Shown here piece after piece: positions 1-50,569 of a stretch of DNA of 50,569 nt. A program made the position numbers and the translations under genes. The DNA comes from Bacteroidaceae bacterium. GTDB lineage: Bacteria; Bacteroidota; Bacteroidia; Bacteroidales; Bacteroidaceae. The notes beneath the pieces are model-generated. The model was given only the letters and a program-made list of their open reading frames with translations. It was not told the origin of the DNA and made no database searches. The DNA lies in the NCBI GenBank assembly GCA_016280445.1, contig JAEEGS010000045.1, forward strand, positions 1-50,569. The letters run 5' to 3'. Every line of letters starts with the position of its first letter. The stretch's first letter is position 1.

Positions 1-351
1 CGGGGGCTGTCTGCCCCCTGCCGCAAGGCACCCCCTGAGTGTTTTTCATGGTGTGGCTGCGCATGGAGGGTCAACGAATCCAGTATGAAGTCATGTTCTC
101 AGATGAAAAGGTCAACGCTTCCAGCACGAAGTCCACTAACCTGGGAAAAGGGACAACAGAATCAGGAAAGCAGACAACCGGCTCAGAGAGACAAGTCAAC
201 TAAATCAGTACAAGAAACAGTAATTAACAAAACAGTATCAAATCAAGGCTCAAAGGGAGTCAACATTATACAGGGAAAGACAGTTTCTTCAGTTTCTTCA
301 GTTGACAGTTTATTTGGGGACACATTTTTCCGAAAATGCCGGGAGATGTAA
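1..351 (+). CDS. Possible 3' end of a truncated hypothetical gene
   Basis: The frame is open from the left edge of the window to a TAA at 349-351, about 116 codons, with the first internal ATG at 85. The peptide is rich in Gln, Ser, Lys and Thr and looks like a disordered C-terminal tail; it ends SVDSLFGDTFFRKCREM. The last codons run through the left arm (290-311) of an inverted repeat. I do not recognise a family. It could be the end of a gene that begins outside the window or a chance open frame. No promoter or ribosome-binding site supports a start at 85. Confidence 0.3.
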   Translation, partial: RGLSAPCRKAPPECFSWCGCAWRVNESSMKSCSQMKRSTLPARSPLTWEKGQQNQESRQPAQRDKSTKSVQETVINKTVSNQGSKGVNIIQGKTVSSVSSVDSLFGDTFFRKCREM

Positions 352-460
352 AAATAATGGTTATAATATATAATATATATATATTATATATTATAAAATT
401 TTTTGTCCCCAGATTTTGGTGCTCCCTAGAAAACTGTCAACTGAAGAAACTGTAGACGGA
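281..460. repeat. Nested inverted-repeat (foldback) element with 36-bp AT palindrome
   Basis: Positions 290-311 and 431-452 are perfect 22-bp inverted copies (arm begins CAGTTTCTTCAGTTGACAG). Inside them GGGGACA (316-322) and TGTCCCC (404-410) form a second inverted pair. In the middle, 361-396 is a perfect 36-bp palindrome made only of A and T. The left arm is preceded by a further CAGTTTCTT copy at 281-289. The element could extrude a cruciform, form a large RNA hairpin, or be a small foldback/MITE-like insertion. No transposase is nearby. Confidence 0.75.
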
Positions 461-725
461 GGGGTATTTTTCTCTGTATGTGACAGGGTTGAATGTCCCT
501 GCCAATCAATCGATGGATGTGGTGTCGATTAATTGATGATTGATGTGTCGGTTAATCGACAGCGGGATGGAGTGGGCTTTTTTTTGTGCGGCATTTCATG
601 GTGTGATGAGTTAAATGTTAAATTATGTGTAAGATATTTTGTTAAATTCTTGTGTAATGTTAAAATTATTCGTAACTTTGCACTCGAAATAGAAAAGGAG
701 GTAGAACTAATTCCAGCGAAAGGCA
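352..725. other. Intergenic region without a recognisable gene
   Basis: This stretch holds the right part of the inverted-repeat element, a small hairpin CAGGG/CCCTG near 485-502, an inverted pair GTCGATTAA (524-532) and TTAATCGAC (552-560), a T-run at 578-585, and an orphan plus-strand promoter (673-680) with a strong AGGAGG (697-701 region). The overlapping small open frames on both strands have no family resemblance. Confidence 0.6.
673..702 (+). promoter_or_regulatory. Orphan promoter and Shine-Dalgarno-like sequence
   Basis: TAACTTTG at 673-680 fits the Bacteroidetes -7 box, with TTG about 20 bp upstream (650-652). AAAAGGAGGT follows at 693-702, a near-perfect anti-SD match that is rare in this window. 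The only ATG in reach (733) opens a 12-codon frame, and the DNA downstream is the 3' end of a minus-strand gene. The signals therefore serve no visible gene. Confidence 0.45.
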
Positions 726-1886
726 CTATCCGATGGCTAACAGCATCTTGGCGATGCCAAATCCGAGGTAGGTGCCGATGGCATAGCCAAAGAGGCCGAC
801 AGCGATGCCGGGACCGATGACGGCTTTGTTGTGGAGGGCGCTGCCCATCACGGGGGCAAAGGGTGGCGAGCAGATGAGTGAGATGCTGGTGGTGAGGGTG
901 GTGTCGGTGTCGATGCGGAAGAGGGCGCTGAGGAGCACATGGAAGAGGAGGGCGCCGAGGGTGGCGACGGTGGTGAAAAGGAAGATGTCGGGATTGACAT
1001 CTGTGAGGGTTTTGAGACTGACTTGCGAGGCTACTGCCACGCTGAAGATGAGGATGAAATAAGTGCCGGCTTCGAAGGTGCGTTTCAAACTGCGTATGCG
1101 CTTGTTGAGCGAGGCGAGGATGGCGAGGAGGCTGATGCTGAGGATGAAGACGGATTGGAAGGCGTCTTTGGGAAAGAGGAAGGCGATGCCGGCACCAAGG
1201 GCGATGATGCCAATGGTGAGCAGGAGGCTCAGCCCTAAGTGCTTGAGGTTATCCCTGCGGAACAGCCCGAGAAAGAGTTCGTGCTCGTGGTTTTCTATCT
1301 GGATGGTGGTGTCCTCAATGGTTTTGTCTTCCTTGAAGTCGGGCATGAAGAGTCGTAGCACTCGCTTGCCTACGATGATGACGAAAAAGAGGTAGAGGGC
1401 ACTCATCAGGGTGCTGTAGGCAGAGACGAGAATGTAGGTGGCATCTTCCACTCCGAGCGCAATCTTCAATGAGGCGAGGTTGGCATTGCCACCTGTGTAA
1501 AGCCCTGTTAGCATTCCGCCGATATGGGCAAAAAGGGTGGGGTCGCTTTTGCCATAAAGCAGAAAGCCGATGGTGATGGCGATGGCGCATCCGAGGAGGC
1601 CGAAGAGGGTGGATTTGATGAAACTGGGTGCCAGTTTTGCCCATGATTTCAAGTCGGCAGACAGCAACAGTAAAGGGATGGCGAAGGGGATGGCTGCTGA
1701 GGCAATGTTGGTTTGCAGTGTGTGCATCTCTTCCGTGTCGGGAATCACCCCTGTGAGTCCAAGAGTGCAGCCGATGATGTATGCGATGATGATGCTGCCC
1801 ACCTTGTTGAGCCATGCGCTCTTGTAGGTGAGCCAGAGGATGAAGAGGGGTGAGAAGACACAGAACAGAATGACCAGTACAGACAT
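726..1886 (-). CDS. DUF819 family (YjcL-like) integral membrane protein
   Basis: A polytopic membrane protein of about 386 residues, with roughly ten or more hydrophobic segments spread over its length. It has the DUF819 signature region around GGMLTGLYTGGNANLASLKIAL, where small residues (YTGGNAN) line a predicted transport core, and a C-terminal half with SPPFAPVMGSALHNKAVIGPG. Members of this family are predicted transporters or permeases of unknown substrate. The ATG at 1886 is preferred over an in-frame GTG three codons upstream. A minus-strand -7 box lies at 1931-1938. It is monocistronic, divergent from the esterase gene, and its 3' end abuts the orphan promoter region. Confidence 0.85.
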   Translation of the reverse strand: MSVLVILFCVFSPLFILWLTYKSAWLNKVGSIIIAYIIGCTLGLTGVIPDTEEMHTLQTNIASAAIPFAIPLLLLSADLKSWAKLAPSFIKSTLFGLLGCAIAITIGFLLYGKSDPTLFAHIGGMLTGLYTGGNANLASLKIALGVEDATYILVSAYSTLMSALYLFFVIIVGKRVLRLFMPDFKEDKTIEDTTIQIENHEHELFLGLFRRDNLKHLGLSLLLTIGIIALGAGIAFLFPKDAFQSVFILSISLLAILASLNKRIRSLKRTFEAGTYFILIFSVAVASQVSLKTLTDVNPDIFLFTTVATLGALLFHVLLSALFRIDTDTTLTTSISLICSPPFAPVMGSALHNKAVIGPGIAVGLFGYAIGTYLGFGIAKMLLAIG

Positions 1887-1930
1887 GTGAACCACGATTT
1901 GGAAAAAATATGAATTGAAGATTTCGTCTG

Positions 1931-1938
1931 CAAAGGTA
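1931..1938 (-). promoter_or_regulatory. -7 box for DUF819 gene
   Basis: On the minus strand this reads TACCTTTG, an exact TAnnTTTG match 44 bp upstream of the ATG at 1886. It gives a short leader with no evident structure. Confidence 0.6.
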
Positions 1939-2033
1939 CGGAAAAACTAAGAACTGGAAGATGAAAACTGAAAGTTTGGGTGCTTTGGTTTCCTAAATTT
2001 TGTAAAACTGACTTTTGTTACCAGTTTTTTTCC

Positions 2034-2041
2034 TATCTTTG
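2034..2041 (+). promoter_or_regulatory. -7 box for esterase/phosphatase pair
   Basis: TATCTTTG fits TAnnTTTG, 29 bp before the ATG at 2071. A TTTTG lies upstream at 2013-2017, somewhat closer than the usual spacing for a -33 box. Confidence 0.6.
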
Positions 2042-2070
2042 CACCGTAAATTCCATTAAAACGTATCTTT

Positions 2071-2871
2071 ATGTTTAGATATATTGTAGTTATGCTTGCC
2101 TTTGTGTGTTCTTTGGCAGGTTATGCGAAAGACACCAGTAAGGCATTTCGCAACGTGGTGAGTGATAGTTATGACTTCTGGTTTTATCGTCCGGAAGAAG
2201 ATGAAGACGACGGAGTGCATCGCCCGTTGCTCATTTTCCTGCATGGTCGCAGTCTCTGTGGTCGTGACCTCGCGAAAGTGAAGCGTTATGGCCCGATGGA
2301 TGCCTTGCAGCGTGGTCGTGTCATCGATTGCTATATCTTGGCTCCGCAGAACCCCGGTGGCTCTTGGAACCCCGCAAAAATCATGAAGTTGGTGGAGTGG
2401 GCTGAAAAGAACTACCACATTGACAGCGACCGCATCTACTGCTATGGCATGAGTTTGGGCGGATACGGAACACTCGACCTATGTGCTGCTTATCCCGACC
2501 GTATCGCTGTCGGTTTGGCCATGTGTGGCGGTGCTACAGCGAAGGACTTGAGTGGTCTTTCGAAAATCCCCATGTGGATTGTGCATGGAACAGCCGACGA
2601 GAAAGTGCCAGTATCTTGTTCTGACCGTGTGGTGGAAGCTATCAAGCAAACAGGCGACGATTCACGTCTCATCTACACACGTATGCCTGGCATCAATCAT
2701 GGCCGTCTGGCACGTGTGTTCTATATGTATCAGACCTACGACTGGATGTTCTCTCATTCGCTGAAAGATGAAGGCCGTCCCATCAACCGCGACTTTGAAA
2801 TTACGCCGGAACTGATGAATAATGCCTATCGCGATTTGGGTCGAAACGCCAATCTGGCTTTCTATGACTAA
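2071..2871 (+). CDS. Secreted alpha/beta-hydrolase (esterase/phospholipase-like)
   Basis: A 266-residue protein with an N-terminal signal peptide (about 1-19, ending LAGYA). The alpha/beta-hydrolase core shows LIFLHG at 54-59 (oxyanion loop), the nucleophile elbow GMSLGG with Ser128, Asp176 in HGTADEKVP and His210 in INHG, so a full catalytic triad is present. The layout resembles the phospholipase/carboxylesterase and PHB-depolymerase-like groups. The product is probably periplasmic or surface-exposed and cleaves an ester; the substrate cannot be read from the sequence. The gene is followed after 33 bp by a secreted histidine acid phosphatase on the same strand, so the two are likely co-transcribed. 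Confidence 0.85.
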   Translation: MFRYIVVMLAFVCSLAGYAKDTSKAFRNVVSDSYDFWFYRPEEDEDDGVHRPLLIFLHGRSLCGRDLAKVKRYGPMDALQRGRVIDCYILAPQNPGGSWNPAKIMKLVEWAEKNYHIDSDRIYCYGMSLGGYGTLDLCAAYPDRIAVGLAMCGGATAKDLSGLSKIPMWIVHGTADEKVPVSCSDRVVEAIKQTGDDSRLIYTRMPGINHGRLARVFYMYQTYDWMFSHSLKDEGRPINRDFEITPELMNNAYRDLGRNANLAFYD

Positions 2872-2904
2872 AACCTAAAACTTACACATAACATTATACC
2901 TCAC

Positions 2905-4194
2905 ATGAGAAAATTCTTCTTTTTATCGTCCTTCCTTGTTGCTGCATTGTCCGTGTCGGCGCAGACAGCCAAGGAGGAAATCTATGCCGATGTGCTGAAG
3001 GCTGCGTCCAATTACATGGCCTATCAGGTGCCCACTCAGTCGCTGACCAAGGCTCCGAAGGGTTATGAACCTTTCTACATGTCGCATTATGGTCGTCACG
3101 GCTCTCGCTGGTTGATTAACGAAAGCGAATATACGAATGCCCTTCGTCCCATGCGCCGTGCGAAGGAAGAGGGCAAACTCACTCCGCTGGGTGAGGAGGC
3201 GCTGGCAAAGCTGGAGCGCTTCTATCCCTGTACCAGAGACCGTCTGGGTGAACTCTCAGACATCGGCGAACAGCAGCATCACGGTATTGGCAAGCGCATG
3301 ACGCAGAACTTCCCAGAGATTTTCTCAGGCAAGGAGGCACAGGTGGATGCTCGCAGTACGGTGGTTATCCGCTGCATCCTCAGTATGACCGCTGAGTGTG
3401 AGGAACTGACAGCCTTCAATCCCAAGCTCAAGATGCACAACGATGTGAGCGAGTCGTTTCAGTATTACCTCAATCACGACTTCAGCCAGAGACTGCGCGA
3501 TGCCAGGCGCAATCGGGGTGCCATCATGGATCACTACAGACGTCTGTACACCCATCCGGAGCGTTTCTGCCGCTCACTCTTCAATGACGAGAGTTTCTGG
3601 AATGATGAGGACTTCCGCCCGCGTTCCTTCATGCGTGCGATGGCTGCTGTGGTGGCCAACATGCAGAGCCACGGATGTGGGGAAGACATGTGGGATCTCT
3701 TCACCAAAGAGGAAATCTACGACTTGTGGAAGATTGTCAACATCGACTGGTATCTGGGTTATGGTGCAGCACCTCAGACGGGCAGCATCATGCAGTTCAA
3801 TCAGGCCAATCTGCTGCGCAACATGATTGAAACAACAGATACGGTGATGGCCAGCAAGACCTATAAGAATGGTGCCGCCCTGCGTTTCGGACATGAGGTG
3901 TGTGTCATGCCGCTGGCTTGTCTGCTGGAGTTGGACAGCTGTGGCCGCAAGGTGCAAGACCTTGACCATCTGGAAGACCAATGGGTGAACTACCGCATCT
4001 ATCCGATGGCTTGCAACATCCAGTTGGTTTACTATCGCTCGAAGAAGAAGGATGCTCCCATCCTGGTCAAGGCGCTGCTCAACGAGAAAGAGGCTACGCT
4101 GCCTATCGAGACCAACCAGTATCCCTACTACAAGTGGGATGACCTTCGTGCTTACTATCTGAAGAAGTTGGAAGAGTTTGAGAAGAGTGAGTGA
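2905..4194 (+). CDS. Secreted histidine acid phosphatase (MINPP/phytase-like)
   Basis: A 429-residue protein with a signal peptide (about 1-20, ending SVSAQ). It carries the branch-2 histidine phosphatase signature RHGSR at 64-68, where His65 is the phospho-acceptor, and a C-terminal GHE at 329-331. In multiple inositol polyphosphate phosphatases this position supplies the acid with HxE rather than HD, so phytate or related sugar phosphates are plausible substrates. Characterised Bacteroides homologues are MINPP-type enzymes; assigning that substrate here is inference. It sits 33 bp after the esterase gene and ends at a strong hairpin terminator. Confidence 0.85.
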   Translation: MRKFFFLSSFLVAALSVSAQTAKEEIYADVLKAASNYMAYQVPTQSLTKAPKGYEPFYMSHYGRHGSRWLINESEYTNALRPMRRAKEEGKLTPLGEEALAKLERFYPCTRDRLGELSDIGEQQHHGIGKRMTQNFPEIFSGKEAQVDARSTVVIRCILSMTAECEELTAFNPKLKMHNDVSESFQYYLNHDFSQRLRDARRNRGAIMDHYRRLYTHPERFCRSLFNDESFWNDEDFRPRSFMRAMAAVVANMQSHGCGEDMWDLFTKEEIYDLWKIVNIDWYLGYGAAPQTGSIMQFNQANLLRNMIETTDTVMASKTYKNGAALRFGHEVCVMPLACLLELDSCGRKVQDLDHLEDQWVNYRIYPMACNIQLVYYRSKKKDAPILVKALLNEKEATLPIETNQYPYYKWDDLRAYYLKKLEEFEKSE

Positions 4195-4215
4195 CAATGA
4201 AAAGAAATAAAACAG

Positions 4216-4250
4216 AAAGCCCCTTTCCGTCGGTGGAAGGGGCTTTTTTT
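4216..4250. terminator. Hairpin terminator between convergent genes
   Basis: AGCCCCTT (4218-4225) pairs with AAGGGGCT (4237-4244), with further partial pairing inside, followed by seven T on the plus strand. It ends the phosphatase transcript. The minus strand has only a three-T tail, so action on the GH53 transcript is less certain. Confidence 0.85.
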
Positions 4251-5517
4251 ATCTCTTCATGTATTTCTTACCGTTCTTGAGGTAGATGCTACGGGGCGAA
4301 GGGGTAGCAGTGTCTTGTCCGGCAAGCGTGTAGGTCTTGCTGCCTTTATGGCTCGTGGTAGCGTTGTTTGCCTTTGTCTGCTGTATGCCGACAGCCTCTT
4401 TCAGCGTGAGGAAGTTCTGCAGGGAGAACAAGGCGGGGAGAGCCACATGGGTTTCGTTATTCCAGAGACCTCTATTCAGCCAAGTTTTCAGTACCGTCTT
4501 GTCCTTCCCGTTGCCGTTCTCTTCGGGGAACCAGTAGTAAAGTCCCGTCACGTTGTTGTGCTGAGCGAGTTCTGTGCAGAGGTCTTCGATGAATTGTTTC
4601 TGTCCTTCGGGTGTACCGTCCCATGAGCAGTAGTTGTTGGGGTCGAAACTGCGGTCGCCTTCCGGATAAGAGTAGAAGTAAGCGGTTTCCACAATCTGCA
4701 CGGGTTTGTCTGGGAACTTCGTCTCCAACGTGTTCAGCGTGTTGGAGAGGTTGGCCAATGTGTTGTGCCAGAAGGGATAATAGGAGAGCCCGATGATGTC
4801 GTAGTCGATGCTGTTGTTCTTCATGTCCGTGAAGAAGTTGACACAAGCATCGGTGTTGCCCGCACGTTCGATGTGGAGGATGATTTTTGCATCGGGGGTC
4901 ACTTCGCGCACAGCCTTGGCTGCGGCCTTGAGGAACGTGTGGAATCGTCCCCAATTGCTATCATTCTTGTAGAGTTTGTCCCCTTCGATTCCCTTGCGCC
5001 ACAGCATGCCGTAACTGATTTCGTTGCCAATCTGCACGAAGTCGGGTGTGGCTCCGTTGGCTGTCATGTGTTCAAGCACACGCTTGGTGTAGGAGTACAT
5101 GGAATCTGCCAAAGCCGCGTTGGTTTGGGTTGTCCAAGTGGAAGGAATGTGTTGATTGAGTGGATCTGCCCATGTGTCGCTGTAGTGAATGTCCAGCATG
5201 AAGTCGAGTTGGGCATCCTTGATGCGCTTGCCCAATGCTGTCACATAGTTGAGGTCTTGTACGAGGGTGGGGTCATCCTCTGTGGGAGTAGGGTTGACGA
5301 ACAGACGTACACGCAGGGAGTTGAACTTGGCTCTCTTGCTCAGAAAGTTGATGACATTCTGGTTGGTTGTGCTGGTTTTCGAACTGTAGTAAGGGGTCTT
5401 TGCACTTTCGTATTGTGGCAGCATGGAGATGTCGCCACCCAGGTTGAAAGCGTGCTGCGCATGACAAATGAGACCTGTTGCGCAGGCCAGGAAGGTTGTT
5501 AGTAAAGCTTTTTTCAT
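4249..5517 (-). CDS. Glycoside hydrolase family 53 endo-beta-1,4-galactanase
   Basis: A 422-residue protein with a signal peptide (about 1-20). The GH53 fold is visible from FNLGGDISMLP through RVRLFVNP and LDIHYSDTWADP. The acid/base is Glu166 in VQIGNEISYGMLW and the nucleophile is Glu277 in VQIVETAYFYS. The family cleaves beta-1,4-galactan side chains of pectin (arabinogalactan I). The last 30 or so residues (TYTLAGQ ... IYLKNGKKYMKR) look like a short T9SS type-A-like tail. The ATG at 5517 is chosen because it begins the signal peptide; an in-frame extension to 5583 has no support. It starts 14 bp after the end of a GT2 gene on the same strand, away from any SusC/D pair. Confidence 0.9.
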   Translation of the reverse strand: MKKALLTTFLACATGLICHAQHAFNLGGDISMLPQYESAKTPYYSSKTSTTNQNVINFLSKRAKFNSLRVRLFVNPTPTEDDPTLVQDLNYVTALGKRIKDAQLDFMLDIHYSDTWADPLNQHIPSTWTTQTNAALADSMYSYTKRVLEHMTANGATPDFVQIGNEISYGMLWRKGIEGDKLYKNDSNWGRFHTFLKAAAKAVREVTPDAKIILHIERAGNTDACVNFFTDMKNNSIDYDIIGLSYYPFWHNTLANLSNTLNTLETKFPDKPVQIVETAYFYSYPEGDRSFDPNNYCSWDGTPEGQKQFIEDLCTELAQHNNVTGLYYWFPEENGNGKDKTVLKTWLNRGLWNNETHVALPALFSLQNFLTLKEAVGIQQTKANNATTSHKGSKTYTLAGQDTATPSPRSIYLKNGKKYMKR

Positions 5518-5531
5518 GAAATATTGTATGG

Positions 5532-6536
5532 TTATTTGCGGCGTTTTACTCTGTTTGATGCCGACTTGAGCGCGAATCTCCAAGCACCTCTTCCACCCAG
5601 CATGGTGTAAATTCTCAGCAGGTTGCCTTTGAACTTCTGCGAGGGGGTGGGTGCGAAGTTATCGTTGATAAAGATGGTGAGTGCCTTCGATGCCATCTTG
5701 TATTTGCCGCACTTGCCCGTCATCTTCTCGTTTTGCAGATGTCCCAGCAGGATGTTGGCACGTAGATATAGTGCATACATGAGCAGGTCGAGGTGCGGAT
5801 AGAGGCATGCGAGGTGCTGGGCGTGATAGTGCGAAAGGGGTTGCAGGATGGACGACTGCAGGTTGTTGACCGCCACCGTGAGGGTGCGGATGAACTGCTT
5901 GTAGTTCATGGAGAAGTTCTTGCCCGTGATGCTGTCGTCGTGTACCAGAATCTCATGGAAAGCCCTCTCTGTGAACCAAAGAATCCGGGGCTGATGCAAC
6001 ATGACGCGCAGACCCAGTTCCCAGTCGTTCCAGATGCGGCATGCAGGATTCCACCAACCGATGTCTTTCAGAAACTCGGTGCGGAAAATCATGCCCTGTG
6101 TGTTGAGCACATTGGCCAAAATCTGCACGCGTGGGTCTTCCGAGGGGATGAAGGTGCGAACCGACATTTTCCCCTTCACTATTTGTTTGGTGGGTACGGC
6201 TATGACATCATAATCATCAGGAATAAAGGAACTGAAGGTGGAAATGAAGTTGTGGTCGAAGATGTCGTCGCTGTCGAAGAAATACACCCAATCCGTCTTG
6301 CACGACTTCAAACCCTTGTTGCGTGCAGCAGCCGCACCTGGGAATGTTTCCCGGAGCAGTGTGACATTAGGCCTGTCCTTGATGTATTGTTCGCAGAACT
6401 GATAAGTGCCATCGGTACTTTCGTTATCCACAATGATGACCTCTTTGGGCGACAAACCCGACTTCAGAATGCTGTCAAGCGTCTTTCCAATGTGGTCACG
6501 TCTGTCCTTAACAGGAACAATTACTGTTATTTCCAT
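5532..6536 (-). CDS. Family 2 glycosyltransferase
   Basis: A 334-residue protein with a GT-A fold. It shows VIVPVKDRRDHIGKTLDSIL at the N-terminus, VIIVDNESTDGT (nucleotide binding), and the metal-binding FFDSDD at 86-91. It likely transfers a sugar from a nucleotide donor to a surface polysaccharide or glycoprotein; donor and acceptor are unknown. It has its own -7 box (6559-6566) and is divergent from another glycosyltransferase. The GH53 galactanase follows after 14 bp, so the two may share a transcript although their roles seem unrelated. Confidence 0.88.
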   Translation of the reverse strand: MEITVIVPVKDRRDHIGKTLDSILKSGLSPKEVIIVDNESTDGTYQFCEQYIKDRPNVTLLRETFPGAAAARNKGLKSCKTDWVYFFDSDDIFDHNFISTFSSFIPDDYDVIAVPTKQIVKGKMSVRTFIPSEDPRVQILANVLNTQGMIFRTEFLKDIGWWNPACRIWNDWELGLRVMLHQPRILWFTERAFHEILVHDDSITGKNFSMNYKQFIRTLTVAVNNLQSSILQPLSHYHAQHLACLYPHLDLLMYALYLRANILLGHLQNEKMTGKCGKYKMASKALTIFINDNFAPTPSQKFKGNLLRIYTMLGGRGAWRFALKSASNRVKRRK

Positions 6537-6558
6537 GATGAGTGGTGTTATTTTGGGG

Positions 6559-6566
6559 CAAAGGTA
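6559..6566 (-). promoter_or_regulatory. -7 box for GT2 gene
   Basis: Minus-strand TACCTTTG, 22 bp upstream of the ATG at 6536. The repeat-built inverted arms (6571-6681) begin just upstream of it. Confidence 0.6.
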
Positions 6567-6570
6567 ATAA

Positions 6571-6681
6571 AAAATGAAGAATTGAAGAATTGTAAGATTG
6601 AAAAATTGAAATGTGGTGTGAAAAAAAGTGGATATATGGCAACTTCAAACCTTCAATCTTTCAATTCTTCCATTCTTTTTT
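6571..6681. repeat. Inverted repeat of AAGAATTG/CAATTCTT units between divergent promoters
   Basis: The left arm (about 6571-6608) is built of 8-bp units AAGAATTG, AAGAATTG, TAAGATTG, AAAAATTG. The right arm (about 6641-6681) is an imperfect inverted copy containing TTCAATCTTTCAATTCTTCC. The spacer is about 30 bp. The -7 boxes of the two divergent glycosyltransferase genes lie immediately outside the arms. The same 8-bp unit recurs in menA. Confidence 0.7.
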
Positions 6682-6682
6682 A

Positions 6683-6690
6683 TACCTTTG
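6683..6690 (+). promoter_or_regulatory. -7 box for glycosyltransferase gene at 6710
   Basis: TACCTTTG followed by CA, 19 bp upstream of the ATG at 6710. Confidence 0.6.
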
Positions 6691-6709
6691 CACAAATTTT
6701 TCAGATATC

Positions 6710-7855
6710 ATGCGGATTCTACTTCTGGGCGATTATTCCAACGTGCATGCCACATTGGCCGAGGGCTTTAGGGCACTGGGCCATGAGTGCGTGGTGGCAA
6801 GCGACGGCGACAAATGGAAGGATTATCCGCGCGACATCGACTTGAAACGTAAGTTTGGGCTTTGTGGCAACACGAGTTTCTTGATGAGGCTCATGAAGGC
6901 GCTGCCGAAGATGCGGGGATATGATGTGGTGCAACTCATCAATCCCGTTTTTTTCGAATTGAAGGCTGAGCGTCTGACACCTTTCTACCGCTATCTGCGT
7001 CGCCACAACGGCAAGATGGTGATGGGTGCGTTTGGTATGGATTATTATTGGGCCTACGTCAACACCCACCTGCGGCCCTTGCGTTACAGCGACTTCAACT
7101 TTGGCGATACCATCCGTACGGATTGGGAGGCTGAGCGTTTCCGTCAGGATATGATTGGCACTTCCAAAGAGACTTTGAACAAGTTGATAGCCGAAGATTG
7201 CGACGGCATCGTGGCAGGACTCTACGAATATTGGGCAACCTATCAAGCCCCGCGCTTTCCCCAAGGGGAGGGCTGTCGCGGTGTGGAGAAGGGAATCTTT
7301 GAAGACAAACTGACGTACATCCCATTTCCCATCAAGATGCCGACAGAGAAATCCTCCCTTCATTCCCCTGAGGCTGACGGTCAACTTCGTCTTTTTGTGG
7401 GCATCAGCAAGAGCCGCGATGCCTACAAGGGGACAGACATCATGCTCAAGGCTGCCAAAGCGGTGCAGGAGAAATATCCTGAGCGGTTACAGATACAGGT
7501 GGCCAACGGAGTGCCCTTCGCCCAATATCAGGAAATGATGAATAGTGCCGATGCCATTCTTGACCAACTCTACAGTTACACGCCAGCCATGAACTCTCTG
7601 CTTGCTATGTCGAAAGGTATCATCAACATCGGTGGTGGCGAACCTGAAAATTATGAGATTTTGGGTGAGAAGGACTTGCGTCCCATCATCAACGTGCTGC
7701 CCACCTACGACAGTTGTTATGAAGAAATAGAAAAACTTGTGCTTCACCCCGAGCGTGTTCCCTTGCTCAAGCAGCAGAGCATCGAATATGTGAAGAAGCA
7801 CCACGACTACATCAAAGTGGCTCAGCAGTATTTAGACTTCTACAAAACCTTGTGA
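6710..7855 (+). CDS. Glycosyltransferase-like protein (GT-B type)
   Basis: About 381 residues. The start MRILLLGDYSNVHATLAEGF is a typical GT-B N-terminal strand and loop, and the C-terminal domain (from LRLFVGISKSRDAYKGTDIMLKA) resembles the donor-binding half of group 1/GT4 enzymes, with GEPENYEILGE in the expected donor-site region. Donor and acceptor are unknown. The ATG at 6710 follows the promoter by 19 bp; the longer open frame from 6611 lies upstream of the promoter and is rejected. The gene ends only 8 bp from the convergent GT2 gene, with no terminator between. Confidence 0.75.
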   Translation: MRILLLGDYSNVHATLAEGFRALGHECVVASDGDKWKDYPRDIDLKRKFGLCGNTSFLMRLMKALPKMRGYDVVQLINPVFFELKAERLTPFYRYLRRHNGKMVMGAFGMDYYWAYVNTHLRPLRYSDFNFGDTIRTDWEAERFRQDMIGTSKETLNKLIAEDCDGIVAGLYEYWATYQAPRFPQGEGCRGVEKGIFEDKLTYIPFPIKMPTEKSSLHSPEADGQLRLFVGISKSRDAYKGTDIMLKAAKAVQEKYPERLQIQVANGVPFAQYQEMMNSADAILDQLYSYTPAMNSLLAMSKGIINIGGGEPENYEILGEKDLRPIINVLPTYDSCYEEIEKLVLHPERVPLLKQQSIEYVKKHHDYIKVAQQYLDFYKTL

Positions 7856-7863
7856 ACAGAGGG

Positions 7864-8664
7864 TTAGGAACGAGGGGCAAGCAGTTGCATTCCTCTCACC
7901 ATATTATATAAGATGGGCAACGGGTTGGCTCCTTTGTGCACCAACCACCATCCAGCCTCTTTCAACGTTCTCCATGCAGCACCGCCTGTTCCATATACAT
8001 GCTTGAACACGGCTCCTTTCGTTACTTGCATCTGTTTGTTCTTCAAGAAGTTCTTTCCTGTTGTTTCTTTGGGAGTCATGACGATGGGCTTGTCCACGTA
8101 GAGGATATGGTATCCAGCCTCTTGGGCATCCTTCATCCACACATCCTCTTCGCCTGCACAAAAAAACTCGCTTCCCAAACCAAACCGCTCGTCAAACCTC
8201 GTCGCCACTTCTCGCCTGAACGTCATCTCCACCGAACTCACATACGGGACAGGGTAGGGGTGCAACGGCTTCCCCTCTGTGTCCAACGCCTGAAAATGAA
8301 TCACATCCGCCTCCGGATGCCCGTTGTACGCAGCAAAGATGTTCCCAATCAGTTCCTTCGTATATCGGCAGTCATCATCTGCTATCAGCACCACATCGCC
8401 TGTCACCTTCTCCAGCGCATGATTCCTGTTCCGGCTCAATCCTTTTCCCTCCAAGAACGTCAGCGCCACATCCTCCCGCTCCTTCAGCACAGCAGGCACC
8501 TGTTCCAAAAGGCTTTCTTCCACCTCCTCATCCTTTCGCCCAGCGCGTGGGTTGGTCCATTGCATCGACACCACATACCTGACATCACCTCGTGGCGACA
8601 TCAACACCTCCGGCACCCTCAAGATGCCCTCATCAATTGTGCATATCAGTATATCCAGCGTCAT
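7864..8664 (-). CDS. Family 2-like glycosyltransferase
   Basis: A 266-residue protein starting MTLDILICTIDEGILRVPEV. It has the GT-A features LSRNRNHALEKVTGDVVLIADDDCRY, where ADDD is the metal/donor motif, and a later GAGEEDVW-like acceptor-site region (FCAGEEDVWMKDA). It probably acts on a cell-surface glycan. The ATG at 8664 lies just 8 bp from the minus-strand -7 box at 8673-8680, so the transcript would have almost no leader. The in-frame extension to 8745 would lie upstream of the promoter. Confidence 0.82.
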   Translation of the reverse strand: MTLDILICTIDEGILRVPEVLMSPRGDVRYVVSMQWTNPRAGRKDEEVEESLLEQVPAVLKEREDVALTFLEGKGLSRNRNHALEKVTGDVVLIADDDCRYTKELIGNIFAAYNGHPEADVIHFQALDTEGKPLHPYPVPYVSSVEMTFRREVATRFDERFGLGSEFFCAGEEDVWMKDAQEAGYHILYVDKPIVMTPKETTGKNFLKNKQMQVTKGAVFKHVYGTGGAAWRTLKEAGWWLVHKGANPLPILYNMVRGMQLLAPRS

Positions 8665-8672
8665 ATTGGCGG

Positions 8673-8680
8673 CAAAGATA
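8673..8680 (-). promoter_or_regulatory. -7 box almost touching the GT2 start codon
   Basis: Minus-strand TATCTTTG ends 8 bp before the ATG at 8664. Transcription normally starts a few bases after this box, so the 5' leader would be about 1-4 nt. Confidence 0.55.
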
Positions 8681-8723
8681 CACCTTTTTTTCGAGTTGTT
8701 GGCTGAATTAGGCAGAATGTTTA

Positions 8724-8731
8724 TAACTTTG
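8724..8731 (+). promoter_or_regulatory. -7 box for fRMsr gene
   Basis: TAACTTTG, 20 bp before the ATG at 8752; divergent from the GT2 promoter. Confidence 0.6.
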
Positions 8732-8751
8732 TGCCATAAATACATGCTATC

Positions 8752-9216
8752 ATGGCAGAAGAACTAAAGATAAAGGCTGGCTCGAAGGAAGAGAAGTACC
8801 GAGAGCTGGTGCCGCAGGTGAAGGCTGTGGTGGAGGGTGAGAGTGACCTCATCGCCAATATGGCGAATGTGGCGAGCATGCTGCATGAGACATTCGGGTT
8901 CTGGTGGACAGGTTTTTACAGGGTGATGGGGGAGCTTGTTTTGGGTCCTTTCCAAGGTCCTTTGGCTTGCACGCGCATTCCGAAGGGGAAGGGTGTGTGT
9001 GGTACGGCTTGGGAACGGGGCGAGACGGTGATTGTGCCTGATGTGGATGCCTTTCCTGGACATATCGCTTGTTCGAGTCTGAGCAGGAGCGAGATTGTGG
9101 TGCCTGTGTGGAAGGAGGGGGAAGTGGTGGCTGTGCTGGACATCGACAGCAAGGAGTTGGGCACGTTCGATGAGGTGGACAAGCGGTATCTGGAAGAAGT
9201 GGTGAAAATGCTGTAA
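8752..9216 (+). CDS. msrC: Free methionine-R-sulfoxide reductase (GAF domain)
   Basis: A 154-residue single GAF domain of the YebR/fRMsr type. The three cysteines of the family are present: Cys73 in LACTRIPKGKGVCGTAW, Cys83 in the same block, and Cys107 in HIACSS. The block DVDAFPGHIACSSLSRSEIVVPV and the C-terminal VLDIDSKELGTFDEVD are diagnostic. It reduces free L-methionine-(R)-sulfoxide in the cytoplasm, a role in oxidative damage repair. It is monocistronic with its own -7 box and is followed by a palindromic array. Confidence 0.93.
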   Translation: MAEELKIKAGSKEEKYRELVPQVKAVVEGESDLIANMANVASMLHETFGFWWTGFYRVMGELVLGPFQGPLACTRIPKGKGVCGTAWERGETVIVPDVDAFPGHIACSSLSRSEIVVPVWKEGEVVAVLDIDSKELGTFDEVDKRYLEEVVKML

Positions 9217-9280
9217 CGGGCTTTGCGATGATTGGGTGTTTCCGTCACCCATCAGACGATGCTTCCGTTACCTCAACAAC

Positions 9281-9343
9281 GGTCTGAGTCACACCGCCAC
9301 CCACGGTGTGACTCAGACCGATACCCTCGGTGTGACTCACACC
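9281..9343. repeat. Palindromic array, three 15-bp units at 24-bp period
   Basis: Three near-palindromes of consensus GGTSTGASTCASACC start at 9281, 9305 and 9329. Each pair is separated by 9 bp of related sequence (GCCACCCAC, GATACCCTC). The last unit is followed by GTTTTCGGGGTA. The array lies between the convergent msrC and M56 genes. A related array is at 28461-28523. It is not a CRISPR: the spacers are too short and are themselves similar. Confidence 0.85.
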
Positions 9344-9385
9344 GTTTTCGGGGTACTGTAAGGAGGGTTTGTTACAAACACGTGT

Positions 9386-11314
9386 TTACTGAAGTCTGAA
9401 AGTGATAGGAAGAGTTTTTCTCATTCTCACAATATGGCCTCTCTGCTTGGCTGGTTCCCATTTGGGCATGAGGCGAAGTGTGCGGATGGCTTCCTCTTCG
9501 AGGGCTTTGCTCATAGCCTGCAGTTCTTCAGGAGTTTGGGTGGCTTCGGCTCCTTCCTGCTTTTGTTCTTTGGCCTTTTCTGCCTTAGCCGTTACGGTGA
9601 CGCCACCTATATCGTGGGCATCGTTGCTGATCACCTTGAAGTTGCTGCATGAGCCGTCTTTCTCAACGATGAACTTGACGATGACACGTCCCATGATGCC
9701 GTTTTCAAGGGCGATTTGGGGGTAGCGGACGTTTTGGCTGATGAACTGCATGAGGGCTGCATCGCCACCTGGGTATTTGGCTGGTTCTTCGCATACTTCG
9801 AAGACTTCATCAGGTTCTTCGTCGTTGCTTTGAAATGCTTTGGTCTTGATTTCAATCACACCGTTGGCACCCCGCGAACCCCAGATGGCTGTGGCGGCAG
9901 CGTCTTTCAGCACGGTGATGGACTCAATATCCTCGGGATTGACGTTGATTAGTTTGAAGAACTCCTCATCTTCCATTACGTTGACTTCCTTGCTGAGTTT
10001 GGAGACATCGACTTCGACGATTTTCCCATCTACTACGATGAGAGGCTCCTTGCCGTCTTTGTCAATGGAAATCTTGTACGTTGTGAAGCATATAATGCCC
10101 TTTTTGTCTTTGTAGTTGTACTTGGCTGTACCATTGGGCGTTTTGAGCAGGGAGAAAGATTCGAATGAGTTGTAATTTCTCACTTCCTCTTCGGTGGCTG
10201 GGCGGTCATCGATGAAGATGTATTCGTAGGTGCAGTTGAAGTCCTTGTCGCAGTCGGCAGGTTCCCCTTCGTGGGAGAAACCGACGATTCTGCCGTACCG
10301 GTCTCTCACAGGATGGATGGTGTAGGGATGCTGGTCTTCTTGCATTTCAGAGAGTGCTGCCGCCAGGCTTTCTTCTTGAGTTGCATTGAAGACAGGCACT
10401 TCGTTGTTCTCGAGAGTTGCTACAAAATCTTCAACGGGGTCAGTTTCAGAGGGGGTGGCGAAGGCACTGATGGTGAGTGCAGCCACAGGGATGGCGCAGA
10501 GTGCTTTGAGCATGAGCCATCGGTTGGAAGGTTTCTGGTACATCATAAAGATACGCTTTTTTAGGGAGCCGTGATTCAGGTTGTTGGTGAAAGGCTGCAG
10601 ACGGTCACCGACCACCTTCTTCACAAGCAGTTGTTGATATGATTTTGCATCGATGCCTTGGTTGATGACCGCTTGGTCAGCCTCATATTCATGCACCGCC
10701 TTGAGGTCGCGGCTGATGAACCACACGAAGGGATTGAACCACTGGAAGGTCTTCATCGCTTCGAGCAGCAGGAGGTCGTAGGTGTGACCCAGACGGATGT
10801 GCTCCTGCTCGTGGGTGAGGATGTAGGGGCGGTTGTTTTCGTAGTCCTTCACGCTCATCACAATGTAGCGGAAGATGCTGAACGGAGGTTGCTCGCCTTT
10901 CAGCAAAATGATAGTGTTGCCCTGCGAGTCGGTGTGGCGCAAGCCTCCGTGCATGAACCGAATGAGGGAAATGGCCTGTATGATTGTCAGCAGCAGCATC
11001 ACCGCCACCCCTGCGAGGTAGAGCCACGTGATGACCTGCACCCATGTGATGCGCGGGGCTTGTTCGGTCGCTCTTGCATTCACGAAGACGGGCATGCTTT
11101 CCCCTTCAATGATGGTTCCCATCTGGTAGAATTCCTCGTTGATGACCGTCGGGTTGTCTGTGGTGAAATGGCACAGCGGTGCGATGAGGGATACCACCAT
11201 GATGCTCAGCAGCATGATGCGGTTGAGGCGATGGAATGTTTCTTTGCTCAGAAGAAAAAAGAAACAACTGTATAGGAGTGCCAGCGTGATGGCTGATTTG
11301 ATGATGAATAACAT
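9386..11314 (-). CDS. BlaR1/MecR1-like M56 metallopeptidase with plug-like and TonB C-terminal domains
   Basis: A 642-residue protein. Residues 1-290 hold four likely membrane helices and the zinc protease motif HEQEH (168-172), with the helper region HEYEADQAV near 208-216. After the helix around 268-288 comes a periplasmic part. Residues 425-491 read like a SusC/TonB-receptor plug (ESITVLKDAAATAIWGSRGANGVIEI). About 510-642 is a TonB C-terminal-like domain (YPGGDAALMQFISQNVRYP). BlaR1-family sensors relieve repression by their cognate BlaI. Here that partner is encoded 52 bp upstream in the same operon. The beta-lactam-binding domain of classical BlaR1 is replaced, so the ligand is unknown. 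Confidence 0.85.
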   Translation of the reverse strand: MLFIIKSAITLALLYSCFFFLLSKETFHRLNRIMLLSIMVVSLIAPLCHFTTDNPTVINEEFYQMGTIIEGESMPVFVNARATEQAPRITWVQVITWLYLAGVAVMLLLTIIQAISLIRFMHGGLRHTDSQGNTIILLKGEQPPFSIFRYIVMSVKDYENNRPYILTHEQEHIRLGHTYDLLLLEAMKTFQWFNPFVWFISRDLKAVHEYEADQAVINQGIDAKSYQQLLVKKVVGDRLQPFTNNLNHGSLKKRIFMMYQKPSNRWLMLKALCAIPVAALTISAFATPSETDPVEDFVATLENNEVPVFNATQEESLAAALSEMQEDQHPYTIHPVRDRYGRIVGFSHEGEPADCDKDFNCTYEYIFIDDRPATEEEVRNYNSFESFSLLKTPNGTAKYNYKDKKGIICFTTYKISIDKDGKEPLIVVDGKIVEVDVSKLSKEVNVMEDEEFFKLINVNPEDIESITVLKDAAATAIWGSRGANGVIEIKTKAFQSNDEEPDEVFEVCEEPAKYPGGDAALMQFISQNVRYPQIALENGIMGRVIVKFIVEKDGSCSNFKVISNDAHDIGGVTVTAKAEKAKEQKQEGAEATQTPEELQAMSKALEEEAIRTLRLMPKWEPAKQRGHIVRMRKTLPITFRLQ

Positions 11315-11340
11315 AGGTCGGGTGGTTTTGGTATCGTCTC

Positions 11341-11376
11341 TAACTTCTTTAACTTCTCTGACTTCTTTAACTTCTA
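11341..11376. repeat. Four 9-bp tandem repeats at the blaI-blaR junction
   Basis: TAACTTCTT, TAACTTCTC, TGACTTCTT and TAACTTCTA are contiguous. The BlaI-like gene's stop codon (11367-11369) and last residues lie inside the repeat. It belongs to the same class of short, locus-specific tandem repeats seen at 6571-6681, 27551-27606 and 40934-41033. Confidence 0.7.
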
Positions 11377-11759
11377 CTATTGATTAGTGCCATAATTTCC
11401 TGCAAGTCCTCTTCCGACACCTCTTCCTGCTTGGCAAAGAAGGAGAGCATAGATTTCAGGGAACCGGCAAAGAAGGTGCTCTTCACTTCCTTCATCACGC
11501 GGTTGGTGTATTCCTCCCTCGTGATGAGCGGCTCGAACACGAAGGTCTTGCCACCTCCTTCCATTTTGTGCGACTGAATGAACACCTTGTTCGTCAGAAT
11601 CTTCAGAAAAGTGGCGATGGTGGAGTAGGCGGGTTTGGGCTCTGGATACTGCTCAATGATTTGATGCGTGGTGAGTCCTTCGGTGGGAGCACTCCACAAG
11701 ATGTTCATGATTTCCATCTCCGCTCTTGTCAACTGTCTTTCTTCGTCGTTTCGTTTCAT
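11367..11759 (-). CDS. BlaI/MecI/CopY family transcriptional repressor
   Basis: A 130-residue protein with an N-terminal winged helix (LTRAEMEIMNILWSAPTEGL, then TTHQIIEQYPEPKPAYSTIATFLKIL) and a C-terminal dimerisation helix region (FFAGSLKSMLSFFAKQEEVSEEDLQEI). The family binds palindromic operators as a dimer and is inactivated when its M56 partner responds to a signal. It is first in an operon with that partner. The promoter overlaps a 16-bp palindrome (11797-11812), which suggests autoregulation. Confidence 0.92.
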   Translation of the reverse strand: MKRNDEERQLTRAEMEIMNILWSAPTEGLTTHQIIEQYPEPKPAYSTIATFLKILTNKVFIQSHKMEGGGKTFVFEPLITREEYTNRVMKEVKSTFFAGSLKSMLSFFAKQEEVSEEDLQEIMALINSRS

Positions 11760-11788
11760 CTTTATTTAATTTTCTAGATTTTCTGCGG

Positions 11789-11796
11789 CAAAGGTA
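11789..11796 (-). promoter_or_regulatory. -7 box for blaI-like operon
   Basis: Minus-strand TACCTTTG, 29 bp upstream of the ATG at 11759, immediately next to the palindromic operator candidate. Confidence 0.65.
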
Positions 11797-11812
11797 ATCT
11801 AAAGTTTTAGAT
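11797..11812. promoter_or_regulatory. Candidate BlaI-type operator (perfect 7-2-7 palindrome)
   Basis: ATCTAAAGTTTTAGAT is a perfect 7-bp inverted repeat around GT, lying just upstream of the -7 box, in the -7/-33 spacer. Related half-sites TTAGATATT occur further along the divergent region near 11871 and 11890, on the side of the exported-protein gene. Binding is inferred from position and symmetry. Confidence 0.55.
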
Positions 11813-11922
11813 AATGTCAAATATAACACGAAAAAAATGCACGTTCAAGGTGAAGTTTAACCTTTTTTGTTAGATATTCTCTCTTTTTTATTAGATATTA
11901 AGGTGGTTTCCTCGTTTTTTTA

Positions 11923-11930
11923 TACCTTTG
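11923..11930 (+). promoter_or_regulatory. -7 box for exported protein gene
   Basis: TACCTTTG, 65 bp upstream of the ATG at 11996; the TTAGATATT motifs lie just upstream of it. Confidence 0.6.
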
Positions 11931-11995
11931 GGGACGAAATGACAGGAATTTATTCATCCTTTTGTATTTACTATTACTTTTTATAGCACAGGACA

Positions 11996-12892
11996 ATGAC
12001 AACAAAGAACATCTTTTGGGCAGCATTGATGGTGATGTGCACCATTACTGCCAGCGTGAACGCACAAAACGTGAGTGAAGCAGCACAGAAAAAGTTTGCG
12101 AAGTTGGCAAAGGCTGCTGATGCAGACCCTTCAAACTGGAAAAAGCAGTTGGAGGCAGGACATTTTCTGCTGAACAAGGACGAGGGAATGTATGACCAGG
12201 TTGCAGCCATGAAGTATTACGAGCGCATCTATCACCTTGTGGCAGATATCAATCAAGCGGTGCCTGATTCGGTGTGCCAGGAGGTTTTCATCTCGCTGAT
12301 GTTTGTGGCATTGGATCAGCAGAACCCTGAGCGTGCGATGTTCTATGGCGATGAAATGAATCGTTATGTTCGTGTGACAAACGACGAGGAAAGCACAGCC
12401 CCGATGCTGGTCAACACGATGGCGGTGGTGCTGGAGATGACGATGGAACGCAACTTGGAGGCTGCCGACCGGTTGAACGAACTCCGGAAGGATTTGGTGC
12501 GTCGAAATTTCCAAGGTACGGAAAACACCGATGTGGTGATGGCGATGCTCTACGAACAGGTGATGGAGGATTATAAGCAGTTTGCAGAAAACAAATTGTT
12601 GGAGGTAATCATTGACGGTAAGCCATATGTGCTCATTGCCAAGGGAATGTGGAACGTGGAGTATCCATTTATGGGTTGGATGGCGGATGTGCCCGATGAG
12701 AAATTGGTGTTCTTGGGCGAGGATGGCCAAGTATATGACGACCTGCATGGACAGATTCTTTCCAATTTCAATTGGAGCGACAAGGAGAGGGCAGTGGTGA
12801 AGAGTGAAGAGACCAACACGCGTCTCATCACCGTCACACCCGAACGCCGCCAGCAGTTGGTGGAGATTTACAAGAACTACTTGAACAAATGA
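11996..12892 (+). CDS. Exported helical-repeat hypothetical protein
   Basis: A 298-residue protein with a signal peptide (about 1-23, ending ASVNAQ). The mature N-terminal half is helical and TPR-like (DPSNWKKQLEAGHFLLNKDEGMYDQ, then PERAMFYGDEMNRYV). The C-terminal part is beta-rich with KPYVLIAKGMWNVEYPFMGWM. I do not recognise a named family. The gene is divergent from the BlaI/BlaR1-like operon and shares the TTAGAT motifs with it, so it may be part of the regulon. It ends at a bidirectional hairpin. Confidence 0.7.
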   Translation: MTTKNIFWAALMVMCTITASVNAQNVSEAAQKKFAKLAKAADADPSNWKKQLEAGHFLLNKDEGMYDQVAAMKYYERIYHLVADINQAVPDSVCQEVFISLMFVALDQQNPERAMFYGDEMNRYVRVTNDEESTAPMLVNTMAVVLEMTMERNLEAADRLNELRKDLVRRNFQGTENTDVVMAMLYEQVMEDYKQFAENKLLEVIIDGKPYVLIAKGMWNVEYPFMGWMADVPDEKLVFLGEDGQVYDDLHGQILSNFNWSDKERAVVKSEETNTRLITVTPERRQQLVEIYKNYLNK

Positions 12893-12910
12893 TGAGGAAG
12901 ATAGAAATCA

Positions 12911-12947
12911 CAAGAAAGGGGATGCATTTTTGTGCATCCCTTTCTTG
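12911..12947. terminator. Bidirectional hairpin terminator
   Basis: CAAGAAAGGGGATGCA (12911-12926) pairs with TGCATCCCTTTCTTG (12933-12947) with one bulge, between the convergent exported-protein and htpX-like genes. T-rich tails follow on both strands. Confidence 0.8.
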
Positions 12948-12964
12948 TTGTCTTGTTGATTGGC

Positions 12965-13969
12965 TTAGAATTGTTCCAGAATCCTGATTCTCTCCTCTGT
13001 GCTCGGGTGAGTGCTGAAGAGTGATTGCAGACGGTCGAAGAAGCCCTGCGTGAGTTTCTTCGGATGGATGATGTAGAGTTGGGCAATGTCTTCCCGATCA
13101 ATGTGTCCAAGTCCTGGATAAGCAGAAATCTTACGCAGAGCAGAGGCGAGAGCACGCGGATTGCGGGTCAACTCGGCACCACCTGCATCTGCCATAAACT
13201 CACGTTTGCGTGAGATGGCAAAGCGGGTGAGCATGGTGAGGAAGTAGGCGATGGCAGCACAGATGATGGCGGCAACGATGACCACGATAACGGCAACACC
13301 ACCACCTCCCTTGCTGTTGGAACGACGGGAAGAACCGAACCCGCCCCACAGGAAGATGCGCAACACACCGCGGGTAAGCATGGTGAGTAGGGTGGAGAGG
13401 ATGCCTACAAAGACGATGCTGATGATGAGCACCTTGGTGTCGCGGTTGCGGATGTGGGTGAGTTCGTGTGCAATCACACCTTCCAATTCGGCATCGTCCA
13501 GATATTCAATGATGCCGCGTGTCAGCGTCACCGTGTAGGATTTTTTGTTGATACCTGATGCGAAGGCATTAAGTTGCGGGTCTTCGATGATGTTCACCTT
13601 TGGCATGGGCATACCACAACTCATGCAGAGATTCTCCACCAGGTTATAAACACGCGGGTTCTCCTTTCTCTCCAACGGCTTAGCACCTGTGGCATGCTGA
13701 ATCATCTGGGCATTGAACAGATAAGCAATCAGAAGCCAGATGCCCACGATGACGACTGCCCACGGTGCCCAACTGAGCCACACCTCATTGACAATGTTGG
13801 TGTCAAGATAGTAGTGCTCCTGATAGTATTCGTCGTAGGTGCTTTGTATGCCGAAGATGCAGCAGAACACCCACAACATGCCCAGAATGATGCAAGGGAA
13901 CATCAGGAGCAGCATGATGCTGTTCCAGTTGTTCCTTGCAATTTGAGTGTGGATGCCGACGTACTGCAT
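12965..13969 (-). CDS. M48 family membrane zinc metalloprotease (HtpX-like)
   Basis: A 334-residue protein with membrane helices near 17-40, 67-85, 178-200 and 225-250. HELTH at 168-172 is the zinc-binding site, and EFMADAGG further on supplies the third ligand. A Gly-rich linker (SKGGGGVAV) precedes the last helix. HtpX-type enzymes degrade damaged membrane proteins. It lies 9 bp after lemA, a pairing common in many bacteria, so the two are very likely co-transcribed. Confidence 0.9.
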   Translation of the reverse strand: MQYVGIHTQIARNNWNSIMLLLMFPCIILGMLWVFCCIFGIQSTYDEYYQEHYYLDTNIVNEVWLSWAPWAVVIVGIWLLIAYLFNAQMIQHATGAKPLERKENPRVYNLVENLCMSCGMPMPKVNIIEDPQLNAFASGINKKSYTVTLTRGIIEYLDDAELEGVIAHELTHIRNRDTKVLIISIVFVGILSTLLTMLTRGVLRIFLWGGFGSSRRSNSKGGGGVAVIVVIVAAIICAAIAYFLTMLTRFAISRKREFMADAGGAELTRNPRALASALRKISAYPGLGHIDREDIAQLYIIHPKKLTQGFFDRLQSLFSTHPSTEERIRILEQF

Positions 13970-13978
13970 AGCCTTCTC

Positions 13979-14545
13979 TTAGAACTTGATTTCTGGTGCT
14001 TTTTCTACAGCAGCACGCTGTGATGCCTCGATTTCGTACATGGCCTCTTTGTGGAAACCGAACATGCCAGCCAGGAGGTTGTTGGGGAAGGTCTGCACAG
14101 CGTTGTTGAGTTCGCGAGTGGCTGAGTTGAAGTAGCGACGCACGGCAGCGAGTTTGTTTTCGATGTCGGAGAGTTCGCCTTGCAACTGGAGGAAGTTCTG
14201 GTTGGCCTTCAGGTCGGGATATGCTTCCACTTGTACCTTGAGCCCGGCAAGTGCTGAAGTGAGTTGCTGGTCAGCCTTGATTTTCTCATCAATGCTGGTG
14301 GCGCTCATGGCTGCAGAACGGGCAGCGGTAATGCTTTCCAGAAGTCCCTTCTCATGCTCGGCATAACCCTTCACGGTTGCCACCAATTGGGGCACGAGGT
14401 CGTAGCGCTGCTTCAGTTGTACATCGATGTCAGCAAAAGCGTTCTCACGGTTGTTGCGCAGTTTTACGAGATTGTTGTAGATGCCGATGATGGCCAACAC
14501 GAGCACCACCACGACAACAAGAATAATAATCAAAGTGATAGACAT
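13979..14545 (-). CDS. lemA: LemA family protein
   Basis: A 188-residue protein with one N-terminal membrane helix (about 3-24) and the LemA coiled-coil bundle (NNLVKLRNNRENAFADIDVQ, LKQRYDLVPQLVATVKGYA, ENKLAAVRRYFNSATRELN). Its molecular function is not established; LemA proteins often pair with M48 proteases, as here. It is the first gene of the pair, with a -7 box at 14587-14594. Confidence 0.93.
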   Translation of the reverse strand: MSITLIIILVVVVVLVLAIIGIYNNLVKLRNNRENAFADIDVQLKQRYDLVPQLVATVKGYAEHEKGLLESITAARSAAMSATSIDEKIKADQQLTSALAGLKVQVEAYPDLKANQNFLQLQGELSDIENKLAAVRRYFNSATRELNNAVQTFPNNLLAGMFGFHKEAMYEIEASQRAAVEKAPEIKF

Positions 14546-14586
14546 AAAATAATAGTTTTTAAGTGGTTTATTGTTGATATTTGTTG

Positions 14587-14594
14587 CAAAGGTA
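14587..14594 (-). promoter_or_regulatory. -7 box for lemA-htpX-like operon
   Basis: Minus-strand TACCTTTG, 41 bp upstream of the lemA ATG. Confidence 0.65.
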
Positions 14595-14658
14595 CTACAA
14601 ACAATTGTTTTTTCTTTAAATCTCGGGATATTTTAGTGTTTTTTAAGAGGAAAACTCG

Positions 14659-14666
14659 TACCTTTG
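14659..14666 (+). promoter_or_regulatory. -7 box for alaS
   Basis: TACCTTTG followed by CAG, 27 bp upstream of the alaS start. Confidence 0.65.
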
Positions 14667-14693
14667 CAGCCAAATTTGTAAATTGTAAATATA

Positions 14694-17312
14694 ATGATGA
14701 CAGCAAAAGAGATACGTGAGTCTTTCAAGAAGTTTTTTGAAAGCAAAGAACACCTGATTGTACCATCGGCTCCGATGGTTGTGAAGGACGACCCCACACT
14801 GATGTTCACCAATGCGGGTATGAATCAGTTTAAGGATATCATTCTGGGCAATGTGACACCCAAGAGCCGCCGTCAGGCTGACTCTCAGAAGTGCCTTCGT
14901 GTGAGCGGCAAGCACAACGACCTCGAAGAGGTGGGACACGACACTTACCACCATACGATGTTTGAGATGTTGGGCAACTGGTCGTTTGGCGACTACTTCA
15001 AGAAGGAGGCGATTTCGTGGGCATGGGAGTACATTGTGGATGTGCTGAAGATTGACCCGAAAGACCTTTATGCCACAGTGTTTGAGGGCAGTCCTGAAGA
15101 GGGGCTTTCGCGTGACGATGAGGCTGCTGCCATCTGGGAGCAGTTCTTGCCGAAAGACCATATCATCAACGGCAACAAGCACGACAATTTCTGGGAAATG
15201 GGTGATACAGGTCCTTGTGGCCCTTGCTCAGAGATTCACGTTGACAGCCGTTCTGAGGAAGAGAAGGCAAAGGTGCCTGGCCGTGAGTTGGTGAACAAAG
15301 ACCATCCTCAGGTCATCGAAATATGGAATCTTGTGTTCATGCAGTACAACCGCAAGGCTGACGGCTCACTCGAGGGCCTGCCTGCTAAGGTGATTGACAC
15401 GGGTATGGGTTTCGAACGTTTGGTGCGCACATTGCAAGGGAAGACCTCGAACTATGATACAGACGTGTTCCAACCCCTCATCAAGGTGCTGGGCGATATG
15501 GCTGGCTGCAAATATGGTGAGGATGAGAAGAAGGACATCGCCATGCGGGTGGTGGTAGACCATTTGCGTGCTATCGCGTTCGCCATTGCTGATGGTCAGT
15601 TGCCATCTAATGCGAAGGCGGGTTATGTGATTCGTCGCATCCTGCGTCGTGCTGTGCGTTATGGTTACACGTTCCTCGGTCAGAAAGAGGCGTTTATTTA
15701 TAAACTCGTGCCCACGCTTGTGGCAGAGATGGGCGATGCCTTCCCTGAGATTGCTGCTCAGCAGAAACTCGTGATGAAGGTGATGCAGGAAGAGGAGAGT
15801 TCTTTCCTCCGTACCCTCGAAAACGGTATCAAGCTCTTGCAGGGTGTCATCGATGAGACAAAGGCTGCAGGCAAGACTGAGATTGCCGGTGACAAGGCGT
15901 TCACACTTTTCGATACTTTTGGCTTCCCACTCGACTTGACTGAACTCATCTGTCGCGAACAAGGTTTCACGGTGGATGAGAAGGGCTTCGATGTTTGTAT
16001 GCAGGAACAGAAGAACCGTGCTCGCAACGCTGCCGAAGTGAAGATGGGCGACTGGGTGATGGTGAACGAGGCTGAAAGCGAGTTTGTTGGTTACGACTAC
16101 ACCGAATATCCTGCCCACATTATTAAATATAGGGAGGTGCAGCAGAAGAAGCGCACGGCCTATGAGGTCATCCTTGATAAGACCCCCTTCTATGGTGAGA
16201 TGGGTGGTGAGGTTGGCGACCAAGGTGTGCTCGTCAGCGAGAACGAGGAAATTAAGGTGCTCGACACGAAGAAGGAGAACGGTGTGGCCATCCATATCGT
16301 TGATAAATTGCCCGAGAATCCGACGGCAGAGTTTATGGCTTGTGTGGATTTGGAGATGCGTCGTGCAGTTGAAGCCAACCATACTTGTACACACTTGCTT
16401 GACGAGGCATTGCGTGAGGTGCTCGGCACTCATGTGGAGCAGAAAGGTTCACTCGTCACTGCTGACGGCTTGCGTTTTGACTTCTCTCACTTCGAGAAGG
16501 TGACTCCTGAACAAATCCGTGAGGTGGAGCACATCGTTAATGCTAAGATTCGTGAGGACATCCCACTCGAAGAGTACCGTGACTATCCTATTGAGGAGGC
16601 CAAGAAACTCGGTGCCATCGCCCTCTTCGGGGAAAAATATGGTGATAAGGTGCGCGTAGTGCGATTTGGCACCAGCGTCGAGTTCTGTGGCGGTTGCCAC
16701 GCTCAGAGCACTGGCCGTCTGGGCATGATGAAGATTATGAGCGAGAGCAGTATCGCTGCAGGTGTGCGTCGTATTGAGGCCATCACGGGCAAGACAGTGG
16801 AAGAAACGCTTGACCGTATGCAAGACTTTATGACTGACTTGAAGGGTCTGTTCAACAATGCTCCCGACCTTATGTCCACCATCCAGAAGGCTATTGCTGA
16901 CAACAAAGATTTGCAGGCACAGGTGGAAGAGTTCAAGGCACAGCAAGCGCGTGAGTTCAAGAAGATGCTCATAGAGAAGGCTCGTGATGTGAATGGCGTG
17001 AAGGTCATATCGGGTGTGTTGCCGATTGAGCCGCAGAATGCCAAAGATATGGCGTTCCAACTTCGTGCACAGTTCCCTGAACGCCTGCTCGTTGTCATCG
17101 GTAGTGTTGCTCAAAACAAGCCTGCTCTTACAGTGTCTGTTTCTGACGACCTTGTGGCAGAAGGCAAGAATGCAGGTCAGTTTGTTCGTGAGGCTGGCAA
17201 ACTCATCAAGGGTGGCGGTGGCGGTCAGCCCCACTTTGCGACAGCTGGAGGTAAAGACCCCGAAGGTCTGAAATCGGCTGTTGATAAAATTGTGGAATTA
17301 GCACTGGCTTAA
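14694..17312 (+). CDS. alaS: Alanine--tRNA ligase
   Basis: An 872-residue full-length AlaRS. The class II catalytic core is at the N-terminus ([20 protein letters not shown], then [18 protein letters not shown]). The editing domain has [10 protein letters not shown] at 563-572 and [10 protein letters not shown] from 665, which supply the metal ligands. The C-terminal DHHA1/C-Ala part ends in [14 protein letters not shown]. It charges tRNA-Ala and clears mischarged Ser and Gly. The start is ATG 14694 or the adjacent ATG at 14697. It is monocistronic between its own promoter and a strong terminator. Confidence 0.98.
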
Positions 17313-17314
17313 CT

Positions 17315-17371
17315 GAAAAAAGAAACTGCGGCCTTCAGATCATCAGCTGAAGGCCGCAGTTTCTTTTTTTT
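17315..17371. terminator. Long bidirectional hairpin terminator (alaS/luxS)
   Basis: About 23 bp of perfect inverted repeat (17315-17338 with 17347-17370; core ACTGCGGCCTTCAG) around an 8-bp loop, with long T-tracts on both strands. It serves alaS and, on the minus strand, luxS. Confidence 0.92.
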
Positions 17372-17866
17372 CTATGCGTCAGCAAAAACCTTTCCGTCGT
17401 TAAGGGTGATTTGCAGTTTGGTGTACTCGCTGTGGAAATCGTGTTCCAGTCGGTCGAGATAACGAGCACATTCCCACTTGCACATCGGGAGGTCGTGAAG
17501 CAGATAGTTGCCACAGGCTTCTGGACGTGTGGCAGGTATCTCTGTTTGTTTGAGCATCCACTGGAGACACTCGATGGTCAACCGACGCATGTCTTCAACG
17601 GTGTATGCTCCTGTCATGATGATATACATGCCTGTGAGGCACCCCATGGGGCCTACATACACCACATCTTCTTTTACGTCGGAATTGCGGAACCATGTGG
17701 CCATCAGGTGCTCTATGCTGTGTATGGCAGCAGGTGCTACAGCTGGTTCATGGTTGGGTTCTGTGATGCGCAGATCGAAAGTGGTGAAGCCCTTATCCTC
17801 GCGCGAAATGTAGATGCCAGGCTTCAGGTGGGTGTGGTCAATCGTGAAACTTTGTATAACTTCCAT
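17372..17866 (-). CDS. luxS: S-ribosylhomocysteine lyase (autoinducer-2 synthesis)
   Basis: A 164-residue protein. The metal site is His49 and His53 in HSIEHLMAT plus Cys118 in EACGNYLLHD; Glu52 is the general base and Cys76 in GPMGCLTGMY the catalytic cysteine. It splits S-ribosylhomocysteine to homocysteine and DPD, the AI-2 precursor, in the activated methyl cycle. It begins 42 bp after a secreted esterase gene on the same strand; I see no clear promoter in that gap, so read-through is possible. Confidence 0.97.
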   Translation of the reverse strand: MEVIQSFTIDHTHLKPGIYISREDKGFTTFDLRITEPNHEPAVAPAAIHSIEHLMATWFRNSDVKEDVVYVGPMGCLTGMYIIMTGAYTVEDMRRLTIECLQWMLKQTEIPATRPEACGNYLLHDLPMCKWECARYLDRLEHDFHSEYTKLQITLNDGKVFADA

Positions 17867-17908
17867 GATGATGCTTCTTTAGGGTGGTGTGATATGTCTT
17901 TGATTCTT

Positions 17909-19678
17909 TCATTTAATCATGACCTTGCGGCCGTCAATGATGTAAAGGCCAGGCTTCAGGTTTTCTGTTGAGAACTTTCGCCCGATGAGGTCATAAGCGT
18001 ATGAAGAAGTCGCCTTTTTGTCCTCTTTGACGTGGGCGATGCTAACAGGATTGAAGTTCGCTGCTTGGATGTTGACTGCTCCCAGCACAAAGTCGGAACT
18101 CCTTGCGGCAGCAGTGTAAAAGACAATGACATAGTCGCCTGTCTCTGGCACATCGAACATGAAGGTCCGTTGGTTGACTCCTAAGAACCTGTTGGCTGTG
18201 TCGCCATTGATGTTGACGGTGGGAGTGTACGTCTCAGACGCTATTTCTTCCCCGTCCATATGCTGTATGGAGAGGGTGACTGGTGAAAACTCGGGCTGAT
18301 TCCAGTTGCACACCTTGTACTTGATGGCATAACGCCCTTCGTGCAACGTCAACAGGGAACGACCATTCGTGTCTCCGAATTTTGCCCATGCGGCTTTCTC
18401 TTTGGTTGTGTTGTTTTGTACGAGCAAACCGTACTCAAAGGATTTCGTGGTGTTGGTGAAGCGCAGGATGCGTGGACCGCTGGTGAATGGGAGACCACCG
18501 CCCACACGTTTCGATATGCCGTTGCTTACGTACCAGTTCTGTGGCACCATGCCCTCGTTCTTGATCGTTTTGAATAGGTCGTAACTCGAACTGGACGTGA
18601 CGTTGTTGACCAGACATGAGGTTTGTGCAGTCTTGCCCATGTTGTCTGTCACTTCCACACGCAGGTTGTGCTTGCCAGTTGATGGGGCTGTCAGCGTTGT
18701 GATGTGGGGAGCAGATGTTTGAGATTCTATGAGTGTATTGCCATCATAAAAATCAAACTTGGTGACACTTCCATTAGGAGCCTTTGCTACTGCTTTCAGG
18801 GTGATGTCAGGGAATACGGCTTCTCCCTTCGGTGCCATATAAAGATGGGTCGTTTCGCCTGTAGGTGCAGTGAATCTTACAAAAGGCATATTCAAAGAGA
18901 ATCGCTTGCAGAAGTTCCAGATGAGGTGGCGGTTCAAATCCATGGGCCAGTGTCCACCGTTATTGTAGGAGTAGAGCCACACTTCACCACCATTGGTACC
19001 ACCCGTCCATTTTTCGAGGTCGCCATCGAACCGACTGGTGCTGATAGGTTTGTAGCCAACCGTCTTGCTGTATGTTGTATGCTTGTCGTGTGTGGCATAG
19101 CTCTCTATGTAGTCATGAATATGATATTCTTCATAGCCAAACGTTCCGTCACCATAGGCAATGACTTCCAGCAGATTGACGGGCTTTTTGCAGTTGTTCC
19201 AGGGCGACTCGGAAAATTGGATGCCGCTTGTGGGGGCAAAGGCTGCAATCTTGTCCTGCATATTGGCGATACAATGGTGGATGAGCATTGAGCCCATAGA
19301 GAATCCCGACCAGTAGACGCGTTCTCTGTCTATATCATAAAGTTCCACCATCTTGTCGATGGCTTTGATGACGAAGGTTTGGTCGTTTGTTCCGCCTATA
19401 TCCCATGTGTTACCATCGCTACGCAGATAGGCGATGACGAACTTAGCCGTGTCTATCATTTCATACATCTTGTCTGAATCGTATTGGTATTCAGGGGATT
19501 GGTTCATGCCATGAGTGACGATGAATAGTGGCGACTTGGCAGGAAACGTGTTAGGGGTGAAGACCACCATGTTTCTCTGCTTGCCATTGACGGTAATGTT
19601 TATCGACTGTTGTGTATAGGCGGATATTTGTACCACCGTAAATAAAAAGAGGATGGAAATAAGCAATGAACGCTTCAT
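17909..19678 (-). CDS. Secreted esterase (PHB-depolymerase/feruloyl esterase-like) with C-terminal accessory domains
   Basis: A 589-residue protein with a signal peptide (about 1-20). Residues about 25-270 form an alpha/beta-hydrolase with LFIVTHGMNQ and the nucleophile elbow GFSMGS; the late NNGGHWPM supplies the histidine. Next comes an Ig-like segment (KFDFYDGNTLIESQTSAPH), then a beta-rich region resembling a carbohydrate-binding module, and a final tail YDLIGRKFSTENLKPGLYII similar to T9SS type-A tails. Its likely role is de-esterification of plant polysaccharide, by analogy with CE1-like enzymes. A -7 box lies at 19718-19725. Confidence 0.8.
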   Translation of the reverse strand: MKRSLLISILFLFTVVQISAYTQQSINITVNGKQRNMVVFTPNTFPAKSPLFIVTHGMNQSPEYQYDSDKMYEMIDTAKFVIAYLRSDGNTWDIGGTNDQTFVIKAIDKMVELYDIDRERVYWSGFSMGSMLIHHCIANMQDKIAAFAPTSGIQFSESPWNNCKKPVNLLEVIAYGDGTFGYEEYHIHDYIESYATHDKHTTYSKTVGYKPISTSRFDGDLEKWTGGTNGGEVWLYSYNNGGHWPMDLNRHLIWNFCKRFSLNMPFVRFTAPTGETTHLYMAPKGEAVFPDITLKAVAKAPNGSVTKFDFYDGNTLIESQTSAPHITTLTAPSTGKHNLRVEVTDNMGKTAQTSCLVNNVTSSSSYDLFKTIKNEGMVPQNWYVSNGISKRVGGGLPFTSGPRILRFTNTTKSFEYGLLVQNNTTKEKAAWAKFGDTNGRSLLTLHEGRYAIKYKVCNWNQPEFSPVTLSIQHMDGEEIASETYTPTVNINGDTANRFLGVNQRTFMFDVPETGDYVIVFYTAAARSSDFVLGAVNIQAANFNPVSIAHVKEDKKATSSYAYDLIGRKFSTENLKPGLYIIDGRKVMIK

Positions 19679-19717
19679 ACGAATAGGTGAAAATAAAAGT
19701 TGTTTCTATTGAGCATG

Positions 19718-19725
19718 CAAATTTA
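19718..19725 (-). promoter_or_regulatory. -7 box for secreted esterase gene
   Basis: Minus-strand TAAATTTG, 39 bp upstream of the ATG at 19678. Confidence 0.5.
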
Positions 19726-19836
19726 TAGAAACATTCGGACTACAGCAAGCAAATGCCGATTTTTCCGACCTGCTGTGTTTAATTTGAATCCCGTCGGGGT
19801 TATTCCATGAGGGATTTTGACGATGTTGATGTAGCA

Positions 19837-21333
19837 TTAACCTTGTTCATCACTTTGTTCTTTCGGCCAGTTGACGAAGAACACCCTCTTGGTGGCACGT
19901 GTGATGGCGGTGTAGAGCCAGCGGAAGTAATCGGGAGTGAACATTTCATCGGTCATGTAACCTTGGTCAATGAAGACGTTGGTCCACTGGCCGCCTTGGG
20001 CTTTGTGGCAAGTGATGGCATAGGCATATTTGATTTGTAGGGCGTTGTAGTAAGGATCTTGGCGCAGGGCTTTGAGTTTTTCCTGTTTGGAGCGTAGGGT
20101 GGGGTCGCCGTTATAGTCCTCCATAATATTATTATATAATGTGTCTTGCTGTGCTTTGGTGAGGGCAGGAGCCTCGGCTTGGAGTGTGTCGGTGAGAATG
20201 GTCAAGTCGATAGTGAAGTTGTCATAGTCAGGGAACTCCAAGGTGGCATCGGCGAATGTGAAACCGTAGAAGTTGCGCTCGTTGCGGATACGGCGAACAA
20301 TGGCAGTATCACCATTGGCTATGAAGTCGAAAGGTACGCCCTCTGCCTCTTCCGCTTTTTTACCCTCAGCTTTGGCGTTGGCAATTAGTTCGAGTGTCAG
20401 TTTCTCCGTCCAATAATAATTGTTTTTGGCCACCATCAGCATGTCGCCTCCTTCGAGAGGTTCTTCTCGCCAGAGAATTTGAGCACGTATGCCATTATTA
20501 TAGATGTTCGCGCGTTTGTTGCTGCGGGTGACGACGATGGTGTCGTCCTCTCCATCGCGATGATAACACTCTTCCAGCGCCTCGATGAGTTCATTGCCGG
20601 GGATGTTGTGTACATCGGGGAACCCCTTGAAGCGTATCTGTGGCATCTGGAGAATGTCTTCATTGGCGAGAAGGATGCGCAGATGGGTGGCGTTCCACAG
20701 GATACCTGACTCCTCGGCTTGGCGCACCACTTCAGTGAGGGTGTGGCTGACGACATGGAGCCCGTAACCGTTCATGTAGTCGTCTTGCAGGGCTGGACTT
20801 TCAGTGTCGCCGACAGGAGGCAACTGGGCCGTGTCTCCCATGAGGATGAGCCGACAACCTTTGCCCCCATAGACAAAGTGGACGAGATCGTCGAGCAAAC
20901 GCCCCGTACCGTAGAGGCCACCAGAGAGGTATTCGTCGTTGGCAATCATCGAAGCCTCGTCGCAAATGAAGAGGAGGTTCTGCCGCATGTTGTAGTTGAG
21001 GGTGAAGATGCTGTCCTTGTCGATGGATTTTTGCCGATAGATGCGCTTATGGATGGTGAAAGCAGGATGGTCAGCATAGAGAGAGAGGACTTTGGCGGCA
21101 CGTCCTGTGGGGGCCATGAGCACACACTCGCGGTCGAGTTGTTCCATCGTCTTGACAAGAGCACTGACCAGGCTTGTTTTTCCCGTGCCGGCAAACCCTC
21201 GGAGGATGAACACGGAGTCAGCGTCGGGTGTGAGAATGAAATCACACAGAGAGTCGATGACTTTTGCTTGGTCGTTGGTGGGTTTTAGCCCGAAATGATG
21301 CAAAATGAGGTCTTTTAGATAGTCATTTATCAT
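19837..21333 (-). CDS. RecD-like/Dda-type superfamily 1 DNA helicase
   Basis: A 498-residue protein. The P-loop GFAGTGKTS is at 46-54, APTGRAAKVL (motif Ia) at 74-83, DEASMI at 125-130 (Walker B), and GDTAQLPPVG (motif III) follows. The UvrD_C_2-type motif YAITCHKAQGGQW and the arginine motif YTAITRATKRVFFV close the protein. It is an ATP-driven 5'-3' helicase-like enzyme of DNA repair or recombination; without RecB/C nearby it is not an exonuclease V subunit. It is divergent from the pilin-like/DUF3822/rsmD operon. Confidence 0.9.
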   Translation of the reverse strand: MINDYLKDLILHHFGLKPTNDQAKVIDSLCDFILTPDADSVFILRGFAGTGKTSLVSALVKTMEQLDRECVLMAPTGRAAKVLSLYADHPAFTIHKRIYRQKSIDKDSIFTLNYNMRQNLLFICDEASMIANDEYLSGGLYGTGRLLDDLVHFVYGGKGCRLILMGDTAQLPPVGDTESPALQDDYMNGYGLHVVSHTLTEVVRQAEESGILWNATHLRILLANEDILQMPQIRFKGFPDVHNIPGNELIEALEECYHRDGEDDTIVVTRSNKRANIYNNGIRAQILWREEPLEGGDMLMVAKNNYYWTEKLTLELIANAKAEGKKAEEAEGVPFDFIANGDTAIVRRIRNERNFYGFTFADATLEFPDYDNFTIDLTILTDTLQAEAPALTKAQQDTLYNNIMEDYNGDPTLRSKQEKLKALRQDPYYNALQIKYAYAITCHKAQGGQWTNVFIDQGYMTDEMFTPDYFRWLYTAITRATKRVFFVNWPKEQSDEQG

Positions 21334-21384
21334 CTTTTTTCAAAAAAATGCCGAAAGTTGTGGTTGCAATTAAAATTTTATGCT

Positions 21385-21392
21385 TATTTTTG
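21385..21392 (+). promoter_or_regulatory. -7 box for pilin-like/DUF3822/rsmD operon
   Basis: TATTTTTG fits TAnnTTTG. It leaves a leader of roughly 100 nt before the ATG at 21501. Confidence 0.5.
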
Positions 21393-21500
21393 CCACGAAT
21401 ATAGCGATTATTTATGAACTGGATTGTAAGTGCAGGAGAAAAACTTGCTTTCAAGACAGTAAAAAGGTGTGTAATCAATAAAAAATTAACAAAACATATC

Positions 21501-22250
21501 ATGAAAAAAAGTATTGTAAACGGTATCCTGGTACTTTGTACATTGGGCCTCGTTGCTGCATGCTTTTACAGCATCTACAACGACATTGCCTTCGATGAAG
21601 AGAAGGCAGCACGTGAGAAACTCGTTATTGCTCGTTTGATGGACATCCGCAATGCGGAAGAGCAGTACAAGATGACATTTGGCGAGTATTGCGGCACGAT
21701 TGACTCTTTGATTGATTATGTGAAGAACGGCAAGACCGTGGACAAAATCATCAAGGAGGGTGAATTGACTGATGATCAGTTGGAAGCTGGCATGACCGAG
21801 AGGGAAGCTGTGGCCAAAGGCATCATCAAGCGTGACACCGTATGGATGACGGCTGCCGAGAAGTTGGGTATTGCCAATCCTGACTCCATGAAGTATGTGC
21901 CAGTAGGTCGCAAGGCTGACGGTTCCTTCATGGTGGTTCATTCCACATTCGACCCATCCAAGTATGACACAGTCTATCAAGGTGTGATAGAGTTGCGCAA
22001 GAAGGCTGCCTTCAACATGAAGTCCAATGAGTTTGACATGATGGTAGAGTTCCGTGCTCGTCTGGAGGACTACATGGATGGCATGAGCGAGAAGAAAATC
22101 AAGAGTTTGAAAGCAGACTTGAAGAAGCGTCACAGAAACCGCGCCGAGTTGATGCTTGACAATGAGGACCAGACGGAGGGTGAATGGTACGGACTCCGAA
22201 TCGGTGACCTCGAAGACGCTAACAACAAGATGGCAGGTAACTGGGAATGA
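21501..22250 (+). CDS. Single-pass membrane protein with pseudopilin-like N-terminus
   Basis: A 249-residue protein. Residues 1-25 make one membrane helix (KKSIVNGILVLCTLGLVAAC). The helix continues into a pilin-like stretch (REKLVIARLMDIRNAEEQYK, then MTFGEYCGTIDSLIDYVKNGK), reminiscent of the alpha-1 spine and following loop of type IV pilins and pseudopilins. No prepilin-peptidase site is evident. The ATG at 21501 is chosen because it begins the membrane helix; an in-frame ATG at 21414 would add 29 basic residues. Its stop overlaps the DUF3822 start by 4 bp, so the two are translationally coupled. Function unknown. Confidence 0.7.
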   Translation: MKKSIVNGILVLCTLGLVAACFYSIYNDIAFDEEKAAREKLVIARLMDIRNAEEQYKMTFGEYCGTIDSLIDYVKNGKTVDKIIKEGELTDDQLEAGMTEREAVAKGIIKRDTVWMTAAEKLGIANPDSMKYVPVGRKADGSFMVVHSTFDPSKYDTVYQGVIELRKKAAFNMKSNEFDMMVEFRARLEDYMDGMSEKKIKSLKADLKKRHRNRAELMLDNEDQTEGEWYGLRIGDLEDANNKMAGNWE

Positions 22251-23056
22251 TGAATGAAGTCTTGAATAAAAGTTTGTCCATTCGGGTCTGCTCGAATGGA
22301 CTTTCTTTTTGCACTTACGCTCCTGGGCAAGAGACACCTTTCGAGTATAAGGCGTGGGATGTGAACCACACCGTTTCGTTGGCGGCGAATCTGAAGGATG
22401 CGTTGATGCATGAACCGATGTTGCAGCAGCAATATCAGCGCGTGAATGTGCTCATTGCCACATCGTGTTTCACTACGGTGCCAGTGGCCGCTTTCAATAA
22501 GGAAGACATAAAAGATGTGTATAGGTTCACATTTCCGAAGGACACTCTGCGGCACGTGAGTTACAATGTGCTGCGGCGTTCAGGCATCGCTATTGTCTTT
22601 GGACTCGACAAGAACATCTATCAGTTGTTGCTTGATGATTTCCCACGTGCACGTTTCTATGCATCGGCCAGTACACTGATTGAGTTCTTCAGCGAAAAGA
22701 GCCTCTTCGGACCCGGTCGGAAAATGTATGTTTATCTCCACGAAAAGGAAATGACGCTCTATGCTTTTGAACAAGGGCGAATGCTGTTTGTGAACACCTA
22801 TGTGGCCACGAGTGTGGCGGACATCCAGTATTACACGCTCAATGTGTGGAAAGAATTGGGCTTCGACCAAGTGGATGACTCGCTTTTCATTGTGGGCGAC
22901 GTGGAGCAGCGAACGGTGGAACTCTCAAAGAAAATCAAATATTTCTTGCAGAACGTCTCCGTGATAGACCGTAGTGAGGACTTTAAGGAAAGGCTGACAA
23001 TGGGCAATGGCTTCATTCCCTACGACATGCAGACCCTGCTCATTTGTGGCTTTTGA
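22247..23056 (+). CDS. DUF3822 family protein
   Basis: A 269-residue cytoplasmic protein of the Bacteroidetes family DUF3822. The pattern of short beta strands (SLSIRVCSNGLSFCTY, VNVLIATSCFTTVP, KMYVYLHEKEMTLYAFEQGR, DSLFIVGDV) suggests an ASKHA/actin-like fold, as in the pilus-assembly ATPase-like protein PilM; this is inference from layout. It is coupled by ATGA overlap to the upstream pilin-like gene and followed by rsmD after 24 bp. The start may be 22247 or the adjacent ATG at 22250. Confidence 0.8.
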   Translation: MMNEVLNKSLSIRVCSNGLSFCTYAPGQETPFEYKAWDVNHTVSLAANLKDALMHEPMLQQQYQRVNVLIATSCFTTVPVAAFNKEDIKDVYRFTFPKDTLRHVSYNVLRRSGIAIVFGLDKNIYQLLLDDFPRARFYASASTLIEFFSEKSLFGPGRKMYVYLHEKEMTLYAFEQGRMLFVNTYVATSVADIQYYTLNVWKELGFDQVDDSLFIVGDVEQRTVELSKKIKYFLQNVSVIDRSEDFKERLTMGNGFIPYDMQTLLICGF

Positions 23057-23080
23057 TTCTCTTTCCTTCAATTCTTATTC

Positions 23081-23611
23081 ATGAGAATCATCCGAGGAAA
23101 ATACAAGGGGCGTCACATCCCCACACCCACAGGCTTTAAGGCAAGACCCACAACCGACTTTGCCAAGGAGGGGCTGTTCAATATCTTGGAGAATGTCTAT
23201 GTGGACTTCGATGAGGCACCGACAGCGCTTGACCTCTTTGCAGGAACGGGCTCCATTGGCTTGGAACTGGCGTCTCGTGGATGCGGAAAGGTGGTGTCGG
23301 TGGAGAAGGATTTTAGGCACTGGCAGTTTCTGGCGCGTGTTCAGAAAGAACTCCAAGCGAAGGAATGGGTGCCGCTGAAGGGTGATGTATTTAAATATGT
23401 ACGTGCGTGTAAGGAGCAGTACGACTTGATTTTTGCCGATCCTCCCTATGCCTTGGAGAATTTGAAGGAGATACCTGATGCCGCCTTACCGCTTTTGAAC
23501 GAAGGAGGCATCCTCATTCTTGAACACGGCAAAGATTATGACTTCTCTGACCATCCCCGTTTCATCGACCACCGTAACTATGGCAGCGTGAACTTTTCGT
23601 TCTTCAGATAG
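23081..23611 (+). CDS. rsmD: 16S rRNA (guanine966-N2)-methyltransferase
   Basis: A 176-residue protein. MRIIRGKYKGRHIPTPTG is the family N-terminus; the SAM-binding loop is LDLFAGTGSIGLE (50-62), the acidic residue is in VVSVEKD, and the catalytic DPPY is at 120-123. It methylates G966 in the 30S subunit. Third gene of the pilin-like/DUF3822 operon, it ends at a hairpin terminator. Confidence 0.95.
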   Translation: MRIIRGKYKGRHIPTPTGFKARPTTDFAKEGLFNILENVYVDFDEAPTALDLFAGTGSIGLELASRGCGKVVSVEKDFRHWQFLARVQKELQAKEWVPLKGDVFKYVRACKEQYDLIFADPPYALENLKEIPDAALPLLNEGGILILEHGKDYDFSDHPRFIDHRNYGSVNFSFFR

Positions 23612-23633
23612 CGGTATGAAAAAAACATAAAAT

Positions 23634-23673
23634 GAAGGCTCGACCCACCATCTCGTGAGTCGAGCCTTCTTTT
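23634..23673. terminator. Bidirectional hairpin terminator
   Basis: GAAGGCTCGAC (23634-23644) pairs perfectly with GTCGAGCCTTC (23659-23669), followed by T on the plus strand and preceded by an A-rich stretch that gives a T-tail on the minus strand. It lies between rsmD and the convergent outer-membrane protein gene. Confidence 0.88.
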
Positions 23674-23697
23674 GTGTGTTCACTTGGGTTGTGGATA

Positions 23698-26628
23698 TTA
23701 TCTCCATCCACCACCAGGACGGCCACCGCCCCAACCACCCATAGGTGGCATACCGTTATTGGTGCCGTGGGCGTTCTTTCCGCCGAAGATGTTCAGTTTG
23801 TAGATGACATGCACCATGCCGTAGGAGTATATGGCATTGTAGCGTGAGTCACTGCTACGGTATGAGTCGATGGCACGGCTGATATTGCTGCGCTTCTGCA
23901 AGATGTCGTTCCATTGGAGACTGACGGTCAAGGCATTGCCCTTCAGGAAGGATTTGCTCACTTGCGCATTCCAGATGAGTTCGTTCGTGTTCATGCTTGA
24001 CGAAGCATAACCACGACGGCTGTTCTCACTGATGTCCGTCGAGAAGGAGATGCCGTTGTTGAAGTTGAGGTTCATGTCAGCACCATAGCTGAAATCCCAT
24101 GTGTTCAGGTTGCCTGTTGTGAGGACTGAGTTGCGCGATGTATTGTAGTTCACGTCACCGTTCAGGCTGATTTCAAACCAGTCCTTGCGGAAGCCGAAGC
24201 TGATATCCTCGCTAATGCCGAATGTGTTGGTCTTCGACTTTTCCTGGGTGTACTGCTTGGGGTCAAGATAGCTCACTCGGTGGTTGTAGTTCAGCGAGGT
24301 GAAGTTGTCAAACGTGAAGTAGTTGTTCTTGTCGAGCGATGTGTTGAAGCCGCCACCAAACCTGCCGTCCCAATTGCCGTTGATGTTTTCCGGGCGTGTT
24401 GTGCTCACACCCGTTGTTGCATCGTAACTGGTGCGGTTGGCGATGCTGTTCTGTGTCATGCTCACTCCTCCCCATGCGAAGATGCCACGTTGGTGCTCCA
24501 TCTTGAAAGAGTGGTAGTTGAAGTTGATGTTGTGGCTGAACGAAGGCTTCAATCCTGGGTTACCCTTGGTGATGTTGAGAGGGTTGGAGTCATCCGTGAT
24601 GTCGAGCAAGTTGGTCATGCTGGGCTGTGAAGTACGTCCGCGATAAGACACGCGCAGGTTCGTTTGCTTATCGAAATTGTAGCGCAAATCCACGTTGGGC
24701 GCGAAGTTGAACACATTGCGCGTGATGGTCGGATATTGCTTGCCCATATACTTATAGTCGAGCACGCTGCGCTGTGGCAGAAGGTCGATGCCGGCGCTGA
24801 AGTTGTAGGCATCTGTCACCTTGCGGAAACTGACGCTGAAGGTGTGGTCAAAGTTCTTATATACAGAATATTGGCTCAATTTGTTGGCAGCCTCATCCTC
24901 TTCGGCACTATTCAGTTTGTGCCCGTTAGAGAGCATATAGTCGATAGCGCCATTGATGTCGTAGCGATAGGAGCCCAAAGCATAGGCCAAATCGGTATAG
25001 GCAACAGGGTCTAAGGTGAACGCCTGACGGTCGGACTTGTTGTAGCTGTAGTTGAATCGGTAGGAGAACTGCAGATAAGTCTTCTTGGCAATGGGTTCTG
25101 AATAAGTCAGTTGCGCGCTGAAGGCTCTGCTTCGTCCAGGGGTGGTGTAGTAGCGGTTGTTGATGGTCTCCGAGTCGTTGGCCTTATAGCGGATTTGTGC
25201 AGCCGACAGTTGCTTGCTGTCCGAGCCCGACGCATTGCCCGTGGTGCGTAGCGTGATGTTGCGCCCCTCGTTGTTCAGACGACGGTTCAGTTGCAGTTCA
25301 CCAGCGATGCGGCGAGAGTCAGTGTAAGTTTGCTGCAGGCTCGTGTTGGTGTTGACAATCAGGTTCAAGGCCTCGTCAGCATCAAACTGCTCTGCTGCAT
25401 ACTTGAGCGGGTCATCCGTGTAGTCGTTGGGGTCTTCGTTGAAGGTAGCCGACTGGTTTGTGTTGTAGCCCTTGTTGCGTGAAAGACTTCCCGAAGGACG
25501 GAAAATGATGTTTGTCATCGAGTCTGGTTTCCATTCCATGCGGAAATTGAGGTTCCAGTTGTGGGCACTGCTGCGGCTCAGGCTTTCGCTGTTGCTAAAG
25601 GCACCGCGAGAGGTGACGAAGCTCTGCACTGCCGACTGGTTCCACGTGTCCGTTCCATTGTAGCGGTAGAAGAAGCTTCCACCCAATTCCAGTTTTGTCC
25701 TGTTGGTGCTGAAGTCGAAGCCTGCGTTCTTCATGCTTCTCAGACCATTGTTGTTGCCGCCCCAGCCGCGTCCGCCGCCAAAACCACGCTCTCCCGTGTT
25801 GTTGGCACCGCCTAGCAAGGTGTAGCGGTCTTGTTCCGTGAATCTGTTCAGCATCAAACGCTCCGAATAGCGCTTCTCCGTACCGTAACCCGCATCGAAG
25901 TTGCCAAACCAGCCGTTGTTCATGCCCTTCTTTACGCCGAGGTCGAGCACCGTCTCCTCCTCGCCGTCGTCAATGCCGGTCACACGGCTGAAGTCGCTCT
26001 TCCTGTCATAACTCTTCAGCGTTTCAATCATGTCAGTCGGGATGTTCTGCATGGCCACCTTTGTGTCGTTCAGGAAGAACTCCTTTCCGTTCACCAGAAT
26101 CTTCTTTACCGTCTTTCCGTTGATGGTGATGTTGCCCTCGCTGTCCACCTTGGCACCAGGCAGTTTCTTCACCAGTTCTTCCAGCACCGACCCTTCAGCC
26201 GTGCGGAAAGCCGAAGCGTTATACACCAGCGAGTCTCCGCTCACCTGCACTTGTGCGGCATTGGCCGTCACTTCTGCCTGCTTCAGCAGTTTCGAGTCGG
26301 GCGTGAGGAGAATATAGCCAATGTCCACGCTCTTGCCCTTTTTGCTGCTCGTGTCGAAAGGCATCAAGCGCTCCTTGTAGCCGACAAACGTGATTTTTGC
26401 CACATACTTTCCCTTCTCAATGTCCTTTACCGTGAAAGAACCATTGGCATCGGTTGCTGCACCGCCTTTCATCGTGCTGTCAGGCAGCGAAAGAATGCGC
26501 ACAGAGGCAGCCAAGATGCCTTCGCCAGTCTCTTCGTCAAGGATGTATCCTGTCACGTTATATTTCGACTGGGCCGTAACACTTAGCCCCACCAAAGTGA
26601 GGGACAGAGTGAGTAAAAATTTCTTCAT
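23698..26628 (-). CDS. Outer-membrane beta-barrel protein with CarboxypepD-like N-terminal domain (TonB-receptor-like)
   Basis: A 976-residue protein. The signal peptide is about 1-19 (VGLSVTAQ). A carboxypeptidase-D-like regulatory domain follows (YNVTGYILDEETGEGILAAS to about 110), then a plug-like part (AEGSVLEELVKKLPGAKVDSEG, ITINGKTVKKILVNGKEFF), and a long beta-barrel typical of the outer membrane protein beta-barrel family (PF14905 type). Extracellular loops include GFGGGRGWGGNNNG, and the C-terminus is Gly/Trp/Pro-rich (GGWGGGRPGGGWR). There is no SusD partner, so the cargo is unknown. The ATG at 26628 begins the signal peptide; an upstream TTG at 26658 is less likely. Confidence 0.88.
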   Translation of the reverse strand: MKKFLLTLSLTLVGLSVTAQSKYNVTGYILDEETGEGILAASVRILSLPDSTMKGGAATDANGSFTVKDIEKGKYVAKITFVGYKERLMPFDTSSKKGKSVDIGYILLTPDSKLLKQAEVTANAAQVQVSGDSLVYNASAFRTAEGSVLEELVKKLPGAKVDSEGNITINGKTVKKILVNGKEFFLNDTKVAMQNIPTDMIETLKSYDRKSDFSRVTGIDDGEEETVLDLGVKKGMNNGWFGNFDAGYGTEKRYSERLMLNRFTEQDRYTLLGGANNTGERGFGGGRGWGGNNNGLRSMKNAGFDFSTNRTKLELGGSFFYRYNGTDTWNQSAVQSFVTSRGAFSNSESLSRSSAHNWNLNFRMEWKPDSMTNIIFRPSGSLSRNKGYNTNQSATFNEDPNDYTDDPLKYAAEQFDADEALNLIVNTNTSLQQTYTDSRRIAGELQLNRRLNNEGRNITLRTTGNASGSDSKQLSAAQIRYKANDSETINNRYYTTPGRSRAFSAQLTYSEPIAKKTYLQFSYRFNYSYNKSDRQAFTLDPVAYTDLAYALGSYRYDINGAIDYMLSNGHKLNSAEEDEAANKLSQYSVYKNFDHTFSVSFRKVTDAYNFSAGIDLLPQRSVLDYKYMGKQYPTITRNVFNFAPNVDLRYNFDKQTNLRVSYRGRTSQPSMTNLLDITDDSNPLNITKGNPGLKPSFSHNINFNYHSFKMEHQRGIFAWGGVSMTQNSIANRTSYDATTGVSTTRPENINGNWDGRFGGGFNTSLDKNNYFTFDNFTSLNYNHRVSYLDPKQYTQEKSKTNTFGISEDISFGFRKDWFEISLNGDVNYNTSRNSVLTTGNLNTWDFSYGADMNLNFNNGISFSTDISENSRRGYASSSMNTNELIWNAQVSKSFLKGNALTVSLQWNDILQKRSNISRAIDSYRSSDSRYNAIYSYGMVHVIYKLNIFGGKNAHGTNNGMPPMGGWGGGRPGGGWR

Positions 26629-26678
26629 ATTGTGATTTGATGTTATAGTTTTTTTCAAGAATACAGCTAAAACGACTG

Positions 26679-26686
26679 CAAAGTTA
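26679..26686 (-). promoter_or_regulatory. -7 box for outer-membrane protein gene
   Basis: Minus-strand TAACTTTG, 50 bp upstream of the ATG at 26628. Confidence 0.6.
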
Positions 26687-26729
26687 AGAAAAGGTTTAAT
26701 CCTTTGTCGTGAAATTCAGCAATTATATG

Positions 26730-26737
26730 TAATTTTG
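26730..26737 (+). promoter_or_regulatory. -7 box for MORN protein/menA
   Basis: TAATTTTG followed by CAC, 30 bp upstream of the ATG at 26768. A TTTG at 26703-26706 is a possible -33 element. Confidence 0.55.
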
Positions 26738-26767
26738 CACAGTTTTTTAAGTAAAATTATACAACTC

Positions 26768-27397
26768 ATGCGAAAAATACTACTTCTGGCCATCATGTTG
26801 CCAACCTGTTTCGTGTTGACGGCACGGGCTCAGTTTGCCCGACTCGACAAATATCCTCAGATACCCTCACAGTACGATGCGGCTTTTGTCGATTATGTGA
26901 AGGATTTCGCCAGCGGTGTCGCCAAATCATCCTATGGGCAGTATTTCGGACAGATTACCCGCACTCGCAATGTCTATGGATTCGGGGCATATTATACCGA
27001 CAACGACGGGGTTGTCTATGGACAATACCGTTTGGGCAATTTCCTCTTCGGCATCAAACTGGGTACCCAAGTGGCAAAAGTGGGAAGCAACGACCATTAC
27101 ATTTGCTACGACCTGACCACAGGCGACCCGCTCTACATCATGAAGGACGGTGACAAATACCTGCTTCCTGCCGACTATGGCAAGACCTACCGCTTCGAGT
27201 CGCTCACCTATCAGAATGGCGACAAATATGTGGGCGAAACGGTGAATGGCAAGCGCGACGGGTTGGGACTTTACTATTATAATAATGGTAATTATTACTA
27301 CGGCAAGTACAAGAACAACGACCGTCGTGGCTTCGGAGCCATGTTCTTCACCAACAACACACTGACCATCCAGTACTGGAAGGGCGAAGACGAATGA
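26768..27397 (+). CDS. Exported MORN-repeat protein
   Basis: A 209-residue protein with a signal peptide (about 1-21, ending LTARAQ). At least two MORN-type repeats lie near the C-terminus (YQNGDKYVGETVNGKRDGLG and YNNGNYYYGKYKNNDRRGFG), and weaker ones occur near VYGFGAYYTDNDGVVYGQY. MORN repeats commonly mediate membrane or protein contacts; the role here is unknown. The ATG at 26768 gives the signal peptide. menA follows after 28 bp, so they are likely co-transcribed. Confidence 0.75.
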   Translation: MRKILLLAIMLPTCFVLTARAQFARLDKYPQIPSQYDAAFVDYVKDFASGVAKSSYGQYFGQITRTRNVYGFGAYYTDNDGVVYGQYRLGNFLFGIKLGTQVAKVGSNDHYICYDLTTGDPLYIMKDGDKYLLPADYGKTYRFESLTYQNGDKYVGETVNGKRDGLGLYYYNNGNYYYGKYKNNDRRGFGAMFFTNNTLTIQYWKGEDE

Positions 27398-27425
27398 CCA
27401 GCCCACGCGCAGGGCGTTTCCTGAC

Positions 27426-28412
27426 ATGGTAAAGACAAATTCCCTCAAAGCATGGGTGCTCGCCGCCCGTCCCAAGACACTCACAGGCGCCATCGCGCCC
27501 GTTCTTGTGGGTGGTGCCTTTGCCTATGCCCGCATCCTCCACTACACCCCCAACTCTTCAATTCTTCAATTCTTCAATTCTTCAATTCTTCAATTCTCCA
27601 ATTCTTCCCTCCTTCTCTGTCTTCTCTTCGCCATCCTCATGCAGATTGATGCCAACCTCATCAACGACTACTTCGACTTCCGCAAAGGCACCGACCGCGA
27701 AGACCGCCTCGGACCCGAACGGGCCTGTGCCCAAGGATGGATCACGCCACGCGCCATGCAATGGGGCATCGGCATCATGACAGCGCTCTCCTGCCTCGTG
27801 GGCATTGGCATCCTGCTCATCCACATGCAGTGGGAACTCCTTCTTGTGGGCATCCTCTGCGTCCTCTTCTGCTTTCTCTACACCACACGCCTTTCCTATC
27901 TCGGATGGGGCGACCTGCTGGTGCTCATCTTCTTCGGACTTATTCCCGTCGTCTTCACCTACTACGTCATGACCGATGGCGGATGGAACATTCCCCTTGT
28001 CATAGCAGGATTCGCCATGGGTATGGCGACCGACAATCTCCTCATGGTCAACAACTACCGCGACCGCAACCAAGACCGCGTGAGTGGTAAGCGCACCATC
28101 GTTGTCCGCATGATGGAGTCGCGCATCAAGAAATACGGCGAAGAAAAAGGACGCATGGAAACCGAACAAGACGCCGCCGACATCTACCTCTGGCTAGGCG
28201 TCTTCTCCACCATTCTCGCCTTCGTAGCCCTCTTTCTTTACCCCTTCTCCAGCATCCGCTATCCGCTCATGCTCATCTACCTCATCCTCCATTTCCGCAC
28301 CTTCCGTCAACTCAAATCCCTCGACGGCAAGGCACTCAACCAGGTGCTCGGCGCCACCGCCCGCAACATCTTCCTCTTCGGCCTCCTGCTCGCCGTCAGC
28401 GTCTTCCTGTAG
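27426..28412 (+). CDS. menA: 1,4-dihydroxy-2-naphthoate polyprenyltransferase (menaquinone synthesis)
   Basis: A 328-residue UbiA-family membrane enzyme. KAWVLAARPKTLTGAIAPVLVGG is the first segment; the prenyl-diphosphate/Mg site is NDYFDFRKGTD (80-90), and the second Asp-rich site is NNYRDRNQD. About eight membrane helices follow. It attaches the polyprenyl tail to DHNA. Odd feature: residues 43-62 are encoded by seven copies of an 8-bp repeat (27551-27606), giving the peptide repeat NSSILQFF/NSSILQFS in the loop after helix 1. Since 8 is not a multiple of 3, gain or loss of one copy would frameshift the gene. Confidence 0.93.
   Translation: MVKTNSLKAWVLAARPKTLTGAIAPVLVGGAFAYARILHYTPNSSILQFFNSSILQFSNSSLLLCLLFAILMQIDANLINDYFDFRKGTDREDRLGPERACAQGWITPRAMQWGIGIMTALSCLVGIGILLIHMQWELLLVGILCVLFCFLYTTRLSYLGWGDLLVLIFFGLIPVVFTYYVMTDGGWNIPLVIAGFAMGMATDNLLMVNNYRDRNQDRVSGKRTIVVRMMESRIKKYGEEKGRMETEQDAADIYLWLGVFSTILAFVALFLYPFSSIRYPLMLIYLILHFRTFRQLKSLDGKALNQVLGATARNIFLFGLLLAVSVFL
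27551..27606 (+). repeat. Seven tandem copies of CAATTCTT inside menA
   Basis: Units are CAACTCTT, CAATTCTT x4, CAATTCTC, CAATTCTT, contiguous and in the coding frame. The same unit (as AAGAATTG) builds the inverted repeat at 6571-6681, which is intergenic. Long homopolymer-free octamer repeats like this are prone to slippage. Confidence 0.9.
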
Positions 28413-28460
28413 GATGTTATTCCATAGCCGTCTTTCCCTCTACTCCACAGCCTCTAAATC

Positions 28461-28523
28461 GGTGTGACTCACACCGGCACCCTCGGTCTGACTCACACCG
28501 ACACCCCCGGTGTGACTCACACC
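28461..28523. repeat. Palindromic array, three 15-bp units at 24-bp period
   Basis: GGTGTGACTCACACC (28461), GGTCTGACTCACACC (28485) and GGTGTGACTCACACC (28509) are separated by 9-bp spacers GGCACCCTC and GACACCCCC. The final unit is followed by GATTTTTGGGGGTA. It has the same sequence family, unit number, period and tail as the array at 9281-9343, and again lies between convergent genes (menA and ispF). Confidence 0.88.
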
Positions 28524-28591
28524 GATTTTTGGGGGTATACGTGATCCTTCTTGAGGATGTGAATATAATAATGTGTGGTGTGGCTTGTTGG

Positions 28592-29077
28592 TTAGTTGTT
28601 CTTCTGCAGCAGCACCACAGCATAGGCGCTGATGCCTTCTTCACGACCGGTGAAGCCGAGTTTTTCGGTGGTGGTGGCCTTGATGGAGATGTCGTCGGGG
28701 TCAATGCCCATCACCTCGGCAAGGGTTTGCTGCATCTGGGGAATGTGGGGATTGAGTTTGGGGCGTTCGGCACAGACGGTGCAGTCGATGTTGCCGATGG
28801 AATAGCCTTTCGTGGCTACAATCTCCAATGTTTTCTTCAGGAGAATCTTGGAGTCGATATCCTCAAACTCGTTGCCTTTCTTGGGGGGAAAATGATAGCC
28901 GATGTCGCGCATGTTGGCGGCACCGAGAATGGCATCGCAGATGGCGTGGATGAGCACATCGGCATCAGAGTGACCGAGCAGACCGAGGGTGTGGTCAATC
29001 TTAATGCCTCCGAGCCAAAGGTCACGACCCTCGACGAGTTGGTGCACATCAAAGCCAAAGCCGATTCGCATTTTCAT
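28592..29077 (-). CDS. ispF: 2-C-methyl-D-erythritol 2,4-cyclodiphosphate synthase
   Basis: A 161-residue protein. The metal site is Asp10 and His12 in MKMRIGFGFDVHQL with His44 in LLGHSDADVLIHAICDA; IGYHFPPKKG and the C-terminal IKATTTEKLGFTGREEGI are diagnostic. It makes MEcPP in the non-mevalonate isoprenoid pathway, as does dxr in the same gene run. The ATG at 29077 (or 29071) matches the family; the longer open frame from 29176 overlaps porV. It is the last gene of the run, 43 bp after porV. Confidence 0.96.
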   Translation of the reverse strand: MKMRIGFGFDVHQLVEGRDLWLGGIKIDHTLGLLGHSDADVLIHAICDAILGAANMRDIGYHFPPKKGNEFEDIDSKILLKKTLEIVATKGYSIGNIDCTVCAERPKLNPHIPQMQQTLAEVMGIDPDDISIKATTTEKLGFTGREEGISAYAVVLLQKNN

Positions 29078-29120
29078 TGTCTGTAGTGATTGTAGAATGG
29101 TTTCACTCTGTGTGGGCTGG

Positions 29121-30332
29121 TCATCTTCTGCGTTTCTTGCCCAGCAGGTCGCCGATGCCGTCCATATCGAAGGCAAGCGAGAAGCGGAGGGTTTGGTCGA
29201 GCGGGTTGCTCTGTGCGGTGGAGATGACGTAGGAGGCGTCGAGCGAAAAGACGTTCATCTTGAAGCCTGCACCGACCGTGTAGTATTGGCGATTACCCTT
29301 GTTGGGGTGCTCGTAGTGATAGCCGCCACGGAGGAAGAACTGGTTGTTGTAAGAGTATTCGAGACCGACGCTCCACTGGATTTCCTGAAACTCTTCCTTG
29401 GCTCCGTTGGGCGCGTCGTGGAAGGACTTGAAGATGCCGGAGATAGGGGAGACATTGTAGTAGCCTTCACCTTCGAGCCATGTGCGGTAGGCTCCATAGT
29501 TCTCTTTCTCCAGTTCGCGCTGGTCTGCGGGCAGGGTGGCCAGATACTGCTCCATCGTGGGTCGTGTAGGCACCAGCAGTTTGTTGGCATCAGCCGCGAT
29601 GGTCAGGGTGTTGTATTCGTCGAATGGCACAAGCAGCGATGCACCGAGACGCAGGTTGGTGGGGAGGAACTCGGAGGTGTTGCCCTCGTTGTATGAAATC
29701 TTGGAACCGATGTTGGAGATGTTGAGACCCCAGCCGAGTTGGCTCTCATGACCTCCGAGGTTGAGGTAGCCGTTGTGATAGAGGGCGATGTCGGCCGCAA
29801 AGGCTGATCCGGGGCGCATCTCGTCGTCGCCTTCGCCACGATAGGCCAAGTCGGAGTAGATGTAACGGAGTGCCACACCTGCAGAGAATGTTTCGGAGAG
29901 CATGCGCGAGTAAGCCAAATCGACAGCCATCTCGTAGGGCTTGAACGATGTGGTTTCATCCTCAGTGTACACTTCGCCCAGTGAGAAGTAGCGGAGAGAA
30001 CCGGAGAGGGCATCGTAGTCGCCCAAACGGTAGTAGCCTGTGAGATTGGCGAGGTCAATGTCGTTGACGAGTTGACGGAGCCAGGGTGTGTAGTTGAGTG
30101 ACACACCTGAGCGGCTGATGCAGAAGGGGTACTTGGCGGGGTTCCAATACTGCGAGTTCACATCGGGGTCGGTGGCGGCACCGATGTCGCCCATACCGCC
30201 TGCACGTGCATCGGGTGCGATAGCCAAAGAGGTGACGCCGTGATAGACGGGGTTCAGTTGGTTTTTCACGTCCTGTGCGCTTGCCGAAAGGGCAAGGACA
30301 AGGAGAGTGAGTATGAATAGTGTTTTCTTCAT
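29121..30332 (-). CDS. porV: Type IX secretion outer-membrane shuttle protein PorV (LptO)
   Basis: A 403-residue protein with a signal peptide (about 1-19, LSASAQ). The N-terminus of the mature protein shows the PorV signature SLAIAPDARAGGMGDIGAATDPD followed by SQYWNPAKYPF, and the remainder is a FadL-like 14-strand barrel. PorV carries T9SS cargo from the translocon to the PorU sortase. It directly follows porU (89-bp gap with two hairpins) and precedes ispF. Confidence 0.95.
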   Translation of the reverse strand: MKKTLFILTLLVLALSASAQDVKNQLNPVYHGVTSLAIAPDARAGGMGDIGAATDPDVNSQYWNPAKYPFCISRSGVSLNYTPWLRQLVNDIDLANLTGYYRLGDYDALSGSLRYFSLGEVYTEDETTSFKPYEMAVDLAYSRMLSETFSAGVALRYIYSDLAYRGEGDDEMRPGSAFAADIALYHNGYLNLGGHESQLGWGLNISNIGSKISYNEGNTSEFLPTNLRLGASLLVPFDEYNTLTIAADANKLLVPTRPTMEQYLATLPADQRELEKENYGAYRTWLEGEGYYNVSPISGIFKSFHDAPNGAKEEFQEIQWSVGLEYSYNNQFFLRGGYHYEHPNKGNRQYYTVGAGFKMNVFSLDASYVISTAQSNPLDQTLRFSLAFDMDGIGDLLGKKRRR

Positions 30333-30355
30333 CTTATTGTTGAGTTTTTAAGGGA

Positions 30356-30417
30356 TGCCGAAAAATCGGGATGTTCCAAGGATTTTTGGCAGCCTCTTAT
30401 AGAAACGAGAGAAGAGG
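30356..30417 (-). other. Two tandem hairpins in the porU-porV spacer
   Basis: CCTCTT (30393-30398) pairs with AAGAGG (30412-30417), and TGCCGAAAAATC (30356-30367) pairs with GATTTTTGGCA (30381-30391) except for one bulged base. Neither has a U-run on the minus strand, so they look like RNA-processing or stability elements rather than terminators. Confidence 0.5.
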
Positions 30418-30421
30418 TGCT

Positions 30422-33400
30422 TTATTGTGTGATGATGAACTTTTCTGTCGATGTGGTGATGTCACCTTTCGGAGAGGTGAGGCGAGTATGGCGGATGTAG
30501 ATACCCTTGGGAAGTACCGGCTTACGCTCGGTGCTGCTGTACACTTTCCGACCTGCCGTGTCGTAGATGTCATACATTTGGGTGAGACCTGTCACCACTT
30601 CGAAGGAGTAGGCCTGTTCGCCCAAGTTGTTGAGGGTGTCGAAAGCACGTACAACCAGCGAGTGTTTGCCGGCAGCAAGCGTTGGTAACGTGTAGACGAC
30701 AGTGCCGGAACGGTAGTCGCCAACTGACTGCGAGTAGTAACTGTTCAGGTTGTAGGTGGTGGCTTCGTTGCCGTCGATGATGGCCACGATGTCGTGTCCA
30801 AGCCCATTGCCTGTGGTGTTGATGCCGCTCTCGTCGGAGAGTTCGATGCGCAGGGTCGGTGTTTCGCTGGTGTAACTGATGTTGGCCACATTCTGCCCAT
30901 TGGAGAAGGTGACGATGGTTGGACCAACGTTGTCGGTGATTTCATGGGTCGCTGTGCCACCCACGAGGAAGTCGTCAAACTTTCCGTTGGCTTCCAGGGT
31001 CTTTTCTTTATTGATGGCATACAGGACAATGAGACCTGACTCATTGGAGTAGTTGATGTCGAGGGGTACAGGGAAGGTGAACTTGAAGGTGCCAGCCTTG
31101 ACGGAGTCGGTGCCTGCATAGAGGACACGGGTGCGGTCGTCGTATTCAAACACATCTTCAATGCCCATATTGTTGTTGCCGATGATATGCTCTTCGCTAT
31201 CATAAACGGTGGGTGACACTGTGCCGTTGAAGGTCGTTGTTGCCTGACCTTGAGCATCGACAATATGCCCTTCCACCGTGATGGTCTCACCTGCAGAGAT
31301 GGTGGGTGGGTTGTCTGTGTCAATGCTTTTTCCGTTGAACTTGTCAATCTTCACCTTGTAGGTTGGGGTGATGAGTTTGAGGGCTGGGTCGCCCAACAGA
31401 ACGAAGTGCGCCTTGTTGATGGTGTCCAACTTGGAGTAGTAGGCCTTGGAAGCAATAATGTCAGCTTTGGCTTGAGCCAATGCCTCACCTATGGTGAAGT
31501 GTTCGCCATTGTTTTTCGTGGCGAGCACATGCGACATGAAGTTGCGGTTGATGGTGCGGTTGGGAGATGAATATACGGTACGTGCCGTGCCAATGAAGGC
31601 TACGGCGCCTCCTTGCTTGTTGAGAATGGCCTCGCATCCTAGGTTCTCTGTGTTCATGTCGAAGGGCGTCACGTCGCAGGCTGCCGTGAGCCATACAGGG
31701 ATGCGTGGCGATGTCCAGTTCTGGAAGTCGGGAGTGGTGAGAACCTGCTCATGTGACAAGGTGTAGGCTGCTCCATGTCCCGTGTAGTCCATGATGAGGG
31801 CACCTTCTTCCATCACCTTGTTGATTTCGGCGTACACATCAGGATAACTGTTGCCTGTGGCGGATTGTGTACGTTCGTAGGCATCCCAGTAGATGCGTTT
31901 GTAATGATAGTCGGGGAAGAGGCTCTCGGTGTTGGACAGCACGTTCTCGGCATCTTCCATGTGGATAATGGTCTTGTCGTCGTCGGCCATGAGACAGATG
32001 GTGTTCTTCCATGCACCAGCGTTGAGGTTTTTCATGTAGGTGATGATTTTGTCCACCACATTTTTGGCTTCTGTCTCTGTGGATACGGGCAGGCGACCCA
32101 CGCCACAATCGGGCTTCTCCTTGAGAGGGGAGACGCCCTTGCCGTCGGCCAATAGCGTGAAGTATTCTTCTGCCACGTAGGAGTCGGTGTGTGACCATGA
32201 GTTCATGGATTCATAGGCCAGCAGGTAGTCGTCTTGTGATTTGGAGGATAGTCCACTGGTGACAAGACGGTTGTCCCACAGGCAGTTGCCGAAGAGCAGG
32301 AGGTTGAGGCTTCCTTTCTCCGTTCCTGTGAGTGGAGATGCTTTGTACTGCTTATCGTAGAGCATTTTCATCAGTCGGCGATAGGCTGTGGCGTCGGGTG
32401 CACCCGACGAGAACTCGTTGTAGACTTGATCTGCTCTGACCACTGCACATTTGATACCATCGATGGACGTGTGGGCATCGGCCAGTCGTTGTGCCTGTGC
32501 TGTGAGTTTGCCATTGGCGGGCACGATGATGATCAGATTGATATTGTCAAGGGCATGAAGGTCTTGGTTCGTTATGTTGCCGACCACTTGTGGAGAAGGG
32601 AAAGTGGAGTTGGTGTTCACGGCCACATATTTGCTATGGATGTCATAAGCGACAGCCTTGAAGGTGGTGCCAGAACGGGTGCCAACCTGCTCGGTGGGAA
32701 CGTTGTTGGTGATGTTCCATACACGGGTGGCATTGTCCACTCCCTGCAACTGAAAAGCCGCCATGTTGTCTTGGGTGGCAGTGAAGACCAGGTAATTCTT
32801 TCCTGCGAGGGAAAGTGGTGTTTCGTAGGTGGCACGGATGTAGTCGAGGTGTCCCTTTATGCTGGTGGTGCGGATGTGCTTCAGAGTCACGTCGAGCGAT
32901 GAAGCCGTTTGGTCGTAGAGCGTGAAAGAACGGTTTGCCAAGGTCATCGTGCTGTAACTGGCTGGTTCACTGATGCTGAGAGTCCCTAAATTATTGCTGC
33001 CCACCGACACGTTGAGGGATGAGGAGGAAGAGGCGGCGAACTGTACATCAAGAGTCACATCACCAGATGTGGCTGCTCCAAAGTTCAGTTTGTAGGTCTT
33101 GGTGGCTCCGTTGGCAAAGTCGTAGGAGTCGAAGAACATACGCCCCGCATTGATGAAGGAGAAGGCATCTTGCTCGTAAAGCACATGAGCCAGATAACTG
33201 GTTTGTGTGGCCTCCATCGTAGTTTCCGTGCCAGTCTGCTTGAACGTGGCGGGTGTACCGTTGGTCTCAGTCAAGAAGTAGTAAACGTAGTTGGAGTAGG
33301 GGTTGTTGTTGTGGGTGAATGCGCTGCTGGCATTTTTGCGTGTCCATCGTATGGTGCCACAAGAGTAGAAAAGCAAGGTGCCGTCTGTCTTGCGGAAGAG

Positions 33401-33670
33401 TGGCAGTTCTGTGAGGTCATCGTCCAGATTCTCGAGGTTCGTCTCGGGGAGCATGGGAAGATTGTAACCATAGAGGCACACTTTGTCGGGATTGCTGAAG
33501 CCCATGCTTTTTAGGGTCGCGCTGGTGAGTTGGTACACACCTTCATCGGCTACTCGAATCTTCACCCACTTGCCCGAGGCCAGTTTGGAATGTTCGGCAT
33601 AGCGTGACTGGGCATTGACGGTGAGTGCCAATGTCAACAGCATGAGTAAGGTGTATGGTTTTTTCATCAT
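30422..33670 (-). CDS. porU: Type IX secretion system sortase PorU
   Basis: A 1082-residue protein with a signal peptide (about 1-20). The gingipain-like C25 peptidase domain has His632 in MDYTGHGAAYTLSHEQ and Cys665 in VWLTAACDVTPFD as the catalytic pair. Ig-like domains follow, and the C-terminal tail (YDTAGRKVYSS, then LPKGIYIRH) resembles a T9SS CTD, as known for PorU. It cleaves the CTD of cargo and attaches A-LPS at the cell surface. Its start overlaps the FAH-family gene by 4 bp, and porV follows. Confidence 0.95.
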   Translation of the reverse strand: MMKKPYTLLMLLTLALTVNAQSRYAEHSKLASGKWVKIRVADEGVYQLTSATLKSMGFSNPDKVCLYGYNLPMLPETNLENLDDDLTELPLFRKTDGTLLFYSCGTIRWTRKNASSAFTHNNNPYSNYVYYFLTETNGTPATFKQTGTETTMEATQTSYLAHVLYEQDAFSFINAGRMFFDSYDFANGATKTYKLNFGAATSGDVTLDVQFAASSSSSLNVSVGSNNLGTLSISEPASYSTMTLANRSFTLYDQTASSLDVTLKHIRTTSIKGHLDYIRATYETPLSLAGKNYLVFTATQDNMAAFQLQGVDNATRVWNITNNVPTEQVGTRSGTTFKAVAYDIHSKYVAVNTNSTFPSPQVVGNITNQDLHALDNINLIIIVPANGKLTAQAQRLADAHTSIDGIKCAVVRADQVYNEFSSGAPDATAYRRLMKMLYDKQYKASPLTGTEKGSLNLLLFGNCLWDNRLVTSGLSSKSQDDYLLAYESMNSWSHTDSYVAEEYFTLLADGKGVSPLKEKPDCGVGRLPVSTETEAKNVVDKIITYMKNLNAGAWKNTICLMADDDKTIIHMEDAENVLSNTESLFPDYHYKRIYWDAYERTQSATGNSYPDVYAEINKVMEEGALIMDYTGHGAAYTLSHEQVLTTPDFQNWTSPRIPVWLTAACDVTPFDMNTENLGCEAILNKQGGAVAFIGTARTVYSSPNRTINRNFMSHVLATKNNGEHFTIGEALAQAKADIIASKAYYSKLDTINKAHFVLLGDPALKLITPTYKVKIDKFNGKSIDTDNPPTISAGETITVEGHIVDAQGQATTTFNGTVSPTVYDSEEHIIGNNNMGIEDVFEYDDRTRVLYAGTDSVKAGTFKFTFPVPLDINYSNESGLIVLYAINKEKTLEANGKFDDFLVGGTATHEITDNVGPTIVTFSNGQNVANISYTSETPTLRIELSDESGINTTGNGLGHDIVAIIDGNEATTYNLNSYYSQSVGDYRSGTVVYTLPTLAAGKHSLVVRAFDTLNNLGEQAYSFEVVTGLTQMYDIYDTAGRKVYSSTERKPVLPKGIYIRHTRLTSPKGDITTSTEKFIITQ

Positions 33671-34299
33671 TTGATTCTCAAATCAAGTAGTTTCTGGTTG
33701 CCGATGTAGGCTTCAATCTTGTCTCCCTCCTTCACGGGACCAACACCCACGGGAGTTCCTGTGAAGATGAGGTCACCCGTCTTGAGGGTGAAGAACTTGG
33801 AGGCATAGGCAATGATATGGTCGATGGTGTGAATCATGTCTGCCGTGTGTCCTGTCTGTCGGTGCTCTCCGTTCAAATCCATGTGGAAATGGATGTCCTG
33901 CACGTCACAGCCGAGTTCTTCTTTAGTAATGAACTTGCCGAGCGCCGCACTACCATCAAATCCTTTGCAACATTCCCAGGGCATGCCTTTGTTGCGCAGT
34001 TCCTTCTGAAGGTCACGTGCCGTGAAGTCGATGCCAACGGTCAACTCGTTGTAGTAGCGGTGGGCAAAGCGTTCGCTGATGTCCTTGCCCACATGGGCAA
34101 TCTTCACCACAATCTCTGTCTCGTAGTCGAAACGATTGGCAAAGTCGGGGACAAAAAACGGTTTGCCCGGCTGAATGATGCTCGAGTCGAACTTGGAGAA
34201 CAGAACGGGTTCTGTATGTAATAACGAATTTTGTTCCTCTTTAGTGTGTAACTCGTCAATATGTTTGGCATAGTTCATGCCTACAGCCAGTATCTTCAA
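33667..34299 (-). CDS. Fumarylacetoacetate hydrolase (FAH) family protein
   Basis: A 210-residue protein of the small FAH/YcgM-like type. The sequence shows MKILAVGMNYAKHIDEL, the metal ligands in FDYETEIVVKIAHVG, GIDFTARDLQKELRNKGMPWECCKGFDGSA and TGDLIFTGTPVGVGPVKEGD. Family members hydrolyse or decarboxylate acylpyruvate- and oxaloacetate-like compounds; the substrate is not predictable. It lies 18 bp after rseP and overlaps porU by 4 bp (ATGA), so it is embedded in the envelope operon. Confidence 0.88.
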   Translation of the reverse strand: MKILAVGMNYAKHIDELHTKEEQNSLLHTEPVLFSKFDSSIIQPGKPFFVPDFANRFDYETEIVVKIAHVGKDISERFAHRYYNELTVGIDFTARDLQKELRNKGMPWECCKGFDGSAALGKFITKEELGCDVQDIHFHMDLNGEHRQTGHTADMIHTIDHIIAYASKFFTLKTGDLIFTGTPVGVGPVKEGDKIEAYIGNQKLLDLRIK

Positions 34300-34317
34300 A
34301 ACAGGAGAGGTTAAATG

Positions 34318-35793
34318 TTATAAACCAGATATTCTTAGTACATCGTTGAGTTGTGCCAGAATCATCAAGCCCAGCAGAATGTACATGCCAAAGTATTGAA
34401 CCACCATGAGGAAATTGTCGTTGAGACGTTTGCTCGTGAGGAGTTCAAATGTGGCGAAGAGGGCATGGCCGCCGTCCAGTGCAGGGATGGGCAGCACGTT
34501 GATAAAGCCAAGTGCAATGGAAAGGAAGGCCGTAAGCAGCCAGAATCTTTCCCAGTCCCATACATCGGGGAAAATGTTGCCGATGCTGATGAAACCACCC
34601 ACCTGACGGGCTCCCTTCTTTGTGAAGACATATTTCATCTGGTCGGCATAACTGGTGAGGGTTCGCATGCCGTATTGGAAACCTGCAGGGAAAGACTCAA
34701 GGAAACCGTACGTCTTTGTGGTGATTTTGTCCTGATAAGGCATGGCGTTGGCAAAACCTAAGGTAAATGAGGGAGTGAGTGTCACCTGCTTGGTCACGGA
34801 GTCGTTGAGCACCAGCGTGATTTGCCGTGCTTTGAGACTGTCGCCGAAGTTTGCATTTTCAGGCAAAGCCTTCTGCAACGCGACGAGGCTATTTTGGAAA
34901 TCATTAAAGTCTTCCACTTTGGTGCCGTTCAGCGAGCAGATTCTGTCTGTCTTTTTCAAACCAATCTCCTCAGCAGGTGTGCCCGGCAGGATGCTGTCGA
35001 TGGCGAGCGGTGCCCGTATGGTTGCATAGAGCGGTTGCTCAATCATGTCAAGCAAAGAAAGGTTCTTGGGCATATTGATGACCACTTTCTTCCCTTCGCG
35101 AAGCACGGTCACGGTTTGGGCGTTCGACATGTCTTGCAACACAGAGGTGCTCCATGACTCCACAGCCTCGTCGTCGGTCTTGACGATGATGTCGCCATCG
35201 CGGAAGCCATCAGCTTTTGCCTGTTCCGAGAACTTCATGCCATAGTTCATGTCTTCACTTTTCACGAAACTTTCACCCCATGTGAACAGCACCATGGCAT
35301 AGATGACAAAGGCGGTGATGAAGTTCATGATGATACCGCCCAGCATGATGATAAGACGCTGCCATGCAGGATGCGTACGGAACTCCCACTTCTCGCCCTT
35401 CACGTCCGAGTTCTTGATGATGATGTTCTTCATCAGTTGTGGCAACTGTTTCCAAAAGGTCTTCTGGCTGTCGTCCTCATTGAAGGATGACTCGTCCACC
35501 ATGCCTGAAATCTTCACATAGCCACCGAGGGGAATCCAGCCAATGCCATATTCTGTACCTTCGTATTCATACTCTCCGTTCTCCTTCTTCTTGGCAGGAG
35601 CCTTACCTGTCAGTTTGCGCCACCAGTTGCTGTAGGTGCTGAACAGGCTGAACTTCCAATCGAAGAACAAATAAAACTTTTCTACTCTTACCTTAAAAAT
35701 CTTTGCTGCAAAGAAGTGACCGCCCTCGTGCAGAATGATGAGCAGGGCAAGGGCAATGATGAGTTGCAGCCCCTTAATCAATATCGTTTCCAT
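34318..35793 (-). CDS. rseP: RIP site-2 zinc metalloprotease
   Basis: A 491-residue protein. HEGGH at 22-26 lies in the first membrane helix, a PDZ-like domain surrounds KADGFRDGDIIVKTDDEAVESWS with a second PDZ-like part near LPGTPAEEIGLKKTDRICS, and LPIPALDGGHALF with Asp440 completes the zinc site. RseP-type enzymes cut anti-sigma factors and signal-peptide remnants within the membrane. It is downstream of dxr (45 bp), an order common in bacteria. Confidence 0.95.
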   Translation of the reverse strand: METILIKGLQLIIALALLIILHEGGHFFAAKIFKVRVEKFYLFFDWKFSLFSTYSNWWRKLTGKAPAKKKENGEYEYEGTEYGIGWIPLGGYVKISGMVDESSFNEDDSQKTFWKQLPQLMKNIIIKNSDVKGEKWEFRTHPAWQRLIIMLGGIIMNFITAFVIYAMVLFTWGESFVKSEDMNYGMKFSEQAKADGFRDGDIIVKTDDEAVESWSTSVLQDMSNAQTVTVLREGKKVVINMPKNLSLLDMIEQPLYATIRAPLAIDSILPGTPAEEIGLKKTDRICSLNGTKVEDFNDFQNSLVALQKALPENANFGDSLKARQITLVLNDSVTKQVTLTPSFTLGFANAMPYQDKITTKTYGFLESFPAGFQYGMRTLTSYADQMKYVFTKKGARQVGGFISIGNIFPDVWDWERFWLLTAFLSIALGFINVLPIPALDGGHALFATFELLTSKRLNDNFLMVVQYFGMYILLGLMILAQLNDVLRISGL

Positions 35794-35838
35794 TTAGTGA
35801 TAAAACTTCAAATCTTCAATTTTGCAATCTTTTTATTC

Positions 35839-36981
35839 TTATAATAAGGTGGAAGCATACAATCTGGCTTCCTTATCTGTTTGTAAATAAGTTTCTAATG
35901 TGGAATCGGTGGTGAAAGTCATCTTCGTCATTGTCTGTTCGATGATGTCGGCCATCTGTTCAAAATCAATCTTATCTTCGATAAAAGCACGGTTTACCAC
36001 TTCGTTGGCTGCATTCAAGATGCAAGGCATGTTGCCGCCTTGTTTCAGGGCTTCATAAGCCAATCCCAAACAGCGGAAACGCTCCACGTCGGGCTTCTCA
36101 AATGTCAAATCCTTTATTTGGAAGAGGTCTAGACGTTCACCATTCAAAGGAAGCCGCTTGGGGTAACTGAACGCATATTGGATGGGTAGGCGCATGTCGG
36201 GCACACCCAATTGTGCTTTCACAGCCCCGTCTTCAAACTGAACCGCACTATGGATGACTGATTGTGGATGCACCACCACCTGAATCTGTTCTGGTTTCAC
36301 TCCGAAGAGCCAGCGGGCTTCAATCACCTCAAAGCCTTTGTTCATCAGTGTGGCTGAGTCAATCGTGATTTTGGCTCCCATATTCCAAGTGGGGTGGGCA
36401 AGAGCATCTGCTTTTGTTACCCCTTTCAGTTGTTCTTTCGAGAACTTGCGGAAAGGGCCGCCACTGCACGTGAGCAGAATCTTGTCGATGCGGTTGCCTG
36501 GCTCCAAACATTGGAAGATGGCAGAATGTTCAGAATCCACAGGCAGAATGGGCACTTGGTTTTCATTGGCCAGCCGAGTGATGAGATCGCCTGCCACCAC
36601 CAGCGTTTCCTTGTTTGCCAGTGCTATCACCTTTTTCGCTTTGATGGCGGCAATGGTTGGTTCCAGTCCGGCAAACCCCACCATCGAGGCGAGAACGATG
36701 TCCACGTTATCGTTTTGCACCACTTGGCAGAGCGCATCAGCACCTGTATAGACCTTGATAGGTAAGTCTTCAAGCCCCTCTTTCACCTTCTCGTAATTCG
36801 ACTCCTTGGCAATGACCACTGCCTCTGGGTTGTATTTTCTTGCCTGTTCGATGAGCAAGTCCGCATTATTGTATGCTGTCAGCACATATGCTTCATAGAG
36901 GTCGCTATGCTGTCCAATCACATCCAGCGCCTGCGTGCCGATGCTTCCCGTCGAACCTAAAATGCAAATTCTTTTTTTCAT
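35839..36981 (-). CDS. dxr: 1-deoxy-D-xylulose 5-phosphate reductoisomerase
   Basis: A 380-residue protein. The NADPH loop is ILGSTGSIGTQALDVI (7-22); PVDSEHSAIFQCL, CSGGPFRK, HPTWNMGAKITIDSATLMNKG and the metal-binding block EVIEAR follow. It makes MEP, the committed step of the non-mevalonate pathway. Its ATG overlaps the rimM stop by 4 bp. A short run of CTTCAA-type repeats (35808-35838) separates it from rseP. Confidence 0.97.
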   Translation of the reverse strand: MKKRICILGSTGSIGTQALDVIGQHSDLYEAYVLTAYNNADLLIEQARKYNPEAVVIAKESNYEKVKEGLEDLPIKVYTGADALCQVVQNDNVDIVLASMVGFAGLEPTIAAIKAKKVIALANKETLVVAGDLITRLANENQVPILPVDSEHSAIFQCLEPGNRIDKILLTCSGGPFRKFSKEQLKGVTKADALAHPTWNMGAKITIDSATLMNKGFEVIEARWLFGVKPEQIQVVVHPQSVIHSAVQFEDGAVKAQLGVPDMRLPIQYAFSYPKRLPLNGERLDLFQIKDLTFEKPDVERFRCLGLAYEALKQGGNMPCILNAANEVVNRAFIEDKIDFEQMADIIEQTMTKMTFTTDSTLETYLQTDKEARLYASTLL

Positions 36982-37502
36982 AAGTCTAAAAGTCCTATAG
37001 GTAGGTCCATGACCATTGTTTTCTCTTCTTGTTTAATTTCTTGGATGAACTCCTCGTGGGCAGGTATCATCACTTCGCTGTCATCAGTACGTTCCACGAT
37101 GAAGAGCCAGTTGTCGGTCTTGTCATCAATGTCGACTATGGTGCCAATCTCTTGGCCGTTGTCACCATCCACCATCTTGAAACCGATGAAATAATGGAGC
37201 GAAACCTCGTCCTCGCCCAGTTCTTCTTGGTGTTTCTTTTCGAAAAAGACGTTGCAGTTCACCAACATTTGAGCAGCTTCGATGCTGTCGATGTCTTCCA
37301 GTTTCATAATGGCGGTTGAGTCACTGCGGAAACGGTATTCCTCAATGAAGAAGGGAACGAGAATGCCATCCGTTTCGCAGATGATATAGTCGCTGTCGGT
37401 TCTGTCCCACACATCATCGGTGAACTGAAAGTTGATTTCCCCCTTCAGACCATGGGCCTTGCCCATTCTTCCGATTGGATATACGTCTTCTTGCCTAATC
37501 AT
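36978..37502 (-). CDS. rimM: Ribosome maturation factor RimM
   Basis: A 174-residue protein. The RimM N-domain starts EDVYPIGRMGKAHGLKGEINF; the PRC-barrel C-domain is around YFIGFKMVDGDNGQEIGTIV and IPAHEEFIQEI. It assists 30S head maturation. The gene overlaps both neighbours by 4 bp (murA upstream, dxr downstream). Confidence 0.95.
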   Translation of the reverse strand: MIRQEDVYPIGRMGKAHGLKGEINFQFTDDVWDRTDSDYIICETDGILVPFFIEEYRFRSDSTAIMKLEDIDSIEAAQMLVNCNVFFEKKHQEELGEDEVSLHYFIGFKMVDGDNGQEIGTIVDIDDKTDNWLFIVERTDDSEVMIPAHEEFIQEIKQEEKTMVMDLPIGLLDL

Positions 37503-38806
37503 TGTATTCTCTTGATGGCAGCACCTAATGCAGTGAGTCGTCCTTCGATGTCTTCGTAGCCTCGGTCAATCTGCTCAATGTTGCTAATCATGCTGACTCC
37601 ATTGGCGGAGAGGGCGGCGATGAGCAGGGCAATGCCAGCACGGATATCAGGACTGGACATCTTGGCGCCATGCAGTTTCATCTGATTATCATGTCCGACC
37701 ACGACGGCACGATGGGGGTCGCAGAGAATGATTTGTGCACCCATATCGATGAGTTTATCAACAAAGAAGAGGCGACTTTCAAACATCTTCTGATGGATGA
37801 GTACCGAACCCTTTGCCTGTGTGGCCACAACGAGCATGATGCTGAGCAGGTCGGGCGTGAGTCCTGGCCAAGGGGCATCGGCTATCGCCATGGTGCTGCC
37901 GTCCATGAAAGACATCACTTCGTAGTGCTGATGCTCGGGAATGTGGATATCGTCGCCCACACGCTCAATGGTGATGCCAAGACGGCGGAAGGCTTGAGGG
38001 ATGATGCCGAGGTTTTCATAACTGACGTTTTTGACGGTGATGTCGCTGCCAGTCATAGCGGCCATGCCGATGAAAGAACCTACCTCAATCATGTCGGGCA
38101 GGATGGTGTGGTCGGTGCCATGCAGTTTGGTGACTCCCTCGATGGTGAGGAGGTTGGAACTGATGCCCGAAATCTTGGCACCCATCTGGTTGAGCATGCG
38201 GCACAACTGTTGGATATATGGTTCGCATGCAGCATTGTAGATGGTAGTGGTTCCCTGAGCCAGCACAGCGGTCATAATGATGTTGGCGGTACCAGTCACA
38301 CTGGCTTCGTCCAGCAGCATATAGGTGCCTTTCAGTTCGTTGGCGTCAATCTCATATACACCACGCTCCACGCTGTAATTGAACTTGGCGCCCAACTCTT
38401 GAATGCCCAGGAAGTGTGTGTCGAGGCGTCGACGGCCAATCTGGTCACCGCCAGGTTTGGCTACGCATGCTTTATGGAAACGGGCAAGCAATGGACCAAG
38501 CACGAGGATGCTGCCGCGCAGGGCAGAACAGCGTTGTACGAACTCCTGGCTGCCCAAGTATTCCATGTCGAGTTGGTTGGCTTGGAATTGCCAAGCGTGA
38601 TCGCCCAAGTCGGTGATACGCACACCCATTTTGCTGAGCAAACTGATGAGGTTGTTCACATCGAGAATGTTGGGGACGTTGCGGATGATGACAGGTTCTG
38701 CGGTCAACAAGATGGCCGAGATAACCTCCAGTGCTTCGTTCTTCGCGCCTTGAGGGGTGATTTCTCCGTGCAGTTGGTGTCCGCCTTCTATGATGAATGA
38801 TGCCAT
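37499..38806 (-). CDS. murA: UDP-N-acetylglucosamine 1-carboxyvinyltransferase (Cys-to-Asp active site)
   Basis: A 435-residue EPSP-synthase-fold enzyme, the first committed step of peptidoglycan synthesis. Family blocks include GAKNEALEVISAILL, the central PGGDQIGRRRLDTHF and TDLLSIMLVVATQAKGSVLI. The loop residue that is Cys115 in E. coli (GGCxIG) is Asp121 here. Asp at this position is known in naturally fosfomycin-resistant MurA enzymes such as those of Mycobacterium and Chlamydia. It ends with an ATGA overlap into rimM. Confidence 0.96.
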   Translation of the reverse strand: MASFIIEGGHQLHGEITPQGAKNEALEVISAILLTAEPVIIRNVPNILDVNNLISLLSKMGVRITDLGDHAWQFQANQLDMEYLGSQEFVQRCSALRGSILVLGPLLARFHKACVAKPGGDQIGRRRLDTHFLGIQELGAKFNYSVERGVYEIDANELKGTYMLLDEASVTGTANIIMTAVLAQGTTTIYNAACEPYIQQLCRMLNQMGAKISGISSNLLTIEGVTKLHGTDHTILPDMIEVGSFIGMAAMTGSDITVKNVSYENLGIIPQAFRRLGITIERVGDDIHIPEHQHYEVMSFMDGSTMAIADAPWPGLTPDLLSIMLVVATQAKGSVLIHQKMFESRLFFVDKLIDMGAQIILCDPHRAVVVGHDNQMKLHGAKMSSPDIRAGIALLIAALSANGVSMISNIEQIDRGYEDIEGRLTALGAAIKRIQ

Positions 38807-38827
38807 GTGCTTACTCTTTTACCTTCT

Positions 38828-39424
38828 CTATTTTTTCTTCTTCTTTTTCACACTGGTCGACACGCGGGTGCTGAGCAGTTCGCCGTCACTGATGAGATGT
38901 TGTTGGTTGAGGTCGAGGCGCACTCTTCCGTCGGTGTAGCGTGCCATGTCTTCCACCACTTTCTCGTCGCTCATCGAGTCTGTGCTCCAATTGGAGAGGT
39001 CACGTTTCATGTGGTTAGCCACCATCAGTGCTAAGTCATCGCGTTGTTGACTTTCCTCCATTGTAGCCAGATGCTCGGTGAACTGCTCCACAATGGTGCC
39101 GTAGTTGCGCTGTTTGATGCGGTGCTGAGGGTAGGGGAGTTGGTCGGGATGTGCCTCATCGTCGTCCATGCGTTCAATCTCTACAGGGTAGTCCAGATCC
39201 AGTTCATACTGAGCCATGGCTGCCAGGTGGTTCCAGAGTTTTTTCTGAAAGTCTTCTTTGTCAGCCGTTTGTTCTGCCATATTGGCCATGGCGTCGATGA
39301 TGGTGTTGGCACAACGCATACGTTCGTTGCGGTCGGCAATGCTCTTACAGTGTGCCACCATCTGCTGAATGCCACGCCCATATTCGGGCATGATGAGTTT
39401 CTCTCTCTTCGTATTATAATCCAT
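38828..39424 (-). CDS. DUF4290 domain-containing protein
   Basis: A 198-residue protein starting MDYNTKREKLIMPEYGRGIQ, characteristic of the Bacteroidetes family DUF4290. It is mostly helical and charged (NERMRCANTIIDAMANMAEQ) and ends in a Lys-rich tail (VSTSVKKKKKK). Its function is unknown; its place between gmk and murA suggests a housekeeping role. The ATG at 39424 is preferred; the upstream TTG-initiated extension has no support. Confidence 0.9.
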   Translation of the reverse strand: MDYNTKREKLIMPEYGRGIQQMVAHCKSIADRNERMRCANTIIDAMANMAEQTADKEDFQKKLWNHLAAMAQYELDLDYPVEIERMDDDEAHPDQLPYPQHRIKQRNYGTIVEQFTEHLATMEESQQRDDLALMVANHMKRDLSNWSTDSMSDEKVVEDMARYTDGRVRLDLNQQHLISDGELLSTRVSTSVKKKKKK

Positions 39425-39436
39425 AATTATCAACTT

Positions 39437-40018
39437 TCAATTCTCAATTAAGAAATCCTCAACGAGGGCTAGGGCTTCGATTTGAGCAACTTCGAGGTTG
39501 TCATTGATGACCACTTCGTCGAAATGCTCGGCTTGGGAGAGCTCGTATTGGGCACGTTCGATGCGTTGGTTGATGACCTCGGGCGCATCGGTGCCTCGTG
39601 ATTCCAGCCGACGACGAAGTTCCTCGATGCTGGGAGGCTGAATAAAGATGCTGAGGGCACGATTGCCATAGAGTTTCTTGATACGCAATGCACCATTCAC
39701 ATCTACGTCGAAAACAACATTCTCTCCTTCTGCCAACTGCTTGTCCACCTGAGACTTGAGCGTTCCATAGAACTTGTCGGGATAGACCTCTTCGTATTCA
39801 ATGAATTCCTCATTAGCAATCTTTTGCCGAAACTCCTCAGGAGTGTAAAAGAAATACTCCACACCATTCTTCTCTGTCCCACGAGGGGCACGAGAGGTGG
39901 CGCTAATAGAAAAGTGGAGGTTGAGCCGTTCGTCACCTCCGTCAGCCATGATGCTGTTGATGATGGTCGATTTGCCTGACCCTGATGGGGCAGCAAAGAT
40001 AATGAGCCTTCCTTCCAT
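39437..40018 (-). CDS. gmk: Guanylate kinase
   Basis: A 193-residue protein. The P-loop is APSGSGKST (10-18), the GMP-binding region is SATSRAPRGTEKNGVEYFF, and YGTLKSQVDKQLAEGENVVFDVDVNGALRIK follows. It phosphorylates GMP to GDP. It starts 1 bp after the yicC stop. Confidence 0.97.
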   Translation of the reverse strand: MEGRLIIFAAPSGSGKSTIINSIMADGGDERLNLHFSISATSRAPRGTEKNGVEYFFYTPEEFRQKIANEEFIEYEEVYPDKFYGTLKSQVDKQLAEGENVVFDVDVNGALRIKKLYGNRALSIFIQPPSIEELRRRLESRGTDAPEVINQRIERAQYELSQAEHFDEVVINDNLEVAQIEALALVEDFLIEN

Positions 40019-40019
40019 A

Positions 40020-40895
40020 TTACATTACATTGAGCACTTGCTCTTTGATTTGTTCAAGTTCGTCCTTCATCTTCACTACGATATTCTGCATTTCTGCTTG
40101 GTTGGACTTCGAACCGGTGGTGTTGATTTCACGCCCCATCTCTTGGGCGATGAAGCCGAGCTTCTTGCCCTGCCCGTGGCCATCTTGCATGGTCTCAATG
40201 AAGTAACGGAGATGGTTGGTGAGACGCTGCTTTTCTTCTGAGATGTCGAGTTTCTCGATGTAGTAGATCATCTCCTGTTCGAGGCGATTCTTGTCATAGT
40301 CCACTCCGATGTTCTGCTCCAGTGCGTCGAGGATGCGCTGACGTATCTTATCGGTGCGTTCCTTCTCGTAGGGTTCGATGGATGCCAGAAGGGCAGCGAT
40401 ATTGTCTATCTTTTCCTGAAACTTCTTGGCCAAAGCAAGACCCTCTTGCTTGCGGAAGGCAACCAAATCATTGACAGCTCCTTCGACGGCACGACGTGCC
40501 TCTGTCCACTCTTCCTCAGAGAGTTCTTCCACCTCTGTGTGGGTGAACACATCAGGCATACGCAGGAGAGTGGCATACCAATCTTCGGGGGTGGGCAAGC
40601 CCAGTTCTTGTTGCATCTGCTCCACCTGCTGCTTATATGCACGGACGAGCGGCATGTTGATTGGGGATGCAGACGAAGCCTCGTCCTTTTCCACCCACAG
40701 CATGAAGTCCACCTTTCCACGTTCCAGTTTCTGCTGTATGATCTGGCGCATCTCCATTTCTTTCTCACGATAAATCGGAGCAATGCGTGCCGTGAGGTCA
40801 AGCGCCTTGCTGTTCAGCGATTTCACCTCGGCATGAATTTTCTTCCCATTGTATTCTACGACGCACTTGCCGTAGCCTGTCATTGATTGTATCAT
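40020..40895 (-). CDS. YicC/YloC family endoribonuclease
   Basis: A 291-residue protein. MIQSMTGYGKCVVEYNGKKIHAEVKS is the family N-terminus (YicC_N), followed by the DUF1732 C-domain ending LGFIAQEMGREINTTGSKSNQAEMQ. YicC-type proteins are RNases with a role in small-RNA turnover and often precede gmk, as here. It is the first gene of the long minus-strand run; a -7 box lies at 40918-40925. Confidence 0.94.
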   Translation of the reverse strand: MIQSMTGYGKCVVEYNGKKIHAEVKSLNSKALDLTARIAPIYREKEMEMRQIIQQKLERGKVDFMLWVEKDEASSASPINMPLVRAYKQQVEQMQQELGLPTPEDWYATLLRMPDVFTHTEVEELSEEEWTEARRAVEGAVNDLVAFRKQEGLALAKKFQEKIDNIAALLASIEPYEKERTDKIRQRILDALEQNIGVDYDKNRLEQEMIYYIEKLDISEEKQRLTNHLRYFIETMQDGHGQGKKLGFIAQEMGREINTTGSKSNQAEMQNIVVKMKDELEQIKEQVLNVM

Positions 40896-40917
40896 AGTCG
40901 AATACGTAAATTTTGTG

Positions 40918-40925
40918 CAAAAGTA
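40918..40925 (-). promoter_or_regulatory. -7 box for the yicC-to-ispF gene run
   Basis: Minus-strand TACTTTTG, 22 bp upstream of the yicC ATG. The 32-bp inverted repeat begins 9 bp further upstream. Confidence 0.65.
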
Positions 40926-40933
40926 GGCAAAAA

Positions 40934-41033
40934 AAGTGAAAAGTGAAGAGTGAAAAGTGAAAAATCTATATTTCCCGCCACACGGTTGGCATGTAACTCT
41001 AATTTTTCACTTTTCACTCTTCACTTTTCACTT
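40934..41033. repeat. Perfect 32-bp inverted repeat built of 7-bp units
   Basis: 40934-40965 and 41002-41033 are exact inverted copies, 32 bp each, around a 36-bp spacer. Each arm is made of AAAAGTG-type 7-mers (one variant, AAGAGTG, present in both arms). The -7 boxes of the divergent yicC and tsaB genes flank the structure on the outside. Confidence 0.9.
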
Positions 41034-41041
41034 GAAATCAT

Positions 41042-41049
41042 TACCTTTG
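41042..41049 (+). promoter_or_regulatory. -7 box for tsaB
   Basis: TACCTTTG followed by CAC, 30 bp before the ATG at 41080. Confidence 0.65.
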
Positions 41050-41079
41050 CACACATTTTGTATTCAAAGTATAGCAATA

Positions 41080-41808
41080 ATGTCTGTAATTCTACATATA
41101 GAGACGGCCACTGATCTGTGCAGTGTGGCAGTGAGCCAGGATAGCGCCATCATCTTCCAAACGGACAATCTTCCGAAAGAGGAAGACTCACCGAAGAGCG
41201 AGAAAGGCACCAACCATGCGTCGGCACTGGGTGTGATGGTGGACGAAGCCCTATCCTTTACTGACAACCACGCTATTCCTTTCGATGCGGTGGCGGTGAG
41301 TGCTGGTCCGGGCAGTTATACAGGTTTGCGTATCGGTGTGTCAATGGCAAAGGGTGTTGCCTATGGTAGAGACTTGAAACTCATAGCCTTGCCTACACTG
41401 GAGATACAGTGTGTACCTGTGTTACTGGTGCATGACGACCTGCCTGAAGATGCCCTGCTTTGCCCTATGCTTGATGCACGGCGTATGGAAGTATATGCAG
41501 CACTTTATACTCGTGCACTCAGGACGATGATGCCTACACAGCCAGTCGTAGTGGACGAACACTCGTTTGAGGCATTCCTGAAGGAACATCCTGTTTATTT
41601 CTTTGGCAATGGAGCCGAGAAATGCAAAGCGGTGATTCAACACCCCAACGCCCACTTCTTAGATGGAGTTCCGTTGCTTGCCAAATACATGTCACCATTG
41701 GCTGAGAAGAAGTTTTTTCGTGAAGAGTTTGCCGATGTGGCTTACTTCGAACCCAACTATCTCAAAGAATTTCAAGCCACTGTTGCCAAGAATCCCCTCT
41801 CCTCATAA
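41080..41808 (+). CDS. tsaB: tRNA threonylcarbamoyladenosine biosynthesis protein TsaB
   Basis: A 242-residue ASKHA-fold protein. The sequence shows ILHIETATDLCSVAVSQDS at the N-terminus, VAVSAGPGSYTGLRIGVSMAKG (the diagnostic block) and MLDARRMEVYAALY. With TsaC/D/E it makes t6A37 on ANN-decoding tRNAs. The ATG at 41080 follows the promoter; the longer frame from 40957 would run through the inverted repeat and is rejected. It is monocistronic, ending at a bidirectional hairpin. Confidence 0.95.
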   Translation: MSVILHIETATDLCSVAVSQDSAIIFQTDNLPKEEDSPKSEKGTNHASALGVMVDEALSFTDNHAIPFDAVAVSAGPGSYTGLRIGVSMAKGVAYGRDLKLIALPTLEIQCVPVLLVHDDLPEDALLCPMLDARRMEVYAALYTRALRTMMPTQPVVVDEHSFEAFLKEHPVYFFGNGAEKCKAVIQHPNAHFLDGVPLLAKYMSPLAEKKFFREEFADVAYFEPNYLKEFQATVAKNPLSS

Positions 41809-41836
41809 ACTGGTCGGATTGCACAAAAGATATGAA

Positions 41837-41885
41837 TAAAAAAGTGGTCACTTCTGCCATTGTGGAAGAAGTGGCCACTTTTTTA
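41837..41885. terminator. Bidirectional hairpin terminator
   Basis: AAAAAAGTGGTCACTTCT (from about 41838) pairs with AGAAGTGGCCACTTTTTT (41867-41884) with one G-T type mismatch; T-tracts flank both strands. It lies between tsaB and the convergent nagB. Confidence 0.9.
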
Positions 41886-41904
41886 TTTATTCTATGTCAA
41901 TGTG

Positions 41905-42696
41905 TTAGAGATTACCGCGCTCTTTGTCAAGATAGTATTTGTAGGTGCCAACAGTAAGTTCGTCACAAGCGGCTTCGTCGCACACTACGATGGCGTGTGG
42001 GTGCATTTGGAGCATGGAGGATGTCCACTTGTGGCTAATGTCACCATCGATGCAGTGCTTGAGGGCACGTGCTTTGTTGTGACCACTGCACACGAGGAGC
42101 ACTTCCTTGGCGTCCATCACGGTGCCGATGCCGACTGTGAGTGCTTGCTTAGGAACGAGGCTGAGGTCGTTATCGAAGAAGCGGCTGTTGGCATGGATGG
42201 TGTCGGTGGTTAAGGTCTTGATACGGGTGCGAGAAGACAAGGATGAACCTGGCTCGTTGAAGGCAAGGTGTCCGTCAGGACCGATACCGCCCATGAAGAG
42301 GTCAACACCACCTGCTTGGGCAATGAGTTCCTCGTAGTGATTGCACTCTGCTACAAGGTCAGGTGCGTTACCGTTGAGGATGTGTACGTTCTCTGGCTTG
42401 ATGTCGATGTGCTTGAAGAAATTGTTCCACATGAAAGAGTGGTAGCTTTCGGGGTGGTCTTCAGGCAGTTTCACATACTCGTCCATGTTGAATGTAATGA
42501 CATTCTGGAACGAGATCTTGCCAGCGCTATACATGTCAATCAGATTGCGGTAGAGGCCAAGTGGCGATGAGCCAGTTGGACATCCTAGCACGAATGGCTT
42601 TTCAGGGGTTGGGTTGGCCTGAATGATGCGGTTTGCTACGTAATTAGCTGCCCATTTTGAGAGGGCTTCGTAATCGGGTTCAATAATTACTCTCAT
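41905..42696 (-). CDS. nagB: Glucosamine-6-phosphate deaminase
   Basis: A 263-residue protein. LGCPTGSSPLGLYRNLI is the phosphate loop, TFNMDEYVKLPEDHPESYHSFM carries the catalytic acid, and LFMGGIGPDGHLAFNEPGSSLSSRTR completes the active site. It converts GlcN6P to Fru6P and ammonia. It is the last gene after thiL (41-bp gap). Confidence 0.97.
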   Translation of the reverse strand: MRVIIEPDYEALSKWAANYVANRIIQANPTPEKPFVLGCPTGSSPLGLYRNLIDMYSAGKISFQNVITFNMDEYVKLPEDHPESYHSFMWNNFFKHIDIKPENVHILNGNAPDLVAECNHYEELIAQAGGVDLFMGGIGPDGHLAFNEPGSSLSSRTRIKTLTTDTIHANSRFFDNDLSLVPKQALTVGIGTVMDAKEVLLVCSGHNKARALKHCIDGDISHKWTSSMLQMHPHAIVVCDEAACDELTVGTYKYYLDKERGNL

Positions 42697-42737
42697 AATG
42701 CTTTAGTTTTTAAGTTTTGAATGAGTGTTTATGTTTG

Positions 42738-43796
42738 TTATTTTAATGGATTAAAACCTTGTGCTTTCAGTTCGAACTCTGCACCGTCTCTTGTGATGAG
42801 GGCACAACCGAGGTCTTCCTTGGTGATGTGACCAATAATTTTCACGTCTTTCATCTGTTCCATTTTCTCATGATCAGCGATGGGAATGGTGAATAGCAAT
42901 TCGTAGTCTTCGCCTCCGTTGAGAGCCGCAGTGGTGAGGTTCATGTTCAGTTCCTCGGCCATGACGGCTGTCTGATAGTCGATAGGGATACGTTCTTCGT
43001 AGATACGGCATCCGCAGTGGCTTTGAGTACAGATGTGGATGAGTTCGGATGAGAGTCCATCGCTAATGTCCATCATAGCGGTGGGTTGGATGCCTGCCTC
43101 GCGGAGTCGGAGGATGATATCGCGCCGTGCTTCGGGTTTCATCTGCCGTTCAAGCAGGTACTCACGTCCACTAAAGTCAGGTTGCGAGATGGCCATGCGC
43201 TCGGTGTCGGTCTTGGCGGTCTCTATTTGTTTGTAGTAGACTTCTTTCTCACGTTCCAGCAGTTGGAAACCCATGTAGGCGGCTCCTAGGTCACCGCTCA
43301 CACAAATGAGGTCGGTTTCCTTGGCTCCGTTACGGTAGATGGCTTTGCCTTTTTCTGCTTCACCGATGGCAGTGATGGAGATGGCAAATCCCGTGCGTGA
43401 GGAGGTGGTGTCGCCACCCACGATGTCGACTTGATGCTCCTCGCAAGCCAGACGTAGCCCTGCATAAAAGTCTTCCATGTCCTCTACACTGAACCGCTTA
43501 CTTACAGCGAGGCTGACGGTGATTTGTTTGGGCATGCCGCCCATGGCGTAGATGTCGGATAGATTGACCATGGCTGACTTGTAACCCAGATGCTTCATAG
43601 GCATATAGGTGAGGTCGAAGTGTACACCTTCCATCAACAGATCGGTGGTGACGAGAATGTCTTTGTCGTCGCTGTATTTCAGCACGGCACAATCATCGCC
43701 TACCCCGTATGTGGTTTCCGGGTTTTTAATTTCAATGCTTTCGGTGAGATGCTTGATGAGACCGAACTCTCCCAGTGTCGCTATTTCTGTTGCCAT
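42738..43796 (-). CDS. thiL: Thiamine-monophosphate kinase
   Basis: A 352-residue protein. TLGEFGLIKHLTE, GVGDDCAVL, TTDLLMEGVHFDL and VGGDTTSSRTG are the family blocks; LICVSGDLGAAYMG and MMDISDGLSSEL follow. It makes thiamine diphosphate from TMP. Its first 65 bp overlap the 3' end of lpxK in another frame; the N-terminus is conserved family sequence, so the start is credible. Confidence 0.95.
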   Translation of the reverse strand: MATEIATLGEFGLIKHLTESIEIKNPETTYGVGDDCAVLKYSDDKDILVTTDLLMEGVHFDLTYMPMKHLGYKSAMVNLSDIYAMGGMPKQITVSLAVSKRFSVEDMEDFYAGLRLACEEHQVDIVGGDTTSSRTGFAISITAIGEAEKGKAIYRNGAKETDLICVSGDLGAAYMGFQLLEREKEVYYKQIETAKTDTERMAISQPDFSGREYLLERQMKPEARRDIILRLREAGIQPTAMMDISDGLSSELIHICTQSHCGCRIYEERIPIDYQTAVMAEELNMNLTTAALNGGEDYELLFTIPIADHEKMEQMKDVKIIGHITKEDLGCALITRDGAEFELKAQGFNPLK

Positions 43797-44829
43797 GTAA
43801 ATGAGGGGTAAAAATATGAGCGTGTGAGCGTTTCTGCTTCACGTAATTGATGATGATTTGATTAAACTCTTTACTTTTGTTTTCGAGGAATTCCACTTCA
43901 ATGGGAATGACCTTCACACCGTCGAGACCATGCAGACGGGTGGCGTCTTTCTCGGTGGTGAGGATGGTACGGCCTGCCGCTTTCTTCTGAATGTTCTCGA
44001 TATCTTGTTCCGTGAAGTTATGGTGGTCGGGAAAACTCATCATCTCGAATGTCGGGATGATTTTCCTGAGGTCGTACTCCATCTGTTCGGGCGATGCGAT
44101 GCCTGTAACAAGCAACGGGTTTTCGCCCAGACCTTCCAGTTTTTCTGGATATTTGTAGGTGGTGAAGAATACTTCCTGCCACTTCCCTAGGTCCAGCGAT
44201 TGCACGATGCCGCGACGATCCATCGGGGTGATATAGCGTGGGCACTTTGTGATGATGACGATATCGGCACGTATGCGCCCAGAGATGGGTTCACGCAATC
44301 GTCCAGCTGGTAACAATTTGTCGAAATAGATGAGGCGGTGGTAATCCATGAGCAGTATGTTAATGCCAGCCTGGACATATCGATGCTGGTAGGCATCGTC
44401 AAGGATGATGACATCGGTGGGTGGTTGCAAGTCATCTTTCATCAGTTGCCGGACTCCGTTGCAGCGGTCTTTGTCCACCGCCATGTGTATGTGTGGAAAT
44501 TTATGTTTCATCTGATACGGCTCATCACCGATTTCCTGCATGGCCGTGTTGTCGGCGGCTAAAACGTAACCTTCTGATTTCCTTTTGTATCCACGGCTGA
44601 GCACTGCCACTTGGTTGTCTTTTTCCAAGAGCCTGATGAGGTACTCTGTGTGGGGGGTCTTACCTGTTCCTCCTACAGTGATGTTGCCCACATTGATGAT
44701 TGGAATGTCGAACTTTTGGGATTTGAGCATACCCATATCAAACATCAGGTTTCTGATGCTTACCCCAAGCCCGTATAGCCATGAGAGTGGCAGGAGCCAG
44801 TAGTTGATTTTGATATGGTCGCCTTCCAT
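43732..44829 (-). CDS. lpxK: Tetraacyldisaccharide 4'-kinase (lipid A synthesis)
   Basis: A 365-residue protein. There is a short N-terminal membrane-associated segment, then the Walker A block VGNITVGGTGKTPHTEYL (47-64), LSRGYKRKSEGY, DEPYQMKHK and VIILDDAYQHRYV. It phosphorylates the lipid A disaccharide at the 4' position on the inner membrane. The last 35 or so residues (KRSHAHIFTPHLHGNRNS) are basic, His-rich and unlike the rest, and are encoded partly by the overlap with thiL, consistent with a frameshifted extension. Confidence 0.94.
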   Translation of the reverse strand: MEGDHIKINYWLLPLSWLYGLGVSIRNLMFDMGMLKSQKFDIPIINVGNITVGGTGKTPHTEYLIRLLEKDNQVAVLSRGYKRKSEGYVLAADNTAMQEIGDEPYQMKHKFPHIHMAVDKDRCNGVRQLMKDDLQPPTDVIILDDAYQHRYVQAGINILLMDYHRLIYFDKLLPAGRLREPISGRIRADIVIITKCPRYITPMDRRGIVQSLDLGKWQEVFFTTYKYPEKLEGLGENPLLVTGIASPEQMEYDLRKIIPTFEMMSFPDHHNFTEQDIENIQKKAAGRTILTTEKDATRLHGLDGVKVIPIEVEFLENKSKEFNQIIINYVKQKRSHAHIFTPHLHGNRNSDTGRVRSHQASHRKH

Positions 44830-44865
44830 CTTTCAGCAGAATTGAAGTGGCTGTGTGATAAAACT

Positions 44866-45984
44866 TCAATTTTTTACATATTTGTAATATTCACATGCAG
44901 CCAGGAGCCAGGCGCCAGTGCCAAATGGAGCTTGCGACTGGGCATTCACCGTGCGTGTGGGGTCTGGTTTTTCGCCGATTGGTTGTACATAACCAATGCT
45001 GCCGTCGGGTTGGAGAGCTGTTTCAGACAAGTACTTCCAGGCCTTGTCGATGGTGGGCTGATATTGCTTGGCTGGCAGGATGCCGTTGTTCACTCCCCAA
45101 AGGATGCCATACGTGAAGAAGGCTGTGCCCGATGTCTCATAGCCTGGTGCGTCGTCGGGGCAGAGCATGGAACGAGTCCAATAGCCTTCGGGTTGCTGGC
45201 AGCGGGCCACACCTGCGGCCAATTGCTTGAAACGGTCGAGATAGAGGGGACGGTACTTGCTGTCTTTGGGCAGGTCTTGTAGCACTTTGGCCAAACCTGC
45301 CAACACCCAACCGGCACCTCGTGCCCAAAAGGACTTGCCGTCGTTGCAGGCTGTCTTCACCTTCGGATAGACATACTTGCCATCGCGGTAATATAATTGT
45401 GCCTCCTTGTCGAAGAGCATCTCGTCTGTCCACTTGAAGCACTCATATTGCTTGTCAAGTAGTTTCTGGTCGTGGGTGACCGTGTAGAGTTTTGTGAAGA
45501 TGGGCAAGCCCATGTAGAGCGCATCAGCCCACCACCAGTAGTCGGTTTCTGGGGTCGATGCTTGGTAGCACATCACTTCGAGGGCACGTTCGATGCGTTC
45601 GGCACGATGCTCCAGTTTGTAGAGGTCGATGTAGACCTGGAAACAGATTTGCCAGTCGGCAAATAGCACGTGGTTCATGCCTTCGCCGTAAGTCTTGTAT
45701 TGCCATTGGCTTTTGTCTTTCTGAGTGGCGCCTTTCCAATGGTTGTATTCTGCCCAGGTGATGGCATAGTTGAGATATTGCTGCTTACCCGTTAGGTTAT
45801 ACACTTCCTGATTACCTGTGAAGTAGGCCGCATTGTCCCAGAAACCACGGCACTTGGCCGAGTTGTGGCTTTGCCAGTAGTCGTTCACTTTCTCAATCTG
45901 TCCGAGGACATCTTGCTTCGTTTGTGCGATGGCTGTCTGTGCCATCAGCGTTGCACTGAGCATGAGGGTGGTTAGTATTTTCAT
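44866..45984 (-). CDS. Glycoside hydrolase family 105/88-like (unsaturated rhamnogalacturonyl hydrolase)
   Basis: A 372-residue protein with a signal peptide (about 1-20, ending TAIAQ). The (alpha/alpha)6 barrel family is indicated by YGEGMNHVLFADWQ, TDYWWWADALYMGLPIF with the likely catalytic Asp154, and FWARGAGWVLAGLAK. GH105 enzymes remove the unsaturated uronic acid from pectin (rhamnogalacturonan) oligosaccharides. It stands alone between cca and lpxK rather than in a polysaccharide utilisation locus. Confidence 0.88.
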   Translation of the reverse strand: MKILTTLMLSATLMAQTAIAQTKQDVLGQIEKVNDYWQSHNSAKCRGFWDNAAYFTGNQEVYNLTGKQQYLNYAITWAEYNHWKGATQKDKSQWQYKTYGEGMNHVLFADWQICFQVYIDLYKLEHRAERIERALEVMCYQASTPETDYWWWADALYMGLPIFTKLYTVTHDQKLLDKQYECFKWTDEMLFDKEAQLYYRDGKYVYPKVKTACNDGKSFWARGAGWVLAGLAKVLQDLPKDSKYRPLYLDRFKQLAAGVARCQQPEGYWTRSMLCPDDAPGYETSGTAFFTYGILWGVNNGILPAKQYQPTIDKAWKYLSETALQPDGSIGYVQPIGEKPDPTRTVNAQSQAPFGTGAWLLAACEYYKYVKN

Positions 45985-46033
45985 ATCTGGGTCGTTTTTT
46001 AGTGATACAGAGTATCGTTTAATAGTTAGTTGT

Positions 46034-47548
46034 TCATTTTGTGATTCGAGGTGTCAAGCCCAGCTTCTTTGCTTCTTCGATGAGCAATGCTTCGGCTGAT
46101 TCATACTCGTTGGGTATCTTCCCGTCGAGAATGGCATCTTTGATGAGTGTCTTCAACACTCCCACTTCTCGGCTGGGCTTCAGGTCGAACATTTCCATGA
46201 TGTCCTCTCCACTGACGGGGGGCTGGAAGTTGCGGATGCGATCTTTCTCCTCAATCTCCACCAGTTTTTTACGTACTGTGAGGTAGTTGTCAAGAAACTT
46301 CTTCTTCTTCAAGTCGTTCTTTGAGGTGATATCGGCGGTACAAAGCATCATCAGGTCTTCGATGTCGTTGCCTGCATCGAAGAGCAGTCTTCTCACGGCA
46401 CTGTCGGTCACTTCAGAGGCTGCGATAGCGATGGGACGCATGTGCATCTGTACGAGTTTCTGCACGAACTTCATCTTTTCGTTCATGGGCAGTTTCATGC
46501 GTCGGAAGATGCCGGGTATCATTCGTTCGCCAATCTCATTGTGGTTGTGGAAAGTCCATCCCAATAGGGGATCAAAACGTTTTGACTTGGGTTTTCCTAT
46601 GTCGTGCATCAAGGCTGCCCAACGCACCCAAAGCACATGCTCTTTCGGCGAACTCCAGGTGCCGTTGCCTTCTGAGATGCTGTTGAAATTGGCTGTTGCC
46701 TTGGCCACGTTGTCCAGCACTTCGAGTGTGTGATAGAAGTTGTCCTTGTGCGTCTTTCCATTCTTCGAATCCGTTCCTTGCAACAAGGCCAGTTCTGGAA
46801 AAATGAGTGGCAACAGCCCGCATCGTTCCAGTTCCACAAAGCCCTTGGAGGGAGTGGGGGAGAGGAGTATCTTGTTCAGTTCGTCGGCAATGCGCTCGGC
46901 TGAGATGATTTTGATGCGCTCTTTGTTGCGGCTTAACGCCTCGAAAGTGCTTTCTTCGATGTGAAAATCAAGTTGGGTGGCGAATCGGATGCAACGCATC
47001 ATGCGCAACGGGTCATCGCTGAAGGTGATGTCAGGGTCGAGTGGGGTGGAGATGGTCTTTTCTTCCAAGTCGGTCAATCCGTCGAAAGGATCAACCAACT
47101 CTCCGAATCGATTCTTGTTCAAACAGAGTGCCATCGCGTTGATGGTGAAGTCGCGGCGGTTCTGATCTTCTTCCAGCGTTCCGTCCTCGGTCACAGGTTT
47201 GCGAGAGTCGCGGTCATAACTTTCCTTTCTGGCCCCCACAAACTCTATTTCCAGATTCTTATGCTTCAACTGCGCTGTGCCGAAGTTTTTGTAGATGGCG
47301 ATGTGTGCCTTCTTGCCCAGTTTGTGGCGAAGTGCTTCGGCAATGGCGATGCCAGGCCTTTTCGTCTCTCCCTTGGGGTCTACCACCACAATGTCTATGT
47401 CGCTTGACGGACGCTCCAAATAGAGGTCCCTCACCCATCCACCGATGACATAACACTCCAGAGCCAACTCTTCAGCCGTCTCTGAGATGAGAAAGAAGAA
47501 GGGGTGGTCAAGTTGTTTGAATATGTCTTCTTGTGTAAGTAGTTTCAT
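46034..47548 (-). CDS. cca: CCA tRNA nucleotidyltransferase / polynucleotide adenylyltransferase with HD domain
   Basis: A 504-residue class II nucleotidyltransferase. GGWVRD at 36-41 and the catalytic Asp50/Asp52 in SSDIDIVVVD head the domain, with the RRDFTINAMAL block and the RNA/NTP-binding DPLRMMRCIRFATQLDF. A C-terminal HD domain (WAALMHDIGKPKS) follows. It most likely adds or repairs the tRNA 3' CCA. Its own -7 box is at 47582-47589. Confidence 0.92.
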   Translation of the reverse strand: MKLLTQEDIFKQLDHPFFFLISETAEELALECYVIGGWVRDLYLERPSSDIDIVVVDPKGETKRPGIAIAEALRHKLGKKAHIAIYKNFGTAQLKHKNLEIEFVGARKESYDRDSRKPVTEDGTLEEDQNRRDFTINAMALCLNKNRFGELVDPFDGLTDLEEKTISTPLDPDITFSDDPLRMMRCIRFATQLDFHIEESTFEALSRNKERIKIISAERIADELNKILLSPTPSKGFVELERCGLLPLIFPELALLQGTDSKNGKTHKDNFYHTLEVLDNVAKATANFNSISEGNGTWSSPKEHVLWVRWAALMHDIGKPKSKRFDPLLGWTFHNHNEIGERMIPGIFRRMKLPMNEKMKFVQKLVQMHMRPIAIAASEVTDSAVRRLLFDAGNDIEDLMMLCTADITSKNDLKKKKFLDNYLTVRKKLVEIEEKDRIRNFQPPVSGEDIMEMFDLKPSREVGVLKTLIKDAILDGKIPNEYESAEALLIEEAKKLGLTPRITK

Positions 47549-47581
47549 GATGGGTTAGGTCAAACTTCATGGTTGATGCCA

Positions 47582-47589
47582 CAAAGATA
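47582..47589 (-). promoter_or_regulatory. -7 box for cca and downstream genes
   Basis: Minus-strand TATCTTTG, 33 bp upstream of the cca ATG. Confidence 0.6.
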
Positions 47590-47653
47590 GGGAATCCGAC
47601 TGAATTTTTCCATATTTTTTCATCTTTTTCGTCAATTTATGGTCGGAAAGTCC

Positions 47654-47661
47654 TATCTTTG
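47654..47661 (+). promoter_or_regulatory. -7 box for lipoprotein gene
   Basis: TATCTTTG followed by TGC, 16 bp before the ATG at 47678. Confidence 0.6.
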
Positions 47662-47677
47662 TGCAAAAGATTGACAT

Positions 47678-48250
47678 ATGAAAAGGTTTTTTTATTCATT
47701 TTTTGTCTTTGTTACGTTGGTTTCAGTCCTGTGTTTGCCATCGTGCAAAGAGCGTCCATCGAAGGTGGAACAGCGGAAGGAAGAAATTCGGCGAAATGAC
47801 TGTTTGGAGTTGGCTCAAGCCCAGAAAGATTGGAAGGCTGCTGATAGTGTGGCCACCTTCAAGGCGCTTGAACTGGAGGACTTGAAGAAGCAGTTTGTCT
47901 TCGAGAAGCAAGCGAAGTATCAAACCACAGGTTACTATGTGCTACAGGCATACAAGGGCAGCAAGGAGCGGTTCACGTTCTTTCCCGAGGTGGAGGAAGG
48001 AGGCAAGTTGCTCTTGGTGTCGATTGACCAGAAGCGTCGATATTCCTTTGTGGAAGTGGATTTAGAGAAGGAGGACTACACCGCACAGTTGCCTAAAGGA
48101 CTTTCTGAAGCCCAAAAGAAAGATGTGGCAAAGTGCCACCTGTTGGCAAAGACGATGTACGACCTCGCCGATGCTCTGAAACAGAAGGAGAAGATGGAAC
48201 TGAAAGTCCGCTTCTATGAAGAGAAAAGAAAAAAGTCTAGTCCGTTGTAA
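47678..48250 (+). CDS. Hypothetical lipoprotein
   Basis: A 190-residue protein with a type II signal peptide ending LPSC (Cys23 lipidated). The mature part is Lys/Glu-rich with helical ends (RKEEIRRNDCLELAQAQKDW; LADALKQKEKMELKVRFYEEKRKK) flanking a beta-rich middle (GYYVLQAYKGSKERFTFFPEV). I do not recognise a named family. It is monocistronic with its own promoter, and is followed by a palindromic array and a terminator. Confidence 0.75.
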   Translation: MKRFFYSFFVFVTLVSVLCLPSCKERPSKVEQRKEEIRRNDCLELAQAQKDWKAADSVATFKALELEDLKKQFVFEKQAKYQTTGYYVLQAYKGSKERFTFFPEVEEGGKLLLVSIDQKRRYSFVEVDLEKEDYTAQLPKGLSEAQKKDVAKCHLLAKTMYDLADALKQKEKMELKVRFYEEKRKKSSPL

Positions 48251-48254
48251 AAAG

Positions 48255-48363
48255 TGTAACAATTGTAATACTTTCAGTGTTACACTTGTAACAGCGCATG
48301 TGTTACACTTGTAACAGTAGGTGTGTTACACATGTAACAGTGGAGGGTGTTACATGTGTAAAA
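48255..48363. repeat. Palindromic array, five 16-bp units at 23-24 bp period
   Basis: Near-palindromes start at 48255 (TGTAACAATTGTAATA), 48278 and 48301 (TGTTACACTTGTAACA), 48324 (TGTTACACATGTAACA) and 48348 (TGTTACATGTGTAA). Spacers are 7-8 bp. The array lies between convergent genes and directly before a hairpin terminator. Its sequence is unrelated to the arrays at 9281 and 28461 but its geometry is nearly the same. Confidence 0.85.
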
Positions 48364-48365
48364 AA

Positions 48366-48406
48366 GAAAAGCGGGATGCATTCAGTTGAGTGCATCCCGC
48401 TTTCTT
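48366..48406. terminator. Bidirectional hairpin terminator
   Basis: AAAGCGGGATGCA (48368-48380) pairs perfectly with TGCATCCCGCTTT (48391-48403), with A-rich sequence upstream and T-rich downstream. It serves the lipoprotein gene and, on the minus strand, tsf. Confidence 0.88.
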
Positions 48407-48421
48407 ATGTGAAGCTGTTTC

Positions 48422-49414
48422 TTACTCAGCGCGGAGAGTGAAACGCTTGAAGTCTGTAACGGTCAGCTCTTTGTCGATACCCTTGAGATACTGAGCAACA
48501 GAAATCTTGTTGTCATCGATGTAAGCCTGCTCAAGGAGACAGTTCTCTTTGTAGAACTTAGCCACCATACCCTTGGCGATGTTCTCAATCATCTGCTCCT
48601 TCAGGTTAGCTTCAGCCTCCTTGGCAACAGTTTCCTTGATCTCACGAGCCTTGGCAGCTTCTTCTGGAGTAATCCAGCCCTTAGCAGTGTTAGATTCGAT
48701 GTGATCCTCGGAGTCAACGTGAGCAGGGTTGATGCCAGCCTTCTTGAGGGCGTTCTCAACAGCCTTGCCAATTTGGTTCTGCTTAGCCTTGTCGATAGCG
48801 TTGCGCATCTCAGTGTCCTTCACTGACTGAGGAACTGATTCTGCGTCGAGTGCAACGGGTGACATAGCAGCCACCTGCATAGCCACACCCTTACCAGCCT
48901 CTTCGAATCCCTTCTTGTTCAGCACAACGAGGGCACAGAGGAAGTTTTGGCTCATGTGGTTGTAAGCAACGATATCTTCGCCTTCCACGAAGTTGAAGCC
49001 GTCGAGCTCCATCTTCTCGCCAGTCACGCCAGAACGGTTGGTGATGGCATCCTTGATGTTCTCACCGTCAATGGTGAGGTTGTTCACCTCATCCATGCTC
49101 TTGCACTTGTTGGCTACAACTGCGTCGATGATCTTGTTGGCGAGTGCTACGAAGTCAGCATTCTTGGCTACGAAGTCTGTTTCGCACTTGAGTGCAATCA
49201 TTGCACCGTAGTTGCCGTCCACTTTTGCAAGCACACAACCCTCGGCTGCATCGCGGTCAGAGCGCTTGGCAGCCACGAGCTGCCCCTTCTTGCGAAGGAT
49301 TTCCATAGCAGCCTCCATATCGCCGTTAGCCTCAGTGAGAGCCTTTTTGCAGTCCATGAGACCTGCTTGAGTCTTCTTGCGAAGCTCATTGATTTCCTGT
49401 ATGGTAATTGCCAT
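48422..49414 (-). CDS. tsf: Translation elongation factor Ts
   Basis: A 330-residue protein. The UBA-like N-terminus is TIQEINELRKKTQAGLMDCK, the nucleotide-exchange core is KCETDFVAKNADFVALAN, and the C-terminal block ends YLKGIDKELTVTDFKRFTLRAE. The length suits Bacteroidetes EF-Ts, longer than the E. coli protein. It recycles EF-Tu. The ATG at 49414 matches the family. It follows rpsB by 31 bp. Confidence 0.97.
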   Translation of the reverse strand: MAITIQEINELRKKTQAGLMDCKKALTEANGDMEAAMEILRKKGQLVAAKRSDRDAAEGCVLAKVDGNYGAMIALKCETDFVAKNADFVALANKIIDAVVANKCKSMDEVNNLTIDGENIKDAITNRSGVTGEKMELDGFNFVEGEDIVAYNHMSQNFLCALVVLNKKGFEEAGKGVAMQVAAMSPVALDAESVPQSVKDTEMRNAIDKAKQNQIGKAVENALKKAGINPAHVDSEDHIESNTAKGWITPEEAAKAREIKETVAKEAEANLKEQMIENIAKGMVAKFYKENCLLEQAYIDDNKISVAQYLKGIDKELTVTDFKRFTLRAE

Positions 49415-49445
49415 AATGTTTTTTGATTTTTTCAATTTTAACTAT

Positions 49446-50267
49446 TTACTCTGCTGCAGGAGCTTCAGCCTCCTCTACGGCTGGTTCCTCTTCTTCTGCA
49501 ACTTCTTCCTCCTCAGGCTCAACAGCAGGAACCTTACCTTCTTTCTTTTCGGCGTTAGCTTCCTGGTCTGCTTTCTCTACCTTGCGCTCTTCGATACCCT
49601 CGTTGATGGCCTCGCAGACAACGCTCAGGATGAGTTCGATAGACTTTGTTGCATCGTCGTTTGCAGGAATCACGAAGTCGATATCACGTGGGTCAGAGTT
49701 TGTGTCGACGATAGCGAACACAGGAATACCCAGACGGTTAGCCTCGCTCACGGCGATGTGCTCCTTCATCACGTCAACCACGAAAAGGGCTGAAGGAAGA
49801 CGGGTCAAGTCGGCGATAGAACCGAGGTTCTTCTCCAACTTGGCGCGCTTGCGGCGAATCTGGAGGTTCTCACGCTTAGAAAGCTTGTCGTATGTACCGT
49901 CGCTCAAGAGCTTGTCGATGTTAGCCATCTTCTTCACAGCCTTGCGGATAGTTGGGAAGTTGGTCAACATACCTCCTGGCCAGCGCTCAGTCACGTAAGG
50001 CATGCCTACTGACTGTGCCTTCTCTGCGATGATTTCCTGTGCCTGCTTCTTAGTGCCGACGAAAAGGATGCGCTTGCCGCTCTTTGCCACCTGCTTGAGA
50101 GCGTCAGCAGCCTGATCGAGCTTTGCGACTGTCTTGTGAAGGTCGATGATGTGAATGCCATTGCGCTCCATGAAGATGTAAGGAGCCATAGCGGGGTTCC
50201 ACTTACGCTTGAGGTGACCGAAGTGTGCACCTGCTGCGAGAAGAGAATCAAAATCTGTTCTTGCCAT
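49446..50267 (-). CDS. rpsB: 30S ribosomal protein S2
   Basis: A 273-residue protein. The S2 blocks are DSLLAAGAHFGHLKRKWNPAM, IDLHKTVAKLDQAADAL, ILFVGTKKQAQEIIAEKAQ and RWPGGMLTNFPTI. After about residue 225 there is an acidic low-complexity tail (EPEEEEVAEEEEPAVEEAEA). It is encoded upstream of tsf, as usual, with a 168-nt leader or spacer after rpsI. Confidence 0.98.
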   Translation of the reverse strand: MARTDFDSLLAAGAHFGHLKRKWNPAMAPYIFMERNGIHIIDLHKTVAKLDQAADALKQVAKSGKRILFVGTKKQAQEIIAEKAQSVGMPYVTERWPGGMLTNFPTIRKAVKKMANIDKLLSDGTYDKLSKRENLQIRRKRAKLEKNLGSIADLTRLPSALFVVDVMKEHIAVSEANRLGIPVFAIVDTNSDPRDIDFVIPANDDATKSIELILSVVCEAINEGIEERKVEKADQEANAEKKEGKVPAVEPEEEEVAEEEEPAVEEAEAPAAE

Positions 50268-50435
50268 AATTGTTTTGTTTGTTTACTTTCTTTTTGAGTT
50301 AATGTTTGTTTAACCAACCCGCAGGTCGCCCTTTGTGTGAGAGAGCCTGCAAGTTTAGATACTAAACGATGATATGATATGCTGGTCGACCTGATTTTCC
50401 CAATAATCTTGGTTTCTCTGGTCTTCCAAGTAATA
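50268..50435 (-). promoter_or_regulatory. Structured rpsI-rpsB spacer, candidate ribosomal-protein leader
   Basis: In minus-strand RNA sense, CAGGUCG (50387-50393) can pair with CGACCUG (50322-50328) across a hairpin GUUUAG-UAU-CUAAAC (50353-50367). Alternatively, GCAGG (50346-50350) pairs with CCUGC (50321-50325), which shares bases with the first pairing. A further CUUGG/CCAAG hairpin lies just after the rpsI stop. Exclusive pairings of this kind fit autoregulatory leaders; this is inference. Confidence 0.45.
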
Positions 50436-50569
50436 TTAACGCTTAGAGAACTGGAAGCGACGGCGTGCCTTTGGCTGACCTGGCTTCTTACGTTCAACAG
50501 CACGTGCATCACGTGTGATGAAGCCTTCAGCGCGGAGTGCCTTCTTGTCTTCTTCGTTGATTTTCACAA
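50436..50569 (-). CDS. rpsI: 30S ribosomal protein S9 (3' part, gene cut by window edge)
   Basis: The last 43 codons read [19 protein letters not shown] then [19 protein letters not shown], the highly conserved S9 C-terminus whose final Lys-Arg reaches the decoding-site tRNA. The 5' part lies beyond the right edge. The order rpsI-rpsB-tsf is the usual Bacteroidetes arrangement. Confidence 0.97.

Follow-up and report, generated by a model that had tools for sequence, protein, structure and literature searches.

The stretch of DNA analysed here (50,569 nucleotides of a Bacteroidaceae genome, hereafter the window) carries a regular array of three short near-palindromes between a menA-like gene and ispF, and the question raised by this locus is what such an array is and what, if anything, recognises it. 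A first-pass annotation had described three near-palindromes at a 24 bp period, and a second array 19 kb away with equal number, period and tail; both descriptions are correct (Table 1). Exact consensus matches in the window are confined to six sites, i.e. the units of the two arrays, and with three mismatches allowed there are 11 matches vs 4.2 +/- 2.1 in shuffled sequences. Both arrays are situated between convergent genes (menA-like/IspF and GAF/M56-TonB_C), and each is closed by a T-run followed by a G-run (GATTTTTGGGGG and GTTTTCGGGG). A search for RNA families across the window gave no match at the gathering score. The convergent neighbour of the second array encodes a single protein that combines an M56 (BlaR1-type) peptidase domain with a plug domain and a TonB C-terminal domain.

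Table 1. Parts and neighbours of the two arrays of the window (positions in the window; a point marks features that have no strand)
Feature	Position	Strand	Basis
Unit 1, GGTGTGACTCACACC, perfect palindrome about central base	28461..28475	.	sequence and consensus match
Spacer 1, GGCACCCTC	28476..28484	.	sequence
Unit 2, GGTCTGACTCACACC, one half-site C-type	28485..28499	.	sequence and consensus match
Spacer 2, GACACCCCC	28500..28508	.	sequence
Unit 3, GGTGTGACTCACACC	28509..28523	.	sequence and consensus match
Left inner flank CTCCACAGCCTCTAAATC of array 28461	28443..28460	-	sequence; 56-flank consensus
Right inner flank GATTTTTGGGGG, T-run then G-run, of array 28461	28524..28535	+	sequence; 56-flank consensus
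Second array, three units (9281-9295, 9305-9319, 9329-9343), 24 bp period	9281..9343	.	consensus match
Left inner flank CTTCCGTTACCTCAACAAC of second array	9262..9280	-	sequence; 56-flank consensus
Right inner flank GTTTTCGGGGTA of second array	9344..9355	+	sequence; 56-flank consensus
UbiA prenyltransferase family gene (menA-like), 3' end toward array 28461	27426..28412	+	gene call, family match
YgbB/IspF family gene, convergent neighbour of array 28461	28592..29176	-	gene call, family match
GAF-domain gene, 3' end toward array 9281	8752..9216	+	gene call, family match
M56 peptidase gene (also plug and TonB_C domains), convergent neighbour of array 9281	9386..11314	-	gene call, family match	

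The whole genome (G000; 3.07 Mb, 84 contigs) contains 84 exact copies of the unit GGTSTGASTCASACC, which form 28 arrays of three with units 24 bp apart. No further array is added when three mismatches per array are allowed, a reversed-pattern control gives no match in the whole genome, and none of the 28 arrays overlaps a predicted gene. The first-pass annotation had held the arrays to be a repeated intergenic element and not a chance occurrence, with more copies to be expected at 24 bp spacing, and the 28 arrays vs none in the controls bear this out. Within the unit, positions 4, 8 and 12 are G or C (S) and all others are fixed. On both sides of the core lies an inverted motif that reads G(A/T)TTTTGAGGYWGTGGAAG in the outward direction (28 arrays, 56 flanks), and weaker copies of it recur at a 23 bp period with conservation that fades with distance. 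The left inner flank CTCCACAGCCTCTAAATC in the window is an inverted copy of the genome-wide motif G(A/T)TTTTGAGG(C/T)(A/T)GTGGAAG. Two patterns reported earlier hold in the window and take another form in the genome. The spacer pattern GnnACCCnC fits all four window spacers, but genome-wide the 9 bp spacers, which are recurrent, run in both orientations; the T-run/G-run tail is present at both window arrays, but genome-wide G(A/T)TTTTGAGG lies on both sides, inverted. What the spacer and tail patterns describe is one side of an element that is symmetric.

The arrays do not resemble a CRISPR array, where repeats of about 25-50 bp are separated by unique spacers; here there are three units of 15 bp and recurring 9 bp spacers. 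With respect to the terminal inverted repeats of a MITE, the flank motif is inverted on both sides but repeats outward without defined element ends. Among the six half-sites of an array, exactly two are C-type in 90 of 123 exact class-1 arrays (i.e. arrays of the type seen in the window) vs 43 +/- 5 in column shuffles. A base-pairing code among half-sites was considered and rejected, as this rule does not follow complementarity. The middle unit is nearly always involved in the rule, and spacer orientation (+,-) is found 33 times vs 7 for (-,+).

Arrays of the two classes in G000 (the second is described below) are flanked by 23 bp satellites GAGGYWGTGGAAG-N10 in inverted orientation, with about eight direct copies on one side at L046:1649-1929. 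These satellites may be sites of a further factor. Elsewhere, arrays at L103, L161, L172 (UBA4359, SRR8387717) and L176 (G068) are bounded by repeats of the TGGTCNNTTTGTAC / GTACAAANNGACCA type.

Among the matches listed in named genome contigs there are at least 112 loci, representing 112 distinct arrays. Of these listed arrays 102 have three units, seven have two and three have four; some of the two-unit arrays are cut by sequence ends or mutated. Spacings among them are 24 bp (216/220) or 23 bp (4/220). The earlier annotation had looked to Prevotella for relatives; the named carriers, uncultured Prevotellaceae, Bacteroidaceae and Bacteroidales MAGs, some of them titled goat reticulum or roe-deer rumen, do not establish that label. 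A scan of 45 genomes of the genus at up to three mismatches gave seven full carriers with 28-37 arrays each (G000 28, G010 36, G011 37, G013 32, G014 35, G035 31, G068 35), six genomes with 1-10 arrays (G031, G022, G064, G002, G003, G024) and 32 without arrays. Exact unit pairs are also present in G007, G020 and G033. RGIG3223 is G013 and UBA4359 is G014, so the named-MAG and genus sets are not independent. Outside the genus, in the same order, an exact unit pair was found in none of 24 genomes. A phage origin was considered and rejected, as IMG/VR contains no exact two-unit match.

Only three of 142 arrays overlap predicted genes, and these are weak open reading frames of 33-51 aa; no overlap is seen for the other 139. 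A coding repeat was therefore rejected although 24 bp is in frame. Where both neighbouring genes were called (n = 122), 33 arrays are in convergent, 64 in co-directional and 25 in divergent gaps. Enrichment in convergent gaps, which the first-pass annotation had raised, is borne out: 8.3-10.4 arrays would be expected there (chi-square p 2e-12 and 8e-19 with two backgrounds). Co-directional arrays are closer to the 3' end of the upstream gene in 56 of 62 cases, with median distances of 87 vs 238 bp.

Homologous neighbours agree across species in which side of the array, 3' or 5', they occupy (100 of 101 pairs); the pairs come from 32 cross-species neighbour groups, a few resting on weak similarity. 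The gap between the NAD kinase gene (NADK) and an ABC transporter gene holds an array in all seven full carriers, with variants in G033 and G062. The orthologous neighbours and the NADK array thus indicate inheritance of many positions, though some loci are not common to all: at ychF, units are found only in G000, G013, G010, G011, G033, G062 and G064 among 30 genomes. The menA array is absent in the sister species G013, but synteny is broken there, and since synteny differs between species the menA locus is a poor one for an empty-site comparison.

Fourteen orthologous array pairs were compared between G000 and RGIG3223, among them w1/L137 with poor flank identity and L033/L126 with a diverged core. 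The 12 fixed positions per unit show no change (0/504), a figure that carries a mild bias, since the RGIG3223 loci were retrieved by way of an exact unit pair and the limit for accepting an array was two mismatches. S positions are changed at 22 of 126 sites and spacer middles at 40 of 196, so that these diverge at 17-20%; spacer edges are changed at only 2 of 56. In the flanks, changes number 27/165 at positions 1-6, 32/351 at 7-19 and 215/1107 at 20-60. One spacer is exactly inverted between equal palindromes in the two sister species (L036:2309 vs L158:712), and the two units on either side of it are mutually reverse-complementary.

One array common to six species adjoins a gene for a protein of 117-133 aa, termed HU-A here (133 aa in G000, at G000:C49:30099-30497, outside the window). 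HU-A of G000 belongs to the HU-HIG family (PF18291) with 41.6 bits vs a gathering cut-off of 26.2, and PF18291 matches all 20 related proteins at E <= 0.01; it scores 36.5 bits against HU_rel (TIGR01201), below the curated cut-off of 68.6. An AlphaFold model built from the 20 related proteins (pLDDT 84.8) gives HU/IHF matches with a Foldseek probability of 1.00; against the PDB the best E-value is 5e-4, with TMt up to 0.89 and TMq about 0.5, and a viral structure library likewise gives HU-like matches. This model supersedes a first one (pLDDT 74), for which no fold match was obtained at E <= 0.001. In sequence searches of the PDB, the single HU-A sequence gives a weak hit (E = 0.46) and the profile an E-value of 4.6e-5. 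HU-A is thus predicted to have the HU/IHF fold.

The distribution of HU-A follows that of the arrays. HU-A was found in 21 of the 45 genus genomes (threshold E 1e-40, weakest accepted 5.8e-58). Arrays of class 1 or class 3 (see below) are detected by pattern in 20 of these 21 vs none of the 24 genomes without HU-A, five of which (G061, G063, G065-G067) were covered by the three-mismatch and class-3 pattern searches alone (Fisher p 6.6e-12, ancestry ignored). The exception, G062, has degenerate arrays visible by eye at HU-A, menA and NADK. HU-A is present in 12 of the 14 genomes with completeness >= 90% and contamination <= 5%; the two without it, G016 and G025, have no class-1 or class-3 array. 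In a tree of 33 of the 45 genomes, carriers of HU-A do not form one clade (seven changes, at least three forced, AU p 1e-5), which indicates that the gene and the arrays came or went together more than once. HU-A directly adjoins menA in G036 and G018 (L192, L196).

Arrays of the species' own type are found upstream of the HU-A start codon (23 loci, 21 genomes). Exceptions are G002, which has apparently lost the array, G031 with one unit, and G013, where the array is 329 bp away. Leader arrays have two or more units at 20 of the 21 loci scored, and the start of the last unit is exactly 45 nt upstream of the ATG in 14 of 21 loci and 44 nt upstream in one more. A TAnnTTTG box, which we take to be the Bacteroidota -7 element, precedes the leader array in 18 of 21 loci, by 11-12 nt (nine loci) or by 33-35 nt (nine loci). 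Near class-1 arrays at large the excess of this box is mild (within 60 bp of 10 of 126 arrays vs 88 of 2520 random positions).

Some leaders carry a different palindrome, GGTGAGASTCTCACC, designated class 3, and the class of the leader tracks the sequence of HU-A. The HU arm region has residue 85 at its base, and eight proteins carry S instead of N there. All 14 class-1 leaders are joined to N85 and all seven class-3 leaders to S85, although the class-3 proteins are perhaps one clade (AU p 0.22), so that this link may reflect a single switch. The eighth S85 protein is that of G002, without a leader array, and G064b has a mixed array with N85. G068 has two HU-A copies, one of each protein type, each beside its matching array. 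HU-A column 17 likewise separates the classes. On the basis of the leaders, dispersed class-3 arrays were predicted for eight genomes and their absence for six others. Such arrays are present in six of the eight (G003, G017, G018, G026, G036, G064) and in none of the six; of the two failures, G002 has none and the G068 matches are its own HU-A leader. Against prediction, class-3 pairs are found away from HU-A in G007 (three) and G020 (two), both with class-1 leaders, and the search gave single unplaced matches in G024 and G033. The ychF arrays of G033 and G064 have a 23 bp pitch and a GGAGTGA half-site, as in their own HU-A leaders.

A further array type, class 2, has the core C[CGAYRTCG]W[CGAYRTCG]G with flanks as in class 1. 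Eleven of the 15 loci examined have three units with a 23 bp pitch, and the class is found in 16 of the 45 genomes, 15 with HU-A plus G016 (two matches, without HU-A). A paralog of HU-A was found by profile search and is termed HU-B (PF18291, 73.1 bits in G000 vs a cut-off of 26.2). In G000 a class-2 array precedes the HU-B gene by about 200 bp, and a TACCTTTG box lies in the interval. When sought in the fetched loci, i.e. in every one of the 20 class-2 loci in the G014 listing and 31 of the 34 in the G062 listing, HU-B was found once in each genome. The G062 gene begins about 140 bp after a class-2 array, again with a box between. The G014 gene is about 390 bp after the array; the two short predicted open reading frames between them, and the match to locus L047 of G000, which lacks HU-B, make G014 weak support. 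The array beside HU-B is the genome's own class-2 subtype in each of G000, G062 and G014. HU-B differs from HU-A in that its array is situated upstream of the promoter box. HU-B thus appears to stand to class 2 as HU-A does to its own arrays, a pairing suggested by gene position. At L324:1896-2420 of G014, HU-B lies inside a locus whose counterpart in G000, L047, has a class-2 array, and the small gene pair of L047 is reduced to short open reading frames in G014.

Classes also replace each other at common loci. Both neighbours of a class-1 array in UBA4359 flank the class-2 locus L058 of G000; likewise, the menA-ispF gap, class 1 in the window, holds a class-2 array in G017. In two further cases a class-2 locus and a class-1 array have just one neighbour in common, once on the opposite side. 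Judged by neighbouring genes, arrays of differing class can occupy one place.

Array anatomy, conservation, orthologous positions, co-occurrence with HU-A, cis-linkage, co-variation at residue 85 and the predicted fold all point to the same reading: the array is probably a duplex-DNA docking site for HU-A, which would be a sequence-specific HU-HIG protein (probability roughly three in four). Of the roles that the first-pass annotation had listed, a protein-binding array is therefore the one favoured by co-occurrence, cis-linkage and co-variation; it had not anticipated a protein partner, a second class of arrays or any co-variation. Protein and array would form a co-evolving system. One HU-A dimer would sit on each palindrome, three abreast per array at the 24 bp pitch. 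With the leader array placed after a promoter-like box and before the start codon, HU-A probably represses itself; occupied by HU-A, this array would block transcription of the gene. The other 27 arrays, often between convergent genes or just past gene ends, would each carry a nucleoprotein triplet. Such triplets could act as a symmetric barrier or insulator or, with equal plausibility, as an anchor shaping the chromosome; both are tentative, and the choice is a guess between options. Minor-groove readers cannot easily tell G.C from C.G, which would be in keeping both with the S positions of the unit and with binding of the HU type.

An alternative is that the arrays are operators of another DNA-binding protein and that HU-A and HU-B are merely among its targets. 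The leaders of both genes belong to larger array sets, binding of HU-A to the arrays is itself an inference and not an observation, and the array near HU-B in G014 is at a locus that lacks HU-B in G000, all as this alternative would have it. However, array class goes with the identity of a residue in the arm region of HU-A, array presence tracks HU-A across the 45 genomes, and each of two classes has an HU paralog beside one array; a third party would have to mimic all of this, which makes it unlikely.

An RNA element, with the arrays as 3'-UTR hairpins or bidirectional intrinsic terminators and the HU-A leader as an RNA autoregulatory structure, is improbable. Together with its T-run, unit 3 of the window array has a terminator-like score, predicted folds are strong (-51 and -54 kcal/mol), and the convergent-gene enrichment and the array within the likely 5' leader of HU-A would fit as well. 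However, the strands are close to equivalent. In the sense strand, mismatched units are C.C and G.G in 45 cases each and spacers are 63:59, T-runs are present downstream in 41 of 61 co-directional arrays vs upstream in 40 of 61, and they occur at divergent loci too (12 and 16 of 24), so that an intrinsic terminator with an oriented T-tract is disfavoured. Compensatory changes are absent, since the fixed bases changed not at all, and class-2 units of the G014 type are not palindromic and are found in both orientations. Two small asymmetries go the other way: in co-directional arrays the downstream side shows a perfect outer unit with a T-run slightly more often (26/61) than the upstream side does (20/61), and the central base of the sense strand is G in 107 cases vs C in 76 (p 0.026), a mild strand bias. 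The symmetry of mismatched units, spacers and T-runs speaks for duplex DNA as the substrate, and the RNA 3'-end structure proposed in the first-pass annotation is disfavoured.

The least probable alternative is a REP/BIME- or MITE-like repeat multiplied by a transposase and without a role for the host, the REP-like element of the first-pass annotation: about 30 intergenic copies per genome, inverted flanks, species-specific flank satellites, class changes at common loci and a 3'-end location typical of REPs (in the accessible text of PMC3733652) speak for it, but no Y1/RAYT gene is above the cut-off in any of the seven full carriers (G000 has one sub-cut-off match), positions are orthologous across species, fixed sites are unchanged while spacers diverge, the unit number is nearly constant at three, and IMG/VR lacks an exact two-unit match. 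RAYT mobilisation was also rejected on the ground that Y1_Tnp does not track the arrays.

Taking HU-A docking as the preferred reading, the arrays would work most like matS- or parS-type sites. MatP/matS and ParB/parS each consist of a dedicated DNA-binding protein and a few tens of exact palindromic chromosomal sites. The arrays share with them a candidate dedicated protein and tens of exact palindromic sites, here from sequence alone, but differ in the HU/IHF-fold protein, the three-unit 24 bp arrays, one array at the protein's own gene, and the presence of more than one protein/array class, with specificity that would change between species. HU is a textbook sequence-independent histone-like protein, and IHF sites are single and AT-rich. 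HU-A, by contrast, is paired with exact sequence arrays as candidate specific sites. A 2017 paper reportedly proposed roles of HU-HIG proteins in chromosome partitioning. A literature search gave no recognised description of the arrays or of a cognate HU-HIG site, and found no HU-HIG targets.

According to the accessible part of PMC5683647, HU binds duplex DNA without sequence specificity, and about half of the Bacteroidetes HU/IHF sequences align poorly and were omitted from that study. A comparable HU case is PG0121 of P. gingivalis, which is co-transcribed with an operon bearing a large (77 bp) inverted repeat at its 5' end and preferred this 77-mer over a control 77-mer (accessible text of PMC3969353). 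Unlike the arrays, it concerns one locus and an HU of about 10 kDa similar to that of E. coli, and the same text mentions no dispersed triplets. REP/BIME elements, as described in the accessible portions of PMC3733652 and PMC2817692, are similarly short intergenic palindromes, mostly 3' of genes, that form composite arrays; the elements described here differ in carriers without RAYT above the cut-off, a unit count nearly fixed at three and orthologous positions. The BrickBuilt MITE of P. gingivalis is intergenic, with 19 copies and 23 nt tandem repeats (PMC4596501, in part). Its degenerate repeat (AGAYCATARTATCCTCTCRTRTG) is unlike the array units by eye and resembles in length the 23 bp flank satellites of the arrays, not their core.

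One HU-HIG protein, and probably a second, can thus be paired with exact, conserved chromosomal targets by sequence comparison only. The natural series of proteins and sites (N85 or S85, 24 or 23 bp pitch) makes specificity directly testable, and the protein/array system is a possible handle on chromosome organisation or insulation in Bacteroidota. A wider generalisation is speculative and rather doubtful, namely that HU-HIG proteins of Bacteroidota form a superfamily of sequence-specific chromosome organisers in which each paralog would use a code of its own (one operator array at the paralog's promoter and tens of three-unit docking arrays at conserved addresses), with codes swapped between paralogs and species and set by a few HU-arm residues.

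Other short palindromic or tandem arrays follow menA or NADK at L180 (G012), L187/L188 (G011/G010) and L220 (G064). These repeats are AATAAGGNNCCCTTATT, CCTAGGCATACT and, with the same GCCTC..ATCG flank, ACTGGAGCAGTCCGA; they may be additional array classes paired with additional HU paralogs. In several species without class-1 arrays (L208, L209, L210, L212, L216), the NADK - ABC transporter gap is filled by simple repeats of the TTGAGAG type.
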